Shown piece after piece: positions 1-44,333 of a stretch of 44,333 nt of DNA (position 1 is its first letter; each line of letters begins with the position of its first letter). This DNA comes from Tissierellia bacterium (GTDB taxonomy: Bacteria > Bacillota > Clostridia > Peptostreptococcales > Acidaminobacteraceae), in assembly GCA_012520095.1 (NCBI GenBank), contig JAAYOV010000026.1:1-44333 (forward strand), given 5' to 3'. The position numbers and the translations under genes were made by a program. The notes beneath the pieces are model-generated. The model made no database searches. It saw nothing but the letters and a program-made list of their open reading frames with translations, and was not told the origin of the DNA.

Positions 1-184
1 TGAACCCCGTTCCTCTGAGCTGTCCGATATCCAGGTAGATCATGCGCGTGATCGTATAGACAAAGTAGAGTACGATGATGACGAAGAGATACTTAAAGAC
101 ATTGGCAAACACCATGTACAGATTGATCTCTCCGATGAGATTGGTGTAAAAAATCTTCTCGATGATTTGCAGGAGTTTATCCAT
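1..184 (-). CDS. membrane-anchored protein, N-terminal fragment (possible FHA-domain protein)
   Basis: The gene starts at an ATG (182-184) behind a strong GGAGGAG ribosome site and runs off the left edge. The 61 visible residues begin MDKLLQIIEKIF and hold one hydrophobic stretch (about residues 31-47, KYLFVIIVLYFVYTITR) followed by MIYLDIGQLRG. This layout, a short N-terminus, one transmembrane helix and a juxtamembrane YLDI-like stretch, resembles the start of FHA-domain proteins that accompany FtsW/RodA and penicillin-binding protein genes in clostridia. That is a family resemblance only: the FHA domain would lie outside the window. It is read in the same direction as the giant gene upstream but is separated by a GC-rich hairpin and has its own promoter-like sequence. 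Any other single-pass membrane protein is possible. Confidence 0.5.
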   Translation of the reverse strand, partial: MDKLLQIIEKIFYTNLIGEINLYMVFANVFKYLFVIIVLYFVYTITRMIYLDIGQLRGTGF

Positions 185-204
185 CGCTCCTCCTTCTGCA
201 AAAG

Positions 205-213
205 ATTATACCA
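205..213 (-). promoter_or_regulatory. extended -10 promoter for the left-edge gene
   Basis: On the minus strand a perfect TATAAT (210 to 205) preceded by TGG forms an extended -10 element, about 20 bases upstream of the ATG at 184. No good -35 is visible, which is tolerated with an extended -10. A near-match to the CcpA cre consensus (TGTAAACGCATGA, from about 241) lies just upstream but misses the conserved C near its end. Confidence 0.5.
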
Positions 214-328
214 TGCAGGAGCAATAACTTCTTTTTCCTATGTAAACGCATGATATTATTTATTATAACTTGAGATGGATACTTCAAAAGCTTCATTGTT
301 AATTCTTCTCTCCTCTGTCCAGTAGGCA

Positions 329-354
329 AACAGGCGGGGCACCCCCCGCCTGTT
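329..354 (-). terminator. GC-rich hairpin after the giant gene
   Basis: An uninterrupted 11-bp stem (AACAGGCGGGG / CCCCGCCTGTT) with a CACC loop lies 43 bases past the stop of the 2825-codon gene. The following T run on the minus strand is short (TTTG), so termination may be imperfect or helped by Rho. It separates the giant gene from the left-edge gene. Confidence 0.65.
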
Positions 355-396
355 GAATAAGTACTTGCATCTCAAAGTAACTGAGTGCTGAGAGCA

Positions 397-3300
397 TCAC
401 AACGTCATATCAAAACTCGCGCTGACCGATCCGCTGACATCATAGAGAAAGAGATTGAGACTATAGGAGACCTTTGCCGAGCATGTAAGCTGCCATGCGT
501 CTTTGGGAGGCGGAATGGTTTCAATCGTCCCCCGTGCATCCAGATACAAATGAATGATGTCGAAGCGTTCTCCGAAGACCTTGATTCCTCCTTCTACACC
601 TCCTTTTAGGTACAAAGTGAGGATAAATTTCGGCCCGAGAAACTTTCCGTCCTCATTTTGATAATTTGCATAGTATCCCCCGTCCGCACCGGCATAGAGA
701 TACCCTTTCAGATAGACGATCTCCACACTCACGCTGCGCTCAAAGCCGAACTCGAGTTTACATCTGATGATGTTCGCTCCGTCGTCATCCAGGCGAAAAC
801 CTAGGCCCATCCCTACTCGGAAGATGTCGATATTTCCTGCGAGCGTCTCCGGATATCCTACATAGACACCGAAGAGTTTGGGGCTGAACTCAAAGCCCAA
901 TGACCCGCTGAGTTTAGCATAGATCATGTCGATTTCATTGAGCGTCATATTAAAGGAAAAGTAACGCTCAGGATGACTGTAGAGAATCTGAACGTCGCCC
1001 ACATGCTTGAAGCCACCACTGTCGGGTTTAAGGATTATTGCAATATCCAGCGGCAGATACAGGCCTCCCGACGCCTCCACCAGCGGTCCGTCCTCGAAGC
1101 CGAAGTAGAGGTTGCGCACCTGCGCAATCCCCCCGATATTGAGCTCTCCTTTAATGGCGGCGCCAAACCTGCCGTCTTTGCTTTGATCGACCTGAAGTTT
1201 TGCGATGAACTCTCTCATCTGCGCCTTCCCGTCCGGGAAGACCAGATGCTTCTGCGCATTGCGCTCGACGATCATATTGCTGACAACGAGTCCGGAAAAC
1301 TTATCCATGTTGCCTATTCCCACATCGAGTTTTCCGCCTCCGTCTTTTTTCAGCATACCGATGGAGAAATAGCAGCGCGCATTGTCGACATCGTAGCCGA
1401 AACGGGTGATCGTATCGATCGGCAACTCCCCGAGACTCCCGAGAAATCCGAGTTCCAAGTTCTCCGTTTCAAACTCGATGAGACCCTTTTCTATCTCCCC
1501 GATCTTTTTTTCAGCCTCTTTGCTCTTCTGAGCATCGGATGCCCACATCACGGATTGATGCATTGCCGCAGCGGGAGCAAGAGGTTGCGTCTGCCAGCTT
1601 TGCGGTGGGGCATCTTCCAACCGCTTGGGAACCAGGATACCTTTTACATCGATGCATTCATCAAAACTCGTTTCGAGCACTGAATACGACTTGTCATAGA
1701 TCACGACCGGCAATTCAAGCTCCGGTCCTCTGAGCGTATCGAGTGCGATGCAGTCCGTCGTTCCAGAGCCCATCGCAAAGTCCTCCGAGAGGAGCACCGA
1801 GCCCCAGAGCGAGAAACGCGTGGGCGCATTGTCTTGCGCTCTCTTTGAGAGATACTCGAAATTGATCTCCCGAATATCCAGAGAGAAACCCTGCATATGG
1901 ACGGGAGCCGTCTTGTCGAGGGTCGCCCAGGCATGCAATTTGTCAGCGTTATTGTCTGCAAAGGTGTCTGTCTTATTCGCAGGTACCACCATCGTCGTAA
2001 ATTTCATCGGCTCTTTCAGCTGAATTTCCGGAGTATTCAAGTCGATGGAGCCGCCGAAGCGCATTCCCTCCGATTCCAGGAAGCCTCCGTCGACGGTGAG
2101 CGTCGTGCCCAGTCCTACGAAGTTTTCTATTATCGTGGGCGCAACCGAACAGAGAAACTCTCCGCCCTTTGCGTTTGCATTGTCTTCTTTATTTGTGTAG
2201 AGCTTCACTTCCACCCAATTATTATTGAACAGCTCCAGTGCTACTTTGGCATTGATCTCCAAGTTAATCTTATTGGCATACATGTCGAGAAGACAGTCAA
2301 ACACCCTCACCTGCTTAAAGCCGCCGAGCCTGTCACCGAATTCAGCGGGAACTCCTTCTTTATTATCACTATATAGGAAAGTTTGATAGTTGAAGCCGTT
2401 GAGATCGTAAATCATCTCTCCCTCGGCCAACGCAAAATCTATAGGGTCACCTTTCGTTGTTTGAATAAAGGCGGTCGGAAGCGTCAGATAGCCGCCCTTG
2501 AAGACCATCCCTACCCAGAAAGGCTTCTCCGTCTCCCGAGGTGTCTGAGACCCTGCTGTTGCCGGAATAAATGCATTTCGATCGAGATCGATGCTGATCT
2601 GTGTGGGAGTCACATTGATTCCCTGATCTCGCTGATCCTCCATCTTGAGGCTTCGCTCAGCTACACGCACCGGCGTGAGACTTGCGGCCTCAACAAGGAA
2701 ACCCTCTCCCATCCAGTCGTTTACACTGAACTCCGCATAGGCGCAGTTCTTTTGCATCTCAGCATCTGCCGGGACAATCAACAGTCCGTTCTTTTGCACT
2801 GTCTGTCCGAATTTGATGAAGAACTCCGTCGTCGTCAGATCACCGTGCTTTTCCTTGTCATATTCGGGATGCATCATATAGTCCATCGTATTAAATGCAC
2901 TGTGACTGCCTGCATAATTTCCCGGAACACCGGGTCCCATATACTCAGCCTGCTCAAAGGGAAGAATTACCCTGCCCCGAATATACCCTTCATCAGTCGG
3001 AACGCCATTTTTATAGACAATGCCGGCTTTTACTTTCAGCCCCACTCCGCCCGGGACAAGAAGCTGCAGGAATTGTCCACCGGAGTCCGGTGCTTCTTCT
3101 ATTGTCTCTAACATTCCGCTGATCCGGCCGTGTGCGTCACATGAGAGGCCTCTGGCGATCATTCGTATGCCTTCATTGTTAAGTGTTTCCAGAGGAGCTT
3201 TCAGTGTCGCCTCTGTAACAAAGGAAAGAACCTCCTCTGAGTCTTTATTTGTATCCAAGGAGATCGTAACAGACGAGACTCTGTCCAGAGTCAGCCGGTC

Positions 3301-6300
3301 GAGGCGGATCTCAGGAAGAACGCTCTTCTCTCCGTGTTTTAATCCGACATAGATGTCCGTGTCCCCGCGCAATAGTGCATCGGTAAAAGCGAAGCCGGAA
3401 AGATTGCCAATCAGATTCTTGCTTGGATCCGAATTTTGAACGAACCCGCTGGCCATTGCCGCCCCGTTAAAAGGAACACTCAGGGAACTGATGGTAACCC
3501 CGATCTCTTCAAGCTTATATGGCTTGTCCACGTAGAGAATCCCGTCGGTAAAAACGGTCTTTCCGTTCTCCTCTACAAAATCCGCTCTTGCGATGCACAC
3601 CGGGAGAATCTGCCCGAAACCGGGCTCTCCGAAGACCAGCTCTGCACTTCCCTCGTACCAAGTTTTCACATTGGGCGTAAACAGAGAAGGATTTTCAAGG
3701 ACGATATTCCTGAGAGTAAATCCCGCGAAGTCGCCAAGGTCACTTGTATACTTGTCACTCAGCAAAATATCCTGTCCTACGGGAGGCAGAATGATGATAT
3801 CTCTCGGGAACATCCCCAGTCTCAATATTTCCGGAGAAAAGCTCTCTGAAAGGGCAAGACTCCGATACGTTGAGGGCTCAGGCTCAATCCTGAACGACAC
3901 GAGGCTTCCCGTATCTTCTTGCCCGCGGTTTAAACTGTAGCCGACCTGAATGATAAACGACACCGTATCCGATCCGTAACTATTGCTCGCCTCTAAAATG
4001 CCCTCGTAAGTGCCATTGGCGAGATCCTCTGAAACGATCAGTTTCCTGCCGTAAATATCTATTTCAACCATGTTGGTGACAGGAAGGCCATAGACATCTG
4101 TCAGCGTCAAGGTAAAGGTTATCGGCTCCATCCCGATCACTGAAAAAGGTATTTCTCCTCCCTGACCGTAAATAAAACTAAAATGATCCTCCTCAAGCGT
4201 CAACCACGGGGAACCGCTATCAAACATCCCCGGCAAGCTCTCCAGAACCTCGAGATAGAATGCAACTTCTGCCTCACCGGCATCATTGATGGCTGTCAGT
4301 GTCACTTCATATGTGCCAGGGATTAAGGTTCCGGGAATCAGGACTTCATTTCTGCCTTCCGGGACGATGATTCCGCCTTCGTCCTGTCCTGAACTATGCC
4401 AGGCGGAGATCTCAAAGCGAATCGGCTCTGAGCCGCTGACAATAAACGGAATCCTCAGTTCGCTCCCTTCATCCACAGAATATGACCGTGAATCCATCGA
4501 AAGAAAAGGAGGTTGAGCAGTTGCTTCTCTGGGAATCTCCGTCCTGGGGAGCTCAATCGTCACATTTTCACGCGCCAGAATCGGCTCGGAAAAATCGCTC
4601 AAATAACCTCCGGTATCGAGCACCCGCACTTTGTACCAGTTTGTGGCGGCCCTGTCTGCCTCGTAGTCGATCCACCCTGTAGAAAATACCAGAGGGCTTG
4701 CCTGAACATAGGTTCCTTCTTTCTCTGTAGAGGAGTAGACGATGTAACCGACCGTGTCCTCCAGGCACTGCTTCTGAGTCAGTCCCTCCATGCGGGGTTT
4801 ATTCCATGTGAGATTGATCGAGGGAAAGTCTCCATGACTGATGGTATATTCCAGACCGTCGATCGGATCAAATCCTCGGTTTCTGCGTGGAGTCGCTTCC
4901 ACGGGTTCCGGCCTGGTTGAACCCAGTTCGTCATCATTCCAAGCCTGTACCGTATAGAGATAGTGGGTTCCATATTTTGCGTCATAATCGATGATCGATA
5001 GAGGTTTTTTCAGCCCCGTATCCGGATCGACCTGCTCTTGTGAATCCTCATCGACGGGAAGTTCGCCTATCTTCTTCCACTTTACAAGTCCCATCATTTG
5101 AATACTCAGATCACGGTACTCCGAAACTGCAAGAGGACCTAACTCATGAATGATCCTCGAGTAAGTATCCTGTCGCCTGGAGACATCCACCTGAGACAGC
5201 TTTTCCGAAAGAAACGTCGGCTGCGAAAGATTTACCGTTTTAAAACCGAGAAGAGCATTGACCGTCAGGTTCGACCCCGATTGAGCGGATTCTGTACCTT
5301 TTTTCAATATCGCTGTGAGGAATTTGTCGTTCTCTGTCGGTGTTGCGAAAATCTGCTCCATGATCGATGGGTCAATATTTATCAGTTTTTCTGCCGTAAT
5401 CTTGGGGATTTCTGCACGATAGACCTCATAGCGGCAACAGTACTCTACGGAAGAGAAATTTACCTCGATCCCGTCTTTTCTCGAAAGAGGAAGCAGGAGG
5501 TTGGGTGTCTGCGGCGGCTTCGTCGAAGGCACACGAAATTTTTCTACCGCACCCACACTCGACTCGACTCCCCAAGGCGAGACGGCCGTAATCTTATAGT
5601 AGTAATAGTGAGCGTGGCTCTGTTCAACAGGATCTGTATACTGCGTGCCGAAGACCAGATCACCCACCATTGTCCACTCCAGTTTCGACTCATCTACAAG
5701 CTCTTTGAAATTCTTCACTTCACTGCGATAGATGCGATAATACTTGACTTGAAGATCCTGCGGCTCTTCCCATTCGAGAAGCACAAAGCCTCCCTCAGGA
5801 TTTTGATTGATGGGAAGTTCCCCGATAACACATTCAAGGAATTTAAGTTTCAATTCTCCTGTTTCCTTCTCTGTGCTACCTTCTTCTGACGAAATGCTCT
5901 CAGCCTCCGGTTCCAAGCAGATGAGAAAAATATGAACTCCATCTCCTTCGGACTTGAGCCCTTTCACGAGGTATTGATTTTGTTCCAGGGCGTTCTCTGT
6001 AAGCTTCGTCCACTGACCCATCGCCATCAGCTCTTCGCGGTCAATAGTACGAACATTTTCAATGGACGGCAGCTCGCCTCTCAGCTGGTAAACGGCATAT
6101 CCTCCCAGATTATCGCCACTGTAGGCAGGCCACTTCAGGCGCGCTGATCCGTCCGGAAGAACATCTCTTGCCCGGACTCCTAGAAAGACGTGGATGTACT
6201 TCTGCTCCGGGAGATTGTCGAAGAATCGTGAAAGAATCAAAGGCGCTCCTTTTTCGCCGATGAAACTCCCGATTTGAGTTCCGGAAATGTCCGCCATTTC

Positions 6301-8874
6301 CACAAGAGAGGTGTTTTCCGCACTCAATCTGTCCGGTTTTTCACTGTTTTCTTCCACATTTGTGAAAGAAATATTGCCATCGGAGACGAGCCCGGGTGCC
6401 AAACAGGAGAGATCCGGCAGTTTTCTTGCCATCATGGAGATCGTGATCTTGTCGGGAACACTCGGTTCCTGCTGAGTCGGAACACCGATGGCACAGGACT
6501 TGGACCAGGCGCTCTCATTGTCCCATGAGTCCCAGGCAGAAACCCAATATTTATAAGTCACTCCCTTCTTTATGTTCGCATCAAAATAGACCATGTCCGG
6601 AGCCATGGGCTCGTCATTTTTCAAAAAGAGTTGCCTGGCTGTAAAGAGTCTTCCAAAATCATATTGAGCGGTGGCAATGCCCGGAACTCCTGCACTCCTC
6701 GGCATCTGCATACCACCTTCCTTGAGTTCGGGAGGAACCGTATCAGGCAAGGTTCCTTCTTTACCCCCCTCCCCTTTTTTCGGATTGTCAAAGCGGAAGT
6801 TTGCCAAGGGCACCGGTTCACTGAAGGGTCCCACACCAACCGCCTCAGCTCGGTAGAGGGTAAATCGAACCGTGTCAGGCGATTCATTGAAAATCGGGAT
6901 GACGATACCTTCTTTTCGCTTGTTCTTTGCTATGGATTCTTGAATCGCTTTGCCGAGAACATCATCGGAAACAACAGGTGCTTCGCTGCCGGAAAGAACT
7001 AAAGAGGAGGTCGTGGGCGCATCGGGAGGCGTCACTTTCTCCACTCGAATATCTATGGGATCACAGCACTCGCTTCGTCTTCCGAAAATATCTATAGAGT
7101 ATAAGCGGTACTGCGCCTTTGTCCCGTTTTCCAGTTTTTCCTGATACATCACAGGCATCTCGAAGAACACTCCCGTCTCATCGAGAACTTCGGTGATGAC
7201 AACCGGCTTTTCATGGATGGGAACATAATCAGACTCTCCCTCAAGTTTTCGCTCGATAAAGTAGCCGCTGATGATCCTTCCTTCTGCTTCACTGGCGGGC
7301 TTTCTCCAGCGAAGGCATACTTTTCCATCCAATCCGTATCCGAGAAATCCTTCCGGTTTTGTCAGAGGAAGCTCTTCTCCCCAGCACAGTTTCACACTTG
7401 CACTCTGTCCTCCGGGGGATTCAATTGTATAGATGATCTGCTCACCGTTTGAAAGATTCTTTCCGGAAAAATCGTCCTTGAACAAAAATCCGGCTTCCTC
7501 AGCGAATTCGTCGTCAACAAATGCCAAAGTAGAAATTTGCTGACGGGCTCCAAGAGTCGTCGCAGCAGCCTCATAGAGTCTGTTTTCCCCTTCTGCACCC
7601 GGCAGGGCAAGAGTCTGAATCCCACTCGGGAGCTCCGCTTGGTATACAGAAAATTGTTCCAAGACATGCGATCGGATCACTCCCGCTTCATAGCGTCCGT
7701 TCTCAGGCAGATTCATGATCTGAACAGGAGAATTCAGCACACGATCGGACTCGGGTATTTTCTGATCTATTCCGTCGGGAATCGTAATCTGCGCCTGCTT
7801 CATGAGAAGGAAGTCCGTCTCTCCTCCCAAATGAACGACCTCTTGAAGCATGGGACGCGTCTGATACATCTTGTCATGGAAGGTCGCTTCATCCATTCCC
7901 AGTATCGCCCGATCTTCTGGCGTATACTCAGCTGCCTGGTAGACCTGGCGGATTTCCTGCGCCTGCGGATGCTGGAAATCTTGTGTCAGAAGCGTCTGCG
8001 TCGCAGCCTGCTTCTCTGCAATCAGCTCTCTCTCACTTCCAATCTGCCTATATATGCGATAACCCGCCTCAGGAAGCCAGTCCGCTTCAGGAATCATATG
8101 AATCAGAGATTCTCCCGGGTTTTGCCAGATGCCCTTCATATTGATGGAGGAGGGCATGCGCTCCCATTCTCCGTATTCTGCAACCTTCAGAAGAACATCC
8201 ACCTTCTCGTCCAATCGACTGAATAATTCCTGCTGTAGAGCATACGATTTGCGCGCATGGATGGCATCTCCCGGACGACTGAAATCAATAGATTGCGCCG
8301 CATTATCGAGCCTTTTTGCTCCCTCAGTTTTAGGAAGCGGATCCCTCTTTTCTATCGGCGCAGGCTCCGGCATATAGGGTTTCAAATCATCTTCAGGTCC
8401 GGGAGGCTTTTCTTTGACAGGCTCTTCAATGGGCGAAGAGTGAAGTGTCACCAGATCCCCCATGGGAAGTTCATCCTCTTTTGCCCGCTCTTCCAGTTGC
8501 CTTTCAATCTCTCTGAGATTGTTGAGAGCGTAGCGCGAGTCCACAATATCTACAAGATTCTCTGCTGCAAGGAGTTCCTCAGCAATATTCGGGCTTCGCA
8601 AAAAATCCTCAATATCGGGACTCTGACAATACAACAATTCGTTGAGTGTCTGCGGTCTTTCCTCTTCCTTTGGACCGAGAATGTATTCGCGATCGGGAAG
8701 ATAATCAAATCCGCTTTGATCCAGGTTCAGCCCTCCGAAATCCAGGGCTCCGAATATAAAAAGAACTCCTACAACGACAACGAGAGTGATTCCGGACGCA
8801 ATCAGTGAGCTCCGGAGCGGATTCTTCTGAAATTGGGTGACCAACCAATTCTTAATTAAGAGCAACGTATTCAT
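397..8874 (-). CDS. giant membrane-anchored surface protein with FN3-like and Ig-like domains
   Basis: 2825 residues, start ATG at 8874 chosen for its GGAGG site 7 bases upstream; the in-frame codon 15 bases earlier overlaps that site. Residues 1-23 are basic, and 24-44 (LIASGITLVVVVGVLFIFGAL) form one transmembrane helix or uncleaved signal anchor, so the rest should lie outside the cell. An acidic/proline-rich linker spans about 60-200. Fibronectin-III-like strands (LRW, LKW, LEW, LTW with YxVY or YRIYR pairs) recur near 510, 910, 1030, 1135 and 1355. Two Ig/cadherin-like domains follow near 1450-1640 (SYSVDEGSEL; TYEVTLTAINDAG). Residues about 1640-2825 are glycine-rich alternating beta strands I cannot assign. 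No LPXTG or C-terminal anchor is visible; the protein ends SVSASFDMTL. The frame is intact. I infer a cell-surface or envelope-spanning scaffold or adhesin; function unknown. Confidence 0.85.
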   Translation of the reverse strand: MNTLLLIKNWLVTQFQKNPLRSSLIASGITLVVVVGVLFIFGALDFGGLNLDQSGFDYLPDREYILGPKEEERPQTLNELLYCQSPDIEDFLRSPNIAEELLAAENLVDIVDSRYALNNLREIERQLEERAKEDELPMGDLVTLHSSPIEEPVKEKPPGPEDDLKPYMPEPAPIEKRDPLPKTEGAKRLDNAAQSIDFSRPGDAIHARKSYALQQELFSRLDEKVDVLLKVAEYGEWERMPSSINMKGIWQNPGESLIHMIPEADWLPEAGYRIYRQIGSERELIAEKQAATQTLLTQDFQHPQAQEIRQVYQAAEYTPEDRAILGMDEATFHDKMYQTRPMLQEVVHLGGETDFLLMKQAQITIPDGIDQKIPESDRVLNSPVQIMNLPENGRYEAGVIRSHVLEQFSVYQAELPSGIQTLALPGAEGENRLYEAAATTLGARQQISTLAFVDDEFAEEAGFLFKDDFSGKNLSNGEQIIYTIESPGGQSASVKLCWGEELPLTKPEGFLGYGLDGKVCLRWRKPASEAEGRIISGYFIERKLEGESDYVPIHEKPVVITEVLDETGVFFEMPVMYQEKLENGTKAQYRLYSIDIFGRRSECCDPIDIRVEKVTPPDAPTTSSLVLSGSEAPVVSDDVLGKAIQESIAKNKRKEGIVIPIFNESPDTVRFTLYRAEAVGVGPFSEPVPLANFRFDNPKKGEGGKEGTLPDTVPPELKEGGMQMPRSAGVPGIATAQYDFGRLFTARQLFLKNDEPMAPDMVYFDANIKKGVTYKYWVSAWDSWDNESAWSKSCAIGVPTQQEPSVPDKITISMMARKLPDLSCLAPGLVSDGNISFTNVEENSEKPDRLSAENTSLVEMADISGTQIGSFIGEKGAPLILSRFFDNLPEQKYIHVFLGVRARDVLPDGSARLKWPAYSGDNLGGYAVYQLRGELPSIENVRTIDREELMAMGQWTKLTENALEQNQYLVKGLKSEGDGVHIFLICLEPEAESISSEEGSTEKETGELKLKFLECVIGELPINQNPEGGFVLLEWEEPQDLQVKYYRIYRSEVKNFKELVDESKLEWTMVGDLVFGTQYTDPVEQSHAHYYYYKITAVSPWGVESSVGAVEKFRVPSTKPPQTPNLLLPLSRKDGIEVNFSSVEYCCRYEVYRAEIPKITAEKLINIDPSIMEQIFATPTENDKFLTAILKKGTESAQSGSNLTVNALLGFKTVNLSQPTFLSEKLSQVDVSRRQDTYSRIIHELGPLAVSEYRDLSIQMMGLVKWKKIGELPVDEDSQEQVDPDTGLKKPLSIIDYDAKYGTHYLYTVQAWNDDELGSTRPEPVEATPRRNRGFDPIDGLEYTISHGDFPSINLTWNKPRMEGLTQKQCLEDTVGYIVYSSTEKEGTYVQASPLVFSTGWIDYEADRAATNWYKVRVLDTGGYLSDFSEPILARENVTIELPRTEIPREATAQPPFLSMDSRSYSVDEGSELRIPFIVSGSEPIRFEISAWHSSGQDEGGIIVPEGRNEVLIPGTLIPGTYEVTLTAINDAGEAEVAFYLEVLESLPGMFDSGSPWLTLEEDHFSFIYGQGGEIPFSVIGMEPITFTLTLTDVYGLPVTNMVEIDIYGRKLIVSEDLANGTYEGILEASNSYGSDTVSFIIQVGYSLNRGQEDTGSLVSFRIEPEPSTYRSLALSESFSPEILRLGMFPRDIIILPPVGQDILLSDKYTSDLGDFAGFTLRNIVLENPSLFTPNVKTWYEGSAELVFGEPGFGQILPVCIARADFVEENGKTVFTDGILYVDKPYKLEEIGVTISSLSVPFNGAAMASGFVQNSDPSKNLIGNLSGFAFTDALLRGDTDIYVGLKHGEKSVLPEIRLDRLTLDRVSSVTISLDTNKDSEEVLSFVTEATLKAPLETLNNEGIRMIARGLSCDAHGRISGMLETIEEAPDSGGQFLQLLVPGGVGLKVKAGIVYKNGVPTDEGYIRGRVILPFEQAEYMGPGVPGNYAGSHSAFNTMDYMMHPEYDKEKHGDLTTTEFFIKFGQTVQKNGLLIVPADAEMQKNCAYAEFSVNDWMGEGFLVEAASLTPVRVAERSLKMEDQRDQGINVTPTQISIDLDRNAFIPATAGSQTPRETEKPFWVGMVFKGGYLTLPTAFIQTTKGDPIDFALAEGEMIYDLNGFNYQTFLYSDNKEGVPAEFGDRLGGFKQVRVFDCLLDMYANKINLEINAKVALELFNNNWVEVKLYTNKEDNANAKGGEFLCSVAPTIIENFVGLGTTLTVDGGFLESEGMRFGGSIDLNTPEIQLKEPMKFTTMVVPANKTDTFADNNADKLHAWATLDKTAPVHMQGFSLDIREINFEYLSKRAQDNAPTRFSLWGSVLLSEDFAMGSGTTDCIALDTLRGPELELPVVIYDKSYSVLETSFDECIDVKGILVPKRLEDAPPQSWQTQPLAPAAAMHQSVMWASDAQKSKEAEKKIGEIEKGLIEFETENLELGFLGSLGELPIDTITRFGYDVDNARCYFSIGMLKKDGGGKLDVGIGNMDKFSGLVVSNMIVERNAQKHLVFPDGKAQMREFIAKLQVDQSKDGRFGAAIKGELNIGGIAQVRNLYFGFEDGPLVEASGGLYLPLDIAIILKPDSGGFKHVGDVQILYSHPERYFSFNMTLNEIDMIYAKLSGSLGFEFSPKLFGVYVGYPETLAGNIDIFRVGMGLGFRLDDDGANIIRCKLEFGFERSVSVEIVYLKGYLYAGADGGYYANYQNEDGKFLGPKFILTLYLKGGVEGGIKVFGERFDIIHLYLDARGTIETIPPPKDAWQLTCSAKVSYSLNLFLYDVSGSVSASFDMTL

Positions 8875-9305
8875 TTTCCGCCTCCACACTGTGAATAAGC
8901 CGTGTATGATAACTCTCTTCGATAGATAGGCGACAGCACATAAACCGGATACGCTGTTGCGGGGTGGACGGAAGGAGATGCTCCTCCACGCTATTTCTTT
9001 CTCAGTCTAGATTTATAGACTTTATATTTATGCAAGGTGCTTCGACGTGTAGATAGATATGTGCAGACAAACATTACAAGAAGAAAAGACTGACGCCGTT
9101 TTATTGCAATCGATCTTACGACTGCATAGCTCCACTTTCAAAACAAAAGCGTTTTTTGGCAGACAATACTCCGTGTTGCTATTTCTCCATTTATCATAAA
9201 AAAATAGAAGGTCATAGAACATACCCGAAAGGGTACAGATTTTTAATAAATTTGCCTCACTTTTTCACTATTTCGACGACCGAACCGGACTCGATGAAAA
9301 CACAA
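8875..9305. other. gene-free leader region of the giant gene
   Basis: About 430 bases hold no convincing gene. Three consecutive inverted repeats lie toward the giant gene: 9004-9021 (AGTCTA/TAGACT), 8964-8989 (GTGGA..GGAG atg CTCC..TCCAC) and 8930-8960 (GCGACAGC/GCTGTTGC). Farther out, TACCC-GAAA-GGGTA at about 9223-9236 is a GNRA-capped hairpin, followed on the plus strand by TTTTT. I found no good -35/-10 pair for the giant gene and no match to a riboswitch class I know. Confidence 0.5.
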
Positions 9306-9341
9306 AACAGGCTCGAAGAAGATCTTTCTTGCAAGCCTGTT
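9306..9341 (-). terminator. terminator after thrB
   Basis: AACAGGCT / AGCCTGTT arms enclose a second pairing (AAGAA..TTTCTT), giving a long hairpin about 85 bases beyond the thrB stop. On the minus strand it is followed by TTGTGTTTTC, a weak T tract. This is the most likely end of the threonine operon transcript. Confidence 0.5.
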
Positions 9342-9424
9342 GAAGCAAGCGGAGCACAGCAGAATGTAGGGAGAGCCATGCATCCGATAGATCCGGCGCA
9401 CTCCCTATATGTATGTATATTTGA

Positions 9425-10276
9425 TCACAACTCTTTTAGCAGGGCTCCTTTCATATCCGGCCGACACAACCGGAGTCTCCAGGGACTTTTGTATTCAGCC
9501 AGCCCGGGAATCAACCCTTCCAGTCGGTCTCCCTTTTGGCGGATCAGGAGCAGGCTGGGTCCGGCTCCGCTGAGAGCCACAGCAAGCGCTCCGCTTTCCT
9601 TAGCCAACTCGATCAGGCGTTCAGCTTCATCTATCAGCGGGAACCTGTAGGGCTGATGAAGCCGGTCGTCAAAAGCATGGCCGATCAACTGCGGATCTCC
9701 GGAGGCAAGCGCACTGATGCTCAGCCCCAGCTGTGAAAGATTGTAGCTCGCATCCGAAAAAGGGACACTTTTAGGAAGGATCTTTCTCGATTTCGAAGTA
9801 GCCAGTGAAAAGGTTGGAATCAGCAGGGCAAAAGAAATCTTTCTCGAAATAAACAGCCTTCCTGAAAACACTTCCTCATCTCTTAACCCGGAACTTACGA
9901 GTCCCCCGATTAGAGCCGGAGCAACATTGTCAGGGTGACCTTCTATTTCTGCAGCAATCTGTAAAAGCTCATGCTTCGAGACATCCTTTCCACTGACATG
10001 CTTGGCGGCGAGCACGCCTGCGACAATACATGCAGCAGATGAACCCAAGCCCTTTCCTACAGGTATCACCTGTGGAATGCGTACCCGAAGATCAGGGCCT
10101 TTTACCTGCAACCGCTCAAGCGTTTTTTTGTACGACATGATCGTCAGATGATTTGCCTCAGGTGGCGAACACGTTTTCTCAAACACAAATTTTCCATATA
10201 TGTTTAACGCGATCCCGAGGCTGTCAAAACCCGGTCCTAAGTTGGCACTGGTGGCAGGTACGCGAACTTCAAACAT
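9425..10276 (-). CDS. thrB: homoserine kinase
   Basis: 283 residues. It phosphorylates L-homoserine with ATP, giving the substrate of ThrC; cytosolic GHMP-superfamily kinase. The N-terminus FEVRVPATSANLGPGFDSLG is the classic homoserine kinase opening, the ATP-binding loop is GKGLGSSAAC, and EGHPDNVAPALIGG and ALSGAGPSLL are further family motifs. The ATG at 10276 was chosen over upstream in-frame codons because GGGAGG lies 7 bases before it and the family motif starts at residue 2. It overlaps the thrC stop by 8 bases and is the last gene of the lysC-asd-hom-thrC-thrB operon. Length is slightly below that of many homologues, but all three GHMP motifs are present. Confidence 0.96.
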   Translation of the reverse strand: MFEVRVPATSANLGPGFDSLGIALNIYGKFVFEKTCSPPEANHLTIMSYKKTLERLQVKGPDLRVRIPQVIPVGKGLGSSAACIVAGVLAAKHVSGKDVSKHELLQIAAEIEGHPDNVAPALIGGLVSSGLRDEEVFSGRLFISRKISFALLIPTFSLATSKSRKILPKSVPFSDASYNLSQLGLSISALASGDPQLIGHAFDDRLHQPYRFPLIDEAERLIELAKESGALAVALSGAGPSLLLIRQKGDRLEGLIPGLAEYKSPWRLRLCRPDMKGALLKEL

Positions 10277-11693
10277 GCAACACCTCCCATACTGCTTGTT
10301 CCATCTGCTCAAAAGTACAGACCCTGTCCTGTGTAATCGGTGCCTCAGCAAGTGTTTGCATCGCATCCGGCACAGGCAGATTCGTCTTCGAACTCAGAAG
10401 AAGTATGTCTTCAAACGGATCTCTTCCCGGCGTCTGTGCAAGACTTTCCAGCACAAAGCGAGGAAACTTGAACGGGCTTGCCGTCGCAACGACGATGCCT
10501 CTTTTTTCCTTTTTATGCAGTAGCGCGGATGCGATGGCTGTGTGAGGATCGAGGACAAACCCCTCTTGCCTCCACACGCGAGATATCTCTTTACGAACTT
10601 CCCTTTCGCTTATGCGCCCGGAAGAGAAACCTTCGATTGGCTTTTTCCAGAAAAATTCTCTCTGATTTTCCAGCTGATGCATGGCCGCTTGCAACTCTTT
10701 ATACCCGCCCGTTTCAAACAAAAGGCGCTCGAGATTGCTGCTGACAAGAATATCCATTGAGGGTGCATTCGTCAGGATCAGCTTTCTTCTTGCATCATAA
10801 TGATATGTCTTAAAAAAGATATCAAGAACATCATTTTCATTCGTAGCAACGAGGAGCTCCTCGACGGGAACACCCATCTTCCCCGCCCAGTGAGCGGAAA
10901 GCACATTGCCGAAGTTTCCCGTTGGAACACTAAAACGCAGGGGCATATCTTCTGCGTGAACTGACGCATAGACATAGTAGACAAGCTGGGCTAATAACCT
11001 TCCCAGATTGATTGAGTTCGCTGACGCCAGCTCAATCCCGCGCTCAGAGAGCTTTGTACGAAAGCATGGATCAGACAACATGGCTTTAACTCCACGCTGA
11101 GCATCGTCAAAAGTGCCCTTTAAGCCGATAGCGGTCGTGTTTTTCGAGCTCTGAGTGAGCATCTGTCTCTCCTGAAGAGGCGAGACTCCGCCTTTTGGAT
11201 AGAAGACGATGACCTCAAACCCTTCCACATCGGCAAACCCCTCCATCGCCGCCTTTCCCGTATCGCCGCTTGTGGCTGTCAAAAGGAGATGCGTAGAGGA
11301 TGAGTTGAGATGCTTTTTCGCATACCTCATCAAATGGGGGAGCAGACATAATGCCATATCTTTAAAGGCCAACGTAGGACCGTGAAAGAGTTCAAGCAAA
11401 GAGAAGGATTCTCTTTTTACAAGTTTTACAGGAGGTTGTGCAGAGAAGCGTGCGTATGCCTTTTCAGCGGCATCTATCAGCTCCGCTTCACGTATCAAGG
11501 AAAAGAACGGACTGAGAACACGTCCGCAGAGAGCAGGATAGGATAGCTCCCTAAGCGTCCGGTAACTTGGAAGCTCAGGAAACTTTTGAGGAATGTAAAG
11601 TCCTCTATCAGGCGCCAACCCTTCCAGTATCGCTCTTTCGGTTATAATCGGTTGAACTTTCCCTCTTGTGCTGATACATTTCATCATTTGCAT
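10269..11693 (-). CDS. thrC: threonine synthase
   Basis: 474 residues if the first ATG is used (MQMMKCISTRG); the ATGs two and three codons later are equally plausible because the nearest GAGGAG sequence is rather far upstream. A PLP enzyme converting O-phosphohomoserine to threonine and phosphate. It has the N-terminal STRG stretch, the PLP-lysine motif LAFKD and the glycine-rich phosphate loop TSGDTGKAA. The length and N-terminal domain match the longer E. coli/yeast-type enzyme rather than the ~350-residue Bacillus type. The start overlaps the hom stop and the 3' end overlaps thrB, so translational coupling is likely. Confidence 0.95.
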   Translation of the reverse strand: MQMMKCISTRGKVQPIITERAILEGLAPDRGLYIPQKFPELPSYRTLRELSYPALCGRVLSPFFSLIREAELIDAAEKAYARFSAQPPVKLVKRESFSLLELFHGPTLAFKDMALCLLPHLMRYAKKHLNSSSTHLLLTATSGDTGKAAMEGFADVEGFEVIVFYPKGGVSPLQERQMLTQSSKNTTAIGLKGTFDDAQRGVKAMLSDPCFRTKLSERGIELASANSINLGRLLAQLVYYVYASVHAEDMPLRFSVPTGNFGNVLSAHWAGKMGVPVEELLVATNENDVLDIFFKTYHYDARRKLILTNAPSMDILVSSNLERLLFETGGYKELQAAMHQLENQREFFWKKPIEGFSSGRISEREVRKEISRVWRQEGFVLDPHTAIASALLHKKEKRGIVVATASPFKFPRFVLESLAQTPGRDPFEDILLLSSKTNLPVPDAMQTLAEAPITQDRVCTFEQMEQAVWEVLHV

Positions 11694-12850
11694 ATTGCAA
11701 TCCCGACCGCTCCTCTAGGCAGAGCGAGTTTGAATTTGTCATAAGCTACAGGAGCCGTTATCCATACATGCTCATCGACCTTTTTGTCAATAGCAAGCTC
11801 CATTGGCTCCGCACTTCGTATATAGAAACGCATGCTCTTTCGATACGGGACAATAGCAAGGTCCGTTTTCAGCGGAGGGCCTTGCTTTCTCCTCAGGGAA
11901 AAGAGAACATCCTCCAAGTCCGAGAGCATAGCATGAGCCGTCGGATAGCGCCCGGCTCCCATTCCCTGAAAGCTGACCTTGCCAAAATGATCGCCAACAC
12001 AAACGACGCCGTTTTCCGCTCCCTCCAAGGATCCTAAAAAACTTCCGATCGGCAAAGCCGCCGGATGTACTGCCGCTTGAATACTGTGACTGTCCTTAAA
12101 TGCCCGGGCAACGAGTCGCACAGCATATCCCATCTGTGAAAGTCGGGAGATATCTTCCTGCATGAGACCGGTAATTCCCTCGAGCGTTATGTCTTTTTCC
12201 TCAATTTTTCCCTGAAAAGAAAGAGTAGATAATATGCGTAATTTTCTCCTCGTATCGAAACCTCCGACATCGTCGATCGGATCGGCTTCCAGATATCCGA
12301 GCTTTTTCGCCTCTTCGATGGCATCACCATATGACACTTGTTCATTTTGCATTTTTGAGAGCACATAATTGCAGCTCCCGCTCAAAACGGCTTGGATTGA
12401 GCGGATCTCTCCATGAAGGCTTAAGTCCTGCAGGGGTTTGATAAGCGGCGTCCCGCCCCCGACACTCGCTTCATATAGAAGATACACCTCGTTATCCTGT
12501 GCAAGAGTGCTCAGCTCTTCAAAATGTAAACTGAGAACCGACTTGTTGGCACTGATGACATGCTTCTTTTTCTTCAATGCTTCCTTAATAAGTAGATAGC
12601 CCAAGTCAATATCTCCTGTGGCTTCCATCACAATCTTCACGCCTTCATCTTGGAGGATATCTCTTATTTCACTGACTACTTTGGCGCCGTAAAAATCGAT
12701 GTCTCTTCTTTTTGCGCTGTCGCGCACGAGGACATAGGAGATATCTATTTCTTTACCGAGGCGCTCACAAATCGACTCTTTCCTTCTCTGAAAGAGATCC
12801 ATGACGCCCTGACCTACTGTTCCAAATCCCGCAAGCGCAATCTTGATCAT
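11684..12850 (-). CDS. hom: homoserine dehydrogenase, short form
   Basis: 388 residues. It reduces aspartate semialdehyde to homoserine with NAD(P)H, the branch step toward threonine. The Rossmann motif GFGTVGQGV is at residues 8-16. The catalytic region contains GGGTPLIKPLQDL, the conserved SGSCNYVLSKM and EADPIDDVGGFDTRRKL. Many Bacillota enzymes are about 430 residues with a C-terminal ACT domain; here the sequence reaches an ACT-like first strand (SMRFYIRS) and then only about 40 residues remain, so the domain is shortened or atypical. Its ATG overlaps the asd stop as ATGA, and its end overlaps thrC. Confidence 0.95.
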   Translation of the reverse strand: MIKIALAGFGTVGQGVMDLFQRRKESICERLGKEIDISYVLVRDSAKRRDIDFYGAKVVSEIRDILQDEGVKIVMEATGDIDLGYLLIKEALKKKKHVISANKSVLSLHFEELSTLAQDNEVYLLYEASVGGGTPLIKPLQDLSLHGEIRSIQAVLSGSCNYVLSKMQNEQVSYGDAIEEAKKLGYLEADPIDDVGGFDTRRKLRILSTLSFQGKIEEKDITLEGITGLMQEDISRLSQMGYAVRLVARAFKDSHSIQAAVHPAALPIGSFLGSLEGAENGVVCVGDHFGKVSFQGMGAGRYPTAHAMLSDLEDVLFSLRRKQGPPLKTDLAIVPYRKSMRFYIRSAEPMELAIDKKVDEHVWITAPVAYDKFKLALPRGAVGIAICK

Positions 12851-13827
12851 TTGTTTCTCCTGATGATTTCTTCAGCAATCTGCACCGCATTAGTAGCGGC
12901 GCCTTTTCTCACATTGTCGGCAACCACCCAGAGATTGACGGCTGAAGGAAGGCTGCTGTCGCGCCTTATGCGTCCGATAAGTATGTCATCTTTTCCCTCG
13001 GCATCTTCCGGGATCGGATAGAGAAGACTTGAAGGATCATCGACCACAACGATACCCGGATAGTTCTCCAAAACTTCACGCAGTTTTTCTGTCGAAAAAG
13101 GATGTTTGAGTTCTGCATTAATACTGACGCAGTGAGCAAATCGCACAGGGACTCGCACAGTGGTTGCGCTGACACCCAATGTATGATCGTCTAGAATTTT
13201 TTGTGTCTCTTCTATCATTTTCATCTCTTCTTTTGTATAACCGCTACTCAAAAAAGAATCGATATGAGGTATAACATTTCCCAATATCTTCCTGGGATAG
13301 AATTTCTGCAAGCCTTCATCGAGATCTCTCAGCCCCGCAATTCCGCTTCCGGATACCGCCTGATATGTATTATACACGACTCTTTTTAGCCCGTAGGCTT
13401 CCTTGAGAGCTTTGAGAGGCGGCATACACTGTATTGTCGAGCAGTTCGGATTTGCAATCAAACGGGCATCTCCTATTGCCTCGGGATTGACTTCCGGAAC
13501 TACAAGCGGGACTTCTTCTTTCATCCGAAATACGCTCGAGTTATCGATCACCAGCGCCCCGCTTTCTGCCGCTCTGGGAGCAAAGAGCCTGCTGACATCT
13601 CCCCCTGCAGCAAAGAACACGATATCAAAGCGCTCTTGAAAACTATTATCCACAAGCTCACGCACGACGATTTCTTTTGCATCAAATATTATAGTTGAAC
13701 CGGCAGAACGCTTCGATCCAAAAAGAGTAAGCGATTCGACAGGAAACTCCCTCTCTTTCAGGACCTTTATTATAGTCGATCCGACCAATCCGCCGGCTCC
13801 CACCACTGCAATGTGATATTTATTCAT
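12847..13827 (-). CDS. asd: aspartate-semialdehyde dehydrogenase
   Basis: 326 residues from the ATG at 13827 (MNKYHIAVVGAGGLVG), preceded by GGGAGAGG. The longer in-frame reading begins inside lysC and was rejected. It reduces aspartyl phosphate from LysC to aspartate semialdehyde. Visible features are the NADP-binding GAGGLVGSTI, the active-site cysteine in IANPNCSTIQC, the PVRFAHCVSIN region and the C-terminal NLWVVADNVRKGAATNAVQ stretch typical of the family. It overlaps lysC by 8 bases and hom by 4. Its product also feeds lysine synthesis, but no lysine branch gene lies here. Confidence 0.97.
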   Translation of the reverse strand: MNKYHIAVVGAGGLVGSTIIKVLKEREFPVESLTLFGSKRSAGSTIIFDAKEIVVRELVDNSFQERFDIVFFAAGGDVSRLFAPRAAESGALVIDNSSVFRMKEEVPLVVPEVNPEAIGDARLIANPNCSTIQCMPPLKALKEAYGLKRVVYNTYQAVSGSGIAGLRDLDEGLQKFYPRKILGNVIPHIDSFLSSGYTKEEMKMIEETQKILDDHTLGVSATTVRVPVRFAHCVSINAELKHPFSTEKLREVLENYPGIVVVDDPSSLLYPIPEDAEGKDDILIGRIRRDSSLPSAVNLWVVADNVRKGAATNAVQIAEEIIRRNK

Positions 13828-15139
13828 TTTCCTCTCCCTTAAACGCCTTGTATAGTGCAGCAACTGCACGGTTGGCGTCTTCATTTTCTACTCCTACCAA
13901 TATGCTCAATTCACTCGACCCCTGCGAGATCATCCGGATATTGATGTCAGCCCGCGCAAGAGAAGTAAAAAGATTTGCCGCGACTCCTTTTGTACGAATC
14001 ATACCCTTCCCCACTACGACTACCAGTGCCAGATCCGGATGCGTCGTCAATTTCTGCGGGTGACAATACATGCGTATTTCTTCCAAAATCTTGTCTAACT
14101 TCCCGGAAATCTGTTCTTCGGATACGATGACACTGACTGAGTCGATTCCCGAAGGAGTGCCCTCCACAGCCACTTTATTGCTTTCAAAGACGCTCAGGAG
14201 TTTCCGCAAAAACCCCCTGTCTTCTCGCATTTTCATCTTTTCAAGCGTAAAAACTCGAAAGTCCTTCTTTACGGCGATGCCTGTTATAATTCCACTCTGC
14301 ACTCCATTTTCTGCAATCAATGTTCCGGGATCTTCCGGTAAAAGTGTTGATCGGATGTGCAGAGGAATCCCTGCTTTTGCAAGCGGAAATACCGCATCTT
14401 CTTGTAACACCTTGGCGCCCATATAACTCAGCTCTCTGAGTTCCGGATACGTCATGTGACGAATAGGCTTCGGATTTTCAACAATTTTTGGATCGGCCAT
14501 TAGAAGTCCCGGCACATCGGTCCAATTTTCACACAATGTTGCTTCCAGCGCAGCCGCTAAAAGTGAGCCTGAAATATCAGACCCTCCTCTATGGAATGTC
14601 GTCAGTTTACCATCAGGAAAAGCACCGTAAAACCCGGGTACAACGACTCTGTCCAAGGGTGAAATGACCTCTACAATGCGCCGAAAAGTCTCTTTTTCGT
14701 CCAGTTCGCCCTCAGAAGAAAAGAGGAAAAGCTCAGCTGCATCAACAAAGTCCCAACCCAAATAATCAGCCATCAATTTAGCAGAAAGAAATTCTCCTCT
14801 GCTGGCACAGCTTTCCGGGCTTTCTCCCGAGGCAATATGTTGATTAACTTCTCGCATAAGTTCTTCAATATCCAGTGAAAGCTGCAGTTCATAATTGAGT
14901 TTTCGAAATCTCTCCGCAATCTGTTCAAATATTTCATCATATCGAAAACCGGCCGACGCGAGCTGAGCGCACATCAGAAGCATATCTGTCACTTTAAAAG
15001 GCTCTTCAGAAGACTTTCCGGGAGCAGACACGACTACCACCCGGCGTTTCGGATCCGCCTCTACGATTTCCCTTACATTTTGAAACTCCTTTGTCCCTGC
15101 GAGTGAGCTGCCTCCGAACTTACAGACGATCCGTTCCAT
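13820..15139 (-). CDS. lysC: aspartate kinase
   Basis: 439 residues, start ATG at 15139 after a TAGGAGGG site. An upstream in-frame codon falls inside the leader terminator and was rejected. It phosphorylates aspartate, the committed step to threonine, methionine and lysine. The opening IVCKFGGSSLAG holds the KFGGSS substrate motif; FHRGGSDISGSLLAAAL and WTDVPGLLMADPKIV complete the amino-acid-kinase core. Two C-terminal ACT domains begin near TGIAVKKDFRVFTL (about residue 295) and end with ADINIRMISQGSSELSI, so feedback control by an end product is likely. It is the first gene of the threonine operon. Confidence 0.97.
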   Translation of the reverse strand: MERIVCKFGGSSLAGTKEFQNVREIVEADPKRRVVVVSAPGKSSEEPFKVTDMLLMCAQLASAGFRYDEIFEQIAERFRKLNYELQLSLDIEELMREVNQHIASGESPESCASRGEFLSAKLMADYLGWDFVDAAELFLFSSEGELDEKETFRRIVEVISPLDRVVVPGFYGAFPDGKLTTFHRGGSDISGSLLAAALEATLCENWTDVPGLLMADPKIVENPKPIRHMTYPELRELSYMGAKVLQEDAVFPLAKAGIPLHIRSTLLPEDPGTLIAENGVQSGIITGIAVKKDFRVFTLEKMKMREDRGFLRKLLSVFESNKVAVEGTPSGIDSVSVIVSEEQISGKLDKILEEIRMYCHPQKLTTHPDLALVVVVGKGMIRTKGVAANLFTSLARADINIRMISQGSSELSILVGVENEDANRAVAALYKAFKGEENE

Positions 15140-15145
15140 TTTCCC

Positions 15146-15353
15146 TCCTACAAAAAAGCACCCATCCATTACGGACGAGTGCTCTCGCTATTCCACCATG
15201 TGGGCAAATCAGCCTTAACGCGGCCACACGTTCCGACTTACTGCATTCAGCCGGACACTCCGAGGTGGTTTTCAGAACTTCACTACCCGAAAGACTCTCA
15301 GCCTTCGTCATTCTCTCTGTGGGGATCCCTTCTTACTCTTCCTCATCAGCGTT
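15146..15353 (-). promoter_or_regulatory. T-box leader, probably threonine-specific
   Basis: The untranslated leader of lysC has the ordered elements of a tRNA-sensing T-box: GCTGATGAGGAAGAGTAAG near the start of stem I, AGAGAG and GGCTGAGAGTC in its distal part, a specifier region GAAAACCACCTCGGAG, the mid-leader GCGTTA, and the T-box bulge GGTGGAATAGCG (about 15185-15196) that pairs with the tRNA NCCA end, followed by the GAGCACTCGTCC antiterminator/terminator switch. By analogy with other T-boxes (GAA, specifier, then A) the specifier is ACC, a Thr codon, which fits the five threonine-pathway genes below. Uncharged tRNA-Thr should allow read-through. The bulge base A predicts U at the tRNA discriminator position. 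Codon assignment is inference; the T-box identity is solid. Confidence 0.88.
15152..15183 (-). terminator. T-box intrinsic terminator before lysC
   Basis: AGCACTCGTCC pairs with GGATGGGTGCT (11 bp, two G-U pairs) around a GTAAT loop, followed by five Ts. The 5' arm is shared with the T-box antiterminator, so the two folds exclude each other. The lysC ribosome site follows directly. Confidence 0.9.
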
Positions 15354-15359
15354 TGACTC

Positions 15360-15388
15360 ATAATATCTCTGATTATCCTGTTTGTCAA
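15360..15388 (-). promoter_or_regulatory. promoter of the threonine operon
   Basis: On the minus strand a perfect TTGACA (15388-15383), a 17-base spacer and TATTAT (15365-15360) form a near-consensus sigma-A promoter. Transcription should start near 15353, just before T-box stem I. It lies beyond the sixA stop, so the operon is independent of sixA. Confidence 0.88.
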
Positions 15389-15429
15389 TATCCTGTAATA
15401 TTTAACGAGTCTTCCTATGCGCCATTGGC

Positions 15430-15909
15430 TCAAAGCGACTGAATTATCTTCTTGCCTTTTTCTTCGATCATATCTTTGATCCTCAAATAAGCGAAAAAAT
15501 CTATTCCTCTATCTACTTCAAAAAAAGCAACGGATCCTTTTTTCATCCATCCTACTTTAAAACCAAATCGCTCACACCAGTATGACAGCGTCGGCTCATG
15601 GCCCACTACGATAAGCACGTCGTCTCTTGTCTCATCGATGCATCGGATGAGTTCATTCATTTCTCCCGCCGCTACCCAATCTCGAAGTTCCACCTCGACA
15701 TCCAGTAATTTCCCAAATACTTCAGCTGTCTGACGGGCTCGAACAAGAGGCGAACTGACCAAGCGGACAGAATTGTTCTTCAGTTTCGCACACAGTTTCG
15801 GATACGCTTCTTCTATTTTTTCCTTCCCCTCTTTGGTCAATTCGCGCAAAGCATCCGGAACTTTTCCTCTTTCTTCTGCAATGCCGTGGCGCACGAGCAT
15901 AAAAAGCAT
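15430..15909 (-). CDS. SixA-like histidine phosphatase
   Basis: 159 residues of the histidine (phosphoglycerate-mutase-like) phosphatase superfamily. The catalytic RHG is at residues 7-9 (MLFMLVRHGIAEERG), a second arginine lies in SSPLVRARQTAEVF, and the second catalytic histidine is in VVGHEPTLSYW. Length and motif spacing match SixA, which in E. coli removes phosphate from histidine of phosphotransfer proteins; in Gram-positives the substrate is usually unknown. The start is supported by GGAGG 7 bases upstream, and TACAAT-like sequence near 15950 could be its -10. It appears monocistronic. SixA is a family label here, not a demonstrated function. Confidence 0.85.
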   Translation of the reverse strand: MLFMLVRHGIAEERGKVPDALRELTKEGKEKIEEAYPKLCAKLKNNSVRLVSSPLVRARQTAEVFGKLLDVEVELRDWVAAGEMNELIRCIDETRDDVLIVVGHEPTLSYWCERFGFKVGWMKKGSVAFFEVDRGIDFFAYLRIKDMIEEKGKKIIQSL

Positions 15910-16126
15910 AAATCATCCTCCAATCCCTATACATTTTATTATTGTAACATATTATTTTTGAGATACTTCATATATCTCGCCAAAAAAAGCGAAACTCAGG
16001 TATAATAATTTGAGCAGGACATGCTTGTACGACTGTCAAAGCCGCTTTGTGTTCAACCAGCCGTTAAGATCATTATGCACACTCCTGCTAATACAATTAT
16101 TCAATCGTTCTACTAAGGAGGAAACA

Positions 16127-17479
16127 TTGAAGAAAAAGGTTTATGTACTGCTGGCACTCATACTGGTGTTGGCAATCGTCTCCGGCGCCTGCTCAAAGCC
16201 TGCAGAGCCTTCTGCGCCTGCAGCTGAGAGCACCCCTGAATCACAGGAAGAGCCGACAACATCGGAAGAACCCGTTTCGCTGACTGTTCAAGCAGAAACC
16301 GCTTGGGTACCTCACTACGTAAAAGCCATTGATCGTGTGCTGAGCGTATACCCGAACGCTGACATCACTATTATCGAGACAGGCGCATTCGATCATCTCA
16401 ATGTCATTGACGCAACCGACGCTACCAATGTCGACGTCGCCGACGTCTTTGCGCTTCCGGCTGACCGCATCTACGGTCTTTCAAATTCCGAAGTGCTGGC
16501 CGGCATCGACTCACCGGCACTGGCTGCCGACTTGGGTGGATTTGCCGACTTTGACGCCGGACTGGGCGGAAACTTTAAGATCGACGGTGAATACCTTGCA
16601 TTCCCCTACAATATCGAGACGCTGATCTCCTTTGTCAATGTCGCCAACGCAGAAGCGGAAGGCATTGATCACACCGCACCCTTCGAACTCAACGATGTCA
16701 CAAAACCTGAGCCCGTCCTCCTGCCGGCGTTTGACGCCTGGTTCGGAGTCGCTCTGACAAACTCGGCAGAAATTGAACTTCTTGGAAAAGATGAGTCCGG
16801 CGCACTGTTCTCCGATATGACAAAAGAGTGGGCAGAGCTTGAGCCTGAAAAGCAAGCGGCCATTGAATCTCTCTACAATTATTGGAAAGTACAGTACGAC
16901 AACAACACCCCTCTCTTCGACCCTGAAGCAGGTTGGGGATTCATCGACGACACCTTCGCCACCGGCGGTTCAGGCGTCATCCGAATTGACGGGCCCTGGG
17001 GCACCGCAGGAATTTCCGAACAAGCCGGCAACGGAGCTGATCTTGAAATCTATCCCCTCTCCCAGATTACAGTGGCAGGCAAACCCCTGACACACTGGAA
17101 AGGCGGATGGGGACTCGGAATCAATAGCCGCATCGAAGAAGATGCACCGAAAATGGAAGTCGCTCATGCTCTGATCAAAGAAATCGTCAACCCTGAATAT
17201 GCAGTGGATCTGTTCAAAGCCACCGGCAAGATCCTTGAAAATGTCACTGCCGAAGCATATGCAGAAAGCGATCTCTCCGACGTTGACAAGAAGGTCATCG
17301 CCTCTGTCATCGCCTCATATGAAGAAGCTCCTGCTCGACCGCTCTTCACTGAGTGGGGAAGTGTCTGGGATACCTGGAAAAACAGCATTCTCTCTTGGAA
17401 TGCACAGACACCTGAGTCTCCGGAAGAAGCTTATAAAGAAATCAAAGCATCCTTTGATGCTATGATGAGCAATTTTTAA
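16127..17479 (+). CDS. sugar ABC transporter substrate-binding lipoprotein
   Basis: 450 residues from a TTG start preceded by AAGGAGG; the longer in-frame reading lacks a ribosome site and would bury the signal peptide. The N-terminus KKKVYVLLALILVLAIV is a lipoprotein signal ending at Cys22 (SGAC; the -3 residue is Ser rather than Leu), followed by a Pro/Ala/Glu/Ser linker (about 23-50). The rest resembles family-1 (maltose/oligosaccharide) receptors: an HYVKAIDRVLSVYPNADITII first strand, a VIRIDGPWGTAGI core stretch and a GKPLTHWKGGWGLGIN ligand-lobe stretch rich in aromatic residues suited to stacking on sugars. It is the first gene of an importer operon. The exact sugar cannot be told; no glycosidase is nearby. 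Confidence 0.9.
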   Translation: MKKKVYVLLALILVLAIVSGACSKPAEPSAPAAESTPESQEEPTTSEEPVSLTVQAETAWVPHYVKAIDRVLSVYPNADITIIETGAFDHLNVIDATDATNVDVADVFALPADRIYGLSNSEVLAGIDSPALAADLGGFADFDAGLGGNFKIDGEYLAFPYNIETLISFVNVANAEAEGIDHTAPFELNDVTKPEPVLLPAFDAWFGVALTNSAEIELLGKDESGALFSDMTKEWAELEPEKQAAIESLYNYWKVQYDNNTPLFDPEAGWGFIDDTFATGGSGVIRIDGPWGTAGISEQAGNGADLEIYPLSQITVAGKPLTHWKGGWGLGINSRIEEDAPKMEVAHALIKEIVNPEYAVDLFKATGKILENVTAEAYAESDLSDVDKKVIASVIASYEEAPARPLFTEWGSVWDTWKNSILSWNAQTPESPEEAYKEIKASFDAMMSNF

Positions 17480-17492
17480 TCGCAGTTAAACG

Positions 17493-17527
17493 AAAGGAAG
17501 AAAGGGATATACCCTTTCTTCCTTTTT
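17493..17527 (+). terminator. terminator/attenuator between receptor and permease genes
   Basis: A perfect 14-bp stem (AAAGGAAGAAAGGG / CCCTTTCTTCCTTT), loop ATATA, then TT, lies 13 bases after the receptor stop and 14 bases before the next start. The stem is A/G-rich on one arm. In ABC importer operons such elements let the receptor be made in excess over the permease. Confidence 0.85.
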
Positions 17528-17540
17528 CACAGGAGTTCAC

Positions 17541-17948
17541 ATGTCTTCGCCAAAAATCCCCCGCCGTGCAATGATCATACTATTGCTGCTATGTGCAGCG
17601 CTGGTCATGCTTTTGAGCCTCGAGGTCCTATTTCTGGTCAAAGACGCAGATTTTTACAGTAACTTTCAGGCTCGACAGAGTGGAGCGACATTTTCCGACT
17701 ACCTTAATGCTCGTCTTTTTATGTATTTTATACAGATCGTTCCGATCATGTCCGTTGCACTCTATACTTTTTTTCTGGCTCAGCGCATGGGAACACCTCC
17801 CGCTTATAGATTGATCTGGGGACTCTTGTTAGGAGCATCGGCGCTTCTGCGATTATTGCAGACAACTTTGATGATGCCTGTATCGCTGGGAATCCTCGCT
17901 GTCTATATTGCACTGATTCTGGTGGTGATCAATATCCATCGTCTCTGA
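17541..17948 (+). CDS. small membrane protein of the sugar importer operon
   Basis: 135 residues, ATG start with CAGGAG upstream. I do not recognise a family. Four hydrophobic segments can be seen: about 10-33 (AMIILLLLCAALVMLLSLEV), 58-80 (LFMYFIQIVPIMSVALYTFFLA), 88-108 and 111-131 (VSLGILAVYIALILVVINI), joined by short loops with a basic N-terminus, so it is probably a four-helix integral membrane protein. It sits between the receptor and the MalF-like permease with only 13 bases to the latter, which suggests an accessory of the transporter. It carries no EAA loop and is not itself a permease of the MalFG type. Confidence 0.75.
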   Translation: MSSPKIPRRAMIILLLLCAALVMLLSLEVLFLVKDADFYSNFQARQSGATFSDYLNARLFMYFIQIVPIMSVALYTFFLAQRMGTPPAYRLIWGLLLGASALLRLLQTTLMMPVSLGILAVYIALILVVINIHRL

Positions 17949-17961
17949 AAGAAGGTGACCA

Positions 17962-20007
17962 TTGAAGACCCCACGCCCGCTCCTCGATGACATAGGGAAT
18001 GTCCGAGAGAGAAAAAACTTGTATTTAAAAGAGCTCTTTGAAGCAGAAGCCGCTGATAATAAAGAGGAGATCCGACGATTAAAAGCGCAGCGCTCCTCTC
18101 ATACATACAATCTTTCCCTGGAAGAAGCAAGAAAAAAAGAGGCCATATTTCTAAAAGAGCTCCGACAAAAAACGGATGAGTACGAGAAGACTCTCTCATC
18201 TGACCCTCTGAAAAATCTGAAATCAGAGGCCTTTGCCGCTGCGCAAAAGTATTCCTTTTATCAGCAATTAAGTGACTTGAGCTATGACTTTTCCTTTCTA
18301 GCAGGGGAAAATGATTTCCGTCAAGACCAACTGCCGCGCATCATCGCAAACCAAGAGGCTCTGATGGAGCGCTTCTCTTCTGCAGAAGCCAAGCTCGCTG
18401 TCGAAAAATCAAAAGATCACAGTGCTTTTGAGAGGGAAGCCGAGCTCTATCGCCAAGAGAGAAAGGCCCAACTACAGAGAGATTTGGTTGATCTTAAAGC
18501 GAAACAAAAACAGCGAATCATCAGCGATAAAGCATTTGCCAATGAGAAAAAGATGGCGCAGCTTGCCGCAAGAGATGATATTCGAGCCAAACAAAACGCG
18601 CATCCGGTAAAACGTCTGGAAGAAGAGAAGAGGAATCTCAGATACCGGCTGAAGAACGATCTGCGCCTTGGACTCAAAGTCCTTGAGAGTGACATCTCTG
18701 ATCTCAGGAGAAAAACTCCCATCGAGATAGAGCAGAGCATTCCTTGGAAGAGCTTTCTCTCGATTCCCCTCCCGGGGCTCGGACAGCTTCTCAACGGCCA
18801 GTGGCAAAAAGGGATATTCTTTTTCATCGCCTCCGCTTTCATCTACCTCGCCGCCATTCCCTATGCCCTAGGCTACGCAAACTATCAGGGAACAGGTATC
18901 AGCGGCCTCATCACTCTTGCCGAGGGCGGTGCTCGTCTGCATCGCTCGATCATCTTTATGGTCGAGGGGATCATCGCCATCTTCCTCTTAATCTTTGCAG
19001 CCGCACTTTTCATTATCTCTTTCCGCGACACCTATGAGACGGAGAGGAGAAAAATGCATGGGATCCGGCCCTTTACTTGGTTTGAGAGCCGAGTGACAAT
19101 TGAGGAAAAGGGATTTCCATATCTCGTAACTCTTCCTGCACTGATCGTCACCGTCTTTATCATCCTAGTACCGATCATGACGACGATCCTCATTTCCTTT
19201 ACAAATATGGATCCGAATCATCAGTCCAAGTTCAATTGGATCGGCATCGCCAATTACAAACTCATCGCTCTCGGACAGGGAATAGCCGGAAGCGCTTTCT
19301 GGCTGATTTTGGGATGGACTCTCATCTGGACCCTCGGAGCAACGACGCTTGCCATCTCTATCGGCTTTATTCTCAGCCTCCTTGTCAATCAGGAGAGACT
19401 CAAGGGCAAGAAGTTTTTCCGCACGGTCTTCTTATTGCCATGGGCAGTGCCCGCCTTTATTACGATTATGTTCTTTTCCATCATGGTCTCTTCCACAGGA
19501 CCGATTACACAGATCATCAAGGCAGTGACAGGGCAAGTCATTAATATCAAAAACTCTTCCACTCTGACTCGAATATTCCTCATATTCCTGCAGGGATGGT
19601 TGGGAAGTGCCTATATCTTCCTTCTGTCCACCGGCGTCCTCCAGGGGATTCCTTCCGATCTCTATGAGGCGGCGGAGATTGACGGCGCAACGAGCTGGCA
19701 GAAGACGATGCGCATCACCGTGCCGCTGATCCTTTTCCAGACCGCGCCGCTGCTTGTAGGACAGTACACATTTAACTTCAACAACTTTTCTATCATCTTC
19801 CTGTTCAATCAGGGAGGGCCGTTTAATCCCAGCTTATACGGTAATCTCGCAGGGAGCACCGACATCCTGATCTCCTATATTTATAAACTGACGATACAAA
19901 ATCAATATCAAGGAATCGGAGCGGCGATTACAATCGTGATCTCTGTTGTTTTGATGTTTGTGGCGTGGCTGGGCTACCGAAATACCAAGGCCTTTAAGGA
20001 GGAGTAG
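17962..20007 (+). CDS. MalF-like sugar permease with N-terminal coiled-coil extension
   Basis: 681 residues from TTG, with a GAAGGTGA site upstream. Residues 1 to about 250 are highly charged, Glu/Lys/Arg/Ala/Gln-rich and helical, with likely coiled coils (RKKEAIFLKELRQKTDEYEK; ERKAQLQRDLVDLKAKQKQ) and no signal peptide, so they should be cytosolic. Next comes PLPGLGQLLNGQWQKGIFFF, a motif seen ahead of the first helix in some Gram-positive MalF homologues, two helices to about residue 355, and a six-helix permease core. The EAA loop that docks the ATPase is YEAAEIDGATSWQKTMRITVP. Ordinary MalF-type permeases are about 290-450 residues in Gram-positives, so the cytosolic extension is unusual. 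The gene ends 2 bases before malG. The permease call is firm; the extension's role is unknown. Confidence 0.92.
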   Translation: MKTPRPLLDDIGNVRERKNLYLKELFEAEAADNKEEIRRLKAQRSSHTYNLSLEEARKKEAIFLKELRQKTDEYEKTLSSDPLKNLKSEAFAAAQKYSFYQQLSDLSYDFSFLAGENDFRQDQLPRIIANQEALMERFSSAEAKLAVEKSKDHSAFEREAELYRQERKAQLQRDLVDLKAKQKQRIISDKAFANEKKMAQLAARDDIRAKQNAHPVKRLEEEKRNLRYRLKNDLRLGLKVLESDISDLRRKTPIEIEQSIPWKSFLSIPLPGLGQLLNGQWQKGIFFFIASAFIYLAAIPYALGYANYQGTGISGLITLAEGGARLHRSIIFMVEGIIAIFLLIFAAALFIISFRDTYETERRKMHGIRPFTWFESRVTIEEKGFPYLVTLPALIVTVFIILVPIMTTILISFTNMDPNHQSKFNWIGIANYKLIALGQGIAGSAFWLILGWTLIWTLGATTLAISIGFILSLLVNQERLKGKKFFRTVFLLPWAVPAFITIMFFSIMVSSTGPITQIIKAVTGQVINIKNSSTLTRIFLIFLQGWLGSAYIFLLSTGVLQGIPSDLYEAAEIDGATSWQKTMRITVPLILFQTAPLLVGQYTFNFNNFSIIFLFNQGGPFNPSLYGNLAGSTDILISYIYKLTIQNQYQGIGAAITIVISVVLMFVAWLGYRNTKAFKEE

Positions 20008-20009
20008 TC

Positions 20010-20897
20010 GTGAAGAAAAAGAAAGAGGGACTTTATCTTTCGGATCGTCCTCCCCTAAGTCCCGTCGGAAAACTGCTGTTGGCTCTTTCCTACGTCGTTC
20101 TGGCAATATGGACGATCATCATTTTATGGCCTCTGTCGCAGATGTTCATCTCCAGCTTTAACGGAACACAGACAAAGCACATCACTATGGGAAGCCGTTT
20201 TGAGTTTTCCCTTAAACATTTCGAATATCTGTTTTATGAGACCAACTTCCTGCTCTGGGTGAAGAATACTCTCTTTATCGCCATCGCTACGGCACTCCTG
20301 ACCCTTCTCATCGTATCTTTTACAGGATATGCATATTCGCGCTACCGATTTAGCGGACGAAGAATGAGTCTTCTTGCAATCATGCTGATCCAGACCATTC
20401 CCACTTTTGCCGGAATCACCGCCTTTTACACGATGCACAGCATCATCTCGGGCTTTGCTCCCTTCTTCACCAGACAAGCCCTTCTCATTCTCATTTATGC
20501 AGGAGGCGGAATCGCATCCAACACCTTTATACTAAAAGGATACATCGACTCGGTCTCCACCGAGCTTGACGATGCGGCAAGAATCGACGGTTGTTCTCAC
20601 ATGCAGGTCTATCGCCTCATCATCATGCCTATTGCGCGCCCCATGCTCGCCATAATCGCATTGTGGAGCTTTATCGGCCCCTTTATGGACTATATGATGG
20701 CTGCGATCCTTCTAACCAGCAACGAGGCGCTGACGCTTGCACCGGGGCTCTTTACCCTCATCAACGACACTCGCACGATGAATCAGCCGGCCTTTGCCGC
20801 CGGAGGACTTCTCACTGCGATACCGATCATTATTTTATTTATCGCCCTTCAAAATCAGCTCGTAAGCGGACTGGCTCAAGGCTCAGTGAAGGGATAG
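20010..20897 (+). CDS. MalG-like sugar ABC permease
   Basis: 295 residues from GTG with AAGGAGGAG just upstream, so its ribosome site lies inside the end of the previous gene. It forms the second half of the transmembrane channel. After a charged N-terminus (KKKKEGLYLSDRPPLSP) there are six hydrophobic segments starting with LLALSYVVLAIWTIIILWPL. The EAA-type loop is LDDAARIDGCSHMQVYRLIIMP (DD replacing EA), followed by PMLAIIALWSFIGPF, and the protein ends GLAQGSVKG as in MalG homologues. It is followed within 8 bases by the ATPase gene, consistent with one transcript. Confidence 0.95.
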   Translation: MKKKKEGLYLSDRPPLSPVGKLLLALSYVVLAIWTIIILWPLSQMFISSFNGTQTKHITMGSRFEFSLKHFEYLFYETNFLLWVKNTLFIAIATALLTLLIVSFTGYAYSRYRFSGRRMSLLAIMLIQTIPTFAGITAFYTMHSIISGFAPFFTRQALLILIYAGGGIASNTFILKGYIDSVSTELDDAARIDGCSHMQVYRLIIMPIARPMLAIIALWSFIGPFMDYMMAAILLTSNEALTLAPGLFTLINDTRTMNQPAFAAGGLLTAIPIIILFIALQNQLVSGLAQGSVKG

Positions 20898-20905
20898 GAG
20901 GCATT

Positions 20906-21991
20906 ATGCGCGTTGAACTTAAAGACATTGGTAAAAAATATGAAGGCAGAGAGAACTTTACTCTCCGCCACATTGATCTTACGATCGAAGAAAAAGCTTT
21001 CTGTGTCATACTGGGTCCATCCGGATGCGGTAAAAGCACTCTTCTGCGCATGATTGCGGGACTGAACTCCATTACCGAAGGCGAGCTTATTTTCAACGGG
21101 AAACTGATGAACAAGGTTCCACCGAAAGATCGTGATATCGCCATGGTCTTCCAATCCTATGCCCTCTATCCGCATATGAGTGTCTACGACAATATGGCCT
21201 TCAGCCTCTCTCTTCGAAAAGAGCCCAAAGAGATCATTCGCGAACGCGTCCTCGAAGCGGCGGAAATTTTACAGATCTCTGAGTATCTCTACAATAAGCC
21301 CTCTGATATCTCCGGCGGACAAAGACAGCGCGTGGCACTTGGCCGTGCGATGGTCAGAAAGCCCCGTGTCTTTTTGATGGATGAGCCTCTCTCCAATCTC
21401 GATGCCAAGTTGCGCGAACATATGAGAGTGGAGCTCGTTCGCCTGCACAAGAATCTCGGAACCACTACCATCTACGTCACTCATGACCAAACAGAAGCGA
21501 TGACGATGGCAGATATGATCGTTCTTATGAACGACGGGAAAATCATGCAAAAGGGAAGCCCGGAAGAGTTCTATCACCACCCGCAAAATCTCTTTGTAGC
21601 AGGTTTTATCGGCTCGCCTACGATGAACCTCTTTTCGGGGATCATAAAGGGCGGGAAGTTTTACTCAGAAGGCGGCGCTCTCGAAGTAGAGCCCTCGCCG
21701 AAAGACAGAAAAGCACTGGAAGACTATGAAGGAAAAAGCGTGCACATGGGAATCAGAAGCGAGAGACTGCTTGCCGGCAAGACGGAAAAGAACACTTTCT
21801 TGGCGCAAGTCGATGTCATAGAAATACTCGGAAAAGAAAAACTCCTCAACTGCAAACTTTCAGACGAAAGCGACATCGTCATCTCAGTGCCTGGTCACTA
21901 TGAGTACGAAGTCGATGAATTCCACAATTTCCACTTCGATCTCGAGGCACTGCACTTCTTCGATTCAGATACTTCAGAACGCATCAATTAG
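20906..21991 (+). CDS. MsmK/MalK-type sugar ABC transporter ATPase
   Basis: 361 residues from the ATG at 20906 (MRVELKDIGKKYEG) preceded by AGGAGG; longer readings run into malG and were rejected. It contains Walker A GPSGCGKST, Q-loop FQSYALYPHMSV, signature SGGQRQRVALGRA, Walker B VFLMDEPLSNLDAKLR and the switch histidine in VTHDQTEAMTMAD. A C-terminal TOBE/OB regulatory part starts near residue 240 (GSPTMNLFSGIIKGG) and contains HMGIRSERLL. This architecture is that of CUT1 importer ATPases, which sometimes serve several transporters. It is the last gene of the importer operon, ending 17 bases before a clear terminator. Confidence 0.95.
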   Translation: MRVELKDIGKKYEGRENFTLRHIDLTIEEKAFCVILGPSGCGKSTLLRMIAGLNSITEGELIFNGKLMNKVPPKDRDIAMVFQSYALYPHMSVYDNMAFSLSLRKEPKEIIRERVLEAAEILQISEYLYNKPSDISGGQRQRVALGRAMVRKPRVFLMDEPLSNLDAKLREHMRVELVRLHKNLGTTTIYVTHDQTEAMTMADMIVLMNDGKIMQKGSPEEFYHHPQNLFVAGFIGSPTMNLFSGIIKGGKFYSEGGALEVEPSPKDRKALEDYEGKSVHMGIRSERLLAGKTEKNTFLAQVDVIEILGKEKLLNCKLSDESDIVISVPGHYEYEVDEFHNFHFDLEALHFFDSDTSERIN

Positions 21992-22007
21992 CTATTTGAC
22001 AGAAATT

Positions 22008-22042
22008 ATAGATCCCGTGACATACGGGATCTATTTCATTTT
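22008..22042 (+). terminator. terminator of the sugar importer operon
   Basis: ATAGATCCCGT / ACGGGATCTAT (11 bp, loop GACAT) followed by TTCATTTT forms a clear intrinsic terminator just after the ATPase stop. Confidence 0.88.
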
Positions 22043-22083
22043 CCCCTTATCTATCTTCTGAAGACAGATACAAGCCTCACAAT

Positions 22084-22154
22084 TTAAAATCGATGATTTT
22101 AATTTAATTGTTTTAAATTCCTTGCCGACAAAGAATTGTCTCTCTGGACAGTTC
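22084..22154 (+). promoter_or_regulatory. paired inverted repeats upstream of ktrB
   Basis: Two separate symmetrical elements lie in the 150 bases before ktrB: TTAAAATC-GAT-GATTTTAA (22084-22102), suited to a protein operator, and GAATTGTC-TCTCTG-GACAGTTC (22133-22154), able to form an 8-bp RNA hairpin with one G-U pair. I do not see the conserved core of the c-di-AMP ydaO riboswitch, and no certain -35/-10 pair. Confidence 0.4.
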
Positions 22155-22191
22155 TCGGAAAAAGAGTAGAATCACCATAGGAGGCTTGAAT

Positions 22192-23523
22192 ATGTCACGT
22201 GCATTTTCTTTGAGCGCGATAAAAGGAATCACCCTCGGATTTGCCATCATCATTTTTACCGGATCGATTCTCTTGACGTTACCTTTTTCACATCGAGGAA
22301 CTCTTTCTTATATTGACGCTCTCTTTACAGCTGCATCGGCCACTTGTGTCACAGGCCTGACCGTTGTCGACACATATACTTCGTTTACATTCTTTGGCCA
22401 GTTGATTTTGCTTCTTTTAATGGAGTTGGGAGGTCTGGGTTTTCTCAGCATCGCCATGCTGATCCCGCTTCTTCTGGGGCGCCCGATCGGCCTGGCAACC
22501 CGTGCATACCTTGTAGAGGCCATGGGAAGCCCCCAACTGGGCGGCATCATTCGAGTCGTCAAACGCCTCCTCTTAGGAACTTTTTTGATCCAGTTATCCG
22601 GCTCGTTTCTGCTAAGCATCCGCCTGATTCCTCGATTTGGATTTCTCCAAGGCACATGGATAAGTATATTTACCGCTGTCAGTGCGTTCTGTAATGCAGG
22701 TTTTGACCTTTTCGGTGCGATTGAACCGGGAACATCCTTGATTCACTTCCGCTGCGATCCACTGATCATCTTGCCTATCTCTATTCTCATCGTCATAGGC
22801 GGTCTTGGTTTTATCCTCTGGGACGATCTGTTGCAAAAAAAGTTTGTTTGGCGACACTACCGGATTCACACAAAAATAGTATTGACAATGACATCGTTGC
22901 TCCTGCTGTCCGGAACAATATTTTTCCTCTTCAGCGAAAGGAATTCCACTTTATACGGACTCTCGGGAGCGGAATCTTTCCTTGTCGCTTTCTTTCAGTC
23001 ATCGACGGCAAGAACGGCAGGATTTTTCTCCGTGCCACAGGAGTGCCTGAGTTCCGCAGGAACTTTATTCACGATGATATTGATGTTTATCGGCGCTTCT
23101 CCAGGATCAACCGGGGGCGGAATCAAGACGACGACTTTTTTCGCTCTCCTTTACTCTGTATCAGGATATATCAGGGGCAAGGATGATCTGAATGTTTTCA
23201 CCAGAAGACTTGGCAACTCCTCAATAGATAAAGCACATCGGATGACAACGGCTTATATGCTATGGATTGTACTGGGCGCCATCCTCATGACTTCGTTTAC
23301 CGGTTTTACTCTTGAACAAAATGTCTTTGAGGTGATCTCCGCCATCGGGACTGTCGGATTGACCAAGGCAATCACCTCAAACTTGAATATCCCCGCTAAA
23401 CTCACCATTGTCTTTCTGATGTATGTCGGACGTGTCGGATCGGTCTCGCTTGCCACCGCTCTTATGGAAAAAGCGATCCCCGCTCCCACAAAGGCTCCGG
23501 CAGAGGACATTCCAATAGGATAG
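22192..23523 (+). CDS. ktrB: KtrB/TrkH-family potassium channel subunit
   Basis: 443 residues. The ATG at 22192 is chosen because AGGAGG lies 7 bases upstream; a TTG six bases earlier is too close to that site. It is the membrane subunit of a Na+-dependent K+ uptake system. Four pore-loop repeats are visible: ASATCVTGLTVVD, SAFCNAGFDLFG, SSTARTAGFFS and SAIGTVGLTKAI, each with the filter glycine, plus the gate-loop region GASPGSTGGGIKTTTF. Multiple hydrophobic helices surround them. Its regulator ktrA follows 9 bases later. Assignment as KtrB rather than TrkH rests on length and on the single-domain KtrA partner. Confidence 0.95.
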   Translation: MSRAFSLSAIKGITLGFAIIIFTGSILLTLPFSHRGTLSYIDALFTAASATCVTGLTVVDTYTSFTFFGQLILLLLMELGGLGFLSIAMLIPLLLGRPIGLATRAYLVEAMGSPQLGGIIRVVKRLLLGTFLIQLSGSFLLSIRLIPRFGFLQGTWISIFTAVSAFCNAGFDLFGAIEPGTSLIHFRCDPLIILPISILIVIGGLGFILWDDLLQKKFVWRHYRIHTKIVLTMTSLLLLSGTIFFLFSERNSTLYGLSGAESFLVAFFQSSTARTAGFFSVPQECLSSAGTLFTMILMFIGASPGSTGGGIKTTTFFALLYSVSGYIRGKDDLNVFTRRLGNSSIDKAHRMTTAYMLWIVLGAILMTSFTGFTLEQNVFEVISAIGTVGLTKAITSNLNIPAKLTIVFLMYVGRVGSVSLATALMEKAIPAPTKAPAEDIPIG

Positions 23524-23532
23524 GAGAAATAA

Positions 23533-24183
23533 ATGCAATCCATTCTCGTCATTGGTCTGGGGCGTTTCGGACGCCACCTCGCAGTTAAATTGGCTGAGCT
23601 CGGCAACGAAGTCCTCGTTGTTGACAAAAACGAAGAAATCGTAGAAAAAATCGCACCTCTCGTCACGCAGGGGCAAATTGCAGATGCGACGAACGAAGAA
23701 GCCCTTCGGGCAATTGGAGCCAGAAACTTTGATCTTTGTTTTGTCTGCATCAGCGACGACTTTCAGTCTTCTTTAGAGATCACTTCCCTTTTAAAAGAAC
23801 TCGGAGCAAAGTATGTCGTTTCCAAAGCGGATCGCGATATACACGCAAAATTCCTCCGAAAAGTCGGAGCCGACGACATCGTCTATCCGGAGCGTGAAAT
23901 GGCGCATCGCGTCGCCCTTCGCTTCAGCTCCCGCGGCTTCTTTGATATTTTTCCACTGGGAGAAAATCATGCATTTGTAGAAATGGAAGTTCCGCCTCGC
24001 TGGATAAATCACAGCATTGCAGACTTGGATATCCGAAAGCATTTTAAAGTCAATGTTATCGCCTATCGGCGAGAACAAGAAATCTATCCCGTACTCACTC
24101 CATCGCATGTTTTTAAACAGGGAGATCTTATTCTACTCTTAGGAGAAGTCGAAAATACTGAGGCGCTCATCAACCTAAAGTAA
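23533..24183 (+). CDS. ktrA: KtrA/TrkA-family regulatory subunit (RCK domain)
   Basis: 216 residues, ATG with AGGAGA upstream. The N-terminal RCK_N Rossmann domain begins SILVIGLGRFGRHLAVKLAE (GxGxxG) and ends its second strand with VLVVDKNEEIV, an acidic residue that binds adenine-nucleotide ribose. The C-terminal RCK_C domain (about 137-216) includes PPRWINHSIADLDIRKHFKV and DLILLLGEVENTEAL. KtrA rings gate KtrB with ATP or ADP, and RCK_C domains of Bacillota often bind c-di-AMP, which closes K+ uptake; that is family knowledge, not visible here. It is cotranscribed with ktrB. Confidence 0.95.
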   Translation: MQSILVIGLGRFGRHLAVKLAELGNEVLVVDKNEEIVEKIAPLVTQGQIADATNEEALRAIGARNFDLCFVCISDDFQSSLEITSLLKELGAKYVVSKADRDIHAKFLRKVGADDIVYPEREMAHRVALRFSSRGFFDIFPLGENHAFVEMEVPPRWINHSIADLDIRKHFKVNVIAYRREQEIYPVLTPSHVFKQGDLILLLGEVENTEALINLK

Positions 24184-24276
24184 ACTCGCAAATTCACTAC
24201 TTTTTCTGTCGCAAAACACCCCTTGCCATATGCATGATACATCGGCCTCTTGAATGGGCAGTTCGCTTGCAACTAT

Positions 24277-24284
24277 GATATAAT
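24277..24284 (+). promoter_or_regulatory. extended -10 promoter of the CNNM/CBS gene
   Basis: TGATATAAT (TG one base before a perfect TATAAT at 24279-24284) lies 26 bases before the start codon at 24311. The -35 is weak. The gene is therefore probably transcribed separately from ktrAB. Confidence 0.6.
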
Positions 24285-24310
24285 CAGTTCAAAAGACGAA
24301 AGGATCTTTC

Positions 24311-25630
24311 ATGGATGACGTCCCTATAAAACTTTTTATTCTCTTTATATTGACTCTAGTCAACGCTTTCTTTGCCGCATCGGAAATGGCAATTATCTCA
24401 CTGTCTCCGGCAAATCTGAGAAAGATAAAGGAAAAGAAGACGCCTGCTGCAAAGGCGCTTCTACGTCTGACAGAAGAGCCCAACCGTCTTCTTTCTACCA
24501 TTCAAGTCGGCATTACTCTTGCCGGTTTTTTCGCCTCTGCCTCTGCAGCACAGAACTTCTCAGATCCCGTCGGAAAATTTTTGGCAGCGTTGAAAATTCC
24601 CTACGCCCATCAGGTAGCGTTTGGAGTTGTGACGATTCTCCTTTCTTATATCACACTCGTCTTCGGAGAACTTGTGCCCAAAAGATTGGCGTTGACAAAT
24701 AAAGAGAAATTGGCTCTGGCTGTGGCCCGTCCCATTGAGATGATCAGTGCGCTGGCCAAGCCTTTTGTGCGCCTGCTTTCGGTAAGTACCTCTCTCGTCC
24801 TCAAGCTTCTCGGATCGAAAGAAGAGGCTGACGAAGAGAGAATATCTCGTGAGGAAATTCTGCGCCTCCTGAGAGTCAGCTTCGAACAGGGAACGATCGA
24901 TCACAACGAAGAGCTGCTTCTCAGCCGAGTCATTGCGCTACGCGATACAGAAGCCCGACAGGTCATGACCCCGTCAAACCATGTGTTCAGCGTCGACATC
25001 GACGACTTTCATTCCAAGATATTCACACAGATGATCGACTCCGGTTTTTCCCGCTTTCCCGTATACAAAGAGAACAGAGACCACATTGTCGGCCTCCTGT
25101 ACATGAAAGACATTCTCGCCTTTCTCCATCAGTCCGAAGGGGAACTCGACATTTCACAACTGATTCGAAAGCCCTTTTTCGTTATCGAGAACCGATGTCT
25201 CGACGACATCCTCAGAGACTTCCAGCGAGAAAAAGTGCATTTGGGCATCGTCATAGATGAATACGGGACGTTCTCCGGGATTCTCGCCATCGAAGAGATT
25301 TTGGAAGAAATTGTCGGAGAAATCGACGATGAATTTGACACGGCTCAAAAAGAAATTATGAAAACACTCACCGGCTGGCGCATCAATGGGCTCATCTCGC
25401 TCCATGACATCAACACAAAACTTGGATGGGAGCTCGATGACAAAGAGATTACAACTCTCTCAGGCTTTCTCCTCTATCACTACGGTACAGACGCTTTAAT
25501 ACCCGGCCAGGTCTTTGTTCACGAAAAACTGGAGTTCACCATAGAGGAAGCCGATCAAAAAGGAATCGACTGGGTGCAAGTGAGAAAACTCACGGAAGCA
25601 ACCAATCCGGCTCCATCACAGGAAGAGTAG
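24311..25630 (+). CDS. CNNM (DUF21) membrane protein with CBS pair and CorC-type C-terminal domain
   Basis: 439 residues, ATG with GAAAGGATC upstream. The N-terminal CNNM domain (about 1-185) has four hydrophobic segments, beginning KLFILFILTLVNAFFAASEMAIISLS, the typical family signature, and including TLVFGELVPKRLALT. A CBS pair (about 200-325) contains RQVMTPSNHVFSVD and LYMKDILAF, and a CorC_HlyC domain closes the protein (about 345-430: GWRINGLISLHDIN). Homologues (YhdP, MpfA, CorC, often misnamed hemolysins) export Mg2+ or Co2+ or protect against high Mg2+. The neighbouring K+ system suggests general cation balance, though a separate promoter is present. Confidence 0.93.
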   Translation: MDDVPIKLFILFILTLVNAFFAASEMAIISLSPANLRKIKEKKTPAAKALLRLTEEPNRLLSTIQVGITLAGFFASASAAQNFSDPVGKFLAALKIPYAHQVAFGVVTILLSYITLVFGELVPKRLALTNKEKLALAVARPIEMISALAKPFVRLLSVSTSLVLKLLGSKEEADEERISREEILRLLRVSFEQGTIDHNEELLLSRVIALRDTEARQVMTPSNHVFSVDIDDFHSKIFTQMIDSGFSRFPVYKENRDHIVGLLYMKDILAFLHQSEGELDISQLIRKPFFVIENRCLDDILRDFQREKVHLGIVIDEYGTFSGILAIEEILEEIVGEIDDEFDTAQKEIMKTLTGWRINGLISLHDINTKLGWELDDKEITTLSGFLLYHYGTDALIPGQVFVHEKLEFTIEEADQKGIDWVQVRKLTEATNPAPSQEE

Positions 25631-25703
25631 AGGGAAAACCGGGCGAGATTATCATCTTCACCTCCTATCCGTTCCGAAACAACTTCTCTCTTGTAAAACA
25701 TTC

Positions 25704-25741
25704 AAAAAGGACTTTGAAATCTGAAGATACAAAGTCCTTTT
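25704..25741. terminator. bidirectional terminator between convergent genes
   Basis: AAAAAGGACTTTG / CAAAGTCCTTTT (about 11 bp) has A and T runs on both sides, so it works for the plus-strand CNNM gene and for the minus-strand HAD gene ending at 25763. Confidence 0.88.
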
Positions 25742-25762
25742 CCTATTCACTTCATAATATTC

Positions 25763-26560
25763 TCAGTACTCACCTCGTAAAATGGAGTCTATATAGACAG
25801 CCACGCCGTCTTCTTCCGAATCGGGTACGATGACATCTGCGTGAGCAAGAACTGATTCCGGAGCACTCGCCATACAGGCGGAATGATCCGCTTCTCTTAG
25901 GAGATCCACGTCATTTTCATTGTCGCCGATCCCATATAGTTTTTTTGCACCCATAGTTTCTTTTAAATAACGTGCAGAAGAGCCCTTTGAGCTCTCATCG
26001 CTGATGATGTCATAAAGATAAGCAAGGGAACGAAACACATGAACGCCTTTAAGTGGCTGCATTTCTTTTAAGATATCCTGTGCTTCAGCGGGATCCCAAG
26101 TGATGAAAGAAATCTTATGGATAGGCTCCTTAACATGCAGCTTCTTTCTCACCTCAAGCTGTACTTGATGAGATGCTTGGCGGAAGCTGTTTCCCTTCCG
26201 GTAGCCTTTCATGAATTCACCATCCTGATTGGCGATCAGGCTATTGTAGCTGTAGTACTGGGCATATACTCCTCTTTTTGAGCAGATATGCCAGAGTCTT
26301 TCCGCCAACAGGGGGTCGACTGAATGTTCCATCACAACATCCTCTCCCCGATAAATGACAGCGCCGGAACAGCAGACGAGTTCCGCCTGCATTCCCAATT
26401 CCTCTCGATAATAAGCAGCAGACGGAAACAACCTCCCTGTCGAAATGACAAACGAATTGCCTTCCGCTCTCCATTTCTCCAACGATTCTCTCACACCTGC
26501 CGTGATCTGCTTGTCTTTCGTCAAAAGAGTTCCGTCCAGGTCACTTACGAGAAGTTTCAT
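25763..26560 (-). CDS. Cof-type HAD-superfamily phosphatase
   Basis: 265 residues. Family motifs are all present: motif I VSDLDGTLL (nucleophile Asp near residue 7), motif II FVISTGR, and motif IV GIGDNENDVDLLREAD, with a C2-type cap domain between (about 85-190). Cof/YidA-like enzymes dephosphorylate sugar phosphates, flavin or PLP and similar metabolites; the substrate cannot be inferred here. The ATG at 26560 overlaps the end of the RNase R gene by 20 bases, so the two are coupled; the association with RNase R is probably organisational. Confidence 0.92.
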   Translation of the reverse strand: MKLLVSDLDGTLLTKDKQITAGVRESLEKWRAEGNSFVISTGRLFPSAAYYREELGMQAELVCCSGAVIYRGEDVVMEHSVDPLLAERLWHICSKRGVYAQYYSYNSLIANQDGEFMKGYRKGNSFRQASHQVQLEVRKKLHVKEPIHKISFITWDPAEAQDILKEMQPLKGVHVFRSLAYLYDIISDESSKGSSARYLKETMGAKKLYGIGDNENDVDLLREADHSACMASAPESVLAHADVIVPDSEEDGVAVYIDSILRGEY

Positions 26561-28664
26561 GAAAATACCTCACCAGTTCAAAATTTATCTCTCCGCGCTG
26601 CGTATTGACGCTTGCCAGCTTCACTCTGAGTGCATGGCCGAGTTCAAGCCTCGTCCCTCTATCGCCGATGAGAAGATAATTCTCTTTATCAAAGCGGAAG
26701 AATTCGTCCAGTGAACTGAGGGAAATGAGCCCCTCCGCACTGTTGTCGAGTTCCACAAAGATCCCAAATCCGGTCATGCCTGAAATCACGCCGTCAAATT
26801 CTTGGCCAATTTTATCACTCATAAACTGCGCGGCTTTGATATCGTCAACTTTTCGTTCTGCATCATCAGCCCGGCGCTCTGTCATATTTGCCTGCTCAGC
26901 CACGGCTTCAAGAATCAACGTATAGTGCTCTTTTCGCTTGGCGTTCATCTTGCCCGCCAGCACCTCTTTGATGATCCTATGTATTTGCAAGTCGGGATAG
27001 CGGCGGATCGGAGAAGTAAAATGTGAATAATATGTGCTGGCTAAACCGAAATGTCCTTCAAAGTAATTTGTGTACTTCGCTTGTTTCAGACTTCGAAGCA
27101 TCATCTTGTTAATCAGATTTTCATGCGGAGTCCCCTCCACTTCATCAATCAAGAGATTCAAGGCCGAAGGATGAATGTTTTCCAGCCGTCCTTTTATATG
27201 ATAGCCGAAATTATGGATAAAGGTATTGAAAGCCATCAGCTTGTCTGCACTCGGTTTTTCATGGGTTCTATATAAAAATGGAGTACCAAGCCAATAAAAA
27301 TGCTCGCTGACGACTTCATTGGTCAAGATCATAAACTCCTCTATCAGACGGTTTCCTATTCTCCTTTCTCGGTGTTTCATAGAAATCGGCCATCCGTCCT
27401 CATCCAGCTCATAGTAGCTCTCCACCATCCCGAAATCGATGGCGCCTCTCAATCTGCGTTTTTCTGTCAGAAGCTTTGACAATTCCCCCATCGATAGGAG
27501 AGGTTCTTTTACTTCCTTCGGAAGAGATGTCTCCATTCCCTCCAGATAATCGGATACATCATCATATATCAGTCGATGAGAGCTTCGGATGACAGAGGGA
27601 AAGATCTCATGTGAAAGCACCTCGCCCTTTTTATTCAACTCCATCATCACACTCATCGCGCGCTTGTCTTCTCCGGGATTGAGCGAACACAAGTCATTGG
27701 AAAGCTCCTTCGGCAGCATCGGTAGAACACGTGAAACAAGATAAACACTGTTTCCACGCTTAAAGGCTTCTTTATCTATTGAGCTGTACTCTTTGACATA
27801 GTGAGTTACGTCTGCAATGTGTACCCCTAAGCGATACCCCTCCTCGCTTATCTCAAGGCTGATGGCATCATCGAGATCTTTGGCATCGGAACCGTCAATG
27901 GTAAACACGAGCAAGTCTCTTAAGTCTCTGCGACTGTCCCACTCTTGCGCACTGATCTGTCCACTAAGCTCTTTGGCCTCTTCCAGAACTTGCGGGGGAA
28001 ATTCGGCAGGAAGATTGAGTGAGCGGATGACGATCTCAACATCCAAACCGGGATCATCCTCGCTGCCTAGGATCTCTACAACCCTGCCCTCCGGATTTCT
28101 TCCTTCCGAAGGCCACCGAGTAATGGTTATTTCTGCAATCATCCCATTGTGATGTCTATTTAATCGATTCGTTCTGACATCTAAGTCAATATTTTGACGC
28201 ACCTTGCGATCATAGGGAATCAGAAAAGCGCGGTCCTTTTCAACACATAATTTGCCAATGATCGTACTCGTGCGCCGCTCAAGTATCTTATGCACAACCC
28301 CTTCTGCCTTTTGGGTTGCCGACTTAGGCTGAGTCAGGCGAATCAGGACGCGATCGCCGTTCATCGCCCCATTTAAGGCTCTTCCATGAACAAACACATC
28401 TTCCCGATCCGGATCGTCAAAGAGAAAGAAACCGAAATTCCGATCGGTTAGCTGAATCGTGCCAACATAGATCGAATCATTTGCAAGAAGGCGATAGCGC
28501 CCTTTTTTGGTTCGCTCAACCACCCCCTTGTAGGTAAGCTCAGAGAGGGCAATCGACAGCTGAGCATTCTCTTCTTTTTTAAGATTCAGAGACCGACTCA
28601 GCTCCTCAGCCGTCATCGCTTTGTGCTTTCGCTCCAGAATCTCCGTAATCATTTCAGTCAACAT
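26541..28664 (-). CDS. rnr: ribonuclease R
   Basis: 707 residues if started at the ATG 28664 (MLTEMITEILERKH), where TGGAGG lies 9 bases upstream; an in-frame ATG 15 bases earlier overlaps that site and is less likely. A 3'-5' exoribonuclease that degrades structured RNA. In order: an N-terminal winged-helix-like part (KHKAMTAEELSRSLNL), two cold-shock OB folds (YVGTIQLTDRNFGFFL), the RNB catalytic domain with DGSDAKDLDDAISLE (metal-binding aspartates), and a C-terminal S1 domain (EFDGVISGMTGFGIFVEL). The Lys-rich tail of E. coli RNase R is absent. smpB, its usual neighbour, is not in the window. It overlaps the upstream WYL-like gene by 11 bases. Confidence 0.96.
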   Translation of the reverse strand: MLTEMITEILERKHKAMTAEELSRSLNLKKEENAQLSIALSELTYKGVVERTKKGRYRLLANDSIYVGTIQLTDRNFGFFLFDDPDREDVFVHGRALNGAMNGDRVLIRLTQPKSATQKAEGVVHKILERRTSTIIGKLCVEKDRAFLIPYDRKVRQNIDLDVRTNRLNRHHNGMIAEITITRWPSEGRNPEGRVVEILGSEDDPGLDVEIVIRSLNLPAEFPPQVLEEAKELSGQISAQEWDSRRDLRDLLVFTIDGSDAKDLDDAISLEISEEGYRLGVHIADVTHYVKEYSSIDKEAFKRGNSVYLVSRVLPMLPKELSNDLCSLNPGEDKRAMSVMMELNKKGEVLSHEIFPSVIRSSHRLIYDDVSDYLEGMETSLPKEVKEPLLSMGELSKLLTEKRRLRGAIDFGMVESYYELDEDGWPISMKHRERRIGNRLIEEFMILTNEVVSEHFYWLGTPFLYRTHEKPSADKLMAFNTFIHNFGYHIKGRLENIHPSALNLLIDEVEGTPHENLINKMMLRSLKQAKYTNYFEGHFGLASTYYSHFTSPIRRYPDLQIHRIIKEVLAGKMNAKRKEHYTLILEAVAEQANMTERRADDAERKVDDIKAAQFMSDKIGQEFDGVISGMTGFGIFVELDNSAEGLISLSSLDEFFRFDKENYLLIGDRGTRLELGHALRVKLASVNTQRGEINFELVRYFHETSRK

Positions 28665-29433
28665 GATTTTTTCCTCCATCCAGAAGCAGCGCCTCAGGAT
28701 CTATTTCCCTAATGAAGTCAAAGAAGTCTTGAGGGAGATATACGCGTGAAGAAAGGAGCACATCTTTGCCTCTTGGAATGATCGTCGCCTCCTCCTCAAG
28801 AAAAGGAACAATGCGCGTCAGAGCATCTGAGCACACCAGCACTTGAATTCGTTCCCTCCGTATCTTGCTCGGCCGATACGCTTCCACGATTTGCTCAAGC
28901 TTCAAATTCACAGGCTGCTCTGAAAGATCTTGAGCAAGAATCATCGTCATTTCATCCGTTCGTAAGATGTTTTCCACACGAATTTCCTTTATATACTCTC
29001 CCTGTTCTTCCTCAAAGTGAACAATGAGGGAATCATTGTTCTTCACCGCCTTTTCAATCATTTCATCCAGAAGCTGGAGATTCTGTCTGCTCGCTCGACC
29101 TCCTTGCAATCGCAACAAATCATCCGCTGCCGCCCGGAGCAGAACCATGTCGGCGAGTCTCCTTTGAAGCTTCGGATTTGTTTCTCTCAACAGGCGCTGA
29201 AAATCTTTCAGCGTTTCCATTTCTTCTTCATGCAGAAAGAGAGAAAAGACATCATCATCTTCAAGCCAGAAGCCCTCTCCTATGCGAATAGGAATGGCAC
29301 TGTCCATAAGAACCTGTGCCAATTGCATGAGTTCTTCTTTTGTGCAGTCGAGAGCTTCACAGAGTTCCCTTTCTCGAACAACTCCTCTTGCCAGTAGATA
29401 GAAGTACAGCCTCAAAGCTTTTCGTATAGACAA
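28654..29433 (-). CDS. WYL-domain-like protein (putative regulator)
   Basis: 259 residues from TTG after AAGGAAAGG. The N-terminus (about 1-75) looks like a winged helix (LYFYLLARGVVRERELCEALDCTKEELMQLAQ). The middle (about 80-130) is helical, and residues 130-200 resemble the SH3-like WYL fold: DSLIVHFEEEQGEYIKEIRV and VNLKLEQIVEAYRPS. The exact W-Y-L triad is not conserved, so this is a probable assignment. WYL proteins are usually transcription factors sensing nucleic acids or small ligands. Being overlapped with RNase R, it may be a nucleic-acid-linked regulator. A possible extended -10 (TGTTATAGT) lies near 29500. Confidence 0.6.
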   Translation of the reverse strand: MSIRKALRLYFYLLARGVVRERELCEALDCTKEELMQLAQVLMDSAIPIRIGEGFWLEDDDVFSLFLHEEEMETLKDFQRLLRETNPKLQRRLADMVLLRAAADDLLRLQGGRASRQNLQLLDEMIEKAVKNNDSLIVHFEEEQGEYIKEIRVENILRTDEMTMILAQDLSEQPVNLKLEQIVEAYRPSKIRRERIQVLVCSDALTRIVPFLEEEATIIPRGKDVLLSSRVYLPQDFFDFIREIDPEALLLDGGKNHVD

Positions 29434-29559
29434 GTTTCTTCCTTTCCTTATAAAAGATGTTGCCGCTGCTCGCTTACACCACAGGCTCTTGAAATACTAT
29501 AACACAGTCCCCCGGCTTCTCCTCTTTCCTGATTGAAAAATTTCACTCATAAACTCAAG

Positions 29560-29583
29560 AAAAAATCCCCATGATACATGGGG
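29560..29583 (-). terminator. terminator after the universal stress gene
   Basis: CCCCATG-TAT-CATGGGG followed by ATTTTTTC on the minus strand is a compact intrinsic terminator 18 bases after the stop. Confidence 0.88.
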
Positions 29584-29600
29584 TAAATGATAATCGCACT

Positions 29601-30041
29601 CTATTTATTTTCCTGGGTTTTGACGGGAATGGCCAAGACGGGAACCGTGGAGTGATGGAGTACATAATTTGTCACAGAGCCGATCAAGATCCGACTGAGC
29701 GTCGAATTGTTTTGGGTAGCCATGATGACAAGATCGACGGGGTTCTTTTCGATATACGTCTGAATCTGCACTCCCGGAGTGCCCAGCACAATCTCGCTTG
29801 TCATGTTGAGATCCGGAAATTCTTTCATGACTTTTTCGTGGAGGGCATTTGCAGCCGACTCCATTCTCTCGAGAAGAGCAGCGTCCATTTCTGTAAAGCC
29901 GGTCAGCTTTGTACCTACATCAACACTGGTCAAAAGAATAAAGCGGGCATCTACCATTTCAGTGAGTTTCTGTGCCATTTCGACTGCAAGTTTACTGCCT
30001 AGTGAATCGTCAATGGGGAGCAACACAGTTATCTCTTTCAT
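29601..30041 (-). CDS. universal stress protein family (UspA-like)
   Basis: 146 residues, ATG with AAAGGAGG upstream. The Usp alpha/beta fold is recognisable from the first strand ITVLLPIDDSLGSKLAVEMA, the long third strand VDLVIMATQNNSTLSRILIGS and the last VTNYVLHHSTVPVLAIP. ATP-binding Usps carry G-2x-G-9x-G(S/T) after the fourth strand; here ATQNNSTLSRILIGS lacks the first glycines, so this is probably a non-ATP-binding UspA-type member. It is third in a likely operon after the lipoprotein and OsmC genes. A role in stress survival is only inferred from the family. Confidence 0.9.
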   Translation of the reverse strand: MKEITVLLPIDDSLGSKLAVEMAQKLTEMVDARFILLTSVDVGTKLTGFTEMDAALLERMESAANALHEKVMKEFPDLNMTSEIVLGTPGVQIQTYIEKNPVDLVIMATQNNSTLSRILIGSVTNYVLHHSTVPVLAIPVKTQENK

Positions 30042-30090
30042 GATCTGCCTCCTTTGTTTCTTTTCTACCCGAAAAAGAGGCGAATCACGC

Positions 30091-30480
30091 TTATTTTTCT
30101 TTTATGGTGATGATATTTGTAAACTCCGCCACCTGTGAGAGTGTATGATGGATGGAACAGTACTTTCCTGCCAAGAAAGCGCTGCGCTCTGCATCTTTTT
30201 CACTAATATCCCCGACATATGTGATATAGATCACTGCTTTTTCCAATGTTTCGGGGCGTTCTGTACGCTTATTGCCTTCAATCCGGATCTCAATCGCATC
30301 AACTTCGATCTTTTTCTTCGCCAGAATATCTCTCAATGTGTAATAGAAACAGCTGCTTAAGGCGCCCAAAAGCAATTCATAGGGAAGAAACTCCTGCTCA
30401 CTGCCTCCGATTTGAATTTCACCGCGTTCTGTCGCAATCCATTTCTCTTTTTTTGTGTATTTACTATTGACAACGATCAT
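30091..30480 (-). CDS. OsmC-family peroxide-reductase-like protein
   Basis: 129 residues, ATG with AAGGAGG upstream. OsmC/Ohr proteins reduce hydroperoxides with two cysteines; here they appear as SSCFYYTLRDIL (about residue 43) and KYCSIHHTLSQV (about 107), with the typical PYELLLGALSSC helix start. The short length and N-terminal strands match the YhfA/OsmC-like subgroup rather than Ohr. It begins 9 bases after the lipoprotein gene and is followed 49 bases later by the Usp gene, suggesting an oxidative or general stress operon. Confidence 0.9.
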   Translation of the reverse strand: MIVVNSKYTKKEKWIATERGEIQIGGSEQEFLPYELLLGALSSCFYYTLRDILAKKKIEVDAIEIRIEGNKRTERPETLEKAVIYITYVGDISEKDAERSAFLAGKYCSIHHTLSQVAEFTNIITIKEK

Positions 30481-30489
30481 GATTCCTCC

Positions 30490-30900
30490 TTATTTGATCA
30501 GTTTTTCCAGTATTTCTCGCAATTGCATGTCTCTATTTTTATAATACGCAAAATAGCGGGTGACCTCATTGTTGCCCGGCGAAAATCCTCCGTCTCTCGG
30601 ATAGTCATCTTTTAAGCGAAGAAAAAAATGCGCACGAACGATGATCACCTGCCTGTCTTCATGGACTACCTGAAGACTTCTCTCTGTCGCTTCTATTACA
30701 TAACTTAAAAAAGACTCTATCGCCTCGCGTTTAGGAGAAAATGCCTCGAGCAGTTTCATCTGTGTGCCGATGTCTCTGTTGTTCATACTGAGGATATAAC
30801 TCCTCGTCCTGTCAATGGCGATCTTCTCATATGGAACACGGCAGGCAATTAAAAGCGTCAGTCCTAAAAGTAAAGTGAGACACCTTTTTTTTCTGTTCAT
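30490..30900 (-). CDS. small putative lipoprotein of unknown function
   Basis: 136 residues. A basic start (MNRKKR), a hydrophobic core and a good lipobox LIAC (Cys20) predict a lipoprotein. The mature part (TRSYILSMNNRDIGTQMKLL ... VIIVRAHFFLRLKDDYP) resembles in layout an NTF2-like alpha+beta fold, helices followed by curved strands, but I do not recognise a named family. No ribosome site precedes the ATG and a perfect TATAAT lies only 9 bases upstream, so the message may be almost leaderless. It is the first gene of the lipoprotein-OsmC-Usp set. Confidence 0.65.
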   Translation of the reverse strand: MNRKKRCLTLLLGLTLLIACRVPYEKIAIDRTRSYILSMNNRDIGTQMKLLEAFSPKREAIESFLSYVIEATERSLQVVHEDRQVIIVRAHFFLRLKDDYPRDGGFSPGNNEVTRYFAYYKNRDMQLREILEKLIK

Positions 30901-30909
30901 ACTGTCTCT

Positions 30910-30915
30910 ATTATA
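30910..30915 (-). promoter_or_regulatory. -10 element immediately upstream of the lipoprotein gene
   Basis: TATAAT (minus strand 30915-30910) ends 9 bases before the ATG at 30900. A TTGACG sits 22 bases before it, too far for a normal spacer. If used, transcription would start within a few bases of the ATG. Confidence 0.45.
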
Positions 30916-31002
30916 CCCTTATATACACTATTTTGTCTCGTCAAGCCGCCAAAAGCTCCCGTTGTCTCGTCCATTTGATGTATTTATGAAAACACCTGCA
31001 TC

Positions 31003-31030
31003 AAAAAGACCGACTTCCATACCGAAATCG
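31003..31030 (-). terminator. terminator after the biotin carrier gene
   Basis: CGATTTC-GGTATG-GAAGTCG (7 bp with one G-U) followed by GTCTTTTTG on the minus strand, about 43 bases after the stop. Confidence 0.65.
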
Positions 31031-31072
31031 ATCTTCTTTTCCATTTGCCGGCTTATTTTCTCTCAAACGAAT

Positions 31073-31453
31073 CTATCTCAGGTTGATCAGCGCCTCGCCC
31101 GATTCCACATGATCTCCCGCGGAGACTAGGATCTCACCAACGACTCCCCCTGAGGGACTGCGGATCTCGTTTTCCATCTTCATTGCTTCAAGGATGAGGA
31201 GAAGTTGGTCTTTCTCCACTGCCTCTCCCTCCTTTACCGCCACAGAAATGATCTTTCCGGGCATCGGACTTTCGACAGTATTTGCCCCTCCTTGAGGCTC
31301 AGGCTTTGGCGATAATGGAGGAGCCGGAGACGGGGCGGGTGTGCTAGGCGCACTCGATGCAAGGGGAATAAAACCGGGTTTGCTTTCCTGCTGCTCCAGA
31401 GCTTTCACTTCTACCAAATAACTGACACCGTTGACTATGACTTCATAACGCAT
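31073..31453 (-). CDS. biotin carrier protein of a Na+-translocating decarboxylase
   Basis: 126 residues. The C-terminal 70 residues are a biotinyl domain with the biotin-lysine motif EAMKMENEI and the flanking VESPMPGKIISVAV and GDHVESGEALINL strands. The N-terminus (MRYEVIVNGVSYLVEV) resembles the first strand of gamma/delta carrier subunits such as GcdC or MmdC, and the middle (about 28-55) is a Pro/Ala/Ser-rich flexible linker. It carries CO2 on biotin between the carboxyltransferase and the membrane beta subunit. It follows the small membrane subunit by 2 bases. Whether the complex acts on oxaloacetate, methylmalonyl-CoA or glutaconyl-CoA cannot be told. Confidence 0.9.
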   Translation of the reverse strand: MRYEVIVNGVSYLVEVKALEQQESKPGFIPLASSAPSTPAPSPAPPLSPKPEPQGGANTVESPMPGKIISVAVKEGEAVEKDQLLLILEAMKMENEIRSPSGGVVGEILVSAGDHVESGEALINLR

Positions 31454-31455
31454 AA

Positions 31456-31713
31456 TTACTCCCCTTTATTCCTTTCTATACTGATCTGCCACTGTTTATC
31501 TTCATCCAACGCTCCCATCTCATATTTTACAGCTGCGACAATTGCCGCGAGAACGGCAGACTCGTCATCCGAGGACTCAGCTGGTAAAACAGGCAACGGC
31601 TCAACCGGAACAGACTTGCTTCTTGAAAGAATATACACTAAGAGGTATATGAGCAGCATGACAATAAACACCGATATCATGCCAATCACCAACAGCTCTA
31701 AACCCTGTATCAT
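31456..31713 (-). CDS. OadG-like small membrane subunit
   Basis: 85 residues, ATG with GGAGGAGG upstream. A single transmembrane helix at about 7-30 (LLVIGMISVFIVMLLIYLLVYI) is followed by a short linker and a soluble tail (AESSDDESAVLAAIVAAVKYEMG), which matches the OadG / MmdD / GcdD assembly subunit. The ESAVLAAIVAAV helix is a family hallmark. It holds the peripheral and membrane parts of the decarboxylase together. It lies between the beta subunit gene (15 bases) and the carrier gene (2 bases). Confidence 0.88.
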   Translation of the reverse strand: MIQGLELLVIGMISVFIVMLLIYLLVYILSRSKSVPVEPLPVLPAESSDDESAVLAAIVAAVKYEMGALDEDKQWQISIERNKGE

Positions 31714-31728
31714 TTGGCTTCCTCCTCC

Positions 31729-32862
31729 TTAAAACAAGCCCCAAGCTCTGGCAAAGCTTAGAATCACGCCTCCTGCAACAACCGAGCCGATCTGGCCGGC
31801 GACATTGGCCCCTATGGCATGCATCAGCAGGTGATTTTGGCTATCTTCTTCCAAACCCATCTTCTGAATGACCCTCGCCGACATCGGAAAAGCAGAAATA
31901 CCTGCAGCGCCGACCATCGGGTTCACTTTATTTCCTTCAGAGCGGAAGAGGTTCAAAAACTTGGCAAAAAGCACCCCTCCAACCGTATCAAACACAAAGC
32001 CCAAGAGGCCCAGCCCCATGACCATGAGCGTCTGAGGGGTGACAAAGACTTGATATCGCATTTGAAACGATACTGTAATCCCCAAAAAGATTGTAATCAG
32101 ATTGGCAAGAGGTCCTTGTGCCGTCTGCGATAAGTTGTCGAGAACCCCGCATTCTCTGAGAAGGTTTCCGAACATCAAAAACCCCACGAGTGAAACAGAA
32201 TCCGGAGCAACGAGACCGGCAATCAACGTAACAAATATAGGAAACAATAATCTCGTTCTTCTTGAAACGGATTGGGGATTATATGCCATCTTAATAGCGC
32301 GTTCACGCTTGGTCGTCACCAGTTTGATGGCGAAGGGCTGGATAATGGGCACCATCGCCATATATGAATATGCCGCCACTGTAATCGCGCCCACATAGCT
32401 GCTTTGAAGCCTTTGGGAGACGAGAATAGACGTCGGACCGTCTGCGGCAGCTATGACGCCAATGCTCATCGCGTCATTGAGTTCAAAACCCAATCCAAGG
32501 CTGACCAAGACAGTTAAGAAGATGCCGACCTGTGCCGCGCCGCCGAAAACAAGCATGAGGGGGTTGCTGAGCAGCGGGCCGAAGTCGATCATCGCGCCTA
32601 TACCGACAAATAGCAGGATGGGAAAAGCTTCTGCCGCCTCGATTCCCACTGTGTAAAGCCACTCAATGATTCCATTTTCACCTAGAACACCTGTCAAAGG
32701 AAGGTTTACGAGTATAGCTCCGATTCCCATAGGAAGCAACAGTGCAGGCTCAAACTCTTTTTCAATGGCAAGATAAATCAGCACTCCGCCAACGAGCCAC
32801 ATCAGCACCATCTGCCAGTTCAACAGCCTTATTCCCTGTGTTAAAAAATCGAGTATATTCAA
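31729..32862 (-). CDS. Na+-translocating decarboxylase beta subunit (OadB/GcdB/MmdB)
   Basis: 377 residues from TTG (LNILDFLTQGIRLLNW) after AAGGAG; the longer reading extends into the promoter region and was rejected. About nine to eleven hydrophobic helices. The sodium- and proton-coupling region AAADGPTSILVSQRL contains the conserved Asp, and LIGVVFDTVGG-like and NPMVGAAGISAFPMSARVIQ stretches are diagnostic. This subunit decarboxylates carboxybiotin and pumps Na+ outward, conserving energy from a decarboxylation in anaerobes. No carboxyltransferase alpha gene is found on either side within the window. A cre site in the leader suggests glucose repression. Confidence 0.94.
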   Translation of the reverse strand: MNILDFLTQGIRLLNWQMVLMWLVGGVLIYLAIEKEFEPALLLPMGIGAILVNLPLTGVLGENGIIEWLYTVGIEAAEAFPILLFVGIGAMIDFGPLLSNPLMLVFGGAAQVGIFLTVLVSLGLGFELNDAMSIGVIAAADGPTSILVSQRLQSSYVGAITVAAYSYMAMVPIIQPFAIKLVTTKRERAIKMAYNPQSVSRRTRLLFPIFVTLIAGLVAPDSVSLVGFLMFGNLLRECGVLDNLSQTAQGPLANLITIFLGITVSFQMRYQVFVTPQTLMVMGLGLLGFVFDTVGGVLFAKFLNLFRSEGNKVNPMVGAAGISAFPMSARVIQKMGLEEDSQNHLLMHAIGANVAGQIGSVVAGGVILSFARAWGLF

Positions 32863-32902
32863 TTGCGTCTCCTTCTGCGCATAGCAGTAAAAGTAATATA
32901 CT

Positions 32903-32917
32903 ATGTAAACGTATGCA
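32903..32917 (-). promoter_or_regulatory. CcpA cre site in the decarboxylase leader
   Basis: ATGTAAACGTATGCA matches the WTGNAANCGNWNNCW consensus at every position. It lies just downstream of the presumed transcription start (near 32920), where bound CcpA would block elongation. Confidence 0.7.
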
Positions 32918-32926
32918 GATGCCCTC

Positions 32927-32935
32927 ATTATAGCA
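32927..32935 (-). promoter_or_regulatory. extended -10 promoter of the decarboxylase operon
   Basis: TGCTATAAT on the minus strand (perfect TATAAT at 32932-32927 with the TG extension). A -35 is weak. It is 65 bases from the TTG start. Confidence 0.65.
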
Positions 32936-32993
32936 GAAGCCGGAACCGTCTCATCATATTTGTATCAACAAACAAGTGACAATTAGCCATACC

Positions 32994-34361
32994 CTATTTG
33001 CTTTTTCTTCCCAAATTGAGTTGATGAAAAACATCATGAACATTTCTGACCCCGAGTATTTCCATCCCTTCCAAAGTAAAGGATGTCTTGCCGGGGATCA
33101 TCGCTCTTTTATATCCCTGCCGCTTGGCTTCTGCCAGACGCTGCTCGACCTGCGGAACACTTCTCACTTCCCCAAGAAGCCCGACCTCTCCAAAAAACAC
33201 CATATCTCTTGGGATCGGTTGATTAAAATAAGACGAGCCTATCGATACCATCATGGGAAGAGTCAACGCCGGCTCGTTCAATGTAATCCCGCCTACGGCA
33301 TTGACATAGATGTCCTGATTTTGCATGAACAATCCGCGCTTTTTCTCTAAAATCGCCACAGTTAATACAAGTTTATTGTAGTCTACTCCCAAAGCCATTC
33401 GCCTGGGAGCGGCAAAATTGGTCGGCGAGACGAGACTCTGTATTTCCACCAAAAGCGGCCGTGTCCCTTCTATGGAAACAAATACAACGGTTCCGGATTC
33501 ATTCGTCTGGCTATGACTTAAAAACAGTTCCGATGGATTCGATACGATCTGCAACCCGCGTCCACTCATCGAAAATAGACCTACCTCATTTGTAGATCCG
33601 AATCGATTCTTCACCGCTCTTAAAATTCGATACAGATTACTGCCGTCTCCTTCAAAGTACAAGACGGTATCCACCATGTGCTCCAGAACTTTTGGTCCGG
33701 CAAGAGAGCCTGACTTCGTGACGTGCCCGACAATAAATGTCGCGATGCCATAGCCTTTTGCAATTTTCGTTAACTGAGAGGTCACCTCTCTCACTTGCGA
33801 GACGCTTCCTGGAGCAGCGCTCAAATTCATCGTGCTCATCGTCTGAATCGAATCGAGGATCAAAATATCCGGATTTTCCTGCCGGATCGTCTGATAGATC
33901 TTCTCAAAAGTCGTCTCCGAAAGAAGAAGGACCCCTTCTCCTTCAACACCAAGGCGATTGGCACGCATCTTAATCTGGTGCTTGCTTTCCTCTCCCGATA
34001 CGTATAACACTCTCTTTCCCTGTCTTGCCAGAGAATCAGCCATCTGAAGCAGAAGAGTGCTCTTGCCGATGCCGGGTTCTCCACCAACAAGAATGAGAGA
34101 TCCGTCGACGATTCCGCCCCCTAAGACACGGTCCAGCTCGCTGTTGTTGGTCGTCGAGCGATGCTCTTCGCTCAGCTCCACATCACTTAGACGCTGTGCC
34201 CGAACGGGATCGCCTATGTCCGCAAGCGCAGCAGAACTCTTCTTAGACTCAATGACTTCTTCAGTAAAAGAATTCCAAGAACCGCAGTCACTGCATCTGC
34301 CCATCCATTTGGGAGAAACACTTCCGCACTCATTGCATACAAAATGTGTCTTGATTTTCAT
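32994..34361 (-). CDS. radA: DNA repair protein RadA
   Basis: 455 residues. In order: an N-terminal zinc finger (C9xxC12...C23xxC26), a RecA-like ATPase with Walker A GEPGIGKST, Walker B ILILDSIQTM and the RadA-specific KNRFGST motif, then a Lon-protease-like C-terminal domain (about 290-450; NAVGGITLNEPALTLPMMVS) without protease activity. RadA drives branch migration during recombination repair. The start is supported by the zinc-finger position. The upstream neighbour is the EF-G paralogue, separated by a terminator. Family length (about 450) matches. Confidence 0.97.
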   Translation of the reverse strand: MKIKTHFVCNECGSVSPKWMGRCSDCGSWNSFTEEVIESKKSSAALADIGDPVRAQRLSDVELSEEHRSTTNNSELDRVLGGGIVDGSLILVGGEPGIGKSTLLLQMADSLARQGKRVLYVSGEESKHQIKMRANRLGVEGEGVLLLSETTFEKIYQTIRQENPDILILDSIQTMSTMNLSAAPGSVSQVREVTSQLTKIAKGYGIATFIVGHVTKSGSLAGPKVLEHMVDTVLYFEGDGSNLYRILRAVKNRFGSTNEVGLFSMSGRGLQIVSNPSELFLSHSQTNESGTVVFVSIEGTRPLLVEIQSLVSPTNFAAPRRMALGVDYNKLVLTVAILEKKRGLFMQNQDIYVNAVGGITLNEPALTLPMMVSIGSSYFNQPIPRDMVFFGEVGLLGEVRSVPQVEQRLAEAKRQGYKRAMIPGKTSFTLEGMEILGVRNVHDVFHQLNLGRKSK

Positions 34362-34375
34362 TTATCATTCCATAG

Positions 34376-34404
34376 AAAAAAAGAGGAGGTCATCCCCCTC
34401 TCTT
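34376..34404 (-). terminator. terminator after the EF-G paralogue
   Basis: AAAGAGAGG / CCTCCTCTTT with a bulge, loop around GGGATGA, followed by TTTTTCT on the minus strand. The stem begins at the stop codon of the EF-G-like gene. Confidence 0.7.
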
Positions 34405-36473
34405 TAATTTTCTTCCTGACTCTGTGCGATCACCTTTTCGGCTATCGAAGCAGGCACTTCCTCGTAGCGTTCAAAGCGCACCGTGAATTCTCCCCTTGCT
34501 TGCGTCATACTGCGCAGATCGCTGGAATAGCTGAAAAGCTCCGCCTCGGGGGCTTCGGCAATCACCTTTTGATGACCGTTTTCAGCGGGCTCCATTCCTA
34601 AAATGCGACCTCTTCGCTTATTCAGGTCTCCCATGATGTCTCCCATGTAGTCATCAGGTATGACGATCTCCAGGCGCATGACGGGTTCAAGCAGTATGGG
34701 ATCGGCTTCCGGAAGGCCCTTTTTAAACGCAAGACCTGCCGCGATTTTAAACGCCATTTCGCTTGAATCGACGGCATGGTAGCTTCCGTCAAGGAGGGTC
34801 GCTTTGATGTTGACGACTTGATATCCGGCAAGCGGGCCCTGCACCATAGCCTCTTCGAGACCTTTTTCTACCGCAGGGAAGTAGTTTCTGGGAACGGCCC
34901 CTCCAAAAACTTCTTCAGCAAAGACAAAATGCTCTTCTGAAGGTTCAAAACGGATATGTACATCACCGTATTGTCCGGCTCCTCCCGTCTGTTTCTTATG
35001 CCTGCCTTGTACCGTCGAGGTGCCCTTGATTGTCTCGCGATAAGCAATCTTCATGGGAACGACTTCAACATCGACATCGTAGATCTCTTTCAGGCGATTT
35101 GCGATGATAGCCAGTTGCATCGTCCCCTGTCCGCCCAGGATCATCTGATTGGTCTCGCGGTTGCGGGTTACGGTGAAGCTGGGATCTTCTTCATTCAATC
35201 TTGTCAGCGCGCCGCCGATCTTATCCTCATCGCCCTTTGCTTTTGGCTCAATCGCCTTAAACAAACCGGGCGACGGGAAGGTAATGGCTGGATATTGTAT
35301 CGACTTGCCCTTTTCACAAAGAGTATCTCCACTCTGTGTGTCGGAGAGCTTTGCGACGGCTCCGATGTCCCCGGCTTTTAATTCACTGACGTCAATCTGC
35401 TTCTTTCCTCGAAGGAGAAAAACACCGCCGACTCTTTCACTGCTGTCCTTTTGAGGATTATATACTTCCATATCCTTTTTCAACGTGCCCGAAAGTATCT
35501 TCATCAGGGATATTTTTCCTACGAAGGGGTCGACGATCGTCTTGAATACGATGGCGCTAAACGGTTCATCCGCATCCATTTTGCGCTCCAACTCTTCTTC
35601 GCTGAAAGGCTTCACTCCCTTCGCAACAGGTCTAAACTCATCCGGAGACGGAAAATACTTGACGAGCAGGTCCATCAGGTTTTGGACGCCGACACCATTG
35701 ACAGCGCTGCCGACGATGAGCGGAACGATCTCTCCGGACAAAACACCGGCGCGAAGACCTTGCGTCATCTCATCCGGAGTAAACTCTTCTCCTTCAAAGT
35801 ATTTCTCAAGAAGCTCTTCGTCACTTTCCGCCACGCTTTCAACGAGCGTTTCACGGATGGATTCCACATCGTCCATCAGCTCTTGCGGCACAGCTCCTTC
35901 GCTGTACTTCTTCCCGTCATAAAGACGAGCAACCATATCCACTACATCGACAAAGCCTTTAAATTCTTCACCGTCACCGATGGGAACGGCAAATGGAACA
36001 ATCTTTTGGCCGAATGTCTCTTTCACTTTGCTGATCAGCTCAGCATACTCAATATTTTCTTTATCCATCTTGTTGATAAAGAGCATGCGCGGAATATTCA
36101 TCTTCGATGCGGCTGCCCACGCTTTTTCCGTTCCAACTTCTACACCGGACAATGCGTCCAGGAAGATTACTGCACAATCTGCGACATGAAGAGCACCTGT
36201 CGTCTCTCCGACAAAGTCAAAATAACCGGGCGTGTCCAACAGATTGATCTTATTGTCTTTCCATTCGATGGGAATCAAGCCGGTTCCGATAGAGAACTTC
36301 CTTGCAATCTCTTCCTTTGTATAATCTGAAACCGTATTTCCATCTTCAACCCGACCCATGCGGGATGTCAAACCCTGGTTAAAGAGAATTGCTTCTGTCA
36401 ACGTCGTCTTTCCGCTACTGCCATGACCCAAAAGCACGACATTTCGAATTTTTTCCTTAGGGTATACCTTCAT
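34404..36473 (-). CDS. elongation factor G paralogue (EF-G-like GTPase)
   Basis: 689 residues, ATG with AGGAGG upstream. A translational GTPase: G1 GHGSSGKTT (residues 16-24; canonical EF-G has GHIDAGKTT), G3 DTPGYFDF, G4 NKMDKEN, then domain II (ILSGTLKKDMEVYNP), domain III (EDPSFTVTRNRETNQMILGGQG), domain IV (HKKQTGGAGQYGDVHIRFEP) and domain V (RRGRILGMEP). The G1 change and GSSGKTT place it in the EF-G-like/FusA2 subgroup found beside ordinary EF-G in many Bacillota. Its task is not settled: ribosome rescue, recycling or stress translation are candidates. No ribosomal-protein genes are near, against it being the housekeeping fusA. Confidence 0.9.
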   Translation of the reverse strand: MKVYPKEKIRNVVLLGHGSSGKTTLTEAILFNQGLTSRMGRVEDGNTVSDYTKEEIARKFSIGTGLIPIEWKDNKINLLDTPGYFDFVGETTGALHVADCAVIFLDALSGVEVGTEKAWAAASKMNIPRMLFINKMDKENIEYAELISKVKETFGQKIVPFAVPIGDGEEFKGFVDVVDMVARLYDGKKYSEGAVPQELMDDVESIRETLVESVAESDEELLEKYFEGEEFTPDEMTQGLRAGVLSGEIVPLIVGSAVNGVGVQNLMDLLVKYFPSPDEFRPVAKGVKPFSEEELERKMDADEPFSAIVFKTIVDPFVGKISLMKILSGTLKKDMEVYNPQKDSSERVGGVFLLRGKKQIDVSELKAGDIGAVAKLSDTQSGDTLCEKGKSIQYPAITFPSPGLFKAIEPKAKGDEDKIGGALTRLNEEDPSFTVTRNRETNQMILGGQGTMQLAIIANRLKEIYDVDVEVVPMKIAYRETIKGTSTVQGRHKKQTGGAGQYGDVHIRFEPSEEHFVFAEEVFGGAVPRNYFPAVEKGLEEAMVQGPLAGYQVVNIKATLLDGSYHAVDSSEMAFKIAAGLAFKKGLPEADPILLEPVMRLEIVIPDDYMGDIMGDLNKRRGRILGMEPAENGHQKVIAEAPEAELFSYSSDLRSMTQARGEFTVRFERYEEVPASIAEKVIAQSQEEN

Positions 36474-36485
36474 GCAAACCTCCTG

Positions 36486-36528
36486 ATTTCATATGAAATT
36501 ATTATACCATCAATCACCGTGTTCACAA
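36486..36528 (-). promoter_or_regulatory. promoter and palindrome of the EF-G paralogue
   Basis: On the minus strand TTGTGA (36528-36523), 16 bases, TGG-preceded TATAAT (36506-36501), then a perfect 14-base palindrome ATTTCATATGAAAT (36499-36486) over the expected start site, directly before the AGGAGG of the gene. The palindrome could be an operator. Confidence 0.7.
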
Positions 36529-36552
36529 AACACTGATGAGAATTTTACAAAA

Positions 36553-36572
36553 GAAAAACCGCATGATTTCTC
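36553..36572 (-). terminator. probable terminator after the DUF4097 gene
   Basis: GAGAAATC-ATGC-GGTTTTTC (8 bp, two G-U pairs) followed by TTTTG on the minus strand; it begins at the stop codon. Confidence 0.5.
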
Positions 36573-37401
36573 AGGGAAGTTCAACAATCGTAATATTACC
36601 GCTCATGCTCTCAAGTTGATAATCCGCCTTTCTATCACCGCAATAGAATATTTCATCGCTTTTTAACAAAGGAATTTCCGATATAAGCGAACCGCTCATG
36701 CTCGAATATTTCAAACTGAATCCACTCATTTTTCGGAGGTGAAGTACAACATCGCCATCCATCGTATTTCCCCTGAAGTTCTCCAATTCGCCGAAAAACT
36801 CAAGTTTCCCGGACATTGAATCAAAAAAGAGTTGCTCTGTGTCAACTTTGACAACATACTCTCCGGACATGCATTCAATTTTTACTGTTTTAAGAACAGG
36901 CATCTCGATGTCAAGCTCTGCATCCATACAGTTCACCCGAATATTTTCCATGCTCATCTTATGTGGAAGCACGATCTCCAGGTTTTTATCTATGATATTA
37001 TTTAGAATCTCCCTTTCCGAGTAATCAATGATGAGATTTGAGCCGGTTTTTCGGTAGAAAAGACGATCTTTTTCAGCATTTTTTACTGAGCCCCATTCAC
37101 GAATCATGATACTCTGAACATCTTCTGTTTTAATCGTTATTTCACCGTCAAGCCAATTGACTTTGATATCACAGATTCCTGCCGGGTCAACATTATACTC
37201 TTGATCAAATGAGCGGAGGCTTCCCTCGTCGCGCCGATGATCACGGATGAATCCGATCACAGACTCTATTGTATCGCCTATCCCCGTCCAATTGGGCGTC
37301 TGTGACAAATCAAGATAACTCCCTCCAAGGGTATACCCGACAAAGATGAGGATTGCTCCAATTGTCAAAAGAATCAACGCCATACGTGTATATCTGCTCA
37401 T
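36571..37401 (-). CDS. DUF4097-family putative adhesin, membrane anchored
   Basis: 276 residues from the ATG at 37401 (MSRYTRMALILLTIG), which has AAGGAG 10 bases upstream; the longer reading overlaps DUF1700 in another frame and was rejected. One N-terminal transmembrane helix (about 7-27) precedes a beta-helix-like region of repeated short strands (IKVNWLDGEITIKTEDVQSI; VRVNCMDAELDIEM; IECMSGEYVVKV; SMSGKLEFFGEL; SMSGSLISEIPL; SMSGNITIVELP). Repeats of SMSG/CMDAE-type turns are typical of DUF4097. It is the last gene of the PadR-HAAS-DUF4097 set, in which such proteins are thought to act at the envelope. Precise function unknown. Confidence 0.85.
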   Translation of the reverse strand: MSRYTRMALILLTIGAILIFVGYTLGGSYLDLSQTPNWTGIGDTIESVIGFIRDHRRDEGSLRSFDQEYNVDPAGICDIKVNWLDGEITIKTEDVQSIMIREWGSVKNAEKDRLFYRKTGSNLIIDYSEREILNNIIDKNLEIVLPHKMSMENIRVNCMDAELDIEMPVLKTVKIECMSGEYVVKVDTEQLFFDSMSGKLEFFGELENFRGNTMDGDVVLHLRKMSGFSLKYSSMSGSLISEIPLLKSDEIFYCGDRKADYQLESMSGNITIVELP

Positions 37402-37988
37402 TGGTGATATCTCCTTCTGATAAAGATTTTTTTGAACCAAGTGATAATGTGTCGCGGTAAATCTGCGAAGATGATTGTGCACCGATAAAACATAATAAGT
37501 AACAATAGCAGAATTCCCACGCTGAACACCGCACTTCCCGTTGCTAAAAGAAAAAGAGGCAGATTTGCCATGTGAATAAAAGCAGTATACAAAAATGCCG
37601 TTATTGCGCCTCCTGCACCAACAATCATACCTGCTACACCGCCCAGAATGCCGACTATCATCCCCAACATTCCTATGATCAAGCCCAACACCAGTAAGAA
37701 CATAGGGATCCAAAATGGTGCCAATAGAACAGTCAAAAGATACTCTTTCCAACCCCATTTTTTATCCGGTTCCCTGCGCATCAATCTAGGAAGCGGAAGC
37801 TCTTGGAGGATCTTCTCTGCCGCTTTTTCCGGTTCTTCCATCACTTCAGTCGCCTCTTCCTCGCTCATCCCTTCTTCCAGGCGTTCATCAATCATCTCCT
37901 CATAAAAAGCAAGATGAGCTTCTATTTCTTCCGGAGGTAATCCTTCCAGGCATTTTCTCATGCGCTCAAGATAATTTTGCTTTGTCAT
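37398..37988 (-). CDS. HAAS-domain (DUF1700) membrane protein
   Basis: 196 residues. The N-terminal HAAS domain (about 1-65; NYLERMRKCLEGLPPEEIEAHLAFYEEMIDERLEEGMSEEEATEVM) is the helical signalling domain that accompanies PadR regulators. It is followed by a dense set of four to five hydrophobic segments (about 78-180) and a basic tail FKKIFIRRRYHQ. The ATG at 37988 is inside the end of PadR (23-base overlap) and the stop overlaps DUF4097 by 4 bases, so the three genes are translationally coupled. It likely controls or senses the membrane in concert with the other two. Confidence 0.88.
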   Translation of the reverse strand: MTKQNYLERMRKCLEGLPPEEIEAHLAFYEEMIDERLEEGMSEEEATEVMEEPEKAAEKILQELPLPRLMRREPDKKWGWKEYLLTVLLAPFWIPMFLLVLGLIIGMLGMIVGILGGVAGMIVGAGGAITAFLYTAFIHMANLPLFLLATGSAVFSVGILLLLLIMFYRCTIIFADLPRHIITWFKKIFIRRRYHQ

Positions 37989-38295
37989 CTTCTCCCTCCA
38001 GGATATATCGATGAATTTCTTCCACTTGCTGCCAGCTTTCAAGGAACTCTATAATCATTTTCTTTCCCTTTGGTGTAATGGAATAAAATTTTCGCAATCT
38101 CCCATTGTGTTCCACACTGTAACTCCTCAAACTCCCGGCTCCTTCAAGGCGGCGAAGAATGGGATACAGCGTTGACTCCGAGATCTCTATAACATCTGCA
38201 AGATCCTTAATGATCTTATACCCATAGGAATCTTCTCTGCTGATAGCACTGAGCACACAGATATCAAGGAGTCCCCTTTTTAACTGAGGATCCAT
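37966..38295 (-). CDS. PadR-family transcriptional regulator
   Basis: 109 residues, a compact winged helix: KRGLLDICVLSAISREDSYGYKIIKDL, then the recognition helix ESTLYPILRRLEGAGSL, and the wing SYSVEHNGRLRKFYSITPKGKK, all hallmark PadR stretches; it has the short C-terminal helix of subfamily 2. It starts at ATG 38295 with AAAGGGGG upstream and begins a three-gene operon with HAAS and DUF4097. PadR proteins usually repress their own operon in response to small molecules or envelope stress; the cue is not predictable. Confidence 0.95.
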   Translation of the reverse strand: MDPQLKRGLLDICVLSAISREDSYGYKIIKDLADVIEISESTLYPILRRLEGAGSLRSYSVEHNGRLRKFYSITPKGKKMIIEFLESWQQVEEIHRYILEGEDDKAKLS

Positions 38296-38318
38296 CTCTA
38301 TACCCCCTTTCGCGATAT

Positions 38319-38347
38319 ACTATATATTACATTGTATTGTGTGTCAA
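38319..38347 (-). promoter_or_regulatory. promoter of the PadR operon
   Basis: Minus strand TTGACA (38347-38342), 17-base spacer, TATAGT (38324-38319). An inverted repeat ATAC...GTAT and the local palindrome TACAATGTA lie within the spacer and -10, where a self-repressing PadR dimer could bind. Confidence 0.85.
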
Positions 38348-38533
38348 CAAGCGTTTAATGCATTTGCAAAAAATTGCAAAACTCGTTACAGAAACATTCT
38401 CTACACTTCTCACCTGTCTTGTGTGCAATGATATGTCTTGATAATTAAGGGGTGGCCTAGATTTAGTTGCATGCGCTCTCATTTAGTATCTACTGTATTA
38501 TTTTAACTTCTCATAGAGCGATATGCCATTTCA

Positions 38534-38565
38534 TAAAAAAAGCTCCTTCCAAAACGGAAGGAGCT
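38534..38565 (-). terminator. terminator after the ribonucleotide reductase gene
   Basis: AGCTCCTTCC-GTTTT-GGAAGGAGCT (10 bp perfect) followed by seven Ts on the minus strand. Confidence 0.92.
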
Positions 38566-38586
38566 CTTCTTGTTTTAGCCATATTT

Positions 38587-40947
38587 CTATCTGACCGGGC
38601 AGATGCCGTTTTCACACCCATCATCGCCGATGTCAAACTGAGTCTCGACGACTTCATACTTGCTGATCAAGGAGGCACGGAACGGCTTCATCGCGGCCTT
38701 TCGTCGCAAGTACTCTTCTTCATCAATCGCTTCATAGGGAAGAAGCTCATAGAAGCTGTCATCGAGCGACAAGAAACTCAGCGCCACGATGTCGTCCCAG
38801 TGATCCCATACCCACTGTTCCACTTCATCCCATTCATGATCTCGGACATGAATCGTAATCGATGCATTGTGGTCTACATAATTTTCCATGAACATCTTAT
38901 AGTTTTCAAGCTGCTCGATGGCAGTGACATCGTATTTCGTCTTTCCCTTGGGACTCTTGACCGGAAATTCCAAGACCTTCGTGGTGGCCGTTTTCATATC
39001 TTGTCCGATTTCCGGGAAGACGGGATAGCCCAGTTCCTCACAGACCTTCACCAGCGGATCGCCCGCATTGATTCGGACTCGACGGATATAATACGGAGAG
39101 TGCGAGTAATGAATGCCGCTTGAGACGGTCGGAAGCTGGGAAAGAGTTCCCTCCGGCTTCACCGTCGTGACAAGAAGTGGAGGATTTGAGCCGATTTCCA
39201 TCGCATAGTATTCAGCTTCATTCTTTGCGGTGCTGCGAAGCTTTCTCAGCAGATCCGCCTGCTCTTCTCTGGTCATCCCCGTAGCATTGACCATATCCTG
39301 CCAGCCTGTCAGAGAAGTCCCGATCAACGCATCGCGCTCATGAACGTGATTCCAATGTGGAAGCTCAAGCTCGACTTGTGTCATGCGATAGCCTGCTCTA
39401 GCAGACAGCTTTTGAGCATATAGCAGTCCCTTCAAATCGAGTTTACCGTCCTTGACAAAGGCAGCTACATTGACGGTGGTAAGATTACATAGGCCGCCGC
39501 TGTCCAAGAGAATCTCCGCACATGGATTGACGCCTTGGAAATTAGGCCTCCTCCTCTCTCCTGCTTCGGCATTGATCCATCCCGGTTCTCCTGAATAGCG
39601 CATCTGTTCAATCTGCCAATGGAGCATTTCTCGATCGGGTTTTCTCGTATAGAAAATCGAGTTGTTGCTCATCTGGCGATGGAGAAGATCTTTATCTACC
39701 ACCCATTGACCGTCGATCTGCTTATAGAGATTGCTCTTCGCCTCAATGCATGCCGGATCATCCTGATCAACCAATACAATTTCAGCCGTTCTTCGGACGC
39801 CGCCGACGACGACGTTTTCACCGATGATATTGGCCAGGTCCAGGCAATCGATCGGACGCATTTTAATCCACGTCTGATCCATGATATATCCGGCTTTTTT
39901 GATAACTTTATCGATTTTAAAGAACATATTCTTCAAGCTGGAGTGCCCGCTTGCCGTTCCCCCGAAGGTAACGAGCTTTTCGCCCATCGGTCGAACATGA
40001 TCGTAATTGATGATGATCGTCTTAATCTTGCGAAAATCATTGGAGTGGATAAGGTTGAGGAAGTACTCCAAGGACTGAACCCATCCCTCCTTGCTGTCGC
40101 CTACTGTAATCTTGACGGTCGTATTGTTGAAGAAATCAAGAGAGGTATTGTCTTCTCGGTCCCGTTTTCTCACCGGCGTGTAGTCTTCGTGGATGAGTTC
40201 ATAATCCGTGCGAACTTTCGGAATCTTTTCCACATCCTCCTTCAGGACACGGATACCCACTCCACTTCCAATCATCAGCAAGTAAAAGAGATCTTTAAAT
40301 GCACGCATAGAATCGAGAACTTGGAAAGAACAATTGAAGTTGCTCATCGGATAGTATTTCGCAACATCCGTATTGCCTACCCAAAAGGTGCGCCCGGAGA
40401 GAAACTGCCGCATATTATAGATGTTATCGAAAAGATTCTCCGCTTCTTCGCGTGTCGTTGGCACTAAAGAACAGTTGTATTCTACAGCGCGTCGAACTGT
40501 CTCCCACCAATTTTCTCGCCTGTTCTCCTGCGGGAGCCATCGAGAATACGTCCTGTAATAGACAAAACTCCCCAGTTCTTCCATCGGAGAAGGATTGTGC
40601 TTATAGACTCGCAAGAAGTCTTCACTCAACAGCCTTCCTCCTGTTTTGCGCACCGGACGTGTTCGGTCTTTTTCGCTTCGGTAGATAATATATCGCTTGG
40701 CGACATCTTTTCGCGGACTATCCATCAGCCGGTCTTCCACCAGATTTTGAATCTCGTCGACTGATATGATCCCGTCCCACTGTCGTGCTTCTTTCTCAAT
40801 ATTTGCAGCAATTTCAGCAGCCAGCTGAGAATCGATTCCTATTTCGGTCTCTGCCATCGCGCGTTCAATAGCGGAAGAAATCTTTGTTCTGTCAAAATGG
40901 ACGGCTGCACCTCCACGTTTTTCTACTTGTAACACTTTCTCCTTCAT
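38587..40947 (-). CDS. nrdJ: adenosylcobalamin-dependent ribonucleoside-triphosphate reductase (class II)
   Basis: 786 residues from ATG 40947 (MKEKVLQVEKRGGAAVHFD) with an AAAGGA site; the longer reading passes through the regulatory region and was rejected. It makes deoxynucleotides using B12, without oxygen. An N-terminal ATP cone (about 3-95) precedes the RNR barrel, with PMSNFNCSFQVLDSM (active-site Cys), GSGVGIRVLKEDV, NPCAEILLDSGGLCNLTTVN (second Cys and NxCxE radical motif) and the C-terminal reducing pair C778/C783 in GCENGICPVR, spaced as in the Lactobacillus leichmannii enzyme. That enzyme is about 739 residues and has no ATP cone in this position, so this is a cone-bearing relative. 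Two NrdR boxes lie upstream. Confidence 0.95.
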   Translation of the reverse strand: MKEKVLQVEKRGGAAVHFDRTKISSAIERAMAETEIGIDSQLAAEIAANIEKEARQWDGIISVDEIQNLVEDRLMDSPRKDVAKRYIIYRSEKDRTRPVRKTGGRLLSEDFLRVYKHNPSPMEELGSFVYYRTYSRWLPQENRRENWWETVRRAVEYNCSLVPTTREEAENLFDNIYNMRQFLSGRTFWVGNTDVAKYYPMSNFNCSFQVLDSMRAFKDLFYLLMIGSGVGIRVLKEDVEKIPKVRTDYELIHEDYTPVRKRDREDNTSLDFFNNTTVKITVGDSKEGWVQSLEYFLNLIHSNDFRKIKTIIINYDHVRPMGEKLVTFGGTASGHSSLKNMFFKIDKVIKKAGYIMDQTWIKMRPIDCLDLANIIGENVVVGGVRRTAEIVLVDQDDPACIEAKSNLYKQIDGQWVVDKDLLHRQMSNNSIFYTRKPDREMLHWQIEQMRYSGEPGWINAEAGERRRPNFQGVNPCAEILLDSGGLCNLTTVNVAAFVKDGKLDLKGLLYAQKLSARAGYRMTQVELELPHWNHVHERDALIGTSLTGWQDMVNATGMTREEQADLLRKLRSTAKNEAEYYAMEIGSNPPLLVTTVKPEGTLSQLPTVSSGIHYSHSPYYIRRVRINAGDPLVKVCEELGYPVFPEIGQDMKTATTKVLEFPVKSPKGKTKYDVTAIEQLENYKMFMENYVDHNASITIHVRDHEWDEVEQWVWDHWDDIVALSFLSLDDSFYELLPYEAIDEEEYLRRKAAMKPFRASLISKYEVVETQFDIGDDGCENGICPVR

Positions 40948-40994
40948 TTTTCTAAAATTCCTTTCAGGATCACAATTCCCCATTTTCCCAAAAC

Positions 40995-41064
40995 ATACCA
41001 AATGTAGAGCCTTCAACACGAGGGTTGCACTACATATAGTACTTGTCTTTTTACTCAGATGCAA
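40995..41064 (-). promoter_or_regulatory. nrdJ promoter with two NrdR boxes
   Basis: Minus strand: TTGCAT (41064-41059), 17 bases, TACTAT (41041-41036). NrdR box 1 GTACTATATGTAGTGC (41042-41027) covers the -10; box 2 GCTCTACATTTGGTAT (41010-40995) lies in the leader. Both fit the ACACWATATATWGTGT pattern (box 1 well, box 2 fairly), and 16 bases separate them (centres 32 bp apart, three helical turns), the spacing NrdR uses for cooperative binding. NrdR should repress nrdJ when dATP is plentiful. Confidence 0.82.
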
Positions 41065-41402
41065 ATGGTTGTTTTGTAGAACTTGGCATTTACACCCCCC
41101 TATTAACATGTATTCTCATGCGTTTACGCTGATTAAAAAAAATTGTCTCCCCTTAAAAAACTGCTGCCAAAACAGAAGGCTTGTTTCTATTTCTTCTGTT
41201 GGCTTATTCTTCTATTATCTCGAATTAAATTGGAATATCATGCTATTAATCAATTATGTATCTTTTTACGAAATCCCTTTCACTTTTTTTGCACCCTCCA
41301 TCATCAGCGGTATCAATTGCTTTGCGGCAACATATATAAAGACCCTATGTCGTCAACACACCCGTTGGATTTCTTTCCTCAGCAAGATGATATATTCGGC
41401 AT
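41065..41402. other. gene-free AT-rich intergenic stretch
   Basis: About 340 bases between the nrdJ promoter and the hydrogenase terminator hold no credible gene: possible short readings on the plus strand lack ribosome sites and family resemblance. A near-match to cre (AGCGTAAACGCATGA on the minus strand, near 41116-41130) is present but has a C where T is expected. I see no riboswitch, including no B12 box. Confidence 0.5.
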
Positions 41403-41437
41403 AAAAAGACATGTCGGCATTTCTTCTCCAACATGTC
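41403..41437 (-). terminator. terminator after the hydrogenase gene
   Basis: GACATGT(T)GG ... CC(G)ACATGTC with a loop of about ten bases, followed by five Ts on the minus strand, 41 bases past the stop at 41478. Confidence 0.75.
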
Positions 41438-41477
41438 CAATATCGTACGAGCGGCAAGCATTTGAGCCATCATTCAT

Positions 41478-42905
41478 TTAAAAGAACTGTAATACAGAAA
41501 CGGCATCTCCTATCGTCTTTTCCAAAGCCTCTTTTCCATACCTGTCAACATCCGCCTTGTTCTTCTCTCCATGCGTCAGACAGCCGGCTCCTCCTATGCA
41601 CCCACCGACACATGCCATGCCTTCAATAAAATTTTCATTGAGGACATTTTTGCTCTTTTTAAGCAATGCAACGCGACACTGCTCGATCCCGTCACAGACG
41701 ACAGGTTTTAAATCAAATTCAATATTCTGCTCTTTAAGAGCTTGGGCCACCGCATCGGAGAGACCGCCGCTGCGAGCAAATATTCTGCCAAAGTAAGAAG
41801 CGTTGTCCAGGACATCTTCTTCAAGGGTCGTAATGTCAATGTCTTTGCTGTCAAAAAGAGCTTGTAACTCTTCAAAAGTCATGACTCCATCGACATGCTC
41901 TTTTACCCCCTCAATTTGCATTTCACCTTTTTTTGCAGTGCACGGGCCGATAAATACGACCTTTGCATTTTCATCAGTCCGTTTGACATACTTGGCCAAA
42001 GCTGCCATCGGCGAAAGATTGTGCGATACAAAGGGCAATAAATCCGGAAATGCGGATTCAATGTACTGTACAAACGCAGGGCAACATGAGCTTGTTAAAA
42101 AACCCTTTTCTACAAGTTCTTTTGATTCTTCTTGAGCCACCATATCGGCACCAAGCGCCGCCTCGATCACTGTAAAGAAGCCGAGTTCTTTTAACCCGCT
42201 GATGACCTGGCCGAGTTTCGCGTAAGTAAATTGGCTCGAAATCGAAGGAGCCACGACGGCATATACTTTATACTTTGTATTGTTTTCACTCCCTTTAATA
42301 AGGTCAATGACGTTCAGAATATATGATTTGTCTGTAATGGCGCCGAAAGGACACTGATAGACACAAGCCCCACATTGAATGCATTTGCTATTATCGATAG
42401 CCGCTGCACCATTTTCACCTATTGAAATTGCTTTTACCTTGCAGGCGATCTGGCAGGGGCGTTTTCGATCGATAATAGCGGAAAAAGGGCAAACTTTTGC
42501 GCAACGGCCACACTCAACACATTTTGACTTATCAATATGCGCCACATAATTGCTGTCAAAAGAAATAGCGCCTACCTTACACACATCCTCGCAGCGATGC
42601 GCCAAACAACCTCGGCAGGAATCGGTGACTTCATACCCTGCGGCAGGGCACTCATCGCAAGCTATATCAATTACCTCAATGACATTTGGGTTGTTCGGAT
42701 CTCCCCCCATTGCAATCTTCACTCGCTCCGTTAAAATAGCCCGTTCCCTATAAACGCAACAACGCATCGTTGGAGTATTGCCCGGCACGATCATCTTCGG
42801 GACATCCATACTATTGTGCAACAAAGTGCCGCTCCAATGAAGGCGAGCGACTTCTCTCAAAACCTTATATTTTAAGTGCTGTACTTTGGTGTCAAATTTT
42901 CGCAT
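41478..42905 (-). CDS. [FeFe]-hydrogenase-like protein, sensory-type subgroup
   Basis: 475 residues. The N-terminal ~80 residues have no motif; then come a cysteine-rich part (C83, C86, C97, C100, C105, C109) and two 4Fe-4S ferredoxin motifs (C129/132/135/139 and C175/178/181/185). The H-cluster domain spans about 215-470. Motif L1 is SSCCPAF (272-278), L2 GPCTAKKGE (320-328), L3 EGMACVGGC (428-436), so all H-cluster cysteines are kept. But standard catalytic enzymes have TSCCPGW, MPCxAKKxE and MACPGGC. These changes, particularly Met to Gly in L2, point to the divergent subgroups that lie with PP2C phosphatases and are thought to sense H2 or modulate rather than turn over rapidly. It follows a small gene by 5 bases. 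Confidence 0.88.
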   Translation of the reverse strand: MRKFDTKVQHLKYKVLREVARLHWSGTLLHNSMDVPKMIVPGNTPTMRCCVYRERAILTERVKIAMGGDPNNPNVIEVIDIACDECPAAGYEVTDSCRGCLAHRCEDVCKVGAISFDSNYVAHIDKSKCVECGRCAKVCPFSAIIDRKRPCQIACKVKAISIGENGAAAIDNSKCIQCGACVYQCPFGAITDKSYILNVIDLIKGSENNTKYKVYAVVAPSISSQFTYAKLGQVISGLKELGFFTVIEAALGADMVAQEESKELVEKGFLTSSCCPAFVQYIESAFPDLLPFVSHNLSPMAALAKYVKRTDENAKVVFIGPCTAKKGEMQIEGVKEHVDGVMTFEELQALFDSKDIDITTLEEDVLDNASYFGRIFARSGGLSDAVAQALKEQNIEFDLKPVVCDGIEQCRVALLKKSKNVLNENFIEGMACVGGCIGGAGCLTHGEKNKADVDRYGKEALEKTIGDAVSVLQFF

Positions 42906-42910
42906 TTTGT

Positions 42911-43093
42911 TTAAATATACTTAAAAGCCGGAGCTTTTAGTACGTCTCCCTTCTTTATATAATGTTGGTTCAAAGCATCAGCGATGCTCTTTAGACCTTT
43001 CCATATAGGCGGCATCAGACAAAATATCCCCGTTATTTCATTGAGCGTTAAAAATAGCTCACCTTTATTCTCTTCCCCATCTTTCTTAAGCAT
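42911..43093 (-). CDS. small protein of unknown function in the hydrogenase cluster
   Basis: 60 residues (starts [20 protein letters not shown], ends KKGDVLKAPAFKYI). I do not recognise it. It overlaps the end of the phosphatase gene by 46 bases and stops 5 bases before the hydrogenase ATG, a coupling pattern that supports translation. A weak GAAGAG ribosome site precedes the ATG. It is mixed hydrophilic, without cysteines that could bind an FeS cluster apart from one (IFCLMPP), so it is unlikely to be an electron carrier; an adaptor or maturation partner is possible. Function unknown. Confidence 0.55.
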   Translation of the reverse strand: MLKKDGEENKGELFLTLNEITGIFCLMPPIWKGLKSIADALNQHYIKKGDVLKAPAFKYI

Positions 43094-44220
43094 TTCGACA
43101 GCTCTTCTACTAAGTTCATTTTAATATTGAAATTGATGGGCAGATCCGGGTTTTGATGGGCGGGGTTGACCGCACGTCCGACATAAAAATTAATATCGGT
43201 TGCTTCTTCAAACAGCATTCGACAGATCAGAGATGCTCCATCGCGCTTAAAATTCCAGTGCTCATATTGTTTATTGTCTTTAAGATAGTCTTTGGCGTAT
43301 TCAAGCACTTTATTAATGGTGATCACGCCTTCCGTAACCAGATCCACACCTTCAATTTCAGCAATCGGAGGTACGTCGGCATCTACGAAATCAAGACTCG
43401 GTTTTAGAGGCTTACCTAAGAACCTTGCGGCAATGGCAGAAGTCGTCCCACCACAGACAATATGCTTTCCTTCTTTTGAAAAAAACAACGACATCATGCG
43501 ATTGTCATCATCACGATTAGCAGGAGGCCCGAGCAACATATTCATTGGCTCTCTTTTTCTGATGCGAACGACACAGGCCGTCGCATCGTCGCCGGGTTGA
43601 TGAGCGTAGAGTCGATCGCATTTTTCAATCAGAACAGTGGATAGAGTCTTGGCCGTATATCCCCCATACGAAAGCGCTTGCATAAAATCAGCGATATCTT
43701 CACGCTTCCATCCAAAATTGTATGCCGCGCCGATACCTGCGTGAGCACAGCCATCGCTGATAGCAATGAAAAGATCGTTTTCATGCAGATTGATAGTAGA
43801 CCTGAAGATCTTCTTGCCATCGATATTGATTTCCGTTCTCGGATACTCCCAAAAATTATTGTCGCGGATGACAATAATATGAGGATTATCATATTGAATT
43901 AACTCGGCCACTCGGTTATTCCTGATGTGAATAATCGTAAAAGTGGCATATGCCACACCGCGAACCGAACAAACCGGAAGCGTGGCGGCAATGGTTTGAA
44001 CGCATTCTTCCAGACTTAACTCCTCCGCCAACATGGTAGAAATGATTTTCGATGTTAATGTCGAAAGGATGCTCGCTTTCACACCGCTTCCAAGTCCGTC
44101 AGAAAGCACGACAACCGTTGTATCGTCACTTGGTTCTACGACAACCACATGGTCACCACAGAGCTGCTCGCCAAAATAATTAATGCTTTTATAGCCGATA
44201 TCCGTACATAGATCATTCAT
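43048..44220 (-). CDS. SpoIIE/PP2C-type serine phosphatase
   Basis: 390 residues. The N-terminal two thirds form a PP2C-like (SpoIIE) phosphatase: metal-ligand motifs [15 protein letters not shown] (about residue 36-50), [12 protein letters not shown] (about 155-166) and [11 protein letters not shown] (about 208-218), with [15 protein letters not shown] between. The remaining C-terminal part (about 235-390; [20 protein letters not shown]) is a separate domain I do not recognise. Such phosphatases dephosphorylate serine or threonine on regulators, for example anti-sigma-factor antagonists. Here it sits between two hydrogenase-like genes: it overlaps the upstream hydrogenase partial gene by 8 bases and the downstream small gene by 46. 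I infer that redox or H2 status is passed to it. Confidence 0.85.
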
Positions 44221-44333
44221 CTTGGATGGAATCCTTCAGTTTCGTGAGTGCAATCTTTGTTTCCGCTGCCGTTTCACCAAGAAGCAATGCAATTTCTTGA
44301 ACGATACGCATCTGCTTTTCTACGACCTTGTCA
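44213..44333 (-). CDS. C-terminus of the upstream gene (probable HydS-type hydrogenase with PAS domain)
   Basis: Reading in from the right edge, 39 residues ([14 protein letters not shown] ... [10 protein letters not shown]) end at a TGA that overlaps the phosphatase start by 8 bases. The tail is a helical segment rich in Lys, Glu, Gln and Ala with [15 protein letters not shown], resembling the C-terminus of hydrogenase-PAS proteins found before SpoIIE phosphatase genes in clostridia. Only the end is inside the window, so the hydrogenase/PAS assignment is by resemblance and position. The gene is cut by the window border, not by mutation. Confidence 0.55.

Follow-up and report, generated by a model that had tools for sequence, protein, structure and literature searches.

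What kind of protein is encoded by the 8.5-kb gene at the left end of contig JAAYOV010000026.1 from a Tissierellia bacterium, and what might its large beta-rich C-terminal half do? The window analysed here is the whole 44,333-nucleotide stretch of that contig. On its minus strand a single frame of 2,830 codons runs from a GTG at 8889 to a stop at 397, and the start at ATG 8874 gives exactly 2,825 residues. This is the intact protein proposed by an earlier sequence-only reading, which named no strand; the plus-strand reading of 397-8874 is full of stops. The gene and its flanking signals are as follows.

397..8874, minus strand: giant gene, 2,825 residues plus stop, ATG at 8874
8881..8885, minus strand: ribosome-binding site GGAGG, 6 bases before the ATG
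329..354, minus strand: GC-rich hairpin with an 11-bp stem (z -3.6) downstream of the stop, resembling a terminator apart from its poor T run

The hairpin was not called in a terminator scan. The protein has a net charge of -162 and 22 scattered cysteines. A strongly negative net charge is common in exported surface proteins.

Distribution and phylogeny of the family

The C-terminal region is found in about 22 genomes, mostly of the class Clostridia, a count that includes the window's own genome and an end fragment in G1149. Scattered carriers occur in at least ten families of Clostridia and in two other classes. Among about 390 additional members of the class, 12 genomes matched a profile of the C-terminal half, as did 2 in a sample of about 397 from the phylum, and searches of the family and order added further carrier genomes. 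The gene is absent from most relatives, and is patchy even among close ones. No match was found in plasmids, in 50,697 phage genomes or in viral contigs. Two matches were set aside as chance: that in G133, whose frame appears to encode an anti-sigma-factor-like membrane protein, and that in G1204 (E 9.7e-4 over 73 positions). In G1061 the gene only looks split, because a run of N fills a scaffold gap there.

An unbroken frame of 2,730 residues with about 40% identity is present in G016 (a Clostridiales MAG, DTU036), and unbroken frames of 2,464 to 3,027 residues are present in G741, G751, G490, G546, G574 and G485. In the nearest homologue, G001 of the same genus, the gene is split over two contigs, with 68% and 77% identity for the two parts and dN/dS of about 0.11 and 0.09, ratios that are rough as dS exceeds 1.6 and is saturated. 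As the C-terminal region recurs in about 21 other genomes, several with unbroken long genes, and dN/dS is about 0.1, the frame is real, and the assembly artefact against which the sequence-only reading had cautioned is ruled out. This family of giant, probably surface-located proteins is real, conserved and undescribed.

In the tree of the C-terminal region, G741 (family f35) and G757 (f90) group with the window's genome G000 and with G001 (both f1) at 74-79% identity, whereas G016, though also of f1, stands at 42% identity on a long branch. The starred branches of this tree force three changes each in families f17 and f72. The conflict between gene tree and taxonomy suggests transfer or repeated loss; besides such loss, unequal rates and mis-binned contigs may also be sources of it. 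GC3 of the giant gene mostly tracks that of its neighbours (0.38 to 0.74; the exception is G757, on a short contig), and any transfer would therefore be mostly old.

Anchor, modules and C-terminal region

The protein divides into the following parts, all on the minus strand.

8749..8805, minus strand: membrane anchor helix, residues 24-42 (hydropathy)
4570..7377, minus strand: FN3-like array, residues about 500-1435 (Pfam, titin and PHROG matches; boundaries by eye)
3940..4527, minus strand: Ig/PKD-like modules, residues about 1450-1645 (domain matches)
400..3777, minus strand: conserved beta-rich C-terminal region, residues about 1700-2825, with the family-wide unit at about 1740-2825 (conservation)
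400..2544, minus strand: last 715 residues, AlphaFold2 model from 22 sequences (mean pLDDT 74.9, pTM 0.49)
400..1425, minus strand: last ~340 residues, a predicted long amphipathic strand meander aligning weakly with outer-membrane barrels (VIA-align)

The helix at residues 24-42 has a mean Kyte-Doolittle value of 2.66 (next best segment of the protein, 1.43). LPxTG is absent from the whole 2,825-residue protein, which ends in SVSASFDMTL and so lacks the C-terminal LPxTG, hydrophobic stretch and basic tail of wall-anchored proteins. The single N-terminal anchor and the missing sortase signal were therefore read correctly from the sequence. Such anchoring was also called unusual, and it appears less odd now that relatives carry lipoprotein signals. 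A lipobox is absent in the window member, G485 has a lipoprotein signal with lipobox LTGC (SSSMLTGCKKK), and G574 has a lipobox-like but not canonical CTGC (LISICTGCQKS). Helices like the window's are found in G016, G751, G490 and G546, and anchors were read in detail in three members. As lipid-type N-termini occur in the divergent G574 and G485, N-terminal anchoring appears to be the property that is kept.

Several FN3-like domains with long insertions are seen in the alignment, with boundaries set by eye. Pfam fn3 matched in three of nine relatives (best E 7e-4), the family profile matches titin FN3 chains (E 0.005), and residues about 1021-1111 match the FN3 region of the phage central tail fibre J (PHROG 31; E 1.6e-4). 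The Ig-like modules give matches to Invasin_D3, PKD, InlK_D3 and He_PIG; several of the FN3-like and Ig/PKD-like matches fall below Pfam cut-offs. Both kinds of module in the sequence-only reading are thereby confirmed. The likeness to tail fibre J is confined to one FN3 domain, with no other phage gene present and chromosomal metabolic neighbours. A phage tail fibre was thus rejected, as the C-terminal half is also unmatched in the phage genomes and viral contigs searched.

The Ig/PKD-like region is missing from the G574/G485/G509 group and is longer in G741 and G546. It comes and goes while both flanks are kept, which is the behaviour expected from a spacer. The best-conserved stretches are residues 1051-1125, 1276-1425 and 2101-2250; in the first two, conservation of the FN3-like array equals that of the C-terminal tip. 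Such strong conservation argues that the array does more than keep the tip at a distance, and counts against a plain spacer.

The C-terminal half was proposed to be about 1200 residues long, beta-rich and of no described family. Its beta-rich character and its final residues stand, with the unit shared across the family shortened to ~1,085 residues. Its lack of a described family is borne out: Pfam searches with this half of the window protein gave no match at E up to 5-10, and an 18-row profile has no match to PDB sequences at E up to 10. In 18 relatives, Pfam gave only scattered weak matches to this half, each in a single member. No known adhesive domain was recognised in Pfam or PDB sequences, though this half may contain an undescribed one, and there are no internal repeats beyond one weak 31-column match. 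In a divergent relative in G871 (L047 2-1648, with its 5' part off the contig), a coiled-coil-like stretch precedes the conserved C-terminal 360 residues.

With three sequences AlphaFold2 reached a pLDDT of only 27.7, and 22 were needed for a usable model. The last 715 residues are predicted as an all-beta meander of about 30 strands with few helices and a disordered stretch at model residues 311-352. In a Foldseek search of the PDB, LptD was the top match (E 7e-6, TM-score 0.16) and apolipoprotein B was listed (E 9e-3), all of these matches having TM-scores of at most 0.16. With VIA-align, porins were on top, led by OccD2 (Z 13.7, rmsd 9.5 A over 247 residues, model residues 374-715 of a model with pTM 0.49); non-barrel folds may be missing from this list, and model residues 1-371 were barely probed. 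The long strands of the last third have one hydrophobic, nearly charge-free face and one charged face. In about half of the complete C-terminal ends an alternating hydrophobic strand leads up to a final F or L, as in the outer-membrane beta-signal, and the last residue of several members is G, S, A or I. The predicted likeness to LptD and outer-membrane porins is thus structural, a long antiparallel meander with one hydrophobic face. However, TM-scores reach at most 0.16 with rmsd of 7-10 A, there is no sequence similarity (the family profile scores negatively against E. coli LptD, E 0.15), and the host has Gram-positive sortase pili. The model is that of a meandering antiparallel sheet, from which placement in an outer membrane does not follow.

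Genomic neighbourhood and host envelope

The genes upstream of the giant gene, to its right, share its strand and belong to the threonine pathway. To the left, window bases 1-127 recur in reverse complement at the start of contig G000:C12 (L076 1-127), and this assembly-graph overlap makes C12 the likely left neighbour. Contig-end overlaps of 127 bases are typical of de Bruijn assembly with k = 127, and further neighbours could be traced likewise. Across the junction runs the following gene.

2..184, minus strand: start of a downstream gene for a membrane FHA protein, continuing on contig G000:C12 (overlap with C12)

C12 encodes the remainder of the FHA protein, RodA/FtsW and a PBP2-type transpeptidase, all on the strand of the giant gene. 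The sequence-only reading had looked to the left for the partners of a secreted machine or of cell division. What lies there is a morphogenesis cluster rather than a secretion system, and the secreted-machine proposal is not upheld. Nor do FHA, RodA/FtsW or PBP genes flank the giant gene in the two relatives checked: the corresponding neighbours are a substrate-binding-protein-like gene and a HypB-like gene in G001, and an HTH regulator in G016 (names by eye). The only neighbours shared among the longer loci are small genes in close-relative pairs and a LuxR-type regulator, which adjoins the giant gene in three genomes (G751, G490 and G546) and has an apparently multi-spanning N-terminal half (by eye).

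L034 3245-4723, L035 304-1746 and L038 5067-6509: LuxR-type HTH proteins of 480-492 aa, with 72-80% mutual identity

Near the giant gene in G1061 there are two shorter proteins whose HTH parts are related to these. No partner gene common to the whole family was found in the loci compared, and none of the neighbours points to adhesion. Elsewhere in the window, an ABC importer-like operon with two BPD_transp_1 permeases occupies 16010-21991; its first protein (16010-17479, 489 aa) and the small second one have no Pfam match at E 0.001. At 43048-44220 (minus strand) there is a protein with a SpoIIE-type phosphatase domain.

On host contig G000:C43 (L109 58-3571), a class C-like sortase lies between two pilin-like proteins ending LPETG and LPRTG. 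The pilin backbone carries GramPos_pilinBB, SpaA and Gram_pos_anchor domains, and the second protein has Cna_B and a helix with its LPRTG end. E. coli BamA, LptD and Skp have no match at E 0.01 in 607,587 bases (35%) of the host assembly. LpxA/LpxD-like matches in the host were rejected as evidence of lipid A, consisting of one 307-residue hexapeptide-repeat acyltransferase plus weak matches. From the sortase and LPXTG pilins, together with the lack of BamA, LptD and Skp matches in this 35% of the genome, the host is most likely monoderm. The sortase locus also implies a wall to cross.

Proposed role and alternatives

Fibrillar adhesins and Periscope proteins are described as long surface proteins in which a stalk of small beta domains projects a functional domain, with stalk length varying among homologues (PMC8286594, PMC9210967, PMC8201768). 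The giant protein likewise has a stalk of repeated small beta domains of variable length, and its surface anchoring would be provided by an N-terminal helix or lipobox. It differs in this N-terminal attachment by helix or lipid, with no LPxTG, and in having its conserved tip of ~1,085 residues at the C-terminus, with no described adhesive domain matched. The reading that we favour, at about even chances, is of a membrane-anchored, fibrillar-type surface stalk of reversed polarity with a beta-rich C-terminal binding tip. After export, the N-terminus would be fixed in the cytoplasmic membrane at its outer face, by the helix here and by lipid in divergent members. The stalk crossing the wall would consist of the FN3-like array together with Ig/PKD-like modules in varying number. 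The all-beta C-terminal region would do the work at the tip, where its target is most likely an extracellular surface, polymer or partner. The anchor signal, modules, variable spacer and conserved tip are read directly from the sequence; it is from these that we infer the extracellular orientation, the wall-crossing role of the stalk and binding by the tip, whether as adhesion or of a ligand. The envelope-spanning scaffold suggested earlier may survive in the form of such a wall-crossing stalk.

The alternatives are given in falling order of likelihood. The C-terminal half may be a hydrophobic-cargo module, a curved sheet, groove or closed barrel holding a lipid or greasy ligand and moving or storing it in the envelope. 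The nearly charge-free face of the last long strands, opposite a charged one, and the Foldseek ranking of LptD and apolipoprotein B point this way, but the TM-scores of those matches are very low, amphipathic strands are equally expected of an ordinary two-layer fold, sequence similarity to E. coli LptD is lacking, and no lipid-transport genes are common to the neighbourhoods compared; we regard it as unlikely, though ahead of the readings that follow. Somewhat less probably, the protein assembles with itself into a coat or matrix, like an S-layer or a biofilm scaffold, instead of binding a specific target. Such assembly would need the FN3-like array to be conserved as well as the C-terminal region, as they are, the protein is giant, acidic and all beta-modular, and Deinococcus S-layers are built of Ig arrays (PMC10120038). 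However, the molecules are anchored singly in the membrane, no SLH-like or other wall-binding domain was recognised, and patchy presence among close relatives would be unusual for a main coat protein. Fainter again is the chance that the fold of the C-terminal half belongs to a new class: an amphipathic beta meander of great length, possibly closed and barrel-like, which would be displayed on a stalk outside a monoderm cell and carry hydrophobic cargo.

The genomic and envelope evidence bears on the two remaining alternatives. A role in division or elongation, alongside the FHA, RodA/FtsW and PBP proteins, is suggested by the same-strand position of their genes downstream, on the contig that overlaps the window end; with a stable hairpin between the giant gene and the FHA gene, different downstream genes in G001 and G016, none such in the other longer loci and the giant gene absent from most relatives, it is highly improbable. 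Least credible is a true outer-membrane beta-barrel, by which the protein would bridge the two membranes of a diderm cell. The porins heading the VIA-align list and the beta-signal-like F or L ends are what such a barrel should give, but the OccD2 alignment combines its Z of 13.7 with an rmsd of 9.5 A, and several members end otherwise. The barrel is made unlikely by a host that has sortase and LPXTG pilins and looks monoderm, with none of BamA, LptD and Skp matched in the part of the genome searched.

The surface stalk with a C-terminal binding tip thus remains the preferred reading. A conserved domain of this size without Pfam or PDB relatives, in a gene so scattered, is a sizeable annotation gap, and a curated family for annotation is supplied in any case. 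If the tip binds lipids or a solid substrate, the family would be relevant to the way in which fermenting Clostridia, anaerobic-digester lineages among them, deal with their environment.
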